Below are positions 1 to 64,000 of a DNA stretch of 64,000 nucleotides, piece by piece. The position numbers and the translations under genes are program-made. Each line of letters opens with the position of its first letter. Position 1 is the first letter of the stretch. The stretch lies in assembly GCA_030550515.1 (NCBI GenBank), contig JAUQPE010000023.1, positions 1 through 64,000 of the forward strand, in the 5' to 3' direction. The notes beneath the pieces are model-generated. The model searched no databases, was not told where the DNA came from, and saw only the letters and a list, made by a program, of their open reading frames with translations. The stretch comes from Thermotogota bacterium (GTDB lineage: Bacteria; Thermotogota; Thermotogae; Thermotogales; Thermotogaceae).

Positions 1-4
1 ATTA

Positions 5-35
5 ATCATAACATTCGGAAAGGGGGGTGTGTCAA
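5..35 (-). promoter_or_regulatory. Promoter reading out of the left edge
   Basis: On the minus strand a perfect -35 TTGACA (30-35) is followed by TATGAT (5-10). The 19-bp spacer is longer than ideal. Transcription would start beyond the window, so it probably serves a gene to the left. The rest of 1-186 holds no gene that I can support. Confidence 0.35.
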
Positions 36-112
36 GTGGGGGTGTATGTGGAATATGGAATAAATTCTGAAATTCCCTTCAAAAGAGAGTTTCCTTCAAA
101 AAATACCCTCAA

Positions 113-132
113 AAAAACCCCCGGGGGTTTTT
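113..132 (-). terminator. Candidate terminator for the GGDEF gene
   Basis: A perfect 20-bp palindrome, five A, five C, five G and five T, lies 55 bp past the stop of the leftward GGDEF gene. On the minus strand it is followed by more T residues. It has no natural loop, so a folded hairpin would have to open its central G:C pairs. The position fits termination but the structure is unusual. Confidence 0.4.
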
Positions 133-186
133 ACCCTACCGGAGGTTTTAGAATTAGTTAGACTAACGAACTATCCGTGGCAAACC

Positions 187-1779
187 TCACGATCCCCCTG
201 AATGGAAGAGAATCCCTCCGTTCTCGTTTTTGGCCCTGTACATGGCCATATCCGCCAGTCTCAAAAGTTGTCCCAACTCGACACCGTCTCTTGGGAAGAT
301 CGCCACCCCAACGTGAGCAAAGACCCGAACAACTTGGCCTTTCACGTTCACCTCTCCGCTCAGAGTTTCTACGATTCTCCAAGCCAACCTTTTCGCATCA
401 TCCCGCGAGCAATCGTAGGCTATCACCACGAATTCGTCTCCTCCAAACCTCGCCACCAAATCACCTTGCCTGACCGCTTCTTTGAGTTTCTTTGCAACGC
501 TTTTTAAGACTTCGTCGCCGAAGTGATGGCCATAGGTATCGTTTATACCCTTGAAGTCCCCAAGATCTATGAACATAACGGCGACGTCCTTTTTCTCCCT
601 TTTCGCTATGGAAAGAAGTTTTTCTCCATACTCCTCAAGAATTCTTCTGTTCGGAAGGCCCGTGAGTGGATCGTGATTCGATAAATACTCGAGCTCTTCC
701 TCGAACTTAGCCTTCGAAAAGAGAACGCCGAGGTACGAGGCAAAAACCCTCGCTGTTTCTATCGCTTCTTCGTCGAACGCGTCTTCCCTTTCAAAGTTGT
801 CGAGATTTAAGATGACTGCCACTTCCCCATCCACTTCCACGGCGAAACTGATGTTGCTCTTGCCCACACCCAACCCACCGACTTTCTTCAGCATCCTGGA
901 GACTCCTTTCCCATCCCCGTTCACCCAACGAACGACGTTCTCTGGGGAAAACTTCGCTTTGGAAAGCATCTCTTCATCATAGCCGGCCACCGCGGCGAAC
1001 ACGTAAGAGTCTCCCCTCTTCACCACCACGCTTCCAGCTTGTGCGCCCGGAATTGTTTTCATCGCTTTTTCCAGAGCGAATTGGTAGAGTTCGTCGACCT
1101 TTGTCCCCTTGAGGTAATGCTCCAAAACCTCCAAAACGGCGCGCAAAGTTTTTGAAACCCTCGCCTCTTTTTCCAAGTCAGAAAGCAGGCTCTTTTGCCT
1201 CTCGACAAAACTCACGAAAGAGTAAACAACGAAAGTTCCCACCAACACAACTGCGAGGGAAGTGCCGTTCATGATCGGTTCCACCCGCTCGCACTTCAAT
1301 CCAAAGGCGAAATCTTCCCCGTCCTCCGCCAACTTCAGAAAGCCCACACCCATCTCTTCAAGAAATCCTTGGGCGTCCAGAATCACCGAAAAACCCGTAT
1401 CTGGGACGTGCTCAGAGAGGTCATCGTTGTAGACCTTGAACAAAACGTGCAACTTCTTCCCTGAAGACGAGATCTCGAAGAATTCGAAATCTTGGTGAGG
1501 CAACTCGACGAGCTCTACCGATTCCACCTGGGGGAAGTCCCTTTTCAACTGGTCGAGCCATTTCCGAAGTTCGGTCTCTTTCCCGTTTACCACGCACTCG
1601 TACATCGTGTTCCATTGGAAGTACCCGACGCTTAGTTTTTTGGCAAAATCCTCGACGTACTTACCGTAGAAATTCTTCACGTATTCGGTCTGGGATTTCA
1701 GGTGATGGACCCTGAAGAGGTACACGCTGGTGAATATGTAAACGAAAGCGATCAGAGAGATCAGAAAAGCCTTCTTCAA
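187..1779 (-). CDS. Membrane-anchored GAF-like/GGDEF diguanylate cyclase
   Basis: This 530-residue protein probably makes cyclic di-GMP. An N-terminal membrane segment (residues 3-22) and a second near residue 175 bracket an extracytoplasmic sensor region. A GAF-like region follows (about 215-350), then a GGDEF domain (about 360-525). The GGDEF motif is intact (446-450). An RxxD motif (R437, D440) lies five residues upstream, the position of the product-inhibition I-site, so both activity and feedback inhibition are expected. The start is TTG at 1779 behind GGGGTGAT with 7-nt spacing. It is a single gene, divergent from comB. The ligand of the sensor region cannot be read from the sequence. 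The HD-GYP regulator at 16476 could be the opposing phosphodiesterase. Confidence 0.85.
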   Translation of the reverse strand: MKKAFLISLIAFVYIFTSVYLFRVHHLKSQTEYVKNFYGKYVEDFAKKLSVGYFQWNTMYECVVNGKETELRKWLDQLKRDFPQVESVELVELPHQDFEFFEISSSGKKLHVLFKVYNDDLSEHVPDTGFSVILDAQGFLEEMGVGFLKLAEDGEDFAFGLKCERVEPIMNGTSLAVVLVGTFVVYSFVSFVERQKSLLSDLEKEARVSKTLRAVLEVLEHYLKGTKVDELYQFALEKAMKTIPGAQAGSVVVKRGDSYVFAAVAGYDEEMLSKAKFSPENVVRWVNGDGKGVSRMLKKVGGLGVGKSNISFAVEVDGEVAVILNLDNFEREDAFDEEAIETARVFASYLGVLFSKAKFEEELEYLSNHDPLTGLPNRRILEEYGEKLLSIAKREKKDVAVMFIDLGDFKGINDTYGHHFGDEVLKSVAKKLKEAVRQGDLVARFGGDEFVVIAYDCSRDDAKRLAWRIVETLSGEVNVKGQVVRVFAHVGVAIFPRDGVELGQLLRLADMAMYRAKNENGGILFHSGGS

Positions 1780-1871
1780 ATCGCATCACCCCACGTTCGA
1801 GGTGCCGAACTTCCACGTCTTTAATGTACACTTTTGTTATGATATTAAAAAAACGTCGGAGGTGCCCCCAC

Positions 1872-2549
1872 GTGGTGGACATCGTGATGGTCCCCGAACG
1901 CCCAGTGAGTTGCGATATTGGTGTCCTGGTGGACGTCTTGAGGGCAACGAGTACGATCGTGACGGCCCTCGCGAACGGTGCCACCTGCGTGAGACCCGTT
2001 TCCTCGGTAGAGGAAGCTCTCGAGATGAAGGACGAAGGCGTGCTCGTGTGCGGTGAAAGGGGCGCGCGGAAGCCCGAAGGGTTCGATCTGGGAAATTCCC
2101 CTTTGGAATACACCAAAGATAGGGTGGAAGGTAAGAAGATCGTGCTCACGACGAGCAACGGGACAGTCGCCTTGGAAAAGATGAAGTGTGAAGAGATCGT
2201 TGCTGCGTGCTTTTTGAACCTCACGGCGGTCGTGGAGTACTTGCAGGACAAAGAAAACATCCTCATAGTCTGCGCGGGAACGAACGGGAAGTTTTCCCTT
2301 GAGGATTTCCTCCTGGCTGGGGCGATCGTGAGAAAGCTGAAGAGACCCGACGCGTCGGACTTCGCGCACGTCGCAAGGAAATATTTCGAATCGGTGACGG
2401 ACCTCTTGGAAGAGGTGAAGAAGTCCTCGCACGCGAGGTACTTGATGAAGCTTGGGTTTGAGAGAGACGTCGAGTTTTGCTGTAAGGTGGATTCCTTCAA
2501 GGTGGTACCGGTACTCAGGGAAAAGTGTTTTGTCCCGCTCAACCGATGA
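1872..2549 (+). CDS. comB: Probable 2-phosphosulfolactate phosphatase (ComB family)
   Basis: This 225-residue protein matches the ComB family through DVLRATST near the N-terminus, GERGARKPEGFDLGNSP, and TSNGT. Characterised members hydrolyse 2-phosphosulfolactate to sulfolactate in coenzyme M synthesis. Thermotogae are not known for coenzyme M, so the real substrate may differ. An in-frame ATG exists at 1824, but GGAGGTG at 1858-1864 places the start at GTG 1872 (7-nt spacing). That start also removes a basic N-terminal extension. A possible -10 TATGAT lies at 1838-1843 with no good -35. The 3' end overlaps the convergent fabD by 11 bp. No partner genes for sulfolactate metabolism are in the window. 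Confidence 0.75.
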   Translation: MVDIVMVPERPVSCDIGVLVDVLRATSTIVTALANGATCVRPVSSVEEALEMKDEGVLVCGERGARKPEGFDLGNSPLEYTKDRVEGKKIVLTTSNGTVALEKMKCEEIVAACFLNLTAVVEYLQDKENILIVCAGTNGKFSLEDFLLAGAIVRKLKRPDASDFAHVARKYFESVTDLLEEVKKSSHARYLMKLGFERDVEFCCKVDSFKVVPVLREKCFVPLNR

Positions 2550-3417
2550 CTTCCGTGAAGTGTTTGGCTTCCATTTCCATCCTCTTGCACAGATTCTTCA
2601 GGACAGTCTTTGGACCGACTTCCACACATTCTTTAACCCCCATCGACTTCAGCGTGTCGACGGATTGTTTCCAAAGCACAGAACCGGTGATCTGTGCGAT
2701 GAGGTTTTCCTTGATCTCTTCTGGGTCCTGAGTGGGCCTGGCCGTCACGTTCATGACGATCGGCCACCTCGGCTTGTTGAACTTCAAACCCGCCACCTCT
2801 TCCTCCATCTTCTTTCTCGCGTACTCCAAGAAAGGTGTGTGGAAGGGACTCGAGACCATCAACTCAACGACACGTTTGGCTCCTTTCTCCTTCAACCTCT
2901 CCATGGCGAGTTCCACACCTTCCTTCAACCCGCTGATCACCACTTGGTCTTGGGAGTTGTAATTCGCGATGAAGACGCCGTTTATTGACCTCACCACTTC
3001 TTCGATCACGTCTAGATCCAAACCAATGACCGCCGCCATGGTACCCTTCCCAGGTTCCAGGGCCTTCGACATGTACTCTCCCCTCTTCCTCACAAGGTAA
3101 AGGCCCGTCTCGAAATCGTACACCCCCGCCGCGGCGAGGGCGGTGTACTCCCCAAGGCTGTGTCCCGCCACGACATCCGGCAATATGTTTCTTTTTTCCA
3201 GCTCGAGGAATGCGATGTAACTTGTTATGAATATTGCCGGTTGGGCGTTTTCGGTGAGTTTCAGGGTTTCTTCGTCTCCGTCCATGATCTCCACGATGTT
3301 GAACCCCAACACCTTTTCGGCTCTATCGAAAACTTCTTTCGAAGACTCGTACACGGAAAAATCTTTTGCCATACCAGAGTATTGAGAACCCTGTCCCGGA
3401 AAAACGAAGGCCCTCAT
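2539..3417 (-). CDS. fabD: Malonyl-CoA:ACP transacylase
   Basis: FabD (292 residues) moves malonyl groups from CoA to acyl carrier protein to feed chain elongation. It opens with FPGQGSQYSGM, has the nucleophile motif GHSLGEY, and has SSPFHTPF around the catalytic histidine. The length is normal for the family. It is the last gene of the fabF-fabZ-fabK-bioY-fabD operon. Its ATG overlaps the bioY stop as ATGA, which implies translational coupling. Its stop overlaps comB, which comes from the other strand. ACP itself is encoded far away, at 32166. Confidence 0.95.
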   Translation of the reverse strand: MRAFVFPGQGSQYSGMAKDFSVYESSKEVFDRAEKVLGFNIVEIMDGDEETLKLTENAQPAIFITSYIAFLELEKRNILPDVVAGHSLGEYTALAAAGVYDFETGLYLVRKRGEYMSKALEPGKGTMAAVIGLDLDVIEEVVRSINGVFIANYNSQDQVVISGLKEGVELAMERLKEKGAKRVVELMVSSPFHTPFLEYARKKMEEEVAGLKFNKPRWPIVMNVTARPTQDPEEIKENLIAQITGSVLWKQSVDTLKSMGVKECVEVGPKTVLKNLCKRMEMEAKHFTEVIG

Positions 3418-3923
3418 TTGAACACCTCCATCTTCTTGAGTCTTGTGGCAACAAGCGACGCGATGAGGAGTTTCAAAAGGTCAAACCAGACGAACGGCAA
3501 AACACCGACAGCTATTGCTTTTTCCATTCCACCGACGTACAAGCTCAGCACCACCACCCCGAGGAGGTAGATGACGGCAAGACCTGGAAGGCCAACCAAG
3601 AGATGACCGAGGAACGTCTTTCTCCTTTTGGACAACAACGCCATCAAGAAGGCCCCCACCACGAAGCCAAAAAGATACCCTCCCGTTGGACCAACCAGCA
3701 CGTGGGCTCCTCCCTTGAAACCAGCGAAAACCGGAAGACCCAGCGCTCCAAGGAGGAGGTACACGGCGGTGGAAAGGAGGGCGTGCCTTTCGTCGAGCAG
3801 AAAACCAGCCAAGAACACGAAGAGAACCTGAAGGGTGAATGGGACTTGCCCGAAGGGTATGGAAATCCACGCCCCCACGACGATCAAAGCTGTGAATAGA
3901 CCGCATAGAGCGATCTTTTTCAT
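3414..3923 (-). CDS. bioY: Biotin transporter S component BioY
   Basis: A 169-residue integral membrane protein of the BioY family, the biotin-binding S unit of an ECF transporter. About six hydrophobic helices are visible. Family-typical features are IPFGQVPFTLQ near the N-terminus and the loop FAGFKGGAHVLVGPTGGYL. The reading frame continues upstream into fabK, but ATG 3923 behind GAGGGGA gives the normal start, beginning with the first helix. The energising EcfA/EcfT units are not here and are presumably shared. Biotin is the cofactor of acetyl-CoA carboxylase, which explains a biotin importer inside a fatty-acid operon. Confidence 0.92.
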   Translation of the reverse strand: MKKIALCGLFTALIVVGAWISIPFGQVPFTLQVLFVFLAGFLLDERHALLSTAVYLLLGALGLPVFAGFKGGAHVLVGPTGGYLFGFVVGAFLMALLSKRRKTFLGHLLVGLPGLAVIYLLGVVVLSLYVGGMEKAIAVGVLPFVWFDLLKLLIASLVATRLKKMEVFK

Positions 3924-3934
3924 CTTTCTTCCCC

Positions 3935-4870
3935 TCACTCCACGTATTTTTTGAGTCTCTCTATCGTCTCCTTGAACTCCCTCATTACATCTTCCACGAT
4001 TTGCTTTACAGGCTTTATGTCGTCGATGAGACCTACGCACTGGCCGGCCATGAAAGAACCTCTCTCGACGTCACCCTCTTGGACGGCCCTTCTCAAGCTT
4101 CCGACGAGGAGCTCCTCGGCCTGCATAGGATTTTCCACTTCGAGCTCTTGGATCTTATTCGCGAAGGGCGTCCTTATCACGCGGGCGGGATGTCCCAGCT
4201 TTGCTCCCGTCACCACCGTGTCCCTGATGGATGCCTTCAGGATCTTCTCCTTGTAGACGGGATGCACTTCACTCTCCACGCTCGCGACGAACCTTGTGCC
4301 CATCTGTATGCCTTCCGCACCCAGCGCGAAGGCAGCCGCCATTCCCCTACCGTCCGCGATGCCACCGGCGGCGATCACGGGTATTTGGACGCTCCTTGCC
4401 ACCTTGTTCACGAGGACCATCGTGGTGACCTCTCCTATGTGCCCCCCGGACTCCATACCTTCCGCTATCACGGCGTCCGCCCCTTGTCTTTCGACGAGTT
4501 TCGCCAAGGAATCGGAGGCGACCACAGGGATCACCTTTATCCCGTTTTCCTTGAGCTCTCTAATGTACTTCGCTGGGTTCCCAGCCCCAAAGGTCACCAC
4601 CGGTACTTTCTCCTCCAAACACACCCTCACGAGTTCGTCCGCCCAAGGGGACACCAAGATGACGTTCACGCCGAACGGTCTGTTCGTGAGTTTCCTGATC
4701 TCGTCGATGGCCTTTCTCAGGTCTTCAGGTTTCATCGCGCCAGACCCGATGATGCCGAGCGCACCAGCCTCGGATACGGCAGCCGCGAGTTTCGGCGTGC
4801 CCGCCCAGGCCATGCCTCCCATGAGGATCGGGTACTCTATTTCGAGAAGTTCCGTGATCCGTGTCCTCAT
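3935..4870 (-). CDS. fabK: FabK-type enoyl-ACP reductase (FMN)
   Basis: A 311-residue TIM-barrel flavoprotein of the nitronate monooxygenase/FabK family. It reduces the double bond in the last step of each fatty-acid elongation cycle. Visible motifs are YPILMGGMAWAG at the N-terminus, GVNVILVSPW, EGMESGGHIGEVTT, and IAAGGIADGRGMAAA in the phosphate-binding part. The alternative annotation, nitronate monooxygenase, is disfavoured by the operon of fab genes. ATG 4870 overlaps the fabZ stop (ATGA), and GGGGTG lies 8 nt upstream inside fabZ. No FabI or FabL reductase is in the window. Confidence 0.92.
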   Translation of the reverse strand: MRTRITELLEIEYPILMGGMAWAGTPKLAAAVSEAGALGIIGSGAMKPEDLRKAIDEIRKLTNRPFGVNVILVSPWADELVRVCLEEKVPVVTFGAGNPAKYIRELKENGIKVIPVVASDSLAKLVERQGADAVIAEGMESGGHIGEVTTMVLVNKVARSVQIPVIAAGGIADGRGMAAAFALGAEGIQMGTRFVASVESEVHPVYKEKILKASIRDTVVTGAKLGHPARVIRTPFANKIQELEVENPMQAEELLVGSLRRAVQEGDVERGSFMAGQCVGLIDDIKPVKQIVEDVMREFKETIERLKKYVE

Positions 4871-5280
4871 CTCCTCTTCACCCCCAACAAGAGTTTGGCC
4901 CTTGCGACCACGTCCCCTTCAACCTTCGCCACGCCTTCAACCTGGACGGTCCCGAGCCTTTCACCGATCTTCCTCACCTCGTAGACCAACTTGTCCCCGG
5001 GTCTCACCTCTTTTTTGAAGCGCGCCTCGTCTATCCCAAGAAACAGCGGAATTCCCGTCACGTTTTTCAACAGAAGGATGCCAGCCGCTTGGGCGAGTCC
5101 CTCAACTATGAGCACCCCTGGGTAGATCGGGTAATCCGGGAAGTGCCCTTGAAAGACGGGATCCGTGATGCTGATGTTCTTGAAGGCGATTATGTAATCC
5201 TCCCCCTCCTCTATCACCCCGTCCACCAACAGGAACGGGTACCTGTGTGGAAGGATGGACTTGACGTAGTCGACGTTCAT
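4867..5280 (-). CDS. fabZ: 3-hydroxyacyl-ACP dehydratase
   Basis: FabZ (137 residues) is a hot-dog-fold enzyme that dehydrates 3-hydroxyacyl-ACP. It begins with the conserved LPHRYPFLLVDGV. It carries the catalytic His/Glu pair in GHFPDYPIYPGVLIVEG. The length is typical. Start ATG 5280 overlaps the fabF stop as ATGA, with GGGAGG about 8 nt upstream, so translation is coupled along the operon. The order fabF-fabZ-fabK supplies condensation, dehydration and enoyl reduction. The ketoreductase (fabG) and initiating synthase (fabH) must lie elsewhere. Confidence 0.95.
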   Translation of the reverse strand: MNVDYVKSILPHRYPFLLVDGVIEEGEDYIIAFKNISITDPVFQGHFPDYPIYPGVLIVEGLAQAAGILLLKNVTGIPLFLGIDEARFKKEVRPGDKLVYEVRKIGERLGTVQVEGVAKVEGDVVARAKLLLGVKRR

Positions 5281-6515
5281 GGCTCATACCTCCCCACCAC
5301 CACTGAGACGTTGTGACCTCCAAAACCAAAGGAGTTCTTCACAAAATTCCTGATCTCCCTGTTCACGGGTTCTTTCCCCACGACGCCAGTCCCTTCCACT
5401 TCCTCGTCAGGTTCGTCCAGATTCGGCATGGCGTGAACGAAGGAGTTTTGCATCTGGAGTATGGCGAGTACCAGCTCCACCGCTCCCGCCGCCCCCAAGA
5501 GGTGCCCGATGAGTGCCTTGGAAGAGTTTATCGCGATGCGCTTTGCTCTCTCACCGAACAACCTTTTTATCGCCTTGAGTTCCGTTTCGTCACCGGCCGG
5601 CGTACTCGTCGCGTGACAGCTCACGTAATCCACGTCATCTGGGGAAAGTCTCGCTTCCTCCAAAGCAAGCCTCATGGCCTTCTCAGCCCCTTTCCCTTCG
5701 GGGTCCGGTGCGCTGAAGTGGTAAGCGTCGTCCGTCATGCCGATCCCTTTCACTTCGGCTAGGATGCGCGCCCCTCTTTCCTTTGCTATTTCCTCGGCCT
5801 CCAATATGAGCACCGCTCCACCCTCACCCATCACGAAACCATCTCTGTTCTTGTCGAAGGGCCTGGACGCTCTCTTTGGGTCGTCGTTCCTCCTCGACAA
5901 CGCCCTCATGTTCGCAAATCCCACTATGGGCAGGGGCGCGATCGTCGCCTCGCTTCCCCCAACCACGGCGATGTCGGCGTAACCGTGTCTGATGAGGAGG
6001 GTACCTATCGCGACGGCGTGGAGGGAAGACGCACAAGCGCTCACCGTTGAAAAGTTCGGCCCCTTCAAACCGTACTCCATGGCCACCACACCCGCCACCA
6101 TGTCTATGAGGAGCATCGGGATGAGGAAGGGACTCACCCGACCTGGTCCTTGGCTCAAGAACTTGTTGTTCTCAGCGTCGAGGGTGAGGAAACCTCCCAT
6201 GCCGGAGCTCAAAACCACGGCTGTCCTCTCAGCAAAAGGAGAGAAGTCTATCTTCGCCTGTTCCACGGCCTCTTTCATGCTCACCAGGGCGAAATGAACG
6301 AAACGATCCGTTCTCTTCGCGAGCTTCGCGTCGATGAAGTCTTCCGGTTTGAAATCCCTCACCTCTGCTGCGATCTGGACAGGCAAATTAGAAGCATCAA
6401 ATGATGTTATTCGATCTATCATTACTTTGCCTTCTCTAAGACCCTCTAGATTCTTTTCTTTTCCGATACCAAAAGGACTGACAATACCCATTCCCGTGAT
6501 AACCACCCGTCTCAA
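5277..6515 (-). CDS. fabF: 3-oxoacyl-ACP synthase II
   Basis: FabF (412 residues) condenses malonyl-ACP with the growing acyl chain. The Cys-His-His triad is visible: Cys in VSACASSLHA, His in SCHATSTPAGD, and His in IGHLLGAAGA. An upstream TTG at 6533 is in frame, but the Shine-Dalgarno GGGAGGTG (6521-6528) lies after it. The real start is therefore TTG 6515, giving the standard N-terminus LRRVVITGMGIVSPFG with 7-nt spacing. It is the first gene of the operon, with a good sigma-70-type promoter at 6548-6577. No FapR-type operator palindrome was evident. Confidence 0.95.
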   Translation of the reverse strand: MRRVVITGMGIVSPFGIGKEKNLEGLREGKVMIDRITSFDASNLPVQIAAEVRDFKPEDFIDAKLAKRTDRFVHFALVSMKEAVEQAKIDFSPFAERTAVVLSSGMGGFLTLDAENNKFLSQGPGRVSPFLIPMLLIDMVAGVVAMEYGLKGPNFSTVSACASSLHAVAIGTLLIRHGYADIAVVGGSEATIAPLPIVGFANMRALSRRNDDPKRASRPFDKNRDGFVMGEGGAVLILEAEEIAKERGARILAEVKGIGMTDDAYHFSAPDPEGKGAEKAMRLALEEARLSPDDVDYVSCHATSTPAGDETELKAIKRLFGERAKRIAINSSKALIGHLLGAAGAVELVLAILQMQNSFVHAMPNLDEPDEEVEGTGVVGKEPVNREIRNFVKNSFGFGGHNVSVVVGRYEP

Positions 6516-6547
6516 AATACCACCTCCCGGCAAAAAATCTTGAAAAG

Positions 6548-6577
6548 ATTATACCACAATTCTTGAGGAGTTGTTAA
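6548..6577 (-). promoter_or_regulatory. Promoter of the fab operon
   Basis: Minus strand: -35 TTAACA (6572-6577), an 18-bp spacer, and a perfect -10 TATAAT (6548-6553) preceded by TGG. Transcription would begin near 6541, about 26 nt before the fabF start. A weaker pyrG promoter (TTGTTA 6571-6576, TAACAT 6595-6600, plus strand) overlaps it, so the two divergent genes may compete for polymerase. Confidence 0.75.
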
Positions 6578-6621
6578 GGAAACGGGACCGATGATAACAT
6601 AATGGGGAGGGAGGGAAAAGG

Positions 6622-8196
6622 ATGAAGAAGTACGTGATAGTCACCGGTGGTGTCCTGAGTGGGATAGGGAAGGGAATCTTCTCGGCTTCCCTCGCAAGAC
6701 TCATGAAGGAGTTCGGTGTCAAGGTGAACGTCTTGAAGATAGACCCTTACCTGAACGTGGACGCCGGCACGATGAACCCCAACCAACACGGAGAAGTTTT
6801 CGTGACGGACGATGGCTACGAAGCTGATCTCGACCTTGGACACTACGAGCGCTTCCTGGGTCAGAACATGTCGAGGCAGAACAACATGACGGCCGGACAG
6901 GTCTACCTGAGGGTGATAGAGAAAGAACGCCAGGGGAAGTTTCTTGGAAACACCGTTCAGATTGTTCCACACCTCACGGAGGAGATAAAAAGTAGGATAA
7001 AGTCTTTGGAAGCGGAGCTGTTGGTCGTGGAGATCGGCGGGACCGTGGGAGACATAGAAGGGGAGGTGTTCTTGGAAGCGGTCAGGGAGCTGCAGATGGA
7101 GGAAGGAAGGGAAAACTTCCTGTTCGCGCACGTCACGTATGTTCCGTACTTGAGGACCACGAACGAGTTCAAGACCAAGCCCACGCAGCAGTCCGTTCAG
7201 CTTCTGAGAAGGGCGGGGATCGTCCCAGACATGATCATAGTGAGGAGCGAATTCCCCATCGACCCGTCCAGCCTGAGCAAAGTTTCCCTCTTTTCTGGTG
7301 TGCCAAGGGATTTTGTGATAAACCTGCCGGACACCAAGAACGTGTACGAAGTGCCGGAGATCCTGAAAGACATAGGAATCCACAAAAAGATAGCGGAAAA
7401 GCTCAAATTGAACTTGAAGGAAGGTAACTTTGGCTGGAACTATCCAAAGGCCTTCAAGCCGTACAGGATCGCGCTCGTTGGGAAGTATCTCGGAACGGAT
7501 GACGCCTACAAGAGCATCATAGAGTCCGTCTTCTTGACTGGAATAGAGAAACCTGTGGTGGTGGACAGTCAAATGCTCGAGGAGATGGACGACGACGGAG
7601 TTACGAAGGTGTTGGGCGAGTACGACGCGATAATCATACCAGGGGGGTTTGGAAGGAGAGGTGTGGAAGGCAAAATAAAGGCCATAAAATACGCGAGAGA
7701 AAACAAAAAGCCGATCCTCGGTATCTGCCTTGGCATGCAACTCATGGTGGTGGAGTTTGCGCGGAACGTCTTGGGGTACAAGAACGCCAACTCCACCGAG
7801 TTCGATCCGAACACACCCTATCCCGTGGTGGACCTCATGGAGGAGCAGAAGAAGATCATGAATTTGGGAGGAACGATGAGGCTCGGCGCTCAGGAAATGA
7901 AGGTGTTTCCAGGTACGAAGCTGTACGAGATATACGGCGGCGTTGAAACGGTCTCCGAAAGGCACAGGCACAGGTACGAGGTCAACGAAGATTCCTTCCC
8001 CGAGCTCTTCAAAAAGCCCGGAGAACCCGGGTACAAACTCGTGATCTCCGCGAAGTCCAGGTTCATCGAAGCGATCGAGATAGAAGACCACCCGTTCTTC
8101 ATCGGCGTCCAATACCATCCCGAGTACAAGAGCAAGGTGGGGGCACCCCATCCCATCTTCCTCTACCTGAAGAAGGTCTTGGAGGGATTCGAATGA
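6622..8196 (+). CDS. pyrG: CTP synthase
   Basis: PyrG (524 residues) aminates UTP to CTP using ATP and glutamine. The N-terminal synthase domain begins KYVIVTGGVLSGIGKGI, containing the P-loop. The C-terminal class I glutaminase domain has its nucleophile Cys369 in GICLGMQ and its His-Glu pair in QYHPEYKS. The length is slightly short of E. coli PyrG but complete. ATG 6622 follows a purine-rich GGGAGGGAGGG site. The stop overlaps the next gene as ATGA. The coding strand carries an equally long antisense open frame that is only a shadow. Confidence 0.97.
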   Translation: MKKYVIVTGGVLSGIGKGIFSASLARLMKEFGVKVNVLKIDPYLNVDAGTMNPNQHGEVFVTDDGYEADLDLGHYERFLGQNMSRQNNMTAGQVYLRVIEKERQGKFLGNTVQIVPHLTEEIKSRIKSLEAELLVVEIGGTVGDIEGEVFLEAVRELQMEEGRENFLFAHVTYVPYLRTTNEFKTKPTQQSVQLLRRAGIVPDMIIVRSEFPIDPSSLSKVSLFSGVPRDFVINLPDTKNVYEVPEILKDIGIHKKIAEKLKLNLKEGNFGWNYPKAFKPYRIALVGKYLGTDDAYKSIIESVFLTGIEKPVVVDSQMLEEMDDDGVTKVLGEYDAIIIPGGFGRRGVEGKIKAIKYARENKKPILGICLGMQLMVVEFARNVLGYKNANSTEFDPNTPYPVVDLMEEQKKIMNLGGTMRLGAQEMKVFPGTKLYEIYGGVETVSERHRHRYEVNEDSFPELFKKPGEPGYKLVISAKSRFIEAIEIEDHPFFIGVQYHPEYKSKVGAPHPIFLYLKKVLEGFE

Positions 8197-8897
8197 TGGA
8201 CATGCACGTCCACTCGGTTTTCTCCTACGATGGAAAGGCCGAGATCGAAGAGATAATAGAAGAGTGCCACAAAAAAGGTTTGGAACGCTTCTGCGTGACC
8301 GATCATTACGAGTACGAAGACGGAAAGCTCGCCCACGGTTTCAACTACGAGGAGTACGCTGTGACGATGGAAAAATTTGGCCTACCAAGAGGAGTGGAAC
8401 TCGGTTGGGATGGGATCGGGGAAGTGGAACTCCCAGGGGAGTTCGACTTCGTGCTCTTAGGGGTTCACAAATTCAAGGAGAAGGCCCCTGCGGAGGAGTT
8501 GGTGACGGATTACCTCGAGAGAACGTTGTACGTTGTGAAAAACGTGGAATTCCATGCCCTCGCGCATCTCGACTATCCCGCAAGATACGTGCAGGTAGAT
8601 TTCCGCGTGAGGGAAGACCTCGTCGAGGAAGTGCTCGAGTACCTCGTGAAAAACGGAAAAGTTCTGGAAGTGAACACGGCGGGTCTGTTCAAGCATGGAA
8701 AACCCAACCCAGACTTCTGGACGCTTGAGATGTACTGGGACATGGGGGGCAGGTTCATCACGCTCGGCTCGGACGCACACGATCCGTTGGATGTGGCGCG
8801 GGGTTTTGAGGAAGTGCTGTCAGTCCTGAAGGAGAGGTTTCGCTTTGAGCTCGTGTTCGTCGACGGGGGAAGAATCCTTTCGAAAACGTTGAGGTGA
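8193..8897 (+). CDS. PHP-domain phosphoesterase (histidinol-phosphatase-like)
   Basis: A 234-residue PHP-family metal hydrolase. MDMHVHSVFSYDG supplies the first HxH metal ligands, CVTDHYEYEDG the next, and TLGSDAHDPLDVARG the C-terminal SDAH motif. ALAHLDYPARY contributes a further His-Asp. The closest described class is HisK-type histidinol phosphatase, but no histidine-biosynthesis genes are nearby, so the substrate is unproven. The start overlaps the pyrG stop (ATGA), so the gene is cotranscribed and probably translationally coupled to pyrG. Two consecutive ATG codons (8193, 8196) are possible starts. Confidence 0.8.
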   Translation: MMDMHVHSVFSYDGKAEIEEIIEECHKKGLERFCVTDHYEYEDGKLAHGFNYEEYAVTMEKFGLPRGVELGWDGIGEVELPGEFDFVLLGVHKFKEKAPAEELVTDYLERTLYVVKNVEFHALAHLDYPARYVQVDFRVREDLVEEVLEYLVKNGKVLEVNTAGLFKHGKPNPDFWTLEMYWDMGGRFITLGSDAHDPLDVARGFEEVLSVLKERFRFELVFVDGGRILSKTLR

Positions 8898-8904
8898 AAA
8901 CACT

Positions 8905-9822
8905 TTGGTGTTTCTATTTTGTTTTGGCCTTTCCGTTCTCGGTGTTTTCCTCTTTTCCAAGCTTTCAAAGAGGTTCAACGTGGTCCTCAACGTGTACGGG
9001 AAGGAGATACCTTCTCTTGGAGGGGTCGGACTCTTCGTAGGACTTCTTCCCATCCTTTGGAGAGATCCGTTCAGCCTTTTTGCGTTTTCCTTTTCCGTTG
9101 TCGTTGGGCTTCTTTTGGAACTTTTTCGATCCTTGAAGATCGCGAGGTACTCCTTGGAGTTCGTTTTGGCGATCGCTCTTGTGTGGAGGTTTGTGGGCCT
9201 CGAAAACCCTTGGTACTCGTTTCTTCTCGTCTTCATCGTGGTCTTCCTCCTTAACGCCGTGAAGGCGATGGACGAGATGGATGGGGTCTGCGCGAGCGTT
9301 GCTGTCGCAGTTTCATTCACCTTTTATTTCATGTTACACGGGAGCTTCGCAAGAGATCTTGCGCTGGGTTTTCTCTTCTCCGCCCTTGGTTACCTCTTGT
9401 TCAACTTTCCACCCGCACGTGTCGTGATGGGAGAAGTGGGGAGGTACATCTCTGGCGCGGTCCTGACAAGTTTTTTCCTGTCCGTAAACGAGAGGTTTGT
9501 CTTCAAGGACTTTTTGGCTTCCCTGCTTCCTTTTTGGCTCTTGGGACTGGATCTTTTGGCGAGCTTTGTGAAGGTTGTGACCGGCAACGATGCGAGGGAG
9601 GATCACTTCTACAACAGACTCTTCAGGAAGATCGGGGGAGTTGGTGTGAAGGGCCTGAGAAAGACGTTGGCCCTCGTGCTCGCGCTCCAAACCGTCTTTT
9701 GCCTCATGGGTGTTGGGGCGTACGGTAGCACCACGTTGGCCTTCGTCAACTTGGGACTTTCTCTGCTCTTTTCTGCGATGATCGTCAAGCAGCTGCGCCT
9801 TTTCCGTGTGGACAAGTGGTGA
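8905..9822 (+). CDS. MraY/WecA-family membrane protein lacking catalytic aspartates
   Basis: A 305-residue, roughly ten-helix protein of the polyprenyl-phosphate sugar-1-phosphate transferase family. The fold signature is recognisable: NAVKAMDEMDG (117-127) replaces the usual N-x-x-N/D-x-x-DGLDG loop, and FNFPPARVVMGEVGR replaces FNFPPAKVFMGDSGS. The usual DD pair on the first cytoplasmic loop is missing; LLLELF (69-74) stands there. The GD of the last motif is GE (E177). It is therefore either a diverged enzyme or a non-catalytic relative. The start is TTG 8905 (or GTG 8908) after GAGGTG. It lies 12 bp before the O-antigen-ligase-like gene, which suggests a shared polyprenyl-linked substrate. 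Confidence 0.65.
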   Translation: MVFLFCFGLSVLGVFLFSKLSKRFNVVLNVYGKEIPSLGGVGLFVGLLPILWRDPFSLFAFSFSVVVGLLLELFRSLKIARYSLEFVLAIALVWRFVGLENPWYSFLLVFIVVFLLNAVKAMDEMDGVCASVAVAVSFTFYFMLHGSFARDLALGFLFSALGYLLFNFPPARVVMGEVGRYISGAVLTSFFLSVNERFVFKDFLASLLPFWLLGLDLLASFVKVVTGNDAREDHFYNRLFRKIGGVGVKGLRKTLALVLALQTVFCLMGVGAYGSTTLAFVNLGLSLLFSAMIVKQLRLFRVDKW

Positions 9823-9834
9823 GGAGGGATGAGA

Positions 9835-12800
9835 ATGGTTCAGGAAGCGATCCTGTACACCGCTTACGCCCTAGCCACGTTGTTCGTTTCGAAGAGGTTC
9901 ACCTACGAGTTCAGCGTGCCAAAGTACGCAACGATACTTCCGCTCCTTTTCGTGATCTTTCTGTTGGTGTTCCTGAGGGCCTTGAAGAAGGGGAATTTTT
10001 CCCTTCGCTTCAACGTGGCGCACGTTGCTTTTCTTTCCTTCGTCGCGTCGGTGTTTTTGTCGAACGTGAGCGTTCTCAAGAACTTCCCAGGGCTTGTCAG
10101 AAATTCCATGGATTACTCCCTCTACATCTTGGTGATGTTCTTCGTCAGCCTGTTTTTTTCCAACTTCTTCGACGAGAAAGAGAAGATAAGAAGATTTCTG
10201 GTGTTCAGCGTCTTGCTTGCGGGTTTCGAGGCCTTCGATCTTCTCTTGAACTTTTACGGAGGGATAGATCTGTTCCTCGGGAAACTTCCGGAGGCCTTCA
10301 ACAGGGGACACGCCAGGGGAACCATCGGGAACGTGAACTTCGTGACCAACTTTTTGGCCCTGAACCTTCCCCTCGCCTTGTACCTTCTTTTCTCGAACGA
10401 CTTCGAGAACAAAAGGATCACCTCTTCGATCAAAGTGCTCTCCACAGTCTCCGCTTTTCTCATCATAGCTGGTATATTGGTTGGACAGACCAGGTCCGTC
10501 TACTTCGCCACGATCGTCTCCTTGGCCTTCTTGATGGTGTTCTACCTTTCCAAAAAGAAACGACTCGAAGAACCAAAGTGCAACCCGAAGGTGAGAGACC
10601 TCAGCAGAACTCTCGGTACAGCTCTTCTGGTGATGGCCGTTCTGTTGGTGGTTCTCTACAGCACGCCAAACCCTTTGACGAACATCGGGAAGGTTTCAGC
10701 AGTCGAGAGAGTGCGAACGGTTGTCGAACCGAGCGCTTGGCACAACAGGCTTCTTGCGTGGTTTGCCGCCTTGTACCAGTGGAGGGATCACAAATGGATT
10801 GGAGCGGGAATTGGAACTTATCAACTCCTGGCCATAGATTACATGAGGGAGGTCATGAAAGAACATCCCACGTTCCTCTACGCCTGGGAAAACTTCAAAC
10901 AGGCGCACAACGACTACCTTCAGGTTCTGGGCGAAATGGGGATCGTGGGACTTTCAACGTTGGTTTTCGTCGGGATCGCCCTTGGCTATCTCTTCTTCAA
11001 AGTCTTGAAGAACCTGAAAACCAAGGATGACTTACTGCTGTTTCTGTCCCTCGCGTCGTCTTTTCTCGTGTTCATGGGAGACAGCTTTCTCAGCTTTCCC
11101 GCGAGGCTCCTCCCAAACCATTTCTTGGCGATTTTCGTCTCTTCCGTCGCAGTCGGTAACTACTTCTTGGAAAACCGGAAGTTGGAGTTGGGGAAAAAGC
11201 GCGTGGTTGTCCTTTTCGCTTTCGTTTTCGCAGTTTGCGGTATCTCGACCTATCTGAGGTGGAACTACTTCGTCTCGGAGGTTCACTTCAAGTGGGGTAA
11301 CACGGCGTACGCTACCTTGCGAAAGGTCGAAGAAAACCTTCAAGAGTTGAACGGTTTTGAGACGCAGGTGAAGAACGCCATGGAGGAACTGAGGAACCTT
11401 TCCGGAAGGTACAGTTACCTCCAACCGAATTCCTTCAAAGAGTTCCTGAAAAGACAATCGCCAAAGGTCGCGCTATCGGAGATAGAAATGGAAAAGATGA
11501 GACTGGAGGCGATAGAAAAAGAAAACGCGAGACTCAAGGATCTGTTGAACAAGATCGAAACGGCCAGAACCCAGCTTCTCAACGAAAAAAAGAAACAGTA
11601 CCTCTTGGCGAAACAGAACTTCCTGAACTCCGCGAGAATCAACCAGTCCTACGGTAGGTCTCAATTCTACCTCGCCGCCTTATCGAGTGTGGACTTGAGG
11701 CTTGAGGAGTTGAAGGAAAAACTCAAGGGAGAAGAGGATTTCGATGCGTTTTTCGATCAAGATTTCGATGAGTACCAAAAAGCAATCCCGGAGGATTACA
11801 AGAGGAAAGATCTCCGATTTTTGGCGGACGTGCCGTTTGCGCACGTGAAAGATCTAGGAGAAGAGAACGTTCTGACGGCGCAGATGCTTCTCGACTCCAT
11901 CGCGTTTTACTGCTGGTCGTTGAAGACCTTCAACGAAAGGAACACTTACAGGACGTTGGCGTTACGCTATGCGGGTCTTCACCAACTCATGAAGATCTTC
12001 TACAACAGAACCCACGACGAACTCCTCAAGAAGTCTTTCGAGAGTCTCGCCGAAAGATACTTCAACGAGTTCATGCACTACGCCTTGAGAACGATCGAAA
12101 ACGTCCCCGGAGCGTGGAACAGATTCCCCGACTGGAAGAACCCCGATCTGAGGAAAGCCGTTCTGGGTGAAGACGTCTACAGGTTTTTCGCCATGCACGC
12201 CTTCAACGCCCAACCGTTGACTTCCTTAAAGAACAGGGAATTTCTGATGAAACTCGCGGAAATGGAGATTTGGGCGTGCGATCACATGAGCAGAATGGGT
12301 GTTTGGGCCGTGCCCGACGCGTTGTTCGACTTCCTCATCGCCCTACCAGTTGCCTACATCAGGGAAGGGCATCACCAGGAGGGATTGTTCTTCTTCGAAA
12401 AGGTACTTGCGATGTACAAGGAAAGCTACGAAAGGGTGAAGAAGGACAGGGAAAGGTTCGCCAAGATCGCCGAAGGAAGCTACAAGGAAATTGTGCGAAA
12501 CGTCGAAGCTGATATCTCGGAAAAGTTCGGGAAAGAATTCGCGGAAAAGTTCCCAGATTTCTTCGCGAACCTGGTTGAAAAACTTGACGGGTACGACTGG
12601 TCATCCCTCTTGAGGCAAGAGTACGCAAGGTTTGTGAACGAGAAGGACCCCTTCTTCAAACTTGACCCTTGGAACGCCTTGATCGCCGAAGCTTTGAGGA
12701 ATTACGAAAACAGTTTGAAGGAAAAGCTTTTGGAACCCGATAAGGTGACAGGTGTTTTGGTGTACGTCAACAACGCCCTCAGGGCTCCACAAGACGTTCT

Positions 12801-13041
12801 CGTCTACGAGCGTTACGTGAGGTTTCTCACCGGCTATAGAATCTTTCTCGAAGACGCGAAGAGGTTCCTTCAAATGTTGGAGCGAGCGTACAGGGTGGCG
12901 AACGAGGAAGAATGGAAGGTCATCCTGAGCGATTGGAGTGTGAACCTGGTAGACAGGAGAACCTTCAACACGAAAGAGGAAGTTCTGAGAGAGTTGGAGG
13001 AGATGAGGGAACGTCTCGAGGAACTTGAAAAAACGCTGTGA
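9835..13041 (+). CDS. O-antigen ligase/polymerase-like membrane protein with large C-terminal domain
   Basis: A 1068-residue protein. The first ~480 residues hold about twelve membrane helices and the Wzy_C/WaaL region: GQTRSVYFATIV, and a large extracytoplasmic loop ending in AHNDYLQVLGEMGIVGL. Members move or polymerise polyprenyl-linked glycans outside the membrane. The remaining ~590 residues are hydrophilic, helical and rich in E, K, R and F, with a likely coiled coil (about 530-590) and no family I recognise. An in-frame ATG at 9829 touches AGGAGG (9822-9827), so ATG 9835 with 7-nt spacing is preferred. A gene this size next to an MraY-like protein suggests envelope or sheath glycan work. 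Confidence 0.7.
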   Translation: MVQEAILYTAYALATLFVSKRFTYEFSVPKYATILPLLFVIFLLVFLRALKKGNFSLRFNVAHVAFLSFVASVFLSNVSVLKNFPGLVRNSMDYSLYILVMFFVSLFFSNFFDEKEKIRRFLVFSVLLAGFEAFDLLLNFYGGIDLFLGKLPEAFNRGHARGTIGNVNFVTNFLALNLPLALYLLFSNDFENKRITSSIKVLSTVSAFLIIAGILVGQTRSVYFATIVSLAFLMVFYLSKKKRLEEPKCNPKVRDLSRTLGTALLVMAVLLVVLYSTPNPLTNIGKVSAVERVRTVVEPSAWHNRLLAWFAALYQWRDHKWIGAGIGTYQLLAIDYMREVMKEHPTFLYAWENFKQAHNDYLQVLGEMGIVGLSTLVFVGIALGYLFFKVLKNLKTKDDLLLFLSLASSFLVFMGDSFLSFPARLLPNHFLAIFVSSVAVGNYFLENRKLELGKKRVVVLFAFVFAVCGISTYLRWNYFVSEVHFKWGNTAYATLRKVEENLQELNGFETQVKNAMEELRNLSGRYSYLQPNSFKEFLKRQSPKVALSEIEMEKMRLEAIEKENARLKDLLNKIETARTQLLNEKKKQYLLAKQNFLNSARINQSYGRSQFYLAALSSVDLRLEELKEKLKGEEDFDAFFDQDFDEYQKAIPEDYKRKDLRFLADVPFAHVKDLGEENVLTAQMLLDSIAFYCWSLKTFNERNTYRTLALRYAGLHQLMKIFYNRTHDELLKKSFESLAERYFNEFMHYALRTIENVPGAWNRFPDWKNPDLRKAVLGEDVYRFFAMHAFNAQPLTSLKNREFLMKLAEMEIWACDHMSRMGVWAVPDALFDFLIALPVAYIREGHHQEGLFFFEKVLAMYKESYERVKKDRERFAKIAEGSYKEIVRNVEADISEKFGKEFAEKFPDFFANLVEKLDGYDWSSLLRQEYARFVNEKDPFFKLDPWNALIAEALRNYENSLKEKLLEPDKVTGVLVYVNNALRAPQDVLVYERYVRFLTGYRIFLEDAKRFLQMLERAYRVANEEEWKVILSDWSVNLVDRRTFNTKEEVLRELEEMRERLEELEKTL

Positions 13042-13058
13042 CGGTTTCACGCGTTCAC

Positions 13059-13087
13059 TTGAACTTCTCGGACTCATCCATTATAAT
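13059..13087 (+). promoter_or_regulatory. Promoter of tRNA-Ala(CGC)
   Basis: TTGAAC (13059-13064), a 17-bp spacer and a perfect TATAAT (13082-13087) lie just upstream of the tRNA. Predicted initiation is near 13094, only a few bases before the mature 5' end. Confidence 0.8.
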
Positions 13088-13098
13088 TAACTGGGAAC

Positions 13099-13174
13099 GG
13101 GGCCGTAGCTCAGCTGGGAGAGCGCTACCTTCGCACGGTAGAGGTCGTGGGTTCAAATCCCATCGGCTCCACCA
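13099..13174 (+). tRNA. tRNA-Ala (anticodon CGC)
   Basis: The 76-nt cloverleaf includes an encoded CCA. The acceptor stem has the G3:U70 wobble pair that identifies alanine tRNAs. The anticodon stem is CTACC/GGTAG with loop TTCGCAC, giving anticodon CGC for codon GCG. It is a single-gene unit with its own promoter and terminator. Confidence 0.97.
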
Positions 13175-13178
13175 AGAA

Positions 13179-13208
13179 AGAGGGCGCCTCTTCGGCGCCC
13201 TCTCTTTT
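13179..13208. terminator. Bidirectional intrinsic terminator
   Basis: A 10-bp stem (13179-13188 with 13194-13203) and a five-base loop are followed by CTTTT on the plus strand. On the minus strand the hairpin is followed by TTTCTT. It ends the tRNA transcript and also lies just past the stop of the convergent peroxiredoxin gene. Confidence 0.9.
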
Positions 13209-13216
13209 CAACTTCG

Positions 13217-13867
13217 TCACTGCAACTTCTTGTAGCAGAACCACCAATCGTAACAGGTGAGTTCTTTGGAAGCGAGCCTTTCTTTCGCGGTGGCGACGTT
13301 GTTCGCCGGGGGAACTATAACGGCGTCACCGATGAGCTCGTTGTTTGGCCAGTTGGCCGGCATCGCAACCTTGTTCTCATCCGACACCTGGAACGCCTTT
13401 ATCATCCTCAAGATCTCGTCGATGTTCCTCCCGACTTCCTGCGGATAGTACAGGATGGCCCTGATGATCCCGTTGGGATCTATGATGAAGACAGCCCTCA
13501 CCGTGTTGGTGCCCTTCTTCGGATGGATGAAACCGAGTTGCCTGGAGACATCTCCCATATCGTCGGCGATGATCGGAAATTCGATCTCGACGCCAAGTTT
13601 TTCTTTGATCCACTCGACCCACTTGATGTGGGAGAAGACCTGGTCTATGCTGAGACCCAAAAGCTCCGTGTTGAGTTTTCTGAACTCGTCGTATCTTTTC
13701 TGGAACGCCACGAACTCCGTCGTGCAGACGGGTGTGAAGTCCGCAGGGTGGCTGAACAGAACGAGCCACTTTCCTTTGTAATCATCGGGTAACACTTTGT
13801 TGCCGTGTGTGGTCTTCACCTCCATACGCGGGAACTCTTCGCCTATGAGAGGAATCCTGCCTTCCAT
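13217..13867 (-). CDS. Peroxiredoxin, archaeal/Prx6-like type
   Basis: A 216-residue thiol peroxidase that reduces peroxides in the cytoplasm. The peroxidatic Cys48 sits in DFTPVCTTE. The C-terminus carries two more cysteines in CYDWWFC (205, 211), the pattern of archaeal Prx6-like enzymes, where one of the pair can act as resolving cysteine. A GTG at 13873 lies within the Shine-Dalgarno AGGAGGTG (13873-13880). The start is therefore ATG 13867 with 7-nt spacing. It is a single gene with the shared terminator at 13179-13208. Its role is protecting an anaerobe against oxygen by-products. Confidence 0.93.
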
Positions 13868-13950
13868 GCTCACACCTCCTTGGTTAAAATTTGAAATTGT
13901 TTAATTTTGGAATCCGAAAGATATGATACACAAATAATGTTTCACCGAAA

Positions 13951-15042
13951 TTAAAGAAAAGTAACTTTCACGGTTGGGAAGGCTGAGGAAGCCCCCTGTT
14001 TGGGGGGGTTCTTCACTTTTTCTTCTTGAAACGAACCAGCGTGGAAAAGCGAGCGTATTCTTTGTTTTCGTAAATAAGCTAATGTCTCCTCTTCCGAAGC
14101 GTTCGCGCGCGGGCTGAACCAAGGGTCTTCGAGCAACGTCTTTCGTGCCAAGTCCCACACTTCGGGTTTGGTGCGGAGCCTGATGACCTCGTATTCCAAC
14201 TTTTCTGGCGTTAAAGTGTAGAGGGTGATGGACATGGGCCAGGTCACCGTGGATGCGTGTGTGATGTACCAAATCCCGTTCCTTTCCACCGGCACCGTGG
14301 AAACGTGGCGGTGCCCACAGAGATAGAACGACACTTGCTCGTGTTTTTCTAACAATTTCATCAATTCCTCCGCGTTGTCCAGGTAGAAGTTCCTCCACTC
14401 CGGTTTTGATTCTTCTTCTCTGAACGGAACCAGAAGGTGGTGTCCCAGAACGATTGTGAGTTTGTCACGATTGGCTCTCAGCACACCTTCCAACCATTGA
14501 AGTTGCGCTTGAGAAACTTTTCCACCCCAGCTTCCGATTTTGGTCGTGTCCAGTCCCACCAGCAGAAGTCCAGATATCGGCTCGGCGTACCAATAGGTTC
14601 TCGGACCGTTGAAACCATACCCTTGTAAAGCAAAAACCGTCGTGTACTTCGAACTGCCCACCAAGGAAGCAACGGAAGGTTCACTGCCCTTAACCGGGAT
14701 GGGGCTCACTTCGTGGTTGCTGAGGACGGCAAAGACTGGAACCTTCACTTCCTCCAGCATCTCCCTGAGAAGGTCTATGTTCCACGGCTCAGCGTCTTTC
14801 GTGAGGTCACCGAGGAGCAGCACAAAGTCCAGATCGTGGATCGAGTTCACAACTTCGATGGCTTCCCTGAAGAGTTCCACCGAATAATCCTCCATCTTGA
14901 CGCGATTCTCGGTGTTCACCGCCGGAAGACTCAGATGAGGATCGGAGATCACCGCAAATTTGACCCTTTCAAACGCGAACGCTGTTAGCGAGAGTAGGCC
15001 CGCCAGAACGAGTAACCACACGAGGTTCCTAAAGGCGCGCAC
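13951..15042 (-). CDS. Secreted calcineurin-like metallophosphoesterase
   Basis: A 363-residue exported protein. Residues 1-23 form a clear signal peptide ending AFA. The metallophosphoesterase blocks are complete and in order: VISDPHL, LLGDLTKDAEPW, VLSNHEVS, LGHHLLVP and CGHRHVS. They supply the two-metal site. The substrate is unknown; family members cleave phosphate monoesters, phosphodiesters or nucleotides. The start is GTG 15042 after GAGAGGG. The last ~40 residues are low in family similarity. It is monocistronic, and its 5' region is shared with the divergent histidine kinase. Confidence 0.85.
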   Translation of the reverse strand: MRAFRNLVWLLVLAGLLSLTAFAFERVKFAVISDPHLSLPAVNTENRVKMEDYSVELFREAIEVVNSIHDLDFVLLLGDLTKDAEPWNIDLLREMLEEVKVPVFAVLSNHEVSPIPVKGSEPSVASLVGSSKYTTVFALQGYGFNGPRTYWYAEPISGLLLVGLDTTKIGSWGGKVSQAQLQWLEGVLRANRDKLTIVLGHHLLVPFREEESKPEWRNFYLDNAEELMKLLEKHEQVSFYLCGHRHVSTVPVERNGIWYITHASTVTWPMSITLYTLTPEKLEYEVIRLRTKPEVWDLARKTLLEDPWFSPRANASEEETLAYLRKQRIRSLFHAGSFQEEKVKNPPKQGASSAFPTVKVTFL

Positions 15043-15084
15043 TTAAACCACCCTCTCGCTTTGAAAGGTTTCCAAGACATTTTT

Positions 15085-15108
15085 AAGGGACAAACCTTGT
15101 CCCTTTTT
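15085..15108 (+). terminator. Orphan intrinsic-terminator hairpin
   Basis: A 9-bp stem (15085-15093 with 15097-15105) and a three-base loop are followed by a run of T on the plus strand. No plus-strand gene ends here: the metallophosphoesterase starts leftward at 15042 and the kinase starts rightward at 15305. It may end a short RNA or act as an attenuator in the kinase leader. The rest of 15043-15290 is A+T-rich with no supported gene. Confidence 0.55.
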
Positions 15109-15290
15109 GTATCAGTGTTAAGTTCTTTGAACGGAGCTTCACTTCATTTGCTGATGAATTATATTGTTTGTTTTTATTTTTATAAAATTCACGAATTCAC
15201 GAGATTTTTCTTTGAAGACATCGTTCAATATTTTCAAACGACTTGCGTTTTAATCGCTTTTTATGTTAAATTATTTTTAGAGGTGATATC

Positions 15291-15305
15291 ATGCGCCCTT
15301 TATAG
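15291..15305 (+). CDS. Four-codon leader reading frame (Met-Arg-Pro-Leu)
   Basis: ATG CGC CCT TTA TAG follows AGAGGTG at good spacing. It ends in TAGTG, where the final G is the first base of the kinase GTG start. It could couple kinase translation to ribosomes loaded at the strong site. Alternatively, a base error nearby could have split the true N-terminus of the kinase. Confidence 0.35.
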   Translation: MRPL

Positions 15306-16501
15306 TGGCCGCCTTGATGGGAATGATCACCATGAACTTCCTCTTCAAGAACGCATCCGTTAACACGATTGCGCTGTACATCGTTTACTATTCTGGGCTT
15401 CTCCTGTCGTTTGCCCTCCGTGTCTCAGATTCGAGAAAAAGCAACGGTAGAAAAGTGTTTGATCCGACTACCTTTTCGTTTCTCTGCGCTGCCTTGTTTT
15501 CCTTTCCCTTTGTCAGGGTTTTTCTCGTAAAACCGGAGAGTTCTTGGATATTCTTGAGCGCTTCCAAGATTCTTTTGGCAGCCGGAATTTTCGCACCTGT
15601 CGTGTTCAAAAAGCGAGGAAACGTATCCCTCATCTTTTTGTTCTCTTTCCTCTTCCTTTCGATCGTTGCCGTCGTTTTGAACGTCAAACCCGTGTTTCTC
15701 GAGATCCCATCTGGGCTGGCATTCTTGACGATGCTTTTTTTCGAAAGAAGACCCTTGTTCGTCGTAGTCTGCGTGCTCTTTTCGATATCGAGTTTCTTCG
15801 CCGGTAAAAGCGTGTACCTTGTTCACCTGGCCTTGGGGGGCGTTTTCCTGGCGTGGCACGTTTTCAACGAAACCGTCGAGAAACAGACTTCAAGTGAACA
15901 GGACGAAGACTTGCACTTCATCCTCTCGAAAGACATGGTCCACAGGTTGAAAAACCCCCTCAACGCGATCTCCGTCACGGCTCAACTCATCAGACAGAAA
16001 TATCCCGAGACCTCCGAGTTGGCCTCCAGCATCGAGAGAATGTGTGAAAAGATGACGAGTCAGATAGAGGGAATCCTCAATCCTTTCGCTTTTGGAAGTG
16101 TGAAGAGAGGAGAGCTCGAGGAGGAGATGCTACCACTCGTTCAGTTGGCCAGGATAAAGGGGCTCGAGGTGGAATTGGACCTTCGTTTCGAGTCGTTTCC
16201 GATCGAGAGGGATATCTTTGTTTCGCTTGTAACGAACCTTTTTTCGAACGCCGTCAAGTACACGGAAAAAGGCAAGGTTTCCCTCAAAGTGAAACGAGAG
16301 GATGATATGATAGTCGTAGAGGTGACGGACACGGGGCCCGGTTTGAAGGGTGGGCAACGCGGTATGGGGCTCAAGGTCGTGGAAAAACTGGTGGAACACC
16401 TTGGGGGTGAGATGAAGATCCGCGTCGAAGGAGGGACCACAGTCGAGATCAGAATACCCACCGGGAGGGGAAGAGATGTTGGTTTTGATCGTCGAGGATG
16501 A
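15305..16501 (+). CDS. Sensor histidine kinase with multi-helix membrane sensor
   Basis: A 398-residue kinase. Residues 1-185 contain about six or seven membrane helices with short loops, so the signal is probably sensed in or at the membrane. The dimerisation box DMVHRLKNPLNAIS has the phospho-acceptor His213. The ATPase domain shows the N box NLFSNAVKYTEKG, the G1 box DTGPGL, and the G2 motif GMGLKVVEKL. GTG 15305 overlaps the tiny leader frame at 15291. A weak promoter (TTGCGT 15243-15248, TTAAAT 15266-15271) precedes it. The 3' end overlaps the response regulator by 26 bp, so the two form a cognate pair. Confidence 0.88.
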   Translation: MAALMGMITMNFLFKNASVNTIALYIVYYSGLLLSFALRVSDSRKSNGRKVFDPTTFSFLCAALFSFPFVRVFLVKPESSWIFLSASKILLAAGIFAPVVFKKRGNVSLIFLFSFLFLSIVAVVLNVKPVFLEIPSGLAFLTMLFFERRPLFVVVCVLFSISSFFAGKSVYLVHLALGGVFLAWHVFNETVEKQTSSEQDEDLHFILSKDMVHRLKNPLNAISVTAQLIRQKYPETSELASSIERMCEKMTSQIEGILNPFAFGSVKRGELEEEMLPLVQLARIKGLEVELDLRFESFPIERDIFVSLVTNLFSNAVKYTEKGKVSLKVKREDDMIVVEVTDTGPGLKGGQRGMGLKVVEKLVEHLGGEMKIRVEGGTTVEIRIPTGRGRDVGFDRRG

Positions 16502-17558
16502 TGAGGTCTCACGCGCTGCGATGAGGGAATACCTGAAACTATTTGGTTACGAAGTGCAGGAGGTGGAGAGAGCGGAAGAGGCCTTGAAGCTGGCAGAGAG
16601 GGCGGACGTGATACTGATGGACGTCGTGCTGCCCGGCATGGACGGCGTCGAAGCGATCAGACGCATCAGGTCCAAGAGATCAGACTGTTTGATCTTCGTG
16701 ATCACGGCGTACGACGACGGCAGAATCTTGAGGAAAGCGGTGGAAGCAGGTGCGGACGATTTCATCAAAAAACCCGTGAACTTGGATTTCCTCAGGTTGA
16801 AGATAGAACACGCCCTGAAAACCAAAAGTTTCCACAGCTACAGGAACAGTTACCTTCTATCCTTGAAGAAAAAGCTCATGTTCTTGGAGGAAACGGCCGT
16901 CGATTTCTTCAACGAGCAAGCGGACCTCCTCTTCGAGATGCTCGAGATACTCAACCTACTCTCCGAGTACAGGGATACGGAGACCTACAAACACACCGAG
17001 AGGGTAGGTTGGCTCTCCGGCAGGATCGCGGAGGAAATGGGATTGGACGAGGCCTTCGTGACCGAGATCCAATTCGCCGCGCCCCTTCACGACATCGGAA
17101 AGATCGCCATCCCGGACAAAATCTTGTTGAAGCCTGGTATCTTAACGGAAGAAGAGTTCGAAATCATGAAGCAGCACACCATCGTGGGGTACAAGATCCT
17201 CAGCAGGAGCAAATCTTCCATCCTCAGGCTTGGCGCCGAGATAGCCCTCACCCACCACGAAAAATGGGACGGCTCCGGTTACCCACGCGGTCTGAAAGGA
17301 AGAGAGATCCCCGTCTCCGGGTTGATAGTCTCCGTCGCGGACAGTTTCGACGCCATGGTCTCGGAGAGACCGTACAAGAAGCCCAAAACCCTCGAGGAGG
17401 CCTTCCGGGAAATAGAGACGCTTTCCGGGAGATACTACTCCCCAGAAGTCGTTGAGGCCTTCCTGAAACTGAAAAGAGAGGTCCTGGAAGTTTACAGGAG
17501 GGATGAAGGTGAGGATTCCCCCAACGATCGCAAGCGTTCACATAAGAGCCCCACTTGA
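16476..17558 (+). CDS. Response regulator with HD-GYP output domain (RpfG-like)
   Basis: A 360-residue regulator. The receiver domain (1-120) has EDDE acids, the phospho-acceptor Asp49 in LMDVVLPGMDG, a Thr in VITAYD, and Lys in KKP. The HD-GYP domain (about 165-345) has HDIGK and HHEKWDGSGYP, intact for cyclic di-GMP hydrolysis, and PYKKPKT at the end. It would lower cyclic di-GMP when phosphorylated by the adjacent kinase, opposing the GGDEF enzyme at 187. ATG 16476 follows GGGAGG by 7 nt and lies inside the kinase gene. The last 50 bp overlap the next gene. Confidence 0.9.
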   Translation: MLVLIVEDDEVSRAAMREYLKLFGYEVQEVERAEEALKLAERADVILMDVVLPGMDGVEAIRRIRSKRSDCLIFVITAYDDGRILRKAVEAGADDFIKKPVNLDFLRLKIEHALKTKSFHSYRNSYLLSLKKKLMFLEETAVDFFNEQADLLFEMLEILNLLSEYRDTETYKHTERVGWLSGRIAEEMGLDEAFVTEIQFAAPLHDIGKIAIPDKILLKPGILTEEEFEIMKQHTIVGYKILSRSKSSILRLGAEIALTHHEKWDGSGYPRGLKGREIPVSGLIVSVADSFDAMVSERPYKKPKTLEEAFREIETLSGRYYSPEVVEAFLKLKREVLEVYRRDEGEDSPNDRKRSHKSPT

Positions 17559-17949
17559 TGTCGTTTGGAGGACCTTCGTGAACGAGAACGGTTGGGACGG
17601 ATGGTTCACGGACGGCATGAAGATGGAGCTCAGAGAGGGAGGGAGCATCTTCTTTCGGTGGGTGAGGAAGACGTTCGGGGAGGAAGTGACAGACCGGGGA
17701 GTGATCCACCGGCTGGAACCGATGAACCTGATCGAGTTCTCTTGGAACGAGTACGAAGACGGCTTCAGGTCGAGGGTGAAGATGGAGTTTTTCCCTTCCT
17801 CTTTCGGTGGCACGTGGGTTCGCGTCGAGGACCACACGATCGTCCTGACGGAGAAAGACGTGGAGATAAAGCTCGAGTGCGCCGTCGGGTGGGGTGAGAT
17901 GCTCACGCTCGCGAAGATCTGGATAGAGTACGGGATCTCAACCCTCTAA
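17509..17949 (+). CDS. SRPBCC/AHSA1-like small protein
   Basis: A 146-residue protein. The N-terminus (TIASVHIRAPLDVVWRTF) and the later EFSWNE and FGGTWVRVEDHT resemble the START-like ligand-binding SRPBCC fold, near the Aha1-like group. The function is unknown. The first in-frame ATG (17503) directly follows AGGAGGG (17496-17502), so GTG 17509 is the better start. The gene overlaps the response regulator by 50 bp and converges on glmM with a 12-bp overlap. It probably belongs to the same transcript as the kinase pair and could bind a small ligand in that pathway, but this is only inferred from position. Confidence 0.7.
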   Translation: MRIPPTIASVHIRAPLDVVWRTFVNENGWDGWFTDGMKMELREGGSIFFRWVRKTFGEEVTDRGVIHRLEPMNLIEFSWNEYEDGFRSRVKMEFFPSSFGGTWVRVEDHTIVLTEKDVEIKLECAVGWGEMLTLAKIWIEYGISTL

Positions 17950-19215
17950 GGCGCGCACGATCTCGCTTATTATCTCTTCAAACCTTTCCTCTCGCTCTCC
18001 CTCCACGGTGATCCTTATCACGGGCTCCGTCCCCGACGGTCTGACCACCACTCGGAACCCTTCTCTCTCGTACTTGTCGATCAGCGGGTGAACCCTTTCG
18101 ACTCTCATGTTTTCGGTTCTTCTCACGTTCCTTGTGACCTGTGGGTACTCCGGTATCTGGTTCGAGAGCTCCGCCAGAGACTTGCCGACCCTCCTCATCG
18201 TCCTGAGCACTTCCAGAGTGGTTATGAGTCCGTCTCCGGTGGTGGACCTGTCCAGGATGATGACGTGGCCGGATTTTTCCCCTCCAAGGTTCGAACCAAC
18301 CCCTTGCATCCCCTCTAGGACGTACTTGTCTCCCACTTTCGTTCGAAGAAGCTTCACTCCCATCCCGTTCAAGAACTTCTCGAGACCTGAGTTCGTCATC
18401 ACCGTCCCCACAACCACTCGGTTCGGCAGCCTGTTTTCTCCCAACAAACCCTGAGCCAATATCCCGATGATCTTGTCACCGTCCACGACCCTTCCGCGCT
18501 CGTCCAGGAGGATGGACCTATCCCCGTCTCCATCGAAGCTCACACCGATCTCTCCGGGAAGGACTCTCTGGGCCAAGAACTCCGGATGCGTGGCACCACA
18601 GCCTTGGTTGATCACCTCTCCCCTTCCTTCCCCGTTGAACACCTTCACCTTCGCTCCCAGGTACTCCAATATCTCTCGCGCCGTGGCGATCGTGGCACCC
18701 TCCGCGAGGTCGAGGACAAGGGTCACGTCGGACAAATCCAGATCTTTGAACATCTCGAGAACGGCCCCCATGTACAGGTGTTTGCCCTCGGGAAAAGATC
18801 TCACCTTGCCGGGAACGATTTTCTTCCTCTCAATCACGCCGTCGAGTAGCTCTTCTATCTTTTCCTCCATCTCGTCTGGAATCTTGTACCCGTTCCTCAA
18901 GATCTTTATCCCGTTGTACTCGGGAGGGTTGTGCGAGGCGGAGATCACCACACCGTACGCCTTGATGATCCTCGTCAACAGGGCGATGGCGGGTGTGGGA
19001 AGGATCCCACAGTCCATCACGTCGACACCGGAAGAGAGGAGCCCCGCGGCCACGGCGCAGGCGATGGGATCCCCGGAAACTCTGGTATCCTTTCCGATCA
19101 ACACCCTCCCCCCGCCCATCAGTTTCCCCAAGGCTACCCCTATCTTGAAGGCCAACTCGTCCGTCAGCTCTTCACCGAAGACACCCCTGACACCGTCCGT
19201 TCCGAAGTACTTCAT
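17938..19215 (-). CDS. glmM: Phosphoglucosamine mutase
   Basis: GlmM (425 residues) converts glucosamine-6-phosphate to glucosamine-1-phosphate for UDP-GlcNAc and peptidoglycan. It starts MKYFGTDGVRGVFG. The phosphoserine loop is VISASHNPPEYNG, the metal loop is DGDGDRS, and the phosphate loop is RPSGTEPVIRI. The open frame extends 44 codons upstream into the nitrilase gene, but ATG 19215 after GGGAGG is the proper start. It is the last gene of the holA-radical SAM-nitrilase-glmM string and sits one base after the nitrilase stop. GlmS, the enzyme before it in the pathway, is at 59657. Confidence 0.95.
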   Translation of the reverse strand: MKYFGTDGVRGVFGEELTDELAFKIGVALGKLMGGGRVLIGKDTRVSGDPIACAVAAGLLSSGVDVMDCGILPTPAIALLTRIIKAYGVVISASHNPPEYNGIKILRNGYKIPDEMEEKIEELLDGVIERKKIVPGKVRSFPEGKHLYMGAVLEMFKDLDLSDVTLVLDLAEGATIATAREILEYLGAKVKVFNGEGRGEVINQGCGATHPEFLAQRVLPGEIGVSFDGDGDRSILLDERGRVVDGDKIIGILAQGLLGENRLPNRVVVGTVMTNSGLEKFLNGMGVKLLRTKVGDKYVLEGMQGVGSNLGGEKSGHVIILDRSTTGDGLITTLEVLRTMRRVGKSLAELSNQIPEYPQVTRNVRRTENMRVERVHPLIDKYEREGFRVVVRPSGTEPVIRITVEGEREERFEEIISEIVRALEG

Positions 19216-19216
19216 G

Positions 19217-20017
19217 TCAGATCCTCCCTTTCTCGAACGTGTACAGGTGTTTCCTGAGGTTCGACATGAGAGCAGGGTAATTTTCTTCTTCGTACCTGTA
19301 ACGGTAGACGACGTCTGGATCCACGTCTTCGAACACGAGACCCTCACCTTCCACGATTTCCTTCACCACGGATCCATCGGGAAACACTATCCTGCTCCTT
19401 CCAACGAACTCTGTGACGCCCTTCCCGCACGTCGAAGCCACCACCACGAAAATCCCGTTCTCCAAAGCCCGCGCCCTCGTGACGACGTCGTAAGGGTACT
19501 CTCCCGCTTTCCAAAAGGCGGAAGGTGACAGCAGGATCTTGGATCCCTTCAGGGTGAGCGCCCTGGAGACCTCCGGAAACTCGAGCTCGTAACAGATCAG
19601 CACGCCGAAAACCACTCCCTTGTAAGAAAAGGCGAGCAGGTGTTCGCCCGGCTCGAACACGCCCTTTTCCTCGCGAAAGAGGTGCGTCTTGTCGTAGAAC
19701 AACAGCTCCCTCTTCTTCTTGAAGACCACCACAGAATTTCTCAGCTTTCCGAACACCTCTCGCGGTGTCCCAACAACCAGAACGATCTGACCTTCTCTCG
19801 AGAGCCTCAACAACCTCTTTTTCGCCACGTCTTTGAAGAAAAGAACGGCCTTCTTGAGCACATCCTCGTCCCACGTGTAACCGCTGATGGTGAGCTCCGG
19901 AAAGACCAAAACGTCAACGCCGTTTTCGATGGCAAGGCTCGTGTAGCGCTCTATTTTTGAAAGGTTCCCCTCAAAATTCCCCACTTCTGGGAGCATCTGG
20001 ACCGCCGCCACCCGCAA
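19217..20017 (-). CDS. Nitrilase-superfamily amidohydrolase
   Basis: A 266-residue carbon-nitrogen hydrolase. The Glu-Lys-Cys triad is visible in FPELTISGY, YDKTHLF and LICYELEFPE. Members hydrolyse amides such as omega-amidic acids, carbamoyl compounds or glutamine-type groups; the substrate here is not evident. The frame is open to 20038, but TTG 20017, giving LRVAAVQMLPEVGNF, fits the family N-terminus. GTG 20011 is an alternative. The 5' end overlaps the radical SAM gene by 47 bp. The gene is immediately followed by glmM. Confidence 0.85.
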   Translation of the reverse strand: MRVAAVQMLPEVGNFEGNLSKIERYTSLAIENGVDVLVFPELTISGYTWDEDVLKKAVLFFKDVAKKRLLRLSREGQIVLVVGTPREVFGKLRNSVVVFKKKRELLFYDKTHLFREEKGVFEPGEHLLAFSYKGVVFGVLICYELEFPEVSRALTLKGSKILLSPSAFWKAGEYPYDVVTRARALENGIFVVVASTCGKGVTEFVGRSRIVFPDGSVVKEIVEGEGLVFEDVDPDVVYRYRYEEENYPALMSNLRKHLYTFEKGRI

Positions 20018-21170
20018 ACTCGTACACCTTCCTCGCAAGTTCCGCTTGCTTCATCCAGTAACCGTCGAGGATCCCTTTCGAGGCCAAACTGCCCAAGAAC
20101 CGGTAATGCTCGCGCGTGAGTCTTCCAGGCCCCACACCGAAGAGCTTGGTTCCAGGAAGTGGCATGAAGGTGTGGGCGTGGACCTTCGCGTTGTACTTTT
20201 GCACTATCTTCACTATGAAGTTGAAGGTTTGTTCGAGGTCTTCTTCCGTTTCAAAGGGAAAACCGAATATGAAGTCCACGTGGGGTACGAAACCGTGCGC
20301 CGCGATCTTCTCTACCGCCTCCTCGACTTGTTCCACGGTGTGGCCGCGGTTTATCAACTTCAAGATCCTGTCGCTTCCACTCTGGGCGCCCACCACGATG
20401 GACTTGTTCTTCACGTACTTTTTGATGACCGCCAACACCTCGTCCGTCACCGACTCCGGTCTCACGTCGGAAGGAAACGTCCCAAAGTATATCTCCTCGA
20501 CACCGACCTTCTTGAGCCCGTACAAGAGTTCCTCTATCTTTTCCACGTTCGGGGTCACGCCGTTCTTCGAACCATACCCGAAGGCGTTCGGGGTGATGAA
20601 TCTTGCTATCTTTCTGTTTCTCAACACGCCAAGCCTCGCGAAATGAACCAGAAGGTCCACGTCCCTGTGCCTGACCATTTTTCCAGCTATCTGCGATGTC
20701 TGGCAGTAAGCGCAATCGAAGGGACACCCTCGCGTGATCTCCATGGGCATGTAGATGTTTCTGGATGGAAGGAAGGGGGGATAGTGGTTCAGATCGACGC
20801 GCCTGGTGATCCCATCGAAAACCTCTTCCCTCTCACCCATGACGAACCTCAGGATGTTCTCCTCCCCGTCCCCCACGAAGACGTGATCGAAACCCATGTC
20901 CAAACACCCTTTTGGATCTGCGCTCGCATGCGGTCCTCCCGCGATCAACGTGTATCCCTTTTCCTTCAACACCCTGACCTCTTCCTTCACCCAGTCGAGG
21001 TCAAAGCTCATGAAAGAGTACGCGACGACCGTTTCCCCGGGAGGAAACTTCTGTATGTCTTGGAACTTCACCGTCTTCAAAAAGACCTTCACACCCCTGC
21101 TCAGGAGGGTGGAGAGGAGGGCGGCGATGCTATACCAGTTCGTCTTCGTTTCCCTGAACAGCAAGTACAT
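19971..21170 (-). CDS. Radical SAM protein with B12-binding-like N-terminal domain
   Basis: A 399-residue protein. Residues about 20-110 resemble a cobalamin-binding Rossmann domain (ending IAGGPHASADP and FVGDGEENI) but lack the DxHxxG histidine motif. The iron-sulphur motif CPFDCAYC (Cx3Cx2C) follows near residue 150. The C-terminal part (VGAQSGSDRILKLINRGHT, HVDFIFGFPFETEED) is typical of methylthiotransferase/BchE-type radical SAM enzymes. It may belong to the archaeal-type B12/radical SAM group (MJ_1487-like), but the reaction is unknown. ATG 21170 lies 41 bp inside holA, with GAGGTG upstream. Confidence 0.75.
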   Translation of the reverse strand: MYLLFRETKTNWYSIAALLSTLLSRGVKVFLKTVKFQDIQKFPPGETVVAYSFMSFDLDWVKEEVRVLKEKGYTLIAGGPHASADPKGCLDMGFDHVFVGDGEENILRFVMGEREEVFDGITRRVDLNHYPPFLPSRNIYMPMEITRGCPFDCAYCQTSQIAGKMVRHRDVDLLVHFARLGVLRNRKIARFITPNAFGYGSKNGVTPNVEKIEELLYGLKKVGVEEIYFGTFPSDVRPESVTDEVLAVIKKYVKNKSIVVGAQSGSDRILKLINRGHTVEQVEEAVEKIAAHGFVPHVDFIFGFPFETEEDLEQTFNFIVKIVQKYNAKVHAHTFMPLPGTKLFGVGPGRLTREHYRFLGSLASKGILDGYWMKQAELARKVYEFAGGGGPDAPRSGEF

Positions 21171-22113
21171 TCGTGGACACCTCTTCCACGAACTCGTGGA
21201 TGAAGGGTTTGGGATCCTCTTCGCCCTTCACGGTCCTATCCAGCTCCCAGAGCCTCCTGAGTACGGCCTTCACCTTCTCCGAGTCGTAGTAGAGCAGGTG
21301 GTTCACGACAGTGAAGTTCCAACTCTTGAAAGCGAAACCTAAGAAACGGGCGAGCCTCGGTATGGCTATCCCCAGCTGTTTCGAAAAGTTCGAGACGTCC
21401 GTCCAGCCGTAGACCTTCTTCTTCGGGACCAAACTCACCACCTTGTACAGCTCCACGAAGTGGTTTGCCAACGCGTTCACAATCGCGACCGGCTCCGAAG
21501 TCTTCCAAAACCTGTTGAGCAAGGCGTGAGCGTACCTTCTCTTCCCTTCGGAGACGGCAAAGCACAGTTCGTCGAACCCCGGCGTGTGGTAAGAGTAGAC
21601 CACCTCTTCCACGTCTTGGACGGTCACTTTTCCAGTTTGGGTGTAACTTTTCAACTTCTCTATCTCTCGCTCTATGAGGGCGTCGTTTTGGCCCACTTTG
21701 GAGTAGAAGAGCTGCACGGCATCTTTTTCCACGACCAGGCCGTGATCTCTGAAACGCTTCTCTATGTACTCGATCCACTTTTCGCTCTCCCAAGGCTTTG
21801 GAAGCTCGAGGGCTATCCCCTTGCCGACCGCTTTTTGCGTTCGAACGAAGATATGCACATCCTCGGGGACGGACTCGATCAACTCCAAGAACTGGTTTTT
21901 CTCTTGCGCCTTCCAAGAATCGAAGTCCAATATGTCTATAACCCTTTTCCCGGAGAAGATGGACCTGGTCGCGATCGCCTTCTTGAGGAAGTCTATCTTG
22001 TCCTCGTCCTCCGGGTGGATGCGTACGTATTCCACATCTTTTTCTCTGAGCAGTTTCTTCACGATTTCTTCTTTTTGAACGTCGGACGTTCCGGTCAAAA
22101 AGGTCACCGGCAT
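21130..22113 (-). CDS. holA: DNA polymerase III delta subunit
   Basis: A 327-residue protein with the HolA layout: a divergent AAA+ N-terminal module (MPVTFLTGTSDVQKEEIVKK, no functional P-loop), a middle lid domain, and a C-terminal helical collar (AIVNALANHFVELYKVV). Delta opens the sliding clamp as part of the clamp loader. Family conservation is low, so the call rests on overall architecture and length. ATG 22113 follows GAGGTG by 5 nt. It is the first gene of the string running to glmM. Confidence 0.8.
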   Translation of the reverse strand: MPVTFLTGTSDVQKEEIVKKLLREKDVEYVRIHPEDEDKIDFLKKAIATRSIFSGKRVIDILDFDSWKAQEKNQFLELIESVPEDVHIFVRTQKAVGKGIALELPKPWESEKWIEYIEKRFRDHGLVVEKDAVQLFYSKVGQNDALIEREIEKLKSYTQTGKVTVQDVEEVVYSYHTPGFDELCFAVSEGKRRYAHALLNRFWKTSEPVAIVNALANHFVELYKVVSLVPKKKVYGWTDVSNFSKQLGIAIPRLARFLGFAFKSWNFTVVNHLLYYDSEKVKAVLRRLWELDRTVKGEEDPKPFIHEFVEEVSTNVLAVQGNEDELV

Positions 22114-22178
22114 GCTTTCACCTCGTATCAGATTTTAGCACTCCGTGGTAGAATGGAGCCGTTCGGGAGGTGACGGCG

Positions 22179-22727
22179 ATGGTACGCAAAAAGTTCTTCT
22201 GGATGGTCCTGGTTTCTGCCCTGATACTCGCAGGCTGTATCCCCGTTCCCATACCGATCGACTTGGGGGATCCGGAGATAAAAGAAAAGTTTGGTCTTCC
22301 CGCCTCTCAAAATTGGAGTTTTGTAAAAGCAGACATAGACGGAAGCGATATTGACCAAAAGATAAAAGATCAAGGAATATCAGGAACCGTGACCTTTCAC
22401 GACATCAGGTTGTCGGGAAAAGTGACCGTGGAAGATGACATCGAGTTGATGGGAGCCTTCATCGGGTTTTCACTTGAAAATCCGCAAGATAAAAGCTTTG
22501 AAGAACTTCCTAAGGACTGGAAGATCGACATCTCTGGTCAAGAGGGATACGACTTTTCCGTCTCGGCGAAGGATTCTCCCGCTTTGAAGGAGGCCTTGAA
22601 GAAGATAAACGGAAAAGAAAAATTCGCCCTCTACGTGGTGTTTGGGTACGAAAGTTGCAAAGGGAGCGGGACCTTGGAGATCGAGGTGACCAATGTGACG
22701 GTTTGGGTCACCTGGACGGCGTGGTGA
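22179..22727 (+). CDS. Putative lipoprotein
   Basis: A 182-residue protein with the basic start MVRKKFFW, a hydrophobic stretch, and a lipobox LILAGC, so Cys20 is expected to be lipidated by Lgt. The mature part looks beta-rich, with repeated V/T/D segments, and I recognise no domain. GTG 22170 lies inside GGGAGGTG. ATG 22179 with 8-nt spacing is the start. A possible extended -10, TGGTAGAAT (22147-22154), precedes it without a good -35. The stop codon directly abuts the stop of the opposite-strand regulator, with no terminator between. Confidence 0.75.
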   Translation: MVRKKFFWMVLVSALILAGCIPVPIPIDLGDPEIKEKFGLPASQNWSFVKADIDGSDIDQKIKDQGISGTVTFHDIRLSGKVTVEDDIELMGAFIGFSLENPQDKSFEELPKDWKIDISGQEGYDFSVSAKDSPALKEALKKINGKEKFALYVVFGYESCKGSGTLEIEVTNVTVWVTWTAW

Positions 22728-22991
22728 TCACTCTTCAAAGGAAAGCTCCATGTACTTCGCCTTCACGCCAGGGATCCTGTTGAGCTTTTCGCACAACTCT
22801 TTGTGCTGGTTGGGATCACCCACGAGTTCGAGGATGATGAGACCGTTGTCCGAACAGTTTTCCAAAACGCCGTCGTGTATGCCAAGCCTGGTCTTTATGA
22901 GGCAACCCCATGCGGTGAGGATCTTCTGAACCGCCTCTGCCGTTTCCCTTCTGTTTTGAACGAGTATCGCCATGACCGTCTTCACAGACAT
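22728..22991 (-). CDS. TM1266-like small regulator (ACT/NikR-like fold)
   Basis: An 87-residue protein beginning MSVKTVMAILVQNRRETAEAV and containing ILTAWGCLIKTRLGIHD and GLIILELVGD. It matches what I recall of the TM1266 family, annotated as an iron-only hydrogenase system regulator with an ACT-like fold and no obvious DNA-binding segment. It starts only 18 nt past 5S rRNA on the same strand, so it seems to depend on readthrough of the rRNA operon. ATG 22991 is right after a GGGGGG run; GTG 22985 is an alternative start with better spacing. No hydrogenase genes are in the window. Confidence 0.75.
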   Translation of the reverse strand: MSVKTVMAILVQNRRETAEAVQKILTAWGCLIKTRLGIHDGVLENCSDNGLIILELVGDPNQHKELCEKLNRIPGVKAKYMELSFEE

Positions 22992-23009
22992 CCCCCCTTA
23001 AAAAACAAT

Positions 23010-23129
23010 CCCCGGGCACCACCTACTCTCGCATGGGGTCACCCCCATACTACCATCGGCCCAGGGCGGCTTAACGGCCGGGTTCGGAATGGAACCGGGT
23101 GTTTCCCGCCCCAGTATCGGCACCCGGGG
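23010..23129 (-). rRNA. rrf: 5S rRNA
   Basis: About 120 nt. The ends pair as helix I (CCCCGGGTGCC with GGTGCCCGGGG), and conserved interior segments such as CCGAACCCGG are present on the minus strand. It is the last gene of the rRNA operon. A run of six T (23000-23005) follows on the minus strand and may give partial termination. Ends are approximate. Confidence 0.95.
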
Positions 23130-23150
23130 ATACTTTTCGAAGGATCACTG

Positions 23151-23166
23151 GAAACTGCATAGGGGA
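23151..23166 (-). repeat. 23S processing stem, 3' strand
   Basis: Sequence between 23S and 5S is complementary to 26199-26215, next to the mature 23S 5' end (GAAACTGCATAGGGGA against TCCCCTATGCAGTTTTC). The long stem would be the RNase III substrate that releases pre-23S. Confidence 0.7.
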
Positions 23167-23172
23167 TTTCGG

Positions 23173-26191
<3,019 letters not shown>

Positions 26192-26198
26192 CCTACTC

Positions 26199-26223
26199 TC
26201 CCCTATGCAGTTTTCAATGACCC
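26199..26223 (-). promoter_or_regulatory. 23S processing stem 5' strand and boxA-like site
   Basis: Minus strand 26223-26209 reads GGGTCATTGAAAACT, close to the boxA antitermination site known upstream of 23S in other bacteria. It runs into the processing-stem strand 26199-26215. The same core GGGTCATTGAAA occurs before 16S at 28032-28046. Confidence 0.6.
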
Positions 26224-26231
26224 TTCTCCCT

Positions 26232-26307
26232 TGGTGGAGACGAGGGGACTTGAACCCCTGACCTCCTGCTTGCAAAGCAGGCGCTCTCCCAACTGAGCTA
26301 CGTCCCC
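26232..26307 (-). tRNA. tRNA-Ala (anticodon TGC)
   Basis: A 76-nt tRNA in the 16S-23S spacer with encoded CCA. On the minus strand the anticodon stem/loop is CCTGC-TTTGCAA-GCAGG, giving TGC. The acceptor stem has the alanine G3:U70 pair. It lies five bases after tRNA-Ile. Confidence 0.97.
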
Positions 26308-26312
26308 ACCAA

Positions 26313-26389
26313 TGGTGGGCTCGGGTGGATTCGAACCACCGACCTCACGCTTATCAGGCGTGCGCTCTGACCAACTGAGCTACGAGCCC
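26313..26389 (-). tRNA. tRNA-Ile (anticodon GAT)
   Basis: A 77-nt tRNA with encoded CCA. The minus strand begins GGGCTCGTAGCTCAG, and the anticodon loop CTGATAA gives GAT for codons ATC/ATT. It is the first tRNA after 16S, in the standard spacer order Ile-Ala. Confidence 0.97.
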
Positions 26390-26404
26390 CCGAGCCACTG
26401 GAAC

Positions 26405-26422
26405 ATGGATAGCAGTCCCCGC
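26405..26422 (-). repeat. 16S processing stem, 3' strand
   Basis: The 18-nt ATGGATAGCAGTCCCCGC (plus strand) is the exact reverse complement of 28016-28033 upstream of 16S. The pair encloses mature 16S as an 18-bp RNase III-type processing stem. Confidence 0.8.
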
Positions 26423-26429
26423 AGAAACT

Positions 26430-27993
<1,564 letters not shown>

Positions 27994-28015
27994 AAGTTTG
28001 ATCTGGCGATCGTTC

Positions 28016-28046
28016 GCGGGGACTGCTATCCATATTTCAATGACCC
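28016..28046 (-). promoter_or_regulatory. 16S processing stem 5' strand and boxA-like site
   Basis: 28016-28033 is the exact complement of 26405-26422. Immediately upstream on the minus strand, 28046-28032 contains GGGTCATTGAAA, the same boxA-like core found before 23S. The remaining leader up to 28151 holds no gene. Confidence 0.65.
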
Positions 28047-28157
28047 GGAGACAAAAACCTTGAAGTCTGCTTTGACTCCTTCTTTGGTGAATGCGCTTTT
28101 CTCTTTTGATCTTTATTTCGCTTTTTGAAGACCCTTCAATCAGCAGAGCCGAAGTTA

Positions 28158-28186
28158 ATGATAGCACCCTTAGATCGCATCGTCAA
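28158..28186 (-). promoter_or_regulatory. Promoter of the rRNA operon
   Basis: Minus strand: TTGACG (28181-28186), a 17-bp spacer and TATCAT (28158-28163). Initiation near 28151 would give a leader of about 155 nt before 16S. It lies 34 bp past the priA stop, in a T-rich gap. No other good promoter was found in the leader. Confidence 0.8.
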
Positions 28187-28219
28187 TTAAGATATAGAAA
28201 CGATAAAATTACAAAAAAA

Positions 28220-30427
28220 TTAAGACGGGAGATCCAGCGAAGGCGGATTCACGTAAGCCGTAGTTTCGATACCAAGTACCCTTTCGATCTCCTTGAGATC
28301 TCTCAGGAATTCTTCGGCCTTTTCGACTTTCGCGATGAAGTGATACCTGTACTCCCCTTTCAGCTTGAACAGGTGATGCTCGACTGGTCCCAATATCTCG
28401 TACCTTCCAGACAAAGAATCCGCAATCTTTTGGATGATCTGTCTTCCAAAAGCCAAATCGCGTGTTCTGATTGCCACGTGAACCAAGTCCCTGAAAGGGG
28501 GGTACCCCAGGATCTTCCTTCGCTCGAGCTCTTCTTCGTAAAAGCCTTCAACATCACCTTCGACGAGCTTCCTGTAAACCCTCTCTTCTGGATGAAAAGT
28601 TTGAAGGATGGCCTTCCCCGGAAAGCTTCGAGAAGTCCTTCCGAAGACCTGAAGGAGTAACTGAAACGTCCTCAGGGTAGCAGAAAAGTCCGGAGCGAAA
28701 AGGAGAGCATCCACGTCGAGCACGCAAACAAGACCTATCTCTGGGATGTTGAAGCCTTTGGTGATCATCTTTGTACCCACGAGCGCGTCGATTTTTCCCT
28801 TCAACAGATCGTCCACATAGTCCTCCACTTCCATTGGATCTTCCACTACCTCTCTATCTATCCTCTTCACCCTCACTCCAGGGAGGTAACTCATCAGTTC
28901 CCTTTCCACCTTCTCCGTGCCTGTCCCGTGTCCCTTCAAGATTCCCCCGCATTTGGGACAGATGTCGAAAACTTCCTCCTCAAAACCGCACTGGTGACAT
29001 TTGAAGGTGTCGGTATCGAAGTGGTAAGAGAGCGCGACGTCGCAGTTCGGGCACAAAAGAACGTAACCGCAGGTTTCACATTGAACCCTTCCCCAGAACC
29101 CTTTCCTCCTCACAAAGATCAGCACTTTCTTTCCTCTCCGAACGGTTTCTTCTATCTCAAAAAGCGTCCTCCTGGCAAAGCTTCCCGTTCTTTCTTCTTT
29201 CCTCATGTCCACGATCTCGAAAGTGGTATCCGCCCACTTCTTTTCGAACTTGAAAAGCTTTATCTTTCCATCTCTAGCCTCGAAATAGGTTGTCAGGGAG
29301 GGAGAAGCGGAGGAGAGTATTATTGATACATCCAACAAAGTTGCCAGCTTTTTTGCAACTTCCACCGCGTCGTAAGAAGGCTCAGAGAATTGATAAAAAC
29401 TTTCGTCGTGCTCCTCATCCACGAGGATCAACTTCAACTTTTTTGCAGGCACGAACAAAGCGCTCCTTGTACCGATCAAGACGTTCGCCTCGCCACTGAC
29501 GACTCTGTACCACTCGAGAACTTTTCTCGTCTTCGTCAGATAGCTGTGGTAGATCGCCACTTTCAACTCTGGATAGAGCCCTTTCAGACGGGCGACCGTG
29601 TGCATGAGTACAGAAACTTCTGGCACCAAAAGGAGGATCTGTCCTTTTTCCAGGTAATCGCCTATCACTTCAAAGAGCGTTTCCGTCTTACCACTGCCCG
29701 TTGGCCCGAAGAAGAGGTTCCTCTTGTCCAACTCTATCTCCCTTTTCTCTCTCCTTTCGAAAACCTTCGGGATTACGTCCTCTTCCCTTATCTCCACGAT
29801 ACCTTTCTGTTGAAGCGCCTCCAAAACGCTCTGGGTGATGCCAAGTTCCTCGAGGATCTCTTCCACAAGAGAACCGTTGTTGAAACACAAATAATCGACC
29901 ACCATTCGCTGTTTCAAGGTAAGCGATTTCTCGAACCTCATCGAACCCTCTCTCAGGAAGACGCGCTTTTTGAGGCGAGGTTTAGGGGTCCGGAAGAAGA
30001 ATTGCTTTCGTAACGTCACGAGCCCCCTTTTCAGGTATTGGTTCAACATCTCTGCTCCATACTCTTTCAAGAAATCTTCCACGACCATTTCCCCAAAATC
30101 CAACAGAGGGCTCTGCGAAACCACCATTTCCCGAATGTAATCGTCCAAGCCATCCGGGAAGAAGAGATCCAAAACCTTACCGAGCGAAGAGTGGAACCTC
30201 TCCGACATCCATTTCGCCAGCTCTAGGTGTTCTTTTGCAAGGAAAGTAACCCCATCCCTGTCGCGCACTTTCACGGCATCCTTGAAGAAAGCGATTTTCG
30301 AGACGATGTAACCTTTGACCCTTTCCCCTTTGTGCTCGAGGGACACCCTTTCACCCAAGAAGAGCTCGTCGGAAGAGGAACACACAACCCTCTTGTCGGT
30401 GCCAGCGATTACGGCTTCGTAATACAG
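28220..30427 (-). CDS. priA: Primosomal replication helicase PriA
   Basis: A 735-residue DNA helicase that reloads the replisome at stalled forks. Helicase motifs are GPTGSGKT (Walker A), VDEEHD and a C-terminal FGRTSRS. Between them is the paired zinc-binding module CETCGYVLLCPNC...CHQCG...CPKCGG. The first standard start, GTG 30385, would cut off part of the conserved N-terminal 3'-end-binding domain. In-frame sequence back to CTG 30427 encodes LYYEAVIAGTDKRV, the usual PriA beginning, and GAGGTG lies 8 nt upstream of that CTG. No ATG, GTG or TTG exists in frame there. It is the last gene of the acpP-DUF89-yitT-priA string. Confidence 0.92.
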   Translation of the reverse strand: MYYEAVIAGTDKRVVCSSSDELFLGERVSLEHKGERVKGYIVSKIAFFKDAVKVRDRDGVTFLAKEHLELAKWMSERFHSSLGKVLDLFFPDGLDDYIREMVVSQSPLLDFGEMVVEDFLKEYGAEMLNQYLKRGLVTLRKQFFFRTPKPRLKKRVFLREGSMRFEKSLTLKQRMVVDYLCFNNGSLVEEILEELGITQSVLEALQQKGIVEIREEDVIPKVFERREKREIELDKRNLFFGPTGSGKTETLFEVIGDYLEKGQILLLVPEVSVLMHTVARLKGLYPELKVAIYHSYLTKTRKVLEWYRVVSGEANVLIGTRSALFVPAKKLKLILVDEEHDESFYQFSEPSYDAVEVAKKLATLLDVSIILSSASPSLTTYFEARDGKIKLFKFEKKWADTTFEIVDMRKEERTGSFARRTLFEIEETVRRGKKVLIFVRRKGFWGRVQCETCGYVLLCPNCDVALSYHFDTDTFKCHQCGFEEEVFDICPKCGGILKGHGTGTEKVERELMSYLPGVRVKRIDREVVEDPMEVEDYVDDLLKGKIDALVGTKMITKGFNIPEIGLVCVLDVDALLFAPDFSATLRTFQLLLQVFGRTSRSFPGKAILQTFHPEERVYRKLVEGDVEGFYEEELERRKILGYPPFRDLVHVAIRTRDLAFGRQIIQKIADSLSGRYEILGPVEHHLFKLKGEYRYHFIAKVEKAEEFLRDLKEIERVLGIETTAYVNPPSLDLPS

Positions 30428-30439
30428 TTGGTCATCACC

Positions 30440-31291
30440 TCACACTTTCTCCAACTCTTTAAAACCTTCACCGAGGGCTTGTCTCACTTCTTTTACGATT
30501 ACGAAGGCCTTCGGATCCGCCTTCTTGACGAACCCTATCAAATTGTTGAGTTCTCGCCTCCTGACAACGACTAGCAGTATCCTCCTCTCCTTGCCCGTGT
30601 ACGCTCCTATCCCTGGAATGTAGGTGGCCCCGCGCTTGAGAGTGTACAAGACAAAATCTTTGATTTCGTCGGACTTATCAGATATTATGATCACTTCGCT
30701 CGACTGTTCGAAACCCCTGAGTATGAAATCCACCATGATGCCGTTCACCATCACCCCTAAAATTGCGTACATTCCTGTCCTTGCGTTGAACACCACACCG
30801 GCGATCACCGCAATCAACACGTCCACTACCAGAAGTCCTATCCCCATCGAGATACCGAAGTACCTGTTCAAGATCCTGGCGACGATGTCCGTTCCTCCGG
30901 TGGAAGAGTTTTGGGAGAAAGTCGTCGCAAGCCCAAAAGCCGTGAAAATCGTACCAAAGAACACGGCGATGAAAAGGTCCCCTTCTCTGTACTTTGGAAC
31001 ACGAATGTATCTGTCGAAGAGATCGACGAAAAAGTTGAAAACGAATGTACAGTAAATCGTCCTCACACTGAATTCGTAACCAACCGTGAAAGCTGCTATC
31101 AGAAAGAGAGCGGTGTTCAAGATGTACATCCAGATTCCCACAGGAAGAGGCACGTACCTGTGCAGTATCATCGAGAGACCGCTAATACCACCCGCAGCTA
31201 TGTTGTTCGGGATCAAGAAGATAACCAAACCAAGGGCTGTCACCATGGCGCCGAGAGTACTCAGCGAGTACTCCCTCACTTTGTTCACCAT
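30440..31291 (-). CDS. YitT-family membrane protein (DUF161/DUF2179)
   Basis: A 283-residue protein with five to six membrane helices in the first ~200 residues, containing IPNNIAAGGISGLS and TFSQNSSTGGTDIVARIL. A soluble C-terminal DUF2179 domain follows (IIISDKSDEIKDFVLY, RGATYIPGIGAYTGKERRILLVVV). Family members are of unknown function and are presumed transporters or regulators. It starts at ATG 31291, 15 bp after the DUF89 gene, and ends 12 bp before the priA start. Confidence 0.88.
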   Translation of the reverse strand: MVNKVREYSLSTLGAMVTALGLVIFLIPNNIAAGGISGLSMILHRYVPLPVGIWMYILNTALFLIAAFTVGYEFSVRTIYCTFVFNFFVDLFDRYIRVPKYREGDLFIAVFFGTIFTAFGLATTFSQNSSTGGTDIVARILNRYFGISMGIGLLVVDVLIAVIAGVVFNARTGMYAILGVMVNGIMVDFILRGFEQSSEVIIISDKSDEIKDFVLYTLKRGATYIPGIGAYTGKERRILLVVVRRRELNNLIGFVKKADPKAFVIVKEVRQALGEGFKELEKV

Positions 31292-31306
31292 GTTTTCACC
31301 TCCGTC

Positions 31307-32188
31307 TTATAAGGAGGAAGAGGAGACAAGGACTTTGCTCCCGAGAGGAACTTTCAGAACTTCCGCCACGAACTCGCACTTGGCGGTGAGAAGGAAAAAT
31401 AGGTTGGAACGCTCTTCCTCGTATAACCCTTCGAAGTTGCCCTGACCCTTGGACACCACCATATCCAATTCGAAGAAAGCCTTCCTGAATGTCTGAGAGG
31501 CCTTTTCCAGGATGACACCAGGTTCTTCCACGCCAGAATCGATCACCATGGCCACCTCTTCAAGACCTATCTCCGCGGCGTCCTCCAACGTGGCATCGTT
31601 GATGATGGGTTTTCCTCTCACGGCTACCACGATCTCGAGAGAAGGATTTTCTCTCTTCATGACCTCCAGAAGGAACTTGTCGAAGACTATCTCTCCCGCG
31701 TTGTCTGCCACATAAAGGAGTGTGGAAGAGGATTCGAAAGCTTTCATGAATTCCTCGTAGTCCTCTCTATCGAAGGGTCTCTCGTACGCCTCGTGGAATT
31801 TTTCGAGGACATCTTCCACAGTCCAACCTGGGATCCCAAGGTCGATGAGGTTGCCGGATGCGGCGAGCTTCAAAGCCGCGTAGATCGGATCAGGTTGGGA
31901 AAGGATCTCGTCCCTCAAGAACTTCAAAAGTTCCATCGCCAGGGCGTTCGATCTTCTCTTTTCTTCCTTGAACGGATCTTCGTTCTTCATATAGCTCATG
32001 ACGAACTTGTGGACGGCCCCGTTCACTTCCAGCGGCTTTATGCCCCAGCGCATTTCTCCCATGATCTTGAAGATCTCCTTGAAGATCATCCATCTTTTTT
32101 CTGGATTCCTCACGAACTTTTTAAGGAGACTCTCGGCCTGCCTCAGGCTACACAGCAGACACCTTTCATCCGCTCTCAGGCTCCTCAT
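31307..32188 (-). CDS. DUF89 metal-dependent phosphatase
   Basis: A 293-residue DUF89/ARMT1-like protein. The N-terminus has CLLCSLRQAE. The middle has ASGNLIDLG. The active-site signature is YVADNAGEIVFDK, with SKGQGNFEGL near the C-terminus. DUF89 enzymes remove phosphate from damaged or over-abundant phospho-metabolites, including oxidised phosphopantetheine in the pantothenate-kinase-linked group. ATG 32188 follows GGAG by 7 nt and lies 23 bp inside acpP, so the two genes are coupled. Proximity to ACP makes a phosphopantetheine-related substrate attractive, but that is inference. Confidence 0.85.
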   Translation of the reverse strand: MRSLRADERCLLCSLRQAESLLKKFVRNPEKRWMIFKEIFKIMGEMRWGIKPLEVNGAVHKFVMSYMKNEDPFKEEKRRSNALAMELLKFLRDEILSQPDPIYAALKLAASGNLIDLGIPGWTVEDVLEKFHEAYERPFDREDYEEFMKAFESSSTLLYVADNAGEIVFDKFLLEVMKRENPSLEIVVAVRGKPIINDATLEDAAEIGLEEVAMVIDSGVEEPGVILEKASQTFRKAFFELDMVVSKGQGNFEGLYEEERSNLFFLLTAKCEFVAEVLKVPLGSKVLVSSSSL

Positions 32189-32438
32189 TTTCCATCTCCT
32201 CCAACTTCCTCAGAGTCAAATCCACAAGATCCCTCACGTGCGAAAGATTCTCTATTTCTTCGTCCTCTATCCTTATGCCGTAGACGTCTTCAACGAACAT
32301 GACAAGGTCTATCACGTCCAGAGAATCCAACCCCAAGTCTTTCTCGAAACGATCCTCTTCGCTCACAACCTCCACGGCCTTTCCGAGTTTTTCCAACAAA
32401 ACTTCCTGAATTTTCTTGAGAACCTCCGACCTTTCCAA
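32166..32438 (-). CDS. acpP: Acyl carrier protein
   Basis: A 90-residue acidic protein with the phosphopantetheine site Ser39 in LGLDSLDVIDL. It carries the acyl chain for the fab enzymes encoded at 2.5-6.5 kb. The C-terminus has about ten extra acidic residues beyond the usual 75-80. The upstream GTG 32444 sits one or two bases after AGGAGG, so TTG 32438 at 7-nt spacing is taken as the start. It is the first gene of acpP-DUF89-yitT-priA, directly downstream of the reverse gyrase terminator. Confidence 0.92.
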   Translation of the reverse strand: MERSEVLKKIQEVLLEKLGKAVEVVSEEDRFEKDLGLDSLDVIDLVMFVEDVYGIRIEDEEIENLSHVRDLVDLTLRKLEEMENEEPESG

Positions 32439-32477
32439 ATCCACCCCTCCTCGAGGTCAATGTTATCAGAAACGCCC

Positions 32478-32505
32478 GGAAAAAGAAAGGGGGATCGCAT
32501 CCCCC
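32478..32505 (-). terminator. Intrinsic terminator after reverse gyrase
   Basis: A 7-bp stem (GGGGGAT/ATCCCCC, 32489-32505) with a three-base loop is followed by TTTCTTTTT on the minus strand. It closes the leuS-to-reverse-gyrase operon 22 bp after its stop. Confidence 0.85.
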
Positions 32506-32527
32506 ACGTTTGGTTGCGTTGCGAACT

Positions 32528-35500
32528 TCATCGCTCCTCAAGCATGAGGATGCTTATTTCCTCGTAAAGCTCTTTCAAGATCTTTTGGTAGTCCTGCCTT
32601 CCCTCTTCCACGAGTTCCATCACTTCTTCGAGCCTTCTGGTGGTTTCTTCAGTGATGTACCTTTCGTACTTTTCTTTGAGGAAGTTGTAGATCGTCGTCC
32701 CCAACTTCGTGGGTCTGATCCTTCCGTACTTGTCCTCGTACACGTAGCCCCGCTTGAAGAGAACCTCCACTATCTTGGCGTACGTTGAAGGACGCCCTAT
32801 TCCCCTTCTCTTCATCTCCTCCACGATGCTAGCTTGAGTGAAAAGAGGTACCGTGTGTTTCTTGTAAATCTTCTTCTCGACCACCTTGTACGTTCCTGGA
32901 GAAAACTTTGGCGAAACCGAAAGCATCGAAAACGTGTTCCAACCTTCCTTTTTTACGTCGACGATGACCTCAATTTCCAACTCTTTTTTCCCCACCTTCA
33001 TCAGTACTTTCGACTTCTCAACGATCACAGGTCTACTTTGACTTGCCAAGAACCTGTTCATGACCATTCGATAGACGTTTACGTGCTTCCTCGTAAGATC
33101 TGTAATTAGCCCTTCTTCCATCATTTCTTGAAGTTCCTCTGCGTCCACGGGTTTCGCAGGTCTGATGGCTTCGTGCGCGCCTTCGGTGGACCAACCTCTC
33201 CCATGGAATAATTCTTCTTTCCCGATCTTTTTCAGGTAAGAACGCGCAACCGCTTGACCTTCCACGGAGATCCTCACGGAATCGGTCCTGTGATAGGTGA
33301 TGAAACCCTTTTCGAACAAGTCTTGAAGGATGTCCATGACCTCTTGCACGTTCATCCTCAATTTCTGGGACACCTCGGAAAGGACTGTCGAGGTGGTGTG
33401 GGGAGGAGGTGGCGTCAGCTCCTCCTCGAAGGTTTCAACCTTCAACACCTCAACGCTGCCGGCGTCCACCTTCCCTTCAATTTCCAACGTGTAACCGTTC
33501 TCAAGAACGAGTGAAGAGAAAAGTTTCTCGCTTGCTTCGTATTCCTTCTCCCTCTCAACGATCCAACCGAGGACGGTGGATTGCACTCTACCGGCGGAGA
33601 GATTCTGCCTCTTGAAGGCTTTCTGGAGCTTTCCACTGAGCTCGAAACCGATCCACCTGTCCTCGATTCTCCTCACGATCTGCGATTTCACCAGGTTGAA
33701 GTCCACGTAGCGCTCGTTCTCTCTCGCCTTCTTGAAACCATACCTTGTTATCTCGTGCATCTCGATCCTCTTCACGTTTGGGTTGACAGGCTTCAGGTGT
33801 TGAACGACATCCCAGGAGATCTTCTCACCCTCGACATCGGGGTCTGTGGCTACGAGCACTTCGTCCACCTCAAGCGCCACTTCCCTCAAGGCTTTGAGCG
33901 TTTCCGTTTTGTCATCGAGATCCCCCGAAGAACACTTGGGGCACCCTTCCGTATCTTCGGTGAACTGATAACCACAAGACTTACAACGCTTTATAGAGTT
34001 GTAAACCGGAACAAAGCATCCATCCAGTACTTCTACGCCGTGCACACCACCCTTGGTCACGAGATCGTATACGTGCCCACGGGTGGCCGTGAACAACACG
34101 ACGCCTTCGTTCGTCACGGCCTCGTGCACCAGGATGTTACCTACCCTCCTAGAAGAGGCCTTACCGAGGAATTTGGAGAGCGTTTCTGCTTTCGTCGGCG
34201 ATTCGACCACGATCAGCACAGACCTTGTCGAGTCGAAAACTCCACTCTTAGGTATCCGTCTTCTACTTTCTTCGATTTCTTCTCTCAACTTTTGCCAATC
34301 GACTTCCTCCTCCTCGAAGATCTCCTCTTCCGCGATCAAAACCAACCTCGTTTTCAAAGCCTCGAAGATGTCGTCATCATCTTCGAAGATGACGGAGAGA
34401 CCCTTCACGAGAACACCTCCAAGGATCCTGGAAGCCCTTCCGGTTGCCTGTATGTAGGTGTAGACGTCAGGGATGATCATCTCGTGTTCGGTGATCTCCA
34501 CACTCTTGAAGATCGCCTTCGCTTTCTCGAGGAATTCTTCTTGCGAGAACTTTTCGCGGACCATCTTCTTCAGGGCTTCTCGATCCGCCACCTTCGACTT
34601 CAGAACACCCGTCTCCCTTAAGACCCTCTCCAAGACGAACTGGGGGGCCTTCTCCAAGTCCAACGAGAATCTCATCACGGGCGCACCCCAGAACACCACG
34701 TACTTTATCCTTTCCGGGAGGTCCACCCCCCTCACGAGCTTTCCGTAATAGGCGTGGACTCCAACGAGTACATCTAACTTCCCCTTCCTGAATGCTTCAA
34801 AGTTCTCTTCGAAATTCGTCCAGGTTTCCCCGAGCTTGATTCCCCTCTCGTGAAGGTGTTTGGAGAGTTCTCTTCCCTCCTCTTCGGTTTGGACGAAAAG
34901 TAACACACCGCTGCCGAGCATCTTCAGAAGTTCTACGAGTCTGTCCACCGAGCGGCCCTTGATCCTCACGTGCGTGATGTTTCTGGCGACGGAGATGATC
35001 CTACCAACGGTGAAATCCAACAGATCCTTGAAGAGAAGGACACGCAAGCCTCGAGGTCTAGCGGTGGCGGATGAGACGACCAGAACACCCGTTTTCAAGT
35101 CTTTTGGTCTCTCGTAACTCTTTCCTCTCTTGATGGCGTTGTAGGCTTCTTCTATTATCTCCTCCGGTATCCCGACCATCGAGAGCAAAGTGTCCACGTT
35201 TTTTGAAGCTTTGAGTACCGCATCCACGTCGTCCACGAACACAAAGTCAAAGAACTTGTTTTTCAGCTTTTCTCGATTCTTGGAAACGAACTGAGTGGAC
35301 AGCACGAGGATGTCGAATTCATCCCTTTCGAACGCCTCTTCGAACCTCTTCTTCTCCTCAGCTTTCATCGAAGAGTGGAACCCGTAGATCCTGGCACCGT
35401 CTTCCCCGAACTCTCTCAACCTCTCAAGCGCTTGCTTCACCAAGGTGATGGTTGGGAAAACGAGGACGGACTTTTTCTCCCGCTTCGCCATCCACAGGGA

Positions 35501-35836
35501 AGCGACCAGCCCGAACGTCGTCTTGCCAACACCCGTTGGGGCAACCATCGTGAAGCTCTTTCCCAGGATCAACCTGCGCGCCCACAACCTCTGATAACTC
35601 GTCAAGCGGTTCTTGAAAACGGAAAAGAAGAATCGTTCGAAGTCTTTGAACTTCTCCCAGAATTCGTGGTAGAACTCGTAATCTCTGAGGGCTCCTCTTC
35701 GAAGGAGTTCCAGGTAGACGTCATCAACTTCTTCCGGCAGGCAAACTTCACAGGGAAGGCCCTTTTCGTTCCTTTCGTCGGTGTTCATTCCTTCGCAGTT
35801 CACGCAGGAATGGTAGTACTTGGAGTTCACTCCCAA
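32528..35836 (-). CDS. rgy: Reverse gyrase
   Basis: A 1102-residue enzyme that introduces positive supercoils and marks hyperthermophiles. An N-terminal zinc finger (C11, C14, C29, C32) is followed by a SF2 helicase domain with P-loop PTGVGKT (100-106) and VDDVD. The topoisomerase IA half begins [16 protein letters not shown], with a second zinc motif CKSCGYQF...CPKC, a TOPRIM acid triad DPDVEGEK, and catalytic Tyr848 in FITYHRTDS. All parts are intact. TTG 35836 gives an N-terminus like that I recall for T. maritima. It overlaps the ahcY stop by 10 bp. It is the last gene of the leuS operon. Confidence 0.97.
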
Positions 35837-37041
35837 CTCTCCATGTACCTCCTTTGTTCCTCTGTGAGCTCGTCTATCCTGACGCTCAACGTCTTCAATT
35901 TCATTCTGGCCACTCTCTCGTCGATCTCCGGAGGTAGCACGTACACTCTTTTTTCGAGACGCTTGTGGTTTTCGAAGAGGTATAAGATAGCGAAGACCTG
36001 AAGGGCAAAAGAGAGGTCCATTATCTCCACAGGATGTCCATCCCCCGCGGCGAGGTTCACAAGCCTTCCTTCGGCGAGCAAGAAGACCGTTCTTCCGTTC
36101 GGAAGAACGTATCCTGTGACGTTCGGCCTCGCTTGGAACCTCTCGACAGCCAGTTCTTCGAGGATCTTGACCGGTATCTCGACGTTGAAATGCCCGGCGT
36201 TCGCGAGGATCGCACCGTCCTTCAAGGCGAGGATGTCTTCCTTCCTCATCACGTTCTTGTTGCCGGTGGCCGTCACGAAGATGTCGCCTATCTTGGCAGC
36301 TTCGCTCATGGGCATCACTTCGAAGCCATCCATGATCGCCTCCACCGCCTTGATCGGGTCTACCTCAGTCACCACCACTTTGGCACCGAGCCCTGCCGCC
36401 CTGATCGCGATACCCCTTCCACACCATCCGTAACCCGCCACGACCACCCTCTTACCAGCCACCAACAGGTTGGTGTTCCTCATGATGGCGTCCCAGGTGG
36501 ATTGGCCCGTGCCGTACCTGTTGTCGAACAAGAACTTCATCTTCGAATCGTTCACGGCGATCACCGGTACTTCCAACTTTCCTTCCCTCTCGAGTGCCCT
36601 GAGCCTCCTCACACCAGTCGTCGTCTCTTCGGAGACCCCCTTCAGGTTCTGAAGAACATCCCGCCTTTCCGTGTGAGAGAGCACGGTGAGGTCCGCCCCG
36701 TCGTCGAGTATGAAGTCGGGTTGGTGGTCGAGCACCCGGTGGAGGTTCTCGTAGTAAACCTTCTCGTCGGACGTGCGCTTCGCGTAGACGGAGATACCCC
36801 TGTCCTTTAACGCTTCCGCCACGTCGTCCTGTGTGGAGAGTGGGTTGCTACCGGTGAGGATCACCTGCGCCCCCAATGCTTGAAACGTGAGGGCAAGGTA
36901 CGCCGTCTTGGCCTCAAGGTGTATGGACATCCCGATCTTCACACCTTCAAGGGGTTTTTTGGCGGAAAGTTCCTCCCTTATCTCGTTCAGGAGAGGCATG
37001 TACTTGGCCACCCAGTTTACTTTCAGCTCACCTGTTCTCAT
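35827..37041 (-). CDS. ahcY: Adenosylhomocysteinase
   Basis: A 404-residue enzyme that splits S-adenosylhomocysteine, relieving product inhibition of methyltransferases. Visible are [31 protein letters not shown] with the catalytic Lys/Asp region, and the NAD-binding loop [16 protein letters not shown]. It is shorter than eukaryotic forms, like other Thermotoga/archaeal enzymes. The start (ATG 37041) overlaps yqeG by 14 bp. The last 10 bp overlap reverse gyrase. Confidence 0.95.
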
Positions 37042-37498
37042 TCGAAAACCTCCCCACTATTTTCTCCAAGAGCCTCAAAAATTTTGTTCCCACGAACTCA
37101 CGCTCTGATATCGGTTCCACTTTCACAGTGTAGAAACCAAACAGCTTGCCCATGAGCACATCGGTGAAGAGTTGATCCCCCACGATCACACACTTTTCCG
37201 GTTTCAAATTCCTCTTCTTGAGAAACCGCAGCACCTTTAAACTGAACGGTTTCCCGGCTCTCCAGATCGCCTCGACGGGAAGGTCAACGTCTTTCCTCTT
37301 CCCGTTCGAGACGATCACAACCAGTGCCCTCTTCGAAAGGTCCAAGAGGATGACTTTGTTCCTCTCGGGTATGGCCTTTTCTCTCCAAGCGGTGATGGTG
37401 TTGTCGAAGTCGAAGAGAAAACACTCGTAACCTTCCACCAACAGCTTGTTGAAATCGATCTCTTCCAAACTCTTCGCGAACAAGTCCGGTCTGATCAT
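37028..37498 (-). CDS. YqeG-family HAD phosphatase
   Basis: A 156-residue HAD IIIA protein with [10 protein letters not shown] (nucleophile Asp), VIVSNGK, and [12 protein letters not shown]. It is the YqeG group, related to phosphatidylglycerophosphate phosphatases; the natural substrate here is unknown. The start ATG 37498 overlaps the DUF4911 stop (4 bp). It is in the middle of the leuS operon. Confidence 0.88.
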
Positions 37499-37725
37499 GC
37501 CGTCCCTGGGTTCTCCTCAACACCGAGGATTTCCAACTCGACCATCCCTTTGCAACCTTCCAGAAGCTTTACGGCCTCTTCGGGGAAGGGTGTGATTATC
37601 CTGAGCACTCCTTTTTCTTCGTCGTAGCTTCGAATGTTGAACATGTTCTCTTCCACCTCTAGTATGTGGTTCAAAAGGTGCACGTCTTCCCTCTTCACCT
37701 TCACGTACACGTCGTACTCCATCAT
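37495..37725 (-). CDS. Small DUF4911-like protein
   Basis: A 76-residue protein beginning MMEYDVYVKVKREDVHLLNHILE, resembling the DUF4911 family. Its short alternating strands and helices suggest an ACT-like fold. The function is unknown. ATG 37725 overlaps the rex stop as ATGA, and its own stop overlaps yqeG, so translation is coupled on both sides. Confidence 0.65.
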   Translation of the reverse strand: MMEYDVYVKVKREDVHLLNHILEVEENMFNIRSYDEEKGVLRIITPFPEEAVKLLEGCKGMVELEILGVEENPGTA

Positions 37726-38348
37726 CCTCTCCTCCTGACGATCTCGAACGTCAGTACCCTGAGAGAAGCCGTGATGTCGACGTTTTCGACGGGAACGGTC
37801 GTCTTCAGCTTCACCGGTGCGAAATTGAGGATACCTACTATCCCGCCTTTCTCCAACCTCTCCGCCACTTCTTGAGCAGCTTCGGCTGGAACGGCTACTA
37901 TCCCGATTTCCACGTTGTTCTCCCTCACGAAATCCTCCAGCTCCCTCACGTCCCTCACAAGGATCCCCGGCGCAATCTCGGTTCCCAACTTCTGAGGATC
38001 GTTGTCAAAAGCCGCGAGGATCTTGAATCCTCTCTCCCTCATGGCCGCGTAGTTCGCGATCGCCCTACCAATGTTGCCAGCTCCCACCAGCACAATCTTC
38101 CACTCTTTCTGAACACCTATGATCTCCCCTATGCGGTTGTAGAGGAACTCCACTTTGTAACCCACTCCCCTCCTCCCGAACTCGCCAAAGTAGGAGAGAT
38201 CCTTCCTGATCTGGCTGGCCTTCAGGTCGAGCCTTCTGGCGAGTTCTTCGGAGGAGATCACTTCTACCCCCTCGTCGAGGAGCTTCTCCAAACACATGTA
38301 GTAACTCACCAGACGTTTTGAAACGGTCCGAGGGATTTTCTCTGGCAT
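37722..38348 (-). CDS. rex: Redox-sensing repressor Rex
   Basis: A 208-residue repressor. The winged-helix DNA-binding half contains ISSEELARRLDLKASQIRKD and FGEFGRRGVGYKV. The NADH-binding half has LVGAGNIGRAIANY and AFDNDPQKLG. Rex leaves DNA when the NADH/NAD ratio rises, inducing fermentation and hydrogen genes. The frame is open 78 codons upstream through leuS, but ATG 38348 after GGGGAG is the real start, 11 bp after leuS. I found no convincing TTGTGN7CACAA operator near the operon. Confidence 0.95.
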   Translation of the reverse strand: MPEKIPRTVSKRLVSYYMCLEKLLDEGVEVISSEELARRLDLKASQIRKDLSYFGEFGRRGVGYKVEFLYNRIGEIIGVQKEWKIVLVGAGNIGRAIANYAAMRERGFKILAAFDNDPQKLGTEIAPGILVRDVRELEDFVRENNVEIGIVAVPAEAAQEVAERLEKGGIVGILNFAPVKLKTTVPVENVDITASLRVLTFEIVRRRG

Positions 38349-38359
38349 TTCTCCCCACC

Positions 38360-40828
38360 TCAGACAACGATGTTCACGATCTTTCCCCTCACGTAGAAGA
38401 ACTTCTTCACTTCTTTTCCGTTCAAAAAGCTCTTCACCCTTTCCCTCTCCAAAACGATGTTTTTCAGCTCTTCCTCGGAGATGTCTATCGGAACGACCAC
38501 CTTGTCCCTCACCTTCCCGTTTATCTGTATCGCGATCTCGACCTCTTCGACCTTGAGCACATCCGGGTCGTAACTCGGCCACGCTTGCTGAACCACGAGA
38601 CCCTCTTTTCCGAGATCGTGCCAGAACTCCTCAGCTATGTGCGGCGCAAACGGGGAGAGCACGAGCGTCAACTTTTCCATGATTTCCCTCAGAAGTTTCT
38701 TGTTCCACTCGCTCTCCGGAACGCTCGACAGATATTGATTCAAATAGTTGACGAGCTCCATCAAACCGCTGATCGCCGTGTTGAACTTGAAACCACCTTC
38801 TATATCGTCGGTGATCTTCTTGATCATCGCGTGAAGTTTTCGCCTCAGGGCTTTCTCCACATCGTTTTTGATCCCCAAACCTTCCACTGTTTCGTGTTTT
38901 ACGTGCGGCAAAACTGTGTAGAATGTGTTCCAAAGTTTCCTTATGAACCTGTACACACCCTCTATCCCCGCATCGCTCCACTCGGCGTCCTTCTCCGGAG
39001 GCGCCATGAAAAGGATGTACATCCTCAGGGTGTCCGCCCCGTACTTTTCCACCATGTCGTCGGGCGAAACCACGTTCCCTTTCGACTTGGACATCTTGGC
39101 GCCATCTTTGTAAATCATCCCCTGCGTGAAGAGGTTGGTGAAGGGTTCGTCAAAGTTGAGATAACCAAGGTCGTGTAGCACTTTCGTTATGAACCTGGAG
39201 TAGAGTAGGTGAAGGATCGCATGTTCAACACCCCCTATGTACTGGTCAACGGGGAGCCAGTAATTGACATCTTCTGGATTGAAGGGTCTGTCTTCCAGAT
39301 GCGGGTTCACGTACCTCAAGAAGTACCAGGAGGAATCCACGAAAGTGTCCATCGTGTCCGTTTCGCGCACGGCGTCTCTTCCACAGATTGGACACTTTGT
39401 TCTCTTGAAGCCTTCATGGTAGAAGAGGGGCGATTGACCGGTTGGGAGGAACTCGACATCCCTGGGCAACCTGACCGGGAGGCCCTTTTCGGGTACGGGA
39501 ACGATACCACACGAGTCGCAGTAAACGATCGGTATCGGCGCGCCCCAATACCTCTGCCTGGAGATGAGCCAGTCCCTCAACTTGTACTGCACCGATCTCT
39601 TACCGAGCTTTTTCTCCTCGAGCCACTCCGTGACTTTCTTGATCCCATCCTTGCTGGATGTGCCGCTGAACGGGCCAGAGTTGACCATCACACCCTCTTC
39701 TTCGTAGGGAAGCTCCACAGCGTTTGGGGCTTTCCCTTCGGGAACTATCACGACCTTTATCGGAAGACCGTACTTTTTGGCGAAATCGTAGTCTCTTCTG
39801 TCGTGGGCGGGAACACCCATGATCGCGCCCGTTCCATACTCCATGAGTATGTAGTTCGCCACAAAGATGGGAACCCTCTCACCGTTGACGGGATTTATGG
39901 CGTACCTACCCAAGAAAAAGCCATCTTTCTCCGCCTCCAAAGACGTCCTCCTGAACCTGTCTTGCAGACTCACTTTCTCCAAGAACCTTTGTAGTTCTTC
40001 ACGCCTGTCACCGATCACGAGCTCTTCCACGAGAGGGGATTCAGGCGCGAGGGCCATGAACGTGACTCCCCAAATGGTGTCCGGTCGCGTCGTGAATACC
40101 TTTATCTTCTTATCTGTACCCTCGACGGGGAAGTCCACCTCCGCACCTTCGCTCTTTCCTATCCAGTTTCGTTGCATCGTTTTCACGTGTTCAGGCCAAC
40201 CGACGAGCCTGTCCAGATCTTTCAGAAGCCTTTCCGCGTAATCGGTGATCTTGAAGAACCACTGTTCCAAATGCCTTATGGTAACGACGGTCCCACACCT
40301 CTCGCACCTTCCATCTTTCACCTGTTCGTTGGCCAGAACCGTCTTACAGCTCGGACACCAATTCACGGCTGCCTTCTTCTTGTAGGCGAGCCCTTTCTCG
40401 TAGAGCTTCAAAAACACCCATTGTGTCCACTTGTAGTATTCCTCGTCACAGGTGGCGATTTCTCTGCTCCAGTCATAACTTATGCCGAGTTTCTTGATCT
40501 GACCTCTTATCGTCTCTATGTTCCTTCTGGTCCAATCCTCGGGATGTATCCCTTTCTCGATGGCTGCGTTCTCGGCCGGAAGACCAAAGGCGTCGTAACC
40601 GAAGGGATGGAGCACGTTGTAACCTCTCATCCTCTTGTACCTGGCGACTATGTCGCCTATGACGTAGTTCTTCACGTGACCCACGTGGAGCGTACCAGAG
40701 GGGTAAGGGAACATCACGAGGGCGTAATACTTGGGTTTCTCAGACCTCTGGGGTGTGTGGAAAACTCCCATCTCTTCCCAAACTTTCTGCCATTTGCTCT
40801 CTATCTCCTGGGGTTTGTACTCCTTCAT
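38360..40828 (-). CDS. leuS: Leucyl-tRNA synthetase
   Basis: An 822-residue class Ia synthetase. HIGH-type motif PSGTLHVGH near residue 50, editing-domain signature TTRPDTIWGVTF, zinc motifs CPSCKTV/CERCG and CPICG, and KMSKS in AKMSKSKGNVV are all present. Length is normal. ATG 40828 follows AGGAGGTG by 6 nt. It is the first gene of the operon leuS-rex-DUF4911-yqeG-ahcY-rgy, divergent from deoB. Its own promoter was not clear in the 98-bp gap. Confidence 0.97.
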   Translation of the reverse strand: MKEYKPQEIESKWQKVWEEMGVFHTPQRSEKPKYYALVMFPYPSGTLHVGHVKNYVIGDIVARYKRMRGYNVLHPFGYDAFGLPAENAAIEKGIHPEDWTRRNIETIRGQIKKLGISYDWSREIATCDEEYYKWTQWVFLKLYEKGLAYKKKAAVNWCPSCKTVLANEQVKDGRCERCGTVVTIRHLEQWFFKITDYAERLLKDLDRLVGWPEHVKTMQRNWIGKSEGAEVDFPVEGTDKKIKVFTTRPDTIWGVTFMALAPESPLVEELVIGDRREELQRFLEKVSLQDRFRRTSLEAEKDGFFLGRYAINPVNGERVPIFVANYILMEYGTGAIMGVPAHDRRDYDFAKKYGLPIKVVIVPEGKAPNAVELPYEEEGVMVNSGPFSGTSSKDGIKKVTEWLEEKKLGKRSVQYKLRDWLISRQRYWGAPIPIVYCDSCGIVPVPEKGLPVRLPRDVEFLPTGQSPLFYHEGFKRTKCPICGRDAVRETDTMDTFVDSSWYFLRYVNPHLEDRPFNPEDVNYWLPVDQYIGGVEHAILHLLYSRFITKVLHDLGYLNFDEPFTNLFTQGMIYKDGAKMSKSKGNVVSPDDMVEKYGADTLRMYILFMAPPEKDAEWSDAGIEGVYRFIRKLWNTFYTVLPHVKHETVEGLGIKNDVEKALRRKLHAMIKKITDDIEGGFKFNTAISGLMELVNYLNQYLSSVPESEWNKKLLREIMEKLTLVLSPFAPHIAEEFWHDLGKEGLVVQQAWPSYDPDVLKVEEVEIAIQINGKVRDKVVVPIDISEEELKNIVLERERVKSFLNGKEVKKFFYVRGKIVNIVV

Positions 40829-40873
40829 CTGGCACACCTCCTGTCTCCCCCCGGCACACACTCACCTTCTTTC

Positions 40874-40901
40874 TTTTCAATGATATCACACATGCTAAAA
40901 T
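40874..40901 (+). promoter_or_regulatory. Promoter of deoB-folC-ruvA
   Basis: TTTTCA (40874-40879), a 16-bp spacer and TAAAAT (40896-40901) with an extended TGC before it. Initiation near 40908 leaves about 19 nt before the deoB start. Confidence 0.6.
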
Positions 40902-40926
40902 CTTCCCTTGAGGAGAAGGTGATAAC

Positions 40927-42102
40927 GTGCGGATCGTTCTGATCGTCTTGGACAGTGTCGGCATAGGTGCCATGCCGGATGCCCATCTCTACGGTGACGA
41001 GGGAAGTAACACGCTTGTGAACACGGCTCGAGCCGTCGGCGGTCTCCACCTCCCGAACATGGGGAGGTTGGGACTCGGAAGGTTGGCGGACATACCCGGG
41101 GTGAAACCGGTGGATCCTGCGGAGGGCATCTTCGGTAAGATGATGGAGAAAAGCCCCGGGAAGGACACCACGACGGGGCATTGGGAATTGGCGGGCGTTG
41201 TACTCAAGAGGCCTTTCGACTTGTTTCCAAACGGGTTTCCAGAAGAGTTGATACGCGAGTTCGAGAAGAGGACAGGTCGAAAGGTCATAGGGAACAAGCC
41301 CGCTTCGGGCACGGAGATTATAAGGGAATTGGGACCGTTGCACGAGAAGACAGGCGCCTTGATCGTCTACACGTCGGCGGACAGCGTGTTTCAAATTGCC
41401 GCAAAGAAGGAGATCGTGCCGCTTGAGGAACTCTACAGGTACTGCGAGATTGCCCGGCAGTTGTTGAACGAGAACGGATACAAGGTGGCCCGCGTCATCG
41501 CGAGACCCTTTACTGGAGAGTGGCCAAACTACGTGCGAACGCCTGAAAGGAGAGATTTCTCGCTGGAACCAGAGGGGAAGACGCTACTCGACGTGCTCAC
41601 CGAGAGCGGTATACCAGTCTTAGGTGTTGGAAAGATAACAGATATCTTCGCCGGCCGCGGCGTGACCGAAAACTTCAAGACGAAAGATAACAACGACGCG
41701 GTGGACAAAATCGTCTGGCTTCTCAAAGAGCGGAAGGGAGACTCGTTGATATTCGCAAATCTCGTGGACTTTGACACCAAGTACGGACACAGGAACGATT
41801 ACGTCTCTTACGCGAAGGCCCTGGAAGAATTCGACAGGAGACTCGAGGAGATCCTCGAACGGCTGGAAAGAGAAGACGTACTGTTCATCACAGCCGATCA
41901 CGGTTGCGATCCCACCACACCTTCCACGGATCACTCCAGAGAGATGGTGCCAGTGCTTGGTTACGGGGAGCTCCTGAAAAAGAACGTGGACATCGGAACA
42001 AGGGAAACGTTCGCGGATCTTGGACAAACCATCGCGGACATCTTCGGCGTTTCGCCGCTCGAGAACGGCACATCTTTCAAAGACCTCATAATGTTAATGT
42101 GA
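40927..42102 (+). CDS. deoB: Phosphopentomutase
   Basis: A 391-residue metalloenzyme interconverting ribose-1- and ribose-5-phosphate. It opens RIVLIVLDSVGIGAMPDA with the metal Asp, continues KDTTTGHWELAG with the phosphothreonine region, and ends with ITADHGCDPTTPSTDHSRE. GTG 40927 is the start behind GGAGAAGGTGATAAC. It is followed 12 bp later by folC. Confidence 0.95.
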   Translation: MRIVLIVLDSVGIGAMPDAHLYGDEGSNTLVNTARAVGGLHLPNMGRLGLGRLADIPGVKPVDPAEGIFGKMMEKSPGKDTTTGHWELAGVVLKRPFDLFPNGFPEELIREFEKRTGRKVIGNKPASGTEIIRELGPLHEKTGALIVYTSADSVFQIAAKKEIVPLEELYRYCEIARQLLNENGYKVARVIARPFTGEWPNYVRTPERRDFSLEPEGKTLLDVLTESGIPVLGVGKITDIFAGRGVTENFKTKDNNDAVDKIVWLLKERKGDSLIFANLVDFDTKYGHRNDYVSYAKALEEFDRRLEEILERLEREDVLFITADHGCDPTTPSTDHSREMVPVLGYGELLKKNVDIGTRETFADLGQTIADIFGVSPLENGTSFKDLIMLM

Positions 42103-42114
42103 GGGGTAAAAGCC

Positions 42115-43416
42115 GTGAATTACCTGGACATACTGAAGACCCTCTACCATAAAAGACCTATGAGCCACATAAAACCAGGTCTCGAGAGGATCTCGCTTCT
42201 GCTCTCCAAGTTGGGAGATCCGCACAGAAAATACCAAGTGTTCCACGTGGGTGGAACGAACGGGAAAGGTTCCGTGACCAACATGATCGCGAGTGTCTTG
42301 ATCGCACAGGGTTACAGGGTCGGATCTTATTACTCGCCTCACCTCTACACCTTTCGGGAGAGGATCAGGTTGAACGAACGCCACATATCCGAAGAAGAAA
42401 TGGAAGAGATTTACAAGGAGATGTCGCCGATCCTGGAGGAACTCGACAGAGACGAGATATTCTCACCCAGTTTCTTCGAAGTTGTGACCGCCATGGCCTT
42501 CCTGTACTTTGAAAGAATGAACGTCGAGATTGCGGTGGTGGAGGTTGGGCTGGGAGGTAGGTTGGACGCCACGAACGTCGTCACACCACTCGTTTCCACC
42601 ATCGTCACGGTTGACAGGGACCACGAGAAGATCCTGGGCAACACCATCGAGCAGATCGCTTGGGAGAAGGCGGGAATAATCAAGGATGGGAGACCCGTTG
42701 TCACCGTCGAGAGGAAACAAGAAGCCCTGAAAGTCTTGAAAGACGTGGCGAAGAAGAGGGGATCCAAGATGTTCGTCCTCGATGAGGATTTCTCCGTCGA
42801 AAACGAAACCTACGCTTTGAACCACAACACGTTCGACTACCTTGGGGAGAGAACCCTGAGAAAGCTCGTCTTGACCTTGAACGGTCCGCACCAGGTCAGA
42901 AACGCCGCAGCGGCTTTGAAGGCTTTGGAAGCGTCGAAGTTGGATCTGAGTGAGAGAGCTATAAGGGAGGGACTCGTCAACGCAAAGAATCCAGGAAGGT
43001 TCGAAGTCTTCGAACGAAACGGAAAGAACATCATCTTGGATGGCGCACACAACCCTCACGGCGCGAGAAGCCTGGCGGACTCAGTGAGAAAATACCTGCC
43101 AAACCGAGAGTTGGGAGCCGTGATAGGAATCTTGGACGATAAAGACAGAATGAGAATACTCGAGGCGTACAGGGGACTCTTCAAGAAGGTCTTCGTCACG
43201 AGGGTTCCTTCCTCGCGAATGAAGAACTTCGAGGATTTGGTCAGTATGGCCAAAGCAAATTTTGAAGAAGTGGAAGCCGTGGAGAATCCGCTGGAAGCTT
43301 TAGAGAGGTCTCTCGAGCAGTTCGACACGGTACTGGTGACGGGTTCTCTCTTCTTGGTAGGGTACATCAGGGAATATCTCGTGGAGGGAAGAATAGGCGA
43401 GGAGTGGAACCTGTGA
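42115..43416 (+). CDS. folC: Folylpolyglutamate/dihydrofolate synthase
   Basis: A 433-residue Mur-ligase-type ATPase that adds glutamate to folates. The P-loop VGGTNGKGSVTNM, the omega loop SPHLYTFRERI, and VEVGLGGRLDATNV are conserved, as is LDGAHNPHGARSL in the C-terminal domain. The start is GTG 42115 after GAGGGG. The stop overlaps ruvA (GTGA). Confidence 0.95.
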   Translation: MNYLDILKTLYHKRPMSHIKPGLERISLLLSKLGDPHRKYQVFHVGGTNGKGSVTNMIASVLIAQGYRVGSYYSPHLYTFRERIRLNERHISEEEMEEIYKEMSPILEELDRDEIFSPSFFEVVTAMAFLYFERMNVEIAVVEVGLGGRLDATNVVTPLVSTIVTVDRDHEKILGNTIEQIAWEKAGIIKDGRPVVTVERKQEALKVLKDVAKKRGSKMFVLDEDFSVENETYALNHNTFDYLGERTLRKLVLTLNGPHQVRNAAAALKALEASKLDLSERAIREGLVNAKNPGRFEVFERNGKNIILDGAHNPHGARSLADSVRKYLPNRELGAVIGILDDKDRMRILEAYRGLFKKVFVTRVPSSRMKNFEDLVSMAKANFEEVEAVENPLEALERSLEQFDTVLVTGSLFLVGYIREYLVEGRIGEEWNL

Positions 43417-43979
43417 TAGCGGTTTTGAAGGGTAAGGTGGTTCAGAAGAGCGGTAACGTAGTGCTTTTGGAGACAGGTTGCGGGATTGTCTTTGAGGTCA
43501 TATGCGACCTTCCCACGAGCGACGAGTTGGAAACGGGAAGGGAAGCGTCTCTTCACGTGGTGATGTCGATCTCACAAGAAGGGGTTTCACTGTACGGGTT
43601 CTCGAACGAGCAGAAAAAAGCCTTGTTCCTGTCCCTTTTGAAGGTCACAGGACTTGGTCCCAGAACAGCTTTAAAGATAGTTTCGAACGAGGAAGTGGAA
43701 AACGTTGTCGCTATGATAGCGACGCAAGACGTGGAAGGGTTATCGAAGATCCCCGGTGTTGGGAAGAAGCTTGCGGAGAGGATAGTCACGGAACTCAAGA
43801 ACCAATTCGAGGGCGTGAGGGTCAAGAACCTGAGCACCTACCACGAAGCAGTCGAGGCTTTAATTTCTCTGGGATATCCAGAGAAAGAGGCCAGGAAAGC
43901 GGTGAAGGAAGTGGCAAAACCGGGCCTTTCCACCTCAGAAATCATAAGACAGGCCCTTCGTGTCTTGAGCAAGAGGTAA
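43413..43979 (+). CDS. ruvA: Holliday junction protein RuvA
   Basis: A 188-residue DNA-binding subunit of the RuvAB branch-migration motor. It has an N-terminal OB domain (MIAVLKGKVVQKSG), two helix-hairpin-helix motifs (VTGLGPRTALKIV and IPGVGKKLAERIV), and a C-terminal RuvB-binding domain (EAVEALISLGYPEKEA). GTG 43413 overlaps the folC stop and lies 8 nt after GAGGAG. A GTG at 43404 touches that site and is rejected. The 3' 38 bp overlap the convergent DUF368 gene. Confidence 0.95.
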   Translation: MIAVLKGKVVQKSGNVVLLETGCGIVFEVICDLPTSDELETGREASLHVVMSISQEGVSLYGFSNEQKKALFLSLLKVTGLGPRTALKIVSNEEVENVVAMIATQDVEGLSKIPGVGKKLAERIVTELKNQFEGVRVKNLSTYHEAVEALISLGYPEKEARKAVKEVAKPGLSTSEIIRQALRVLSKR

Positions 43980-44751
43980 ACCTTCCTTCCAGTTTCGAAA
44001 GGAACCGCATGAGGAGGATGGATCCCAGGAAAGTCGATATCGACCAGATACCAGTTCGAAGATCCACCTTGCCTGTCGGCCAGAGATCCAACACGGAAGC
44101 GAGAACCATACCCGCGATGAAACTGTAGACCTCTTTTCTGTAATTTTTCAACAGAAAACGCATCGCTTTGACTGACAAAAGAAGTCCCAAAGCGACACCC
44201 ACACCCAGTGCGAGGATTTCGAAAAGCTCAACGTGTGCCACAGCTCTCAACGTTCCCTCGTAAAGTCCAAACGCCAACAAAACCAGAGAACCACTCACTC
44301 CTGGTACCACCATGGCAAAAGCACCTATCGTCCCAGCCAAAAAAGCCCCGAAAAGGCTCAACTCACCGGTATGGGAAAACTGTAGGAAACGCAAAGAAAC
44401 TATCAAGACCCCACCCACAACCCCCAGAAGAACGTTCTTTCCACTCGAAGAGGAATTCTTCGCGATCCTCACAAAACTCACCAAGACTAAGCCGAGAAAG
44501 AAGAACTTAGTCGGTGTTGGATGGTGTGCCAAGAGGTATTCCATGAGTTTTGAGAAAGCGAAGACCGCCGTCACGATCCCAATCCCCATGGGGGCCAACT
44601 TCTTCAGGGAACCCCATTTTCTTTTGAAAAGATCGTCGATCGCGTCGAGCGTTTCCTCGTAAACACCCATCACTACCGCCATCGTTCCCCCACTCACGCC
44701 TGGGATAGGGTTGGCCAACCCTATCATGAACCCCGCGATGAAGAACCACAC
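43942..44751 (-). CDS. DUF368 membrane protein (PopT-like undecaprenyl-phosphate translocase)
   Basis: A 269-residue protein with about eight to ten membrane helices and the duplicated DUF368 signature: NPIPGVSGGTMAVVMGVYEETL and VVPGVSGSLVLLAFGLYEGTL. DUF368 proteins (PopT) were recently described as flippases that recycle undecaprenyl phosphate. The start is GTG 44751, 8 nt after GGAGG and abutting the stop of the TPR gene. A polyprenyl synthase lies in the same leftward group, which fits a polyprenyl-phosphate role. Confidence 0.88.
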   Translation of the reverse strand: MWFFIAGFMIGLANPIPGVSGGTMAVVMGVYEETLDAIDDLFKRKWGSLKKLAPMGIGIVTAVFAFSKLMEYLLAHHPTPTKFFFLGLVLVSFVRIAKNSSSSGKNVLLGVVGGVLIVSLRFLQFSHTGELSLFGAFLAGTIGAFAMVVPGVSGSLVLLAFGLYEGTLRAVAHVELFEILALGVGVALGLLLSVKAMRFLLKNYRKEVYSFIAGMVLASVLDLWPTGKVDLRTGIWSISTFLGSILLMRFLSKLEGRFTSCSRHEGPVL

Positions 44752-45594
44752 TCATTTTCCCTCCCTGAGCATCACTTTCAGAGCTTTGACCAGTTTTTTG
44801 GTGTCTTCTTCGGTGTACTCCTCCTTGCCGTCCAATTCTTCGAAAACCGCGGACGGATCCAAATTTAGCTCTGAAGCCGTCAAATCTTCAGGTACCTCTT
44901 CCGTCGTCTCCAAGAGGATGGACGCTTTCTTCAAAAGGTCTTCCTCTTCCACGACCAAGGTTTCCTCTTCCTTCTCCTCTTTGGAGATCTTCCCAAGGAG
45001 CTCCTCTATCACCCTTATTTGGCTCTCGAGCTCGCTTGAAGCGACAGGTTGGGAGCTTTCTACGACGGGGCTGGGAGGTTCCTTCGGTGGTTCGACCTCA
45101 CGAACTTCCATCCTGGGTCTGTGACTGGTTGGCGTCTTCGTCGCCCCTCTTCCCACGACAAGGCGCATCAGCAGAAAGGTTCCAAGAAACGCGAAAGACG
45201 AAGCCAAGACCGAAAAGAATAGAGGAATTCTCTTCTGCTCTTGCTTCGGTGTGGGCGCAGGAGAGGTTTGGACGGGTTTCAGATACCTCCTCCACTCTTC
45301 CTCGCCAACTTGGAGTCTCTTCAGCAGTTCTTCGCCAACCACGTTTTCCGGAAAGAGGGAAAGGTACACCCTCGCTTTGGACATATCGCCGATGGCGTAC
45401 GCGCAGATCCCCATCTTCAGCTTCACGTAAGGATCGAGTTCCTCCACCCTCGGGTTCCCCTTCAAAAGCCTTTCAAAGAGCTCCAAGGCGCGCGCATAAT
45501 CCCCCATGTTGTAAGCGTTCATCGCAGTTACGTAGAGGTCATACGAAAAAGAAATCAAAGGAACGAGAACTAGTACAATCAAGACGGTCCTCAA
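44752..45594 (-). CDS. Membrane-anchored TPR protein
   Basis: A 280-residue protein. An N-terminal signal or membrane segment (1-17) leads to TPR-like helices (AMNAYNMGDYARALELFERLL, KMGICAYAIGDMSKARVYLS). A second membrane helix follows near 125-145. The C-terminal ~130 residues are acidic, proline-rich and coiled-coil-like, presumably cytoplasmic. I recognise no enzyme. TTG 45594 overlaps the stop of the pseudo-lipase gene (TTGA), so the two are coupled and may work together in the envelope. Confidence 0.7.
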   Translation of the reverse strand: MRTVLIVLVLVPLISFSYDLYVTAMNAYNMGDYARALELFERLLKGNPRVEELDPYVKLKMGICAYAIGDMSKARVYLSLFPENVVGEELLKRLQVGEEEWRRYLKPVQTSPAPTPKQEQKRIPLFFSVLASSFAFLGTFLLMRLVVGRGATKTPTSHRPRMEVREVEPPKEPPSPVVESSQPVASSELESQIRVIEELLGKISKEEKEEETLVVEEEDLLKKASILLETTEEVPEDLTASELNLDPSAVFEELDGKEEYTEEDTKKLVKALKVMLREGK

Positions 45595-47927
45595 GAACTT
45601 TCCCCCACCTCGAACACCCCCACCCTTTTCCTGATACCCTCATCGAAGACCAAGACCAGCGTCTTTCCCTCTCCAAAAGCGTCGATCACGATACTTTCGA
45701 ATACCTGAAGAGCTCCTTTCTTGGAGAGCACGCTTTTATCACCAACGAGAATACAGTCTCCGCTCAGCGGGATCAACTTCCAAAAGCGATCGACACTCGG
45801 CAAGGTGATCCTTTCCACTACCTTCTCTTCCCTAAGCCTTACCAGATGACCATTCTCCATGAGGACCAAGAGATCGTTCCCCTCGAAACACGCGTCCAAG
45901 ATCGCGACCTCACCTTCCACAAAGAAGGTGTTCAGATACCTCTTCGAGACAGAAAAGTCCATGTTCAGAACCACCAACTCTTTCTCACTGAGGAGCAGAA
46001 TCCTGTCTCCACTCACCTTCGTTTGGACTCGAGAACCGACAGACGTGGTCACGGGGAATTCTTCGTTTCTCCTGAGGACCGAGTACCTGATCCCCCCAGG
46101 CGCAATTCTGGAGACCAGAATACCTTCCTTCAAAGCGAGCACGTCCGCTGGAACGTACCCAATTCTCACGGTCAAGCCCGTTTTCCTGATACCAACTTCG
46201 TCTATCGAGAACACCTCTTCTCCGGACACGAAAGTGATGTGGTCACTGTTCTTCTTTAAAAAAGAAACGCTCCCTTTCAATATGAGATCGTTCCACCTCA
46301 TGAGTCCCTCGTCGGAGACGATGAACACGGTTTCTCCAAGCACCGCCCCCTGTTTGTAGGAAAAGAGGTTCAAATCCGTTGTTTTCTTCAAGAAGTTCGA
46401 CCGAAATATTTTGAAAACACTCGTTTCATTTCTCCTCGCTTCAGTTTCCTTGGATGTTTTGGGAACGACCAGTGTGAACCTTTCTGGATTCTCCCTTCCC
46501 AACCTCTCCAGATAACTATCATCCTTGAAGCCAGGAAAATTCGCCACCTCATAGCTCAAGAGTTGAAGTACCCTTTCCACGTTTTCCTTTCTGAGGTAGA
46601 TGTCGTAGAAACTTCCTTGGAAAATGAACGTACTGCCGATCTTACACCTTTCCACAGACACAAAACCATCGCCTTTTCCAGCTACCATTTCGGGATAAAA
46701 CCGCTCGAGTTCTGTCCCTTCCACGTTCAAATCGTAGGGAGGAGTGTTTCCACAGATGGAAAAGATCTTGATATCCGTACGATCGAACTTCTCCAATTCC
46801 CTCACGATTTGGGAACCAGGTAGCACTTCCGTCGCCACTTCTCCGAGCGTTTCTATGAGGTTGTACACGTGAAGTGAAAGCATTTTCAACCTTCCCCAAT
46901 CGAGCCCAAACACCTCTTCGAGGAGCTTTGGATCCTTCCCGAAGAAAACGGACGAGAAGTACAACGGATTCACCAAATTGGTCCCTCCTACTGGCGTTGA
47001 GAAAAGAACTACCCTCCTCACGTTCTTCACGTTTGGGTTCCTTTGAAGAGCCCTGAGGACGATGAGACCCCCCGTTCCGTGAGCGATGATGTCGAACTCA
47101 TATCTTTCGTACTTTTCGAGCTCTCTTGCGAGAAAGTCTGCTTCGAAATCGATGAAACTCCTTCTTCCCTCTCTCTGAACAAACTCCCTGAACATTTCGC
47201 TGTAGACAAAAGAACGAGAATCGTACAGCGCGTATTTGTAGACCGCGACGGTCCTATCCTGGAAAACTTCCTCCCAAACGTTCTTTTCCCCAATCTGTCC
47301 TTCAAAAGTGGGATCTTCTCCCGGAATTACAAGGAGAGCGGGAGCAGGTGAACCGATCGCCTCCCTCAGGATCTTCAAGCCATGCTCTTGGAAAGAGGAT
47401 TTTTTTAAGATTACTCCGAAAGCCGTGAGGTGATACGTGTAAGCTTCGACGAAGTAACCCTTTTCATCCCTTCCAATCATGGAACCCGACAACACGCGGA
47501 ACCCACCTTCGTTTGACAACTGAGCAATCGCGAGGTTGTTGTAATTCGCGCCTTGTACGTACTTCCTGTCCACGTAGTACTTCAACCTTATCGGTTTCAA
47601 AGAGAACTCTTCCGCTCCGTCCAAGAAAACCACCCGATACACGTCTCCCAACAGTTGAGGTGCCAGCCTGTTCTTTTCCTCGGGAGAAAGCCTGACGATT
47701 TTCAGATCTCTTGGCCTGCTGAAGGCTCCTCTTGGGATTTCGATCCTAAACCTATCGAGGCCCAATCTCGTTTCCTTTTCGTTTGCCACGTTGAAAGAAT
47801 TCCTCACAAAACCGAAAACGAAAATCAAGACGAAAACCATGAAAACCGCTCCTGCCAAGAGCAGGAGTGTTATCCTTCTTTTCATCAACTTCCCAAATAC
47901 TTTTCGAACACTCTCCCCTATCCTCAT
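45591..47927 (-). CDS. Membrane-anchored lipase-fold protein lacking the nucleophile, with C-terminal repeat domain
   Basis: A 778-residue protein. Residues 19-40 anchor it in the membrane. Residues about 195-470 resemble DUF676/PGAP1-type alpha/beta hydrolases: FDIIAHGTGGLIVLRALQ followed by VRRVVLFSTPVGGTN. At the nucleophile elbow GxSxG, the serine position is Gly284 (H283-G284-T285-G286), so classical lipase chemistry is not expected unless Thr285 substitutes. Residues about 510-778 form repeated beta segments, possibly a propeller. The start ATG 47927 overlaps the polyprenyl synthase stop. The role is unknown. Confidence 0.65.
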   Translation of the reverse strand: MRIGESVRKVFGKLMKRRITLLLLAGAVFMVFVLIFVFGFVRNSFNVANEKETRLGLDRFRIEIPRGAFSRPRDLKIVRLSPEEKNRLAPQLLGDVYRVVFLDGAEEFSLKPIRLKYYVDRKYVQGANYNNLAIAQLSNEGGFRVLSGSMIGRDEKGYFVEAYTYHLTAFGVILKKSSFQEHGLKILREAIGSPAPALLVIPGEDPTFEGQIGEKNVWEEVFQDRTVAVYKYALYDSRSFVYSEMFREFVQREGRRSFIDFEADFLARELEKYERYEFDIIAHGTGGLIVLRALQRNPNVKNVRRVVLFSTPVGGTNLVNPLYFSSVFFGKDPKLLEEVFGLDWGRLKMLSLHVYNLIETLGEVATEVLPGSQIVRELEKFDRTDIKIFSICGNTPPYDLNVEGTELERFYPEMVAGKGDGFVSVERCKIGSTFIFQGSFYDIYLRKENVERVLQLLSYEVANFPGFKDDSYLERLGRENPERFTLVVPKTSKETEARRNETSVFKIFRSNFLKKTTDLNLFSYKQGAVLGETVFIVSDEGLMRWNDLILKGSVSFLKKNSDHITFVSGEEVFSIDEVGIRKTGLTVRIGYVPADVLALKEGILVSRIAPGGIRYSVLRRNEEFPVTTSVGSRVQTKVSGDRILLLSEKELVVLNMDFSVSKRYLNTFFVEGEVAILDACFEGNDLLVLMENGHLVRLREEKVVERITLPSVDRFWKLIPLSGDCILVGDKSVLSKKGALQVFESIVIDAFGEGKTLVLVFDEGIRKRVGVFEVGESS

Positions 47928-48739
47928 CTCTCTTCGATAACCCTCTTGATTTCGACAAGGAAATCCCTTGTTTTCACAAACCTCATCCTTTCAAGACCAA
48001 CCAACACGGATTCGTAATATTCATCGGCTCTTCTCTTCGATCCTTCAATCCCTATCTTCTTGATGAGGGTTATCTTGTTGACATCTTTTCCCGTGTCCTT
48101 TCCGAGTTTTTCCACATCTCCATTCAAATCTTTCAAATCATCGTAAATCTGAAACGCCACACCGAAGATTCTCCCCAACCTTTTCATCTCCTCGTGACCC
48201 ATTCCAGCTAGCACGAGTGGTGCCGAAAAACAAAACCCAAACAACGCCCCCGTTTTGAACTCGTACATCTTCTCGATTTGCTCTTTCGTCGCGTACCCTC
48301 TCTTTTCAAACTCCACATCCATGGCCTCTCCGATCAGGAGATCAAAAGCCATCTCCGAGAATTCCCTGATCAAGACAACGTTCCCCAACTTCGAGACGAT
48401 CTCGTAAGCGCGAAAGAAAAGCCCATCCCCCGCGAGCACGGCGATCCCTTCTCCGAACACCTTGTGACAAGTTGGTTTTCCTCTTCTGTAGTCGGAATTG
48501 TCGATCGAAGGGAGATCGTCGTGGATAAGGGAAGCGGTGTGAAAGAGTTCGACCGCTACGGCGAGATCCAACAACTGTTTTTCCTCGAATCCCAGATCTT
48601 CACCAACGGTGAGGAGCAAGGCAGGGCGTATTCTCTTTCCACCGGAGAGGACAGAATACCTCATCGCTTCCTCTGTGACGAGGTTCCAACGAGAGGATAG
48701 TTCCTTTTCCAAGGCTTCTTCGAGGTCACTCTTCTTCAT
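47924..48739 (-). CDS. Polyprenyl diphosphate synthase (IspA-like)
   Basis: A 271-residue trans-prenyltransferase. The first aspartate-rich motif is in HTASLIHDDLPSIDNSDYRRG and the second in QIYDDLKDL. It condenses isopentenyl diphosphate with allylic diphosphates. Length and the short residues before the first motif suggest farnesyl- or geranylgeranyl-length product, but that cannot be fixed by eye. It overlaps the bifunctional-nuclease gene by 14 bp and the pseudo-lipase by 4 bp. Confidence 0.9.
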   Translation of the reverse strand: MKKSDLEEALEKELSSRWNLVTEEAMRYSVLSGGKRIRPALLLTVGEDLGFEEKQLLDLAVAVELFHTASLIHDDLPSIDNSDYRRGKPTCHKVFGEGIAVLAGDGLFFRAYEIVSKLGNVVLIREFSEMAFDLLIGEAMDVEFEKRGYATKEQIEKMYEFKTGALFGFCFSAPLVLAGMGHEEMKRLGRIFGVAFQIYDDLKDLNGDVEKLGKDTGKDVNKITLIKKIGIEGSKRRADEYYESVLVGLERMRFVKTRDFLVEIKRVIEER

Positions 48740-49268
48740 CCTCTTCCCTCTTCTTCCTTTCGATCATCTCTTTGAACATGTCGATGTTGAGATTTTCAAC
48801 GAACTTCTTGAATTCCTCCTCTTCGTTCTGATCCTCTTTGATCTCTATCTCTATGGCGTGCTCTTTCACGAGTTCATCCGACACAAAGATGGGGGCGTTC
48901 TTCTTTACCGCTAGAATGATGGCATCCGAAGGTCTAGAATCTATCTCTATCAGTGCCGCTTCATCGTCTTCCTCGTCTGTGTAAGTGAGATCTCTCAATA
49001 TCAGGGAAGCGTAGAACGTGTTCTCTCTCAAAGAGTGGATTATTACCTTCTCCACCCTCGCTTCCAACGAATCCAAAATGCTGAAGATCAAGTCGTGCGT
49101 AAGAGGTCTAGGGAACTCCACCCTCTCCAAAGCCATAGCCAACGCGTACCCTTCGCACGCACCTATCCAGATTGGAAGCACTTTGTTCGTTCCCTCTATG
49201 GCCAATATCACCACCGGCGTGTTGCTGATCCTGTCCAAAACAAGCGCCTTCACCCACGCTCTCTTCAA
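48726..49268 (-). CDS. Bifunctional nuclease family protein (DUF151)
   Basis: A 180-residue protein beginning KRAWVKALVLDRISNTPVVI with LPIWIGACEGYALA and IDSRPSDAIILAVK, the DUF151/BFN signature. T. maritima TM0160, whose structure is known, is closely similar as I remember it. Plant members have RNase and DNase activity; bacterial function is unclear. The frame is open to TTG 49289, but TTG 49268 matches the TM0160 N-terminus and lies 9 nt after GGGAGG. A perfect -10 TATAAT is present at 49296-49301 on the minus strand. It is the first gene of the leftward envelope group. Confidence 0.88.
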   Translation of the reverse strand: MKRAWVKALVLDRISNTPVVILAIEGTNKVLPIWIGACEGYALAMALERVEFPRPLTHDLIFSILDSLEARVEKVIIHSLRENTFYASLILRDLTYTDEEDDEAALIEIDSRPSDAIILAVKKNAPIFVSDELVKEHAIEIEIKEDQNEEEEFKKFVENLNIDMFKEMIERKKREEDEEE

Positions 49269-49349
49269 AACCAATTCCCTCCCTTCCAAGCTTAATTATA
49301 ACTCCACGTCGTGTTATACTCCTATCACGGATGTCGCGGAGGTGATAAC

Positions 49350-49946
49350 ATCGTTATCTTCGTTGCCACCACCAACGAACACAAGGTGAAAGAAATCCTG
49401 GAGGTGGCCCCCGAAGGGGTTACCCTCTCACCCGTCCCGCACCAGATCGACGTGGAAGAAGATGGAAACTCGTTTCTGGAAAATTCCGTAAAGAAAGCCA
49501 TCGCCTACGGCAACGCGTTTGGCCAGCCTGTGTTGGCGGACGATTCAGGGCTCGTCGTGTACGCCTTGAACGGTTTCCCTGGCGTGTTCTCCGCGCGCTT
49601 TATGGGAAATGCACCCTACAAGGTGAAGATGGAAAAGATTTTGGAGATGCTTAAAGGAAAGGACAGGAAAGCTGCCTTTGTGTGCTGCGCCACCTTTTAC
49701 GATCCACACTCCAAGTTATTGTTGTCGGTAGAAGAGAGGGTCGAAGGAAGAATAGCGGAAGAAATACGCGGTTGCGGAGGGTTCGGTTACGACCCGTTCT
49801 TCATTCCCGACGGGTACGACAAGACTTTCGGTGAGGCGCCGGAGTTGAAAAAACAGATCAGTCACCGCTCGAAAGCTTTCAAGAAGCTTTTTCGTCTCCT
49901 GGAAGGGATCGGAGCGATAGAAAGAGAGCGAAACCGAACACTATGA
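49350..49946 (+). CDS. rdgB: Non-canonical purine NTP pyrophosphatase (RdgB/HAM1)
   Basis: A 198-residue house-cleaning enzyme that hydrolyses ITP, XTP and dITP. It has [46 protein letters not shown] and [11 protein letters not shown]. The only standard in-frame start is GTG 49311, which lies within a likely promoter (-10 TATACT 49315-49320) and lacks a ribosome site. GGAGGTGAT (49339-49347) points instead to ATC 49350 at 7-nt spacing, matching the family N-terminus. A non-canonical start or a base error is implied. The 3' 68 bp overlap lgt on the other strand. Confidence 0.9.
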
Positions 49947-50772
49947 GCAGCGCGCTCACGAGCTGAGCAACCCGGATCTGTCCCACCATGAGGCTGTCCG
50001 TTCGAAGTTTCTCTATCATCATCCTTCCCAAAGAGTAGAGCACCAAGTATAGGGCAAAGACTTCCCCACGACGCCGACGGTAGCTGGACATGTAAAGGGT
50101 GAGCGTTGCAAAAACGAAGATGTTCCAAATCGATTCGTACAGGAAAGTGGGATGGAAGTATTCGTATTCCCTGTACAGCAAGGGCCTGTAAGGTTGCGGC
50201 ACGAACATCTTCCACGGAAGGTTCGTCGGAACACCGAAAGCCTCGTAGTTGAAGAAGTTCCCCCACCTTCCAATGGCTTGTCCAAGTGGCAAAACCCAAG
50301 AAGCGATGTCCAAGATCTGGCCGAGTGTGAAAGAGGGTTGTTTGAAAAACTTGTACAACAGTATCGTAACGAGGGCACCGAAAATGGCTCCATGGATTGC
50401 GAGTCCCCCGCGCCACACTTTGAACACTTCTGTCGGAAACTTTGAATAGTAATCCAGATTGAACATCACGTAATAAACTCGAGCGCTTATCACACCGGCC
50501 ACGACACAGTAAAAGACCAACTCGTCGAATTGGTTTAGATCCACCCCTTCCCTTTTGGCCCTCTTTCGCGCAAGCAAGTAACTCACAAAGAACCCGGAGA
50601 GCACGAGGACAGAATACCACCTCAACTCAAAGTTTTTGAGGCTGAAAATGTAGCGGGTGAGGATGATTCTTCCGCTGAAGACATCCCGCAGGAACAAACT
50701 AAGGAACACCAAAAAAACCACCGACGCCCCAATTAGAACGAGTTCAAGAGTTTTTACCCTTTTCCTCAGCAC
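49879..50772 (-). CDS. lgt: Prolipoprotein diacylglyceryl transferase
   Basis: A 297-residue, seven-helix membrane enzyme that attaches diacylglycerol to lipobox cysteines. The Lgt signature [13 protein letters not shown] is intact, preceded by GGLAIHGA, and HPTFLYES follows. GTG 50772 lies 7 nt after GGAGG. An N-terminal extension of ~45 residues precedes the usual first segment. The start overlaps the RemA-like gene by 29 bp and the end overlaps rdgB by 68 bp. Its substrate set would include the lipoprotein at 22179. Confidence 0.93.
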
Positions 50773-51016
50773 CCTTTCTCCTCCTTCCCCAAATAGCCCT
50801 TACGGCCATCCTGTAACGCGTTGGGATGAGGATAACGTGACCGCTATCCATTATGATTGCGGTCCTGACTTGCTTTCCGTAAGAGGCGTTTATCATCTTG
50901 TTCTTGTACAGATCCACTTCTCTGATTTTTCGAGAGGCAAGAGTACTTACCGGTACGACGGCAACGATTCTCTCGCGCGGGAGGAAAACTTTCCTGTTGA
51001 AGGAGACGAAACTCAT
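50744..51016 (-). CDS. RemA-like regulator (DUF370)
   Basis: A 90-residue protein with the DUF370 pattern RERIVAVVPVST, MINASYGKQVRTAIIMDSGHVILIP. In Bacillus, RemA is a DNA-binding regulator of matrix and osmoprotection genes; the role here is unknown. The basic tail ([16 protein letters not shown]) is longer than usual. ATG 51016 follows GGAGGTG. It is cotranscribed with lgt. Confidence 0.8.
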   Translation of the reverse strand: MSFVSFNRKVFLPRERIVAVVPVSTLASRKIREVDLYKNKMINASYGKQVRTAIIMDSGHVILIPTRYRMAVRAIWGRRRKGAEEKGKNS

Positions 51017-51063
51017 CCGCCCACCTCCAGAGACTATGTTATCATTTTTTGGGGGTCGAGAGT

Positions 51064-51510
51064 ATGGATGCCTTGGGAAAGCTTTACACCTCCACCGCGA
51101 TCGTGACAGTCAACGTGGATGGAAAGATGAACGGCATAACGGTAGCGTGGGTTACAAGAGTTTCTTGGGCTCCCGCGATGGTGGCCATCTCCGTGGGCAA
51201 GACAAGGTATTCCAGAGAACTACTCGACAAGGCGAAGACGTTCGCCGTTTGTGTCATGGGAAAAGAAGCGAAAGACGTAGCGGAATTCTTCGGAACCGTT
51301 TCGGGAAGGAACACCGACAAGTTCAAGAAGTATCCGTACACCATGGAAGAAAACCTTCCCATTCCTACCGGAACCATCGCCTATCTCGTGTGTGAGAAGG
51401 CCGGGAGCTTTGAAGCAGGAGATCACATAGTATATCTGGGTTTGGTGAAGAGACAGAAGGTCTTGAAGGACGAGACACCCCTTTTGTTCGGCGAACACAG
51501 GATGATGTGA
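51064..51510 (+). CDS. Flavin reductase-like FMN-binding protein
   Basis: A 148-residue protein of the flavin-reductase-like split-barrel family, starting MDALGKLYTSTAIVTVNVDG with NGITVAWVTRVSWAPAMVAISV. The C-terminal half has CEKAGSFEAGDHIVYLGLV. Members reduce or bind FMN and serve as electron carriers or partner reductases. The first in-frame codon, TTG 51049, lies before a weak GGGGGT site; ATG 51064 is preferred. It is monocistronic, with a strong terminator at 51540-51577. Confidence 0.85.
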   Translation: MDALGKLYTSTAIVTVNVDGKMNGITVAWVTRVSWAPAMVAISVGKTRYSRELLDKAKTFAVCVMGKEAKDVAEFFGTVSGRNTDKFKKYPYTMEENLPIPTGTIAYLVCEKAGSFEAGDHIVYLGLVKRQKVLKDETPLLFGEHRMM

Positions 51511-51539
51511 TACTCTCCCTATCCCATAAGCTTTCCTCG

Positions 51540-51577
51540 ATGCCCCCACGGAACTCATCGTGGGGGCATTCTTTTTT
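51540..51577 (+). terminator. Intrinsic terminator
   Basis: An 11-bp perfect stem (51540-51550 with 51559-51569), an 8-base loop and TCTTTTTT follow. It ends the flavin-reductase transcript 29 bp after its stop. Confidence 0.92.
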
Positions 51578-51649
51578 GATCAAAGTTCATCGAAACATAA
51601 ACTCGCTTAACGAGGACCCTCTAACCTTCGAAACAGGAGGTGATGAGGG

Positions 51650-52963
51650 ATGTTGAAGAAACTCCTTCTGGTTTCCCTTCTGCTGGTTCTTTTGACCTTC
51701 TCCTCTTTGGCACAAGTTAGGAACGTCATACTGTGCATCGGCGATGGTATGGGACTTCCGCACGTTCATCTTACGGCCCTCATCGAGGGAAGGAACCTCT
51801 CGTTCATGAACACCCCGTACGTCGGCTTGGTGAAGACGCATTCTTACGACAGCTGGGTGACCGATTCCGCGGCTGCCGGAACGGCGCTCGCGACGGGTTT
51901 CAAGACGACCAACGTTATGATCGGCATGCTCCCGGATGGAAGGTCCGTCCCGACCATCTTCGAAATCTTGAAGCAGTACGGTTACAGGACGGCTATCGTG
52001 GTGACTTGTAGGGTGACACACGCTACACCAGCTGCGTTCTACGCGCACGTGGACGACAGAAACAAAGAGTTCGAAATCGCGAAACAGTTGATCGAGAGCG
52101 AAACCGTAGACATCGTGATGGGTGGAGGTATGGCTTACTTCCTCCCCAAAGACAAGGGTGGAAAGAGGGAAGACGGGCTTGATCTGATCGAACTCGCCAA
52201 GAAGAAAGGTTACACCGTCATCACGAAGAAATCTGAGATGAAGGAGCTCAAGGACACAGAAAAAGTACTCGCTCTCTTCGCCGCTGATCATCTGACGCCT
52301 GCGAGCACCAGAAGCGGTGAACAACCCATGCTCTATGAGATGGTTGAAAAGGTCTTGGAGATTCTGTCAAGTCGCGACGAACCTTTCATAATCATGATCG
52401 AAGGTTCTCAGATAGATTGGGAGGCCCACGACAACGACATCTACGGTGTTTGGAAGGAGATGGTCGAGTTCGACAAAGCGGTCGAAGCGGCGCTCAAGTT
52501 CGCTCTCAAACGCACGGACACGCTTGTCCTGGTCACAGGCGATCACGAAACGGGAGGGCTGTCGCTTTCCTCCGGAGATTACAGAGTGGACGTCGAAAAG
52601 ATCAGAAAGTTCAGGGCAACGACGGACTGGTTCTTGTCCCGCTTTTCACCGGCGAAACCAGACGAGTTCAAACGAGCAGTCAAAGAATACTACGATCTCG
52701 ACATCACAGACCAAGAAGTTGAAAGAGTGAAGAACGCCAAAAATCAGAAGATCGAATTTGGTCGCCTCTTGGGTGAAAAAGTCAACGTGGGATGGGCTAC
52801 CACCACTCACACCGGAGAACCCGTCCCCATATTCGCCTTCGGTCCAGGTGCGGAACAATTCACCGGATACCTCGACAACACCGACATTCCTCGGATCGTG
52901 ATGAAGCTTCTCGGATACTCGCTCCAGTACCCACTCCTGAAAGAACCGGTCCCCGTAAAGTAA
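51650..52963 (+). CDS. phoA: Exported alkaline phosphatase
   Basis: A 437-residue secreted phosphomonoesterase. The signal peptide is residues 1-21. The metal motif CIGDGMGLPH, the nucleophile Ser73 in VTDSAAAGTALATG, IEGSQIDWEAHDND, GDHETGGL, and a final THTGEPVPIFAFG are all present. ATG 51650 follows AGGAGGTG. It would scavenge phosphate outside the membrane. No Pho box was recognised. It shares the hairpin at 52978-52997 with the convergent pheA gene. Confidence 0.95.
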   Translation: MLKKLLLVSLLLVLLTFSSLAQVRNVILCIGDGMGLPHVHLTALIEGRNLSFMNTPYVGLVKTHSYDSWVTDSAAAGTALATGFKTTNVMIGMLPDGRSVPTIFEILKQYGYRTAIVVTCRVTHATPAAFYAHVDDRNKEFEIAKQLIESETVDIVMGGGMAYFLPKDKGGKREDGLDLIELAKKKGYTVITKKSEMKELKDTEKVLALFAADHLTPASTRSGEQPMLYEMVEKVLEILSSRDEPFIIMIEGSQIDWEAHDNDIYGVWKEMVEFDKAVEAALKFALKRTDTLVLVTGDHETGGLSLSSGDYRVDVEKIRKFRATTDWFLSRFSPAKPDEFKRAVKEYYDLDITDQEVERVKNAKNQKIEFGRLLGEKVNVGWATTTHTGEPVPIFAFGPGAEQFTGYLDNTDIPRIVMKLLGYSLQYPLLKEPVPVK

Positions 52964-52977
52964 TCGAGGCAAAAGCA

Positions 52978-52997
52978 AAGGGGGCGAAAGCCCCCTT
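52978..52997. terminator. Bidirectional hairpin between phoA and pheA
   Basis: An 8-bp stem AAGGGGGC/GCCCCCTT with a GAAA loop. The tail is better on the minus strand (TTTGCTTTTG), so it mainly ends the pheA transcript and may also stop phoA. Confidence 0.7.
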
Positions 52998-54667
52998 CAT
53001 TCGTACACGCTGAGTTCTTCCACCTCATCGAAGACACCTATGACCTTGTAGAAAGTCGTCACTTTGTCCAGTTCTCTCAGGTCTTCCTCTCCAAGTGGTG
53101 CCTCCACTTCTACGAAGAATATGTAGTCACCCAAGAAAGTCCTGGCAGGCCTCGATTCGAGCTTTCGTAGGTTGATTCCCCTACTTGCAAACACATCCAA
53201 GACCGCCTTGAGGGCACCTGGCCTGTCTTTCACTCCGAAGAACAGCGAAGTGAAACGCCCCTCCATCTTACCGGTCTTCTTCCTGATCAAGTAGAACCGC
53301 GTTATGTTTTTGTCCTTCAGGTCTTGAATACCTTTCCTCAACACGAACAAACCGTGGAGCCTGGCGGCGTTTTCGGATAGGATGGCGGCCGATTCGTCGT
53401 CCAGAAGCCTTACCGCATCACTTGTGGAAGAAGTGTAACGGATGTCCGCGTGGGGAAGGTAGTTGTTCAGAAAGCCCAAACACTGCGATATGGCCTGTGG
53501 GTGTGAGTAAACACGCTTTATCTCTTTGAGGTCCATCTTCCTCTTCGCGGCGAGGCAGTGAGCGACTTCCAGCTTGGACTCGCCGAACACTTCCACCTCG
53601 TGACTGAGGAGCGCGTCCAAAACGGGTAGCACCGTTCCGTACGTGGAGTTCTCGATCGGCACAATCCCGTAGTCCGTCTCACCCGATTCCACCGCTTTTA
53701 TGATCTCATCCGTGGTGTTACAGTATCTAAGCGGAATCCTGGATCCGACGAGCTTCACAGCCATCTCATCGCTGAAGCTCCCAGCCGGTCCCAACACGGC
53801 CACCGTCTTCGAAATTTTCAGGACACGATACTCCTCTTCCTTAGCCAACCTCATGATCTCCTCGAAGATATTCCTCACGCGGGTGGGGATCAAAGAGGAC
53901 CTGTCCAACAACTCTTTCATCTTCTCTTCCTCGACATCGGGAAGATCGATCGGGGAATCCTCTCTCTTCTTCTCGAGAGCGATCTTCTTTGCAAGATCTA
54001 CTCGTTCTTTCAAGAGGTCCAGGATTAGAAAGTCGATCACCCTTATCTTCTGCCTCATCTCGAACAGATTCGAAGGCTCCAACGCCAGTTTGCCGAACTC
54101 TCCCCAAAGCAACGCTCTGTCCGCACACACCGGTTCCTTCGGTGTTTCCGGCAAGTCTTTCAGAGCATGTCTACCCAACTCCCACAGGCGTTCCTTTATC
54201 CCTTTGGAACGCACAAACGGGAAAACACTCGTTCCGAGCATGGAATCGTCAACGAGAGAACCCGCACAGAACGAGACCGCCAACCTCTTCAAGAGTTCCC
54301 CGTACTCTTCCCAACCGATCCTTTCCAGTAGCATGCCTTCGCTTCTCAGGACGTCCAAAAACAACCTTTCCCTTTCTCCGTCCGTGGATTCTGATAAGAC
54401 CAACACCTTGGAGAGCGCGGGTTCCTTGTACAAGAAGACGATCAAACTCAGCAAATGAGAAGTTTTTCCTCTGTAGAACGGGACAGAAACGTCTTTCAGC
54501 AAACTCAAATCCACCACCAGCTTTCCGAAGAGCTCGCCGTCGACGAGTTCGTCCGTGACGAGGACGTCGCAACTCCTCAAGTCGTCGACGATCTCCACTT
54601 TTCTGCTCCTGAAAATCTCTGCAACCTTTTTGATCGAGTGGCTTTCGCCAAAGAAAAACAGGCGCAA
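52997..54667 (-). CDS. pheA: Chorismate mutase-prephenate dehydratase with extra N-terminal domain
   Basis: A 556-residue protein of phenylalanine synthesis. Residues 202-283 are an AroQ chorismate mutase (MRQKIRVIDFLILDLLKERV). Residues 288-465 are prephenate dehydratase (VLGPAGSFSDE, IVPIENSTYG, TRF at 456-458). Residues 473-552 are an ACT domain with GALK and ESRP (504-507) for phenylalanine feedback. Residues 1-200 are a non-standard extension resembling a decayed dehydrogenase, in the place TyrA holds in the archaeal TyrA-AroQ-PheA fusion. The start is TTG 54667, 9 nt after GGAGG. It has a perfect -10 at 54698-54703. Confidence 0.93.
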   Translation of the reverse strand: MRLFFFGESHSIKKVAEIFRSRKVEIVDDLRSCDVLVTDELVDGELFGKLVVDLSLLKDVSVPFYRGKTSHLLSLIVFLYKEPALSKVLVLSESTDGERERLFLDVLRSEGMLLERIGWEEYGELLKRLAVSFCAGSLVDDSMLGTSVFPFVRSKGIKERLWELGRHALKDLPETPKEPVCADRALLWGEFGKLALEPSNLFEMRQKIRVIDFLILDLLKERVDLAKKIALEKKREDSPIDLPDVEEEKMKELLDRSSLIPTRVRNIFEEIMRLAKEEEYRVLKISKTVAVLGPAGSFSDEMAVKLVGSRIPLRYCNTTDEIIKAVESGETDYGIVPIENSTYGTVLPVLDALLSHEVEVFGESKLEVAHCLAAKRKMDLKEIKRVYSHPQAISQCLGFLNNYLPHADIRYTSSTSDAVRLLDDESAAILSENAARLHGLFVLRKGIQDLKDKNITRFYLIRKKTGKMEGRFTSLFFGVKDRPGALKAVLDVFASRGINLRKLESRPARTFLGDYIFFVEVEAPLGEEDLRELDKVTTFYKVIGVFDEVEELSVYE

Positions 54668-54697
54668 CGCACGGATCCTCCCTTCAGGTTTCGAATG

Positions 54698-54703
54698 ATT
54701 ATA
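54698..54703 (-). promoter_or_regulatory. -10 element for pheA
   Basis: A perfect TATAAT on the minus strand, 31 bp before the pheA start. No good -35 lies at 16-18 bp. It forms half of a near-symmetric divergent promoter with 54731-54758. Confidence 0.55.
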
Positions 54704-54730
54704 ACACGCTTTGTGATAAATAGTTCGCTC

Positions 54731-54758
54731 TTTTCACCACTTCGCTGTGTGTTATAAT
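54731..54758 (+). promoter_or_regulatory. Promoter of the orphan P-loop gene
   Basis: TTTTCA (54731-54736), a 16-bp spacer and a perfect TATAAT (54753-54758). Initiation is near 54765, about 32 nt before the start codon. Confidence 0.7.
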
Positions 54759-54796
54759 ACATCTCAAGTACTGAGGACGCTGGAAGGGGTGAGAAG

Positions 54797-56668
54797 ATGA
54801 ACAGCCTCATCACAGAAAAGTTTATACTACTGCCGGAAGTCTTACAAATCTTGGAGAATGCGCCTGAGGTGATCATACCGAAGGACAGGCAGGAAATATT
54901 GGATTTGGCGGTAGATGGAAAGGATTTCTTCGAGGTGAAGTACGAAGTACCAGGGAAAGGAACGGTGTTGGAAGCTACCGTAACGAAGTGTAAGAACGGC
55001 TTGGTGATAAATTATGTTGAACCGTACATGCGCAGAAGGGACCCGGACACGCTGGTCGTTGGAGACGACAAAGAAACGGACAAACCACGGTTCAAAGAGA
55101 GGTTCGGGATGGAATTTGAACCGGTGAGGCGCGAAACATTCGAGTGGCTCAAGGAACAACCGTTGCTCCTCGTGCCGTTCATGGCTGGTGGGTACGATTA
55201 CGGGTATCCCGCGCTCTTGGTGGCACCGAAGAACGCCGCGTTCTTTGCTGGGGCTCTCGCCGACCTTCAGTTCTTCATCCCCTCAGAGAAAATACCAGAG
55301 AATTTCAGACCAAGACTTTACATGTTCCTCGCCCCGGTTTTCAGACACATCTACTTTGGAGGAAAACAGGTTGTGGTTCACTACCGAACGGAGAACCACT
55401 ACGAGATCTTCTCCTACAACCTCTACCCTGGCCCGAGTGCCAAAAAAGGTGTGTACGGATTCCTCCTCTACGTTGGGGAAAAAGAGAAATGGGTGACCGC
55501 CCACGCCTCCGCTGTGAAGGTGATCACACCTTACGAGAACGAGCTCGTCATCATGCACGAGGGCGCTAGCGGTGGTGGAAAGAGCGAGATGCTCGAGGAG
55601 ATCCATAGGGAACCCGATGGGAGGATCTTGGTCGCGGAGAACATAAAGACCGGCGAGAAGTTTTACCTCGATCTGAAGGAAACTTGTAAGCTTCAACCGA
55701 TAGCGGACGACATGTTCATGTGTCATCCGCAACTGAAAAGGGGAAAAAAGATCGTTGCGAAAGACGCAGAAAATGGATGGTTCGTACGCGTCGACCACAT
55801 CACCAAGTACGGAGACGCTCCAGATCTGGAAAGGATCACCATTCATCCGCCCGAACCCCTGATCTTTCTGAACCTCTACGCCGTACCTGGAGGGGTTGCC
55901 CTCATTTGGGACCACATCGAAGATTCACCAGGGGTGAGATGCCCAAACCCAAGGGTCATCCTTCCCAAGAGAGTGCTTCCAAACGTGATAAACCATCCCG
56001 TGGAGGTGGACGTCAGGAGTTTCGGTGTCAGGACTCCCCCGTGTCTCAAGGAAAGTCCCACGTACGGAATAGTGGGGCTCATCCAAATACTCCCGCCGGC
56101 TTTGGCGTGGCTCTGGCGCCTTGTGGCCCCCAGAGGACACGACAACCCAAGTATCGTCGCGACCAAGGGCATGACGAGTGAAGGTGTGGGTTCTTTCTGG
56201 CCGTTCGCGTCTGGAAAGATGGTAAGGCTCGCGAACATACTCCTCGAGCAGATCATTGACACTCCAGGTACAAGGTACATCCTCGTTCCGAACCAATACG
56301 TGGGGGCTTACAGGGTTGGTTTCATGCCTGAGTGGCTTGCGAGGGAATACCTCTCCAGAAGGGGTGGGGTGAAGTTCAAACCGGACCAGCTGGTACCAGC
56401 CAGGTGTGCCTTGCTAGGTTTTTCGCTGAAGGAGATGAAGATAAACGGTATCAACATACCGAAGGAACTTCTGCAACCACAACTTCAACCCGAGGTTGGA
56501 GAAGAAGCCTACGACAAAGGTGCAGAGATGTTGAAAGATTTCTTCAAACGCGAGCTCAGGAAGTTCCTCACAGACGAGCTGAACCCAGTCGGCAGAGAGA
56601 TCATCCAATGTTGCTTGGACGACGGGAAACTCGAGGATTACTTGAGAATAATTCCGATGAACTTTTAA
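54797..56668 (+). CDS. Large orphan protein with HPr-kinase/PEPCK-like P-loop (DUF4914-like)
   Basis: A 623-residue soluble protein I cannot assign to a characterised enzyme; it may match DUF4914. The P-loop GASGGGKSE (256-264) follows ELVIMHE and precedes PIADDMFM, the same order as the Walker A and ADD segments of HPr kinase, whose catalytic core is PEP-carboxykinase-like. Further conserved-looking blocks are LYAVPGGVALIWDHIED, PTYGIVGLIQILPPALAW, TSEGVGSFWPFASGKM and ILVPNQYVGAYRVGFMPEW. It has its own promoter and terminator, and so is monocistronic. It is not a standard GTP- or ATP-PEPCK, since their usual motifs are absent. A nucleotide-dependent kinase or carboxykinase is inferred. Confidence 0.7.
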   Translation: MNSLITEKFILLPEVLQILENAPEVIIPKDRQEILDLAVDGKDFFEVKYEVPGKGTVLEATVTKCKNGLVINYVEPYMRRRDPDTLVVGDDKETDKPRFKERFGMEFEPVRRETFEWLKEQPLLLVPFMAGGYDYGYPALLVAPKNAAFFAGALADLQFFIPSEKIPENFRPRLYMFLAPVFRHIYFGGKQVVVHYRTENHYEIFSYNLYPGPSAKKGVYGFLLYVGEKEKWVTAHASAVKVITPYENELVIMHEGASGGGKSEMLEEIHREPDGRILVAENIKTGEKFYLDLKETCKLQPIADDMFMCHPQLKRGKKIVAKDAENGWFVRVDHITKYGDAPDLERITIHPPEPLIFLNLYAVPGGVALIWDHIEDSPGVRCPNPRVILPKRVLPNVINHPVEVDVRSFGVRTPPCLKESPTYGIVGLIQILPPALAWLWRLVAPRGHDNPSIVATKGMTSEGVGSFWPFASGKMVRLANILLEQIIDTPGTRYILVPNQYVGAYRVGFMPEWLAREYLSRRGGVKFKPDQLVPARCALLGFSLKEMKINGINIPKELLQPQLQPEVGEEAYDKGAEMLKDFFKRELRKFLTDELNPVGREIIQCCLDDGKLEDYLRIIPMNF

Positions 56669-56696
56669 AGCAAGGGGCGTCGCTGCCCCTTGCTTT
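56667..56696. terminator. Bidirectional terminator hairpin
   Basis: A perfect 12-bp stem AAAGCAAGGGGC/GCCCCTTGCTTT with a six-base loop lies between two convergent genes. It includes the stop region of the LUD gene. T tails are short on both strands. Confidence 0.75.
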
Positions 56697-57342
56697 ACAA
56701 ACCTAAATCCTCGATAACAAGGATTATCTTGAACCTACCGGGCCATCTCACACCCGTCTCTACCACTACAAAGTAGTTGCAGATCCTTTGTGTCGAAGAA
56801 CAGTCCTCGCACCATCCCGTCACCGTACAGGGCGTCGTCAAGTTCAACCGTTTCGCGTTCATGGGGGATATGAACTTCAACCTTTCCCGTGCTTCCTCAA
56901 GATCCTTGACTATTTTGTTGACGCTCGCTATCAAGATCACGTTACGTGGTCCAAAGATCACCGCGGCAACCCTGTTACCGTTCCCATCCAGGAAAACCAA
57001 CCTCCCATCTTCCGTTATCGCGTTCACACCGCTCAAGAAGTAGTCCACCGAGAAACTCTTCCTGAATATCTCTTCCATTTCCTCTCGGCTCTTCGCGGCG
57101 TACCTATCCAGGAAGTTGTACCTTCCACTCCTCAAAAGGTCCAAAACGCCTGCGTCCATAAGACTCAGAGAGCCACCGACAGCAACCGATGACCCTTCTG
57201 GTATCAACTCGACCAACTTCTCCACCACTTCTTTTCGCTCTTTCACGATCCAAATCTCATGTTTTCGTTTTCGGAGGTTCTCCGCCACCTTCTCCGCCAC
57301 CTTCTCTTTCTTCCACGTCCAAAGTTCCTCTCTGAGTCCCAT
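56695..57342 (-). CDS. LUD-domain protein (DUF162)
   Basis: A 215-residue protein of the LutC/YkgG-like LUD family: PEGSSVAVGGSLSLMDAGVLDLL, DYFLSGVNAITEDGRLVFLDGNGNRVAAVIFGP, and a C-terminal cysteine group CTVTGWCEDCSSTQRIC. Related proteins join lactate oxidation complexes, but LutA and LutB are absent here. The cysteine cluster hints at metal or iron-sulphur binding. The frame is open 55 codons upstream into the origin region, but ATG 57342 after GGAGGTGAT is the start. Confidence 0.88.
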   Translation of the reverse strand: MGLREELWTWKKEKVAEKVAENLRKRKHEIWIVKERKEVVEKLVELIPEGSSVAVGGSLSLMDAGVLDLLRSGRYNFLDRYAAKSREEMEEIFRKSFSVDYFLSGVNAITEDGRLVFLDGNGNRVAAVIFGPRNVILIASVNKIVKDLEEARERLKFISPMNAKRLNLTTPCTVTGWCEDCSSTQRICNYFVVVETGVRWPGRFKIILVIEDLGL

Positions 57343-57380
57343 AACATCACCTCCATCTTTTCGACAAAAATTCTCCGGTG

Positions 57381-57865
57381 ACCAAAGGGGTGGTAAGTGA
57401 GTGGTAAGCGAATGGTAAGTAAATGGTAAGTTTTCTATACAAGATGTTGATGATGGAAAAAACTGTGACCAAGATCTGGGTGTGGTCATCTCAAACTTAC
57501 CACTCAAAACCGTATACCACTCCAGAACAAGGAAATCTAATACAAAAATTTGAAAAGCCCCATCATGATCGGATCTTGTACTAATATAATTTTGTTTTCC
57601 TGAAGATCCACATTTTTCTAAAAACCCGATTCCAAGAGTTTTTTCGGGTTATTACCACCGCGGAATTCTCTTCTAAAGAGGAATTCCAACGAAACTTACC
57701 ACTCACTTACCACAAACTTACCACCCCCTGGTAAGTTTACAAAACCCCTAAAAATCCAATCCAAAAGCCGATTTCAAAAATTTCACTTTCCAAACTTACC
57801 ACTTTCGACACCCTAAAATCTTTACTATTTACTACTACTATCAAAAAAGATAGTAAAGATAGCAC
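57381..57865. other. oriC: Probable chromosomal replication origin (oriC)
   Basis: The 620-bp gap 57343-57962 has no gene. It contains ten copies of a box near AAACTTACCAC. Minus-strand copies have TGGTAAG beginning at 57391, 57402, 57413 and 57424, exactly 11 bp apart. Plus-strand copies start at 57692, 57703 and 57714, again 11 bp apart. Single plus copies lie at 57493-57504 and 57792-57803, and one minus copy at 57727-57738. The box differs by one base from the T. maritima DnaA box AAACCTACCACC as I remember it. An A+T-rich inverted repeat (57818-57860) is the likely unwinding site. Gene orientation also diverges from here. Confidence 0.78.
57818..57860. repeat. A+T-rich inverted repeat beside the DnaA-like boxes
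   Basis: ATCTTTACTAT (57818-57828) is repeated in inverse as ATAGTAAAGAT (57850-57860). Between them are three ACT/CTA triplets and six A. On the minus strand the triplets read TAGTAGTAGTAA, like the DnaA-trio elements of other origins. It lies 14 bp from the last box. Confidence 0.55.
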
Positions 57866-57916
57866 TACCCTCACCGTATTTGGAAAGCCATCAGTTCGAG
57901 GTTCATTATCTTGTAG

Positions 57917-57922
57917 TATAAT
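57917..57922 (+). promoter_or_regulatory. -10 element for the DUF177-rpmF-plsX operon
   Basis: A perfect TATAAT 40 bp before the DUF177 start. The region 16-18 bp upstream (TTCGAG) is a poor -35. It is the only clear promoter ahead of the rightward operon. Confidence 0.6.
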
Positions 57923-57962
57923 GTAACCGAATCCTTTGAAAAACCAAAAAGAGGTGGAACAC

Positions 57963-58511
57963 ATGGAATGGAGAGTTGAACTTGCAGAGATCGAGAAAAG
58001 GAAGCGTTTTTTCCTGGAAGGAGAATTCAAAATGGACGGCATAGAACTCGATGTAGGCTATTGTAGATTCATCGAACCGATAAAAGTGAAGATGGTTGTT
58101 GCAAAGACCAAGGACGGCTTCACGGTGGGTGGTTACGTGAAAACAGCCCTCGAACACCCGTGCACGAGGTGCCTCAAACCGACGAGACTAGAAATAAACG
58201 GTGTGATAGAAGCGCTTTATCTTCCAGAGAGCATGAGAAAAAATGTAAAAGAAGAAAGGCTTGAAACTTTAAAGAACATCGTATACTATCATGAAACGGA
58301 GTTCGATCTTTCGGAGCGCATAGTGGAGGCAATAGTGGTTGAGGTCCCAGAAAAAGTGCTCTGTAAGCCTGACTGCAAGGGGTTGTGTCCCTTTTGTGGA
58401 GCGGACCTCAACGAAGAGGAAAACCACGTCTGTGATAAAATGATCGACAGTGTGGACAGTCGCTTCGAAGCTCTTTTGAAGTTGAAAGAAAAACTCAAGG
58501 AGGTCAGATAG
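57963..58511 (+). CDS. YceD/DUF177 23S rRNA accumulation protein
   Basis: A 182-residue protein of the DUF177 family, found next to rpmF in most bacteria and needed for normal 23S rRNA in E. coli and plants. Cysteine pairs in PCTRCLKP and CKPDCKGLCPFCGADL suggest metal binding. The frame opens at 57936, but ATG 57963, 8 nt after GAGGTG, is the start. It is the first gene of the rightward operon and ends 3 bp before rpmF. Confidence 0.92.
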   Translation: MEWRVELAEIEKRKRFFLEGEFKMDGIELDVGYCRFIEPIKVKMVVAKTKDGFTVGGYVKTALEHPCTRCLKPTRLEINGVIEALYLPESMRKNVKEERLETLKNIVYYHETEFDLSERIVEAIVVEVPEKVLCKPDCKGLCPFCGADLNEEENHVCDKMIDSVDSRFEALLKLKEKLKEVR

Positions 58512-58514
58512 AGT

Positions 58515-58697
58515 ATGGCTGTTCCAAAGCAAAAGAGGTCACGTTCCAGGACACACCACAAGAGGGCAAAGATCTACAGGGCGGTCAAAGTCACCGTCGA
58601 AAAGTGTCCAAACTGTGGCGAGTACAAGATGCCTCACAGAGTTTGTCTGCATTGTGGTTACTACAACGGAAGACAAGTTTTGGAAATAGCGGAGTGA
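58515..58697 (+). CDS. rpmF: Ribosomal protein L32
   Basis: A 60-residue ribosomal protein: AVPKQKRSRSRTHHKR, then a zinc ribbon CPNCGEYKMPHRVCLHCGYY with four cysteines. It lies between DUF177 and plsX, the standard bacterial arrangement linking ribosome and lipid synthesis. ATG 58515. Confidence 0.98.
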   Translation: MAVPKQKRSRSRTHHKRAKIYRAVKVTVEKCPNCGEYKMPHRVCLHCGYYNGRQVLEIAE

Positions 58698-58701
58698 TCC
58701 C

Positions 58702-59685
58702 GTGAGGATCGCCGTTGATGTCATGGGTGGTGACAGAGCGCCCGATGAAGTCCTGAAGGGCGCTCTTTTAGCTCGTGAGGAACTCGGTTGCGAGATAGTC
58801 CTCGTTGGACCTGAGGCAGTGGTGAAAGGAAAAGGCGTTCAGTTTGTGGTAGCGGAAGACGTGGTGAAGATGGACGACAAACCCTTAGAGGTGCTCAGAA
58901 AGAAAAACTCTTCCATGCATGTGGGTCTTCAACTTTTGAAAGATGGTTCAGTCGATGCCTTTGTGAGCGCGGGTGCCACGGGTCCCTTGTTTCTTGGCTC
59001 GACGACAATCGTGGGAAAACTTGAATGCGTTGAGAGACCAGCAATAGGCGTCGCCGTTCCTTCGCTGAGGGGATTCACCGTTTTGATAGACGCCGGTGCC
59101 AACGTTAAGGTGAGGCCAGAACACCTTGTGGATTTCGCCTACATGGGAATCGCCTACGCCAAGGTACTGGGTGTGGAAGATCCAAAGGTGGGTCTTTTGA
59201 ACATAGGCACGGAGGAGTTGAAAGGTTACGAGGAGCTGAAAAAGGCGCACGAACTCTTGAAAGAACGCTTCGGTGAGAGGTTCGTCGGAAACGTGGAAGG
59301 TCACGATGTAAACCTTGGAACGGTGGATGTGGTCGTCACGGATGGTTTTTCCGGGAACGTTGCGTTGAAAACGATGGAAGGCGTCGCAAAACTCGTCTTG
59401 GCGACCATGAAGGACTCGATAAAGAAAGGGGGATTCCTCTCGATTCTTGGGGCGATCCTCATGAAGAAGAGTTTCAAACTCATGTCCGAAAAACTCGACC
59501 CCAGATCTTACGGTGGAACTTTCATACTCGGGGTGAACGGTGTTGTGGTGAAGGCACACGGTTCGTCGGACGCGAAGGCGATAAAGAACGCGATAAAGGT
59601 GGCCAAAAGGGGCGCTGAGCTGGGTATAGTTGAGGAGATCAAGAGAGGTGTTGGAAATGTGCGGGATAGTGGGGATGGTCGGTGA
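58702..59685 (+). CDS. plsX: Phosphate acyltransferase PlsX
   Basis: A 327-residue enzyme that makes acyl-phosphate from acyl-ACP for phospholipid synthesis. It begins RIAVDVMGGDRAPDEVLKGA and has SAGATGPLF, VGLLNIGTEE, VVVTDGFSGNVALKTMEG. The start is GTG 58702, 4 bp after rpmF. The 3' end overlaps glmS by 29 bp. Confidence 0.96.
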   Translation: MRIAVDVMGGDRAPDEVLKGALLAREELGCEIVLVGPEAVVKGKGVQFVVAEDVVKMDDKPLEVLRKKNSSMHVGLQLLKDGSVDAFVSAGATGPLFLGSTTIVGKLECVERPAIGVAVPSLRGFTVLIDAGANVKVRPEHLVDFAYMGIAYAKVLGVEDPKVGLLNIGTEELKGYEELKKAHELLKERFGERFVGNVEGHDVNLGTVDVVVTDGFSGNVALKTMEGVAKLVLATMKDSIKKGGFLSILGAILMKKSFKLMSEKLDPRSYGGTFILGVNGVVVKAHGSSDAKAIKNAIKVAKRGAELGIVEEIKRGVGNVRDSGDGR

Positions 59686-61477
59686 GAATTTGAAGGTGGA
59701 AGACCTCGTAGTGTCCCTCCAAAAGCTCGAGTACAGGGGTTACGATTCCGCTGGAATCGCTTTTTTAGGGGATGAATTCGAAGTTTTCAAGAAGAAAGGA
59801 CCAATAGACATACTCAAGAACGGTTTGAAAGAGAAAGGGAGTAAGGGTTTTTTGGTGGGAATCGCCCACACCCGCTGGGCCACTCACGGGGAACCAAACG
59901 ACGTGAACGCACACCCTCACACGGATTGCAGGAACGAGATAGCCGTTGTTCACAACGGTATCGTAGAGAACTTCCGGGAGATAAAAGAGTACCTGATCTC
60001 GAAAGGTCACAAGTTTTCATCCGAAACGGACACGGAGGTCATCGTGCACCTGATCGAAGAAGAGTTCGAAGGAGACCTGCTTCAAGCTGTGATGAAAGCG
60101 GTGAGAAAGCTGAGGGGAGCTTACGCGATAGCCGTGATGCACAGGAAGGTAAAGGACTTGATAGTTGCGGCAAGGAGAGGTAGCCCCTTAGTCCTGGGGG
60201 TTGGGAACGGAGTGGGGCTGTTGGCGTCGGACGTGACACCCTTGCTGAGGTACACGAGAAACGTGGTTTTCTTGGAAGATGGGGATGTGGCCGTTGTGAA
60301 GAAGGATGGATACGAAATCTACGACATGGACGGCAACAAGTGTGAAAGGAAAGTTTACTACATAGACTGGGACGAAAAAGCGGCTGAAAAGGGTGGCCAC
60401 AAGCACTTCATGTACAAAGAGATCCTGGAAGACCCCCAGGCGCTCGTCAACGCCCTCGTCGGGAGGGTCAAAGGTGATAGGGTGGTACTCGAAGAGCTGG
60501 AACCGGTGGAAGACTTGCTCAAAGGAATCAAGAGGATCAAAGTGGTTTCCTGTGGTACCAGTTATTACGCTGCGTTGGTGTTCAAGTACTTCGTGGAGAA
60601 TTTCACGGACATAGATGTCGACGTGGATGTGTCCTCCGAGTTCAGGTACAAGAGACCGCACGTTCGAGAGAACGACGTGCTCGTAGCCATCTCCCAATCT
60701 GGGGAGACAGCCGACACTTTGGAGTCGGTGAGGCTTGCAAAAAGACACGGAGCCAAGATTGTGTCGGTGGTGAACGTTGTCGGCTCCACTTTGGACAGGG
60801 AGTCGAACGTGTCCATCTACATGAATGCGGGGCCAGAGATAGGTGTCGCCGCCACAAAGACTTACGTCGCTGAACTGGGAGTTTTGTACCTGCTGGGGTT
60901 GAAGATAATAGAGCTCAACGGTGTCTGGAACGAAGAAACAAAGACGGTGTTGGACAGACTCGTGAGGATGCCAGAACTTTTGGAAAACGTGCTCAGGAAA
61001 GATCCTCAGATAAGGGAACTTTCGGAAAAGTACAAAGATTACAACCACTTCATGTACATAGGAAGAAATTACGGGTATCCAACCGCTTTGGAAGGCGCTT
61101 TGAAGCTCAAAGAGATCTCGTACATACACGCCGCGGCGTATCAAGCCGGTGAACTGAAACATGGTCCGATAGCCCTCCTCGATCCAAACTTCCCAGTTTT
61201 TGCTGTGATACCAGACGACTCGCTCTTCTTCAAGACGAAGAACAACGTCATAGAAGCCCGCTCTAGGAACGCGAAGGTGATAGCACTTGGTACAGAGGGG
61301 AACAAAAGCCTCTACGAGATAGCCGACGACGTGATATTCGTTCCGCCAACCCACGAGAGCTTGTATCCCCTCATGATGGCTCCCGTGATACAGCTCTTCG
61401 CCTACCACATAGCGGACATGAAAGGGTTGGATCCGGACAAGCCAAGAAACCTCGCAAAGAGTGTCACAGTTGAATGA
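59657..61477 (+). CDS. glmS: Glucosamine-fructose-6-phosphate aminotransferase
   Basis: A 606-residue enzyme that makes glucosamine-6-phosphate, the entry to UDP-GlcNAc. Cys2 of MCGIVGMVG is the N-terminal nucleophile, which fixes the start at ATG 59657 within plsX. HTRWATHGEPNDVNAHPH is the glutaminase loop. Two sugar isomerase domains follow (SCGTSYYAAL, SQSGETADTL, and a C-terminal KSVTVE). The long antisense open frame over it is a shadow. GlmM at 17938 performs the next step. Confidence 0.97.
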   Translation: MCGIVGMVGENLKVEDLVVSLQKLEYRGYDSAGIAFLGDEFEVFKKKGPIDILKNGLKEKGSKGFLVGIAHTRWATHGEPNDVNAHPHTDCRNEIAVVHNGIVENFREIKEYLISKGHKFSSETDTEVIVHLIEEEFEGDLLQAVMKAVRKLRGAYAIAVMHRKVKDLIVAARRGSPLVLGVGNGVGLLASDVTPLLRYTRNVVFLEDGDVAVVKKDGYEIYDMDGNKCERKVYYIDWDEKAAEKGGHKHFMYKEILEDPQALVNALVGRVKGDRVVLEELEPVEDLLKGIKRIKVVSCGTSYYAALVFKYFVENFTDIDVDVDVSSEFRYKRPHVRENDVLVAISQSGETADTLESVRLAKRHGAKIVSVVNVVGSTLDRESNVSIYMNAGPEIGVAATKTYVAELGVLYLLGLKIIELNGVWNEETKTVLDRLVRMPELLENVLRKDPQIRELSEKYKDYNHFMYIGRNYGYPTALEGALKLKEISYIHAAAYQAGELKHGPIALLDPNFPVFAVIPDDSLFFKTKNNVIEARSRNAKVIALGTEGNKSLYEIADDVIFVPPTHESLYPLMMAPVIQLFAYHIADMKGLDPDKPRNLAKSVTVE

Positions 61478-61499
61478 CTGGGGGTGGGAGGAAGTGGTG

Positions 61500-61829
61500 T
61501 TGGACGTGTTGAGGAAGATCATGAAGATCATAAATGACAAAGGCGGGGAAAACCCCGTAGTCTTGGACATGAGGCGAACGCCAATTCCCACAGAGTACTT
61601 TGTCATAGTCACCGCTAACTCTTACACACACATGAGAGCCATGCGCGACGAGCTCGTAGACTTCATTAAAAGTTCTGGGATCCCAATCATATACTACGAT
61701 AGAGGTGACCAGTACGAGTGGTCGCTCATAGACATAGGAGACATCGTGATACACATCTTCACGGAGAAGGGTAGGGAATTTTACGATCTGGAAGGACTTT
61801 GGTTCGACGCGGAGAGAGTGAGATTGTGA
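61500..61829 (+). CDS. rsfS: Ribosomal silencing factor RsfS
   Basis: A 109-residue protein that binds L14 and blocks 50S joining in starved cells. It has [31 protein letters not shown] and GDVVIH-like [21 protein letters not shown]. The frame is open to 61461, but GGGAGG at 61486-61491 sets the start at TTG 61500 (or GTG 61497). It lies 22 bp after glmS and 10 bp before clpX. Confidence 0.92.
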
Positions 61830-61839
61830 CGGTAGGAGG

Positions 61840-64000
<2,161 letters not shown>

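Follow-up and report, generated by a model that had tools for sequence, protein, structure and literature searches.

The DUF4914 family, one member of which is encoded in the 64,000-nucleotide window of Thermotogota DNA analyzed here, probably represents a divergent lineage of PEP carboxykinase (PEPCK), most likely a working enzyme that interconverts oxaloacetate and PEP. The protein was predicted to have the PEPCK fold, the residues mapped from PEPCK are retained, and in thermophiles like Thermotoga the family occurs in genomes where recognised PEPCKs are missing; DUF4914 therefore probably does the job of PEPCK. The chances are about even that it constitutes an unrecognised type of PEPCK which fills the step between PEP and oxaloacetate in Thermotoga and in many thermophilic Clostridia without the known types, possibly with an unusual phosphate donor. 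Enzymes at the PEP-pyruvate-oxaloacetate node get read from genomes via family models, and if this proposal is true a central reaction is absent from the metabolic models for Thermotoga and for many members of the Thermoanaerobacterales.

The gene and its family

The open reading frame at positions 54797-56668 (plus strand), which encodes 623 residues, is real. It was identified as a DUF4914 gene by its match to PF16260, and its product was assigned to the PEPCK superfamily by the PEPCK fold predicted for it. The start codon is ATG and is preceded by GGAAGGGGTGAG, a ribosome-binding-site-like sequence read directly 5' of the ATG (54784-54795, plus strand; coordinates ±1-2 bases). A promoter-like site, TTTTCA-16-TATAAT with a TG ahead of the -10, is located at 54731-54758 on the plus strand. 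As a consensus match only, it fits a sigma-70-like site in 10 of 12 positions, and shuffled copies of the region contained 1.2 such sites on average. A hairpin was found just past the stop codon, where this gene and the next one converge (56666-56697, plus strand), with a folding energy of -23.3 kcal/mol (z -5.8), and this is a possible terminator shared by the two genes. The sequence-only reading had described both promoter and terminator signals as good. This was borne out by the sigma-70-like site and the strength of the hairpin, but not by the T-tract, which is short and weak, nor by the terminator scan, which did not list the hairpin. The flanking genes, pheA and a gene for a LUD-domain protein, are each on the minus strand. 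The gene therefore stands alone, and it is plausible that it is transcribed singly, as had been proposed. The neighboring pheA (52997-54667, minus strand) combines chorismate mutase, prephenate dehydratase and ACT, and the N-terminal approximately 200 residues of PheA matched no Pfam family at E ≤ 0.01.

The protein had been regarded as an orphan. It was instead found to belong to a broad family, as hmmscan matched residues 13-619, i.e., the full length, to PF16260 (DUF4914) with 1059.1 bits against a curated cut-off of 25.7. DUF4914 was the only Pfam family matched at E ≤ 1, with PF01293, PF00821 and Hpr_kinase all absent, and a scan of the protein against NCBIfam gave zero matches. The view that it is not a known PEPCK thus holds with respect to sequence families, neither PF01293 nor PF00821 being matched. 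In a single scan, 25 relatives sharing 54-64% identity were found among GTDB genomes; they came from Clostridia, spirochaetes, Chitinispirillum and Bacteroidales. The family was also present in Thermotoga maritima, which was among the control genomes. DUF4914 is found in Thermotoga and in most Thermoanaerobacterales, and its occurrence is patchy in Clostridia, spirochaetes, Chitinispirillum and Bacteroidales. In the literature searched, no paper mentioned DUF4914, and the presumed locus tag TM0156 likewise gave nothing. DUF4914 is an established family name for an uncharacterised protein; a metabolic role, as suggested from the sequence, is likely, and no functional model names the enzyme. As far as our tools show, and Pfam clan status aside, neither the completeness of the active site nor the complementarity in gene content has so far been described.

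Predicted fold and active-site residues

An AlphaFold model based on an alignment of 26 sequences had a pLDDT of 89.9 and a pTM of 0.89, with the lowest confidence at residues 258-261 within the P-loop. The sequence-only reading had proposed a fold comparison to PEPCK and HPr kinase, with an unrelated fold counting against it. This refuting outcome did not occur when the model was compared to the PDB by Foldseek: the 50 matches listed were ATP- and GTP-PEPCKs only; the best among those listed had E 1.4e-23 and TM-scores of 0.64 (query) and 0.74 (target) in an alignment of the whole chain. With 623 residues the protein is about the size of GTP-PEPCK. Since it has both the length and the fold of PEPCK, it cannot be viewed as an HPr kinase doubled in size, and the observation that it is twice as long is correct relative to HPr kinase only; compared to PEPCK its length is the same.

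Sequence searches of the PDB with the single protein and with a profile gave no significant match, and the relatedness therefore rests on comparisons between profiles and between folds. Between the DUF4914 profile and that of five canonical ATP-PEPCKs, 480 columns could be aligned, with a probability of 93.8% and E 1.8e-7. In controls, E was at least 0.13 with reversed profiles and 3e-4 for the top-scoring of 106 unrelated neighbor proteins. The closest profile match was to the class II family described below (E 9e-11). In a tree of 498 columns the six PEPCK-type families formed separate long branches, with DUF4914 adjoining class II on the ATP-type side; the identity between families is 14-24% and the branching order is unreliable. 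The identity of DUF4914 to known PEPCKs is about 14-18%. We consider it almost certain that DUF4914 belongs to the PEPCK superfamily.

The active site was mapped by alignment to E. coli PckA (all coordinates on the plus strand). In the invariant segment R79-P83 (RRRDP, 55031-55045), R81 and P83 correspond to the substrate-binding R65 of PckA and to its P67, respectively, and Y210-G218 (YPGPSAKKG, 55424-55450) corresponds to Y207-x-G209-x-x-K212-K213. H236 (55502-55504), invariant in 37 proteins from six families, matches the metal ligand H232. K262 of the P-loop GASGGGKSE (residues 256-264, 55562-55588) matches K254, D304 and D305 of PIADDM (residues 301-306, 55697-55714) match D268 and D269, and R386 of NPR (residues 384-386, 55946-55954) matches R333. 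R81-x-P83 aligned with R65-x-P67, and K217 with K213, in the profile alignment as well as in the joint alignment of the 37 proteins. The DD pair was mapped with the joint alignment; in the pairwise comparison of profiles a gap falls at this point because of an insertion after the P-loop in DUF4914.

The P-loop and PIADDM, the two motifs first noticed in the sequence, are both real. Among 26 family members (at least 54% identity), G256, A257, S258, G259, G261, K262, S263 and E264 were invariant, as were P301, D304, D305 and M306, and the motifs are therefore not chance patterns. The proposal of a nucleotide site of the PEPCK/HPr kinase type was supported. HPr kinase had been taken as the nearest model; PEPCK is closer, as the KKG, the metal-ligand His, NxR and the R65-type Arg, which the sequence-only reading left out of account, are all present. 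The entire mapped PEPCK active site is invariant in DUF4914 (R81, Y210, K216/K217, H236, K262, D304/D305, N384 and R386), and Y210, G212, K216, H236, S258, G261, K262, D304, D305, E325, N384, R386 and F470 were kept in all 37 proteins of the joint alignment. In E. coli PckA, R65, Y207 and R333 are substrate contacts, the Mn ligands are K213, H232 and D269, and K254 and D268 serve Mg-ATP. We infer by analogy that the corresponding residues of DUF4914 have these same roles. Judged from the sequence, the catalytic set of the superfamily, i.e., P-loop Lys, metal Lys/His/Asp, NxR and substrate Arg/Tyr, is complete in DUF4914.

DUF4914 and other PEPCK-type proteins across genomes

We surveyed 103 Thermotogota genomes for DUF4914, GTP-PEPCK, PF01293-type PEPCK and class II. 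DUF4914 was found in 12 genomes from five genera and three families, and GTP-PEPCK in none of the 103. PF01293-type proteins (E < 1e-9; canonical PEPCKs, those of the PRK09344 type and "class I" PEPCK-like proteins taken together) were present in 63 of the 91 genomes without DUF4914 but in none of the 12 with it (Fisher p 3.7e-6). For class II the corresponding numbers were 81 of 91 and 0 of 12, leaving out three more matches that were cross-hits to class I (Fisher p 4e-10; both raw p-values are too small because of shared ancestry, and the safer count is the three families carrying DUF4914). At least one other PEPCK-superfamily protein was found in 90 of the 91 genomes without DUF4914 and none was detected in the 12 with it. 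The lone genome with neither DUF4914 nor another of the surveyed PEPCK types was G057 (90% complete). Counted by genus, another PEPCK member occurred in 33/33 genera without DUF4914 and in 0/5 genera with it.

Class II is a second uncharacterised PEPCK-like family, unnamed and of approximately 585 aa (GDSGAGKSE...IDDM...NAR; L053:508-2223, plus strand, also L050-L052 and L054-L057), with weak similarity to PF01293, and it was never found beside DUF4914 in one Thermotogota genome. Class I proteins (approximately 550 aa; GLSGSGKST...HDDA...NGR; L042-L049) are divergent PF01293 relatives that are common in Thermotogota and score far under the NCBIfam cut-offs for PEPCK.

DUF4914 was present in 19 of 24 Thermoanaerobacterales genomes. 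All five genomes lacking it had a canonical ATP-PEPCK, while 12 of the 19 carrying it had no intact one (Fisher p 0.019); ten of these had no PF01293 match and two had a truncated gene, and the gene was intact in the remaining seven. The truncated genes, in G131 and G132, end inside the P-loop, one with further breaks (L064:1659-2233 and L065:1242-1940, both minus strand). GTP-PEPCK was found in only two Thermoanaerobacterales genomes, both among the five without DUF4914. It looks as if PEPCK is becoming dispensable in the Thermoanaerobacterales that carry DUF4914. T. saccharolyticum NTOU1 has DUF4914 and zero matches to PF01293 or PF00821; an annotated PEPCK, Tsac_2170, is listed in a paper on this species for the strain used there.

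The 22 other genomes with DUF4914, several of which are metagenome bins, included four with an intact canonical ATP-PEPCK, two with GTP-PEPCK and three with class I. This co-occurrence rules out a strict exclusion between DUF4914 and PEPCK as a universal rule. Where two PEPCK types co-occur, each may work in its own direction; alternatively, the substrate of DUF4914 may be a different one there.

Proposed reaction, alternatives and gene neighborhoods

For the reaction, direction and donor of DUF4914 we infer the following scheme. A divalent metal would be held by K217, H236 and D305, and oxaloacetate or PEP would be bound by that metal together with R81, Y210 and R386. A Mg-nucleotide or other phosphate donor would sit at the P-loop (K262) and D304, phosphate would move between the donor and enolpyruvate, and CO2 would be released or captured. 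DUF4914 would then be the only PEPCK of Thermotoga and of many Thermoanaerobacterales, and its link between PEP and oxaloacetate would serve gluconeogenesis or anaplerosis.

DUF4914 has in common with ATP-PEPCK (PckA, EC 4.1.1.49, PF01293) the full-length two-domain fold, the GxSGxGK P-loop, Y-x-G..KK, the His metal ligand, DD, NxR and the R65-type Arg. It differs by an identity of only approximately 18%, the lack of a PF01293 match, some 80-100 additional residues, the insertion between P-loop and DD, and a distinct C-terminal part. With GTP-PEPCK (EC 4.1.1.32, PF00821) it has the fold, the length (approximately 620 aa) and the catalytic residues in common, but the identity is approximately 13.5%, the P-loop is GASGGGKS and not of the PSACGKT type, and PF00821 is not matched. 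HPr kinase/phosphorylase has the same order of P-loop and DD in approximately 310 aa, half the length of DUF4914, and is not known to have the PEPCK substrate residues. PPi-PEPCK is much longer, approximately 1100 aa. Class II has KK, His, NxR, IDDM and the P-loop GDSGAGKSE in common with DUF4914, and differs by having 18% identity to it and by lacking the C-terminal part. If DUF4914 is a PEPCK, PPi-PEPCK (EC 4.1.1.38) carries out the same reaction, and is set apart by being described as evolutionarily unrelated to the ATP and GTP enzymes (PMC8100219).

It is possible, though rather unlikely, that DUF4914 is a PEPCK-fold kinase or carboxykinase for another oxo-acid or phosphorylated acid, with the conserved residues binding a related carboxylate and phosphate. 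The identity of less than 20% to any characterised PEPCK, the presence of canonical PEPCK in several DUF4914 genomes and the large insertion between P-loop and DD are consistent with this, as is a nearest profile match, class II, that is equally uncharacterised. However, every mapped substrate and metal residue is kept, and a gene content complementary to PEPCK in two phyla is unexpected for an unrelated substrate. A dead or purely regulatory PEPCK-fold sensor of PEP, oxaloacetate or nucleotide is very improbable, as 26 proteins spread over several phyla show no variation in any part of the catalytic set and pseudoenzymes do not evolve in this way. Although GxSGxGKSE and DD look like HPr kinase, an HPr-kinase-like protein kinase/phosphorylase is likewise very improbable, given the absence of a Hpr_kinase match in Pfam at E ≤ 1, a list of 50 fold matches that are all PEPCK, and PEPCK-type residues in a protein of PEPCK length.

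No conserved operon was found around DUF4914, the neighbors varying among the clades examined, and in Thermotogota beyond the Thermotoga group the surroundings differ. In four genomes that are unrelated to one another, a small protein of the MpsC family is encoded 5' of DUF4914 and in the same orientation (L003:5202-5561, L007:4894-5268, L009:5458-5892 and L020:4983-5927; the first two by PF10057, the others by similarity). Deletion of mpsC was without effect in S. aureus, and MpsC is reported to be outside the MpsAB bicarbonate transporter (PMC6689103); MpsC as a CO2 link to DUF4914 was therefore dropped. Neighbors seen in single genomes, on the opposite strand, were pyruvate:ferredoxin oxidoreductase, class III fructose-bisphosphatase and malic enzyme, the names being read from the sequences.
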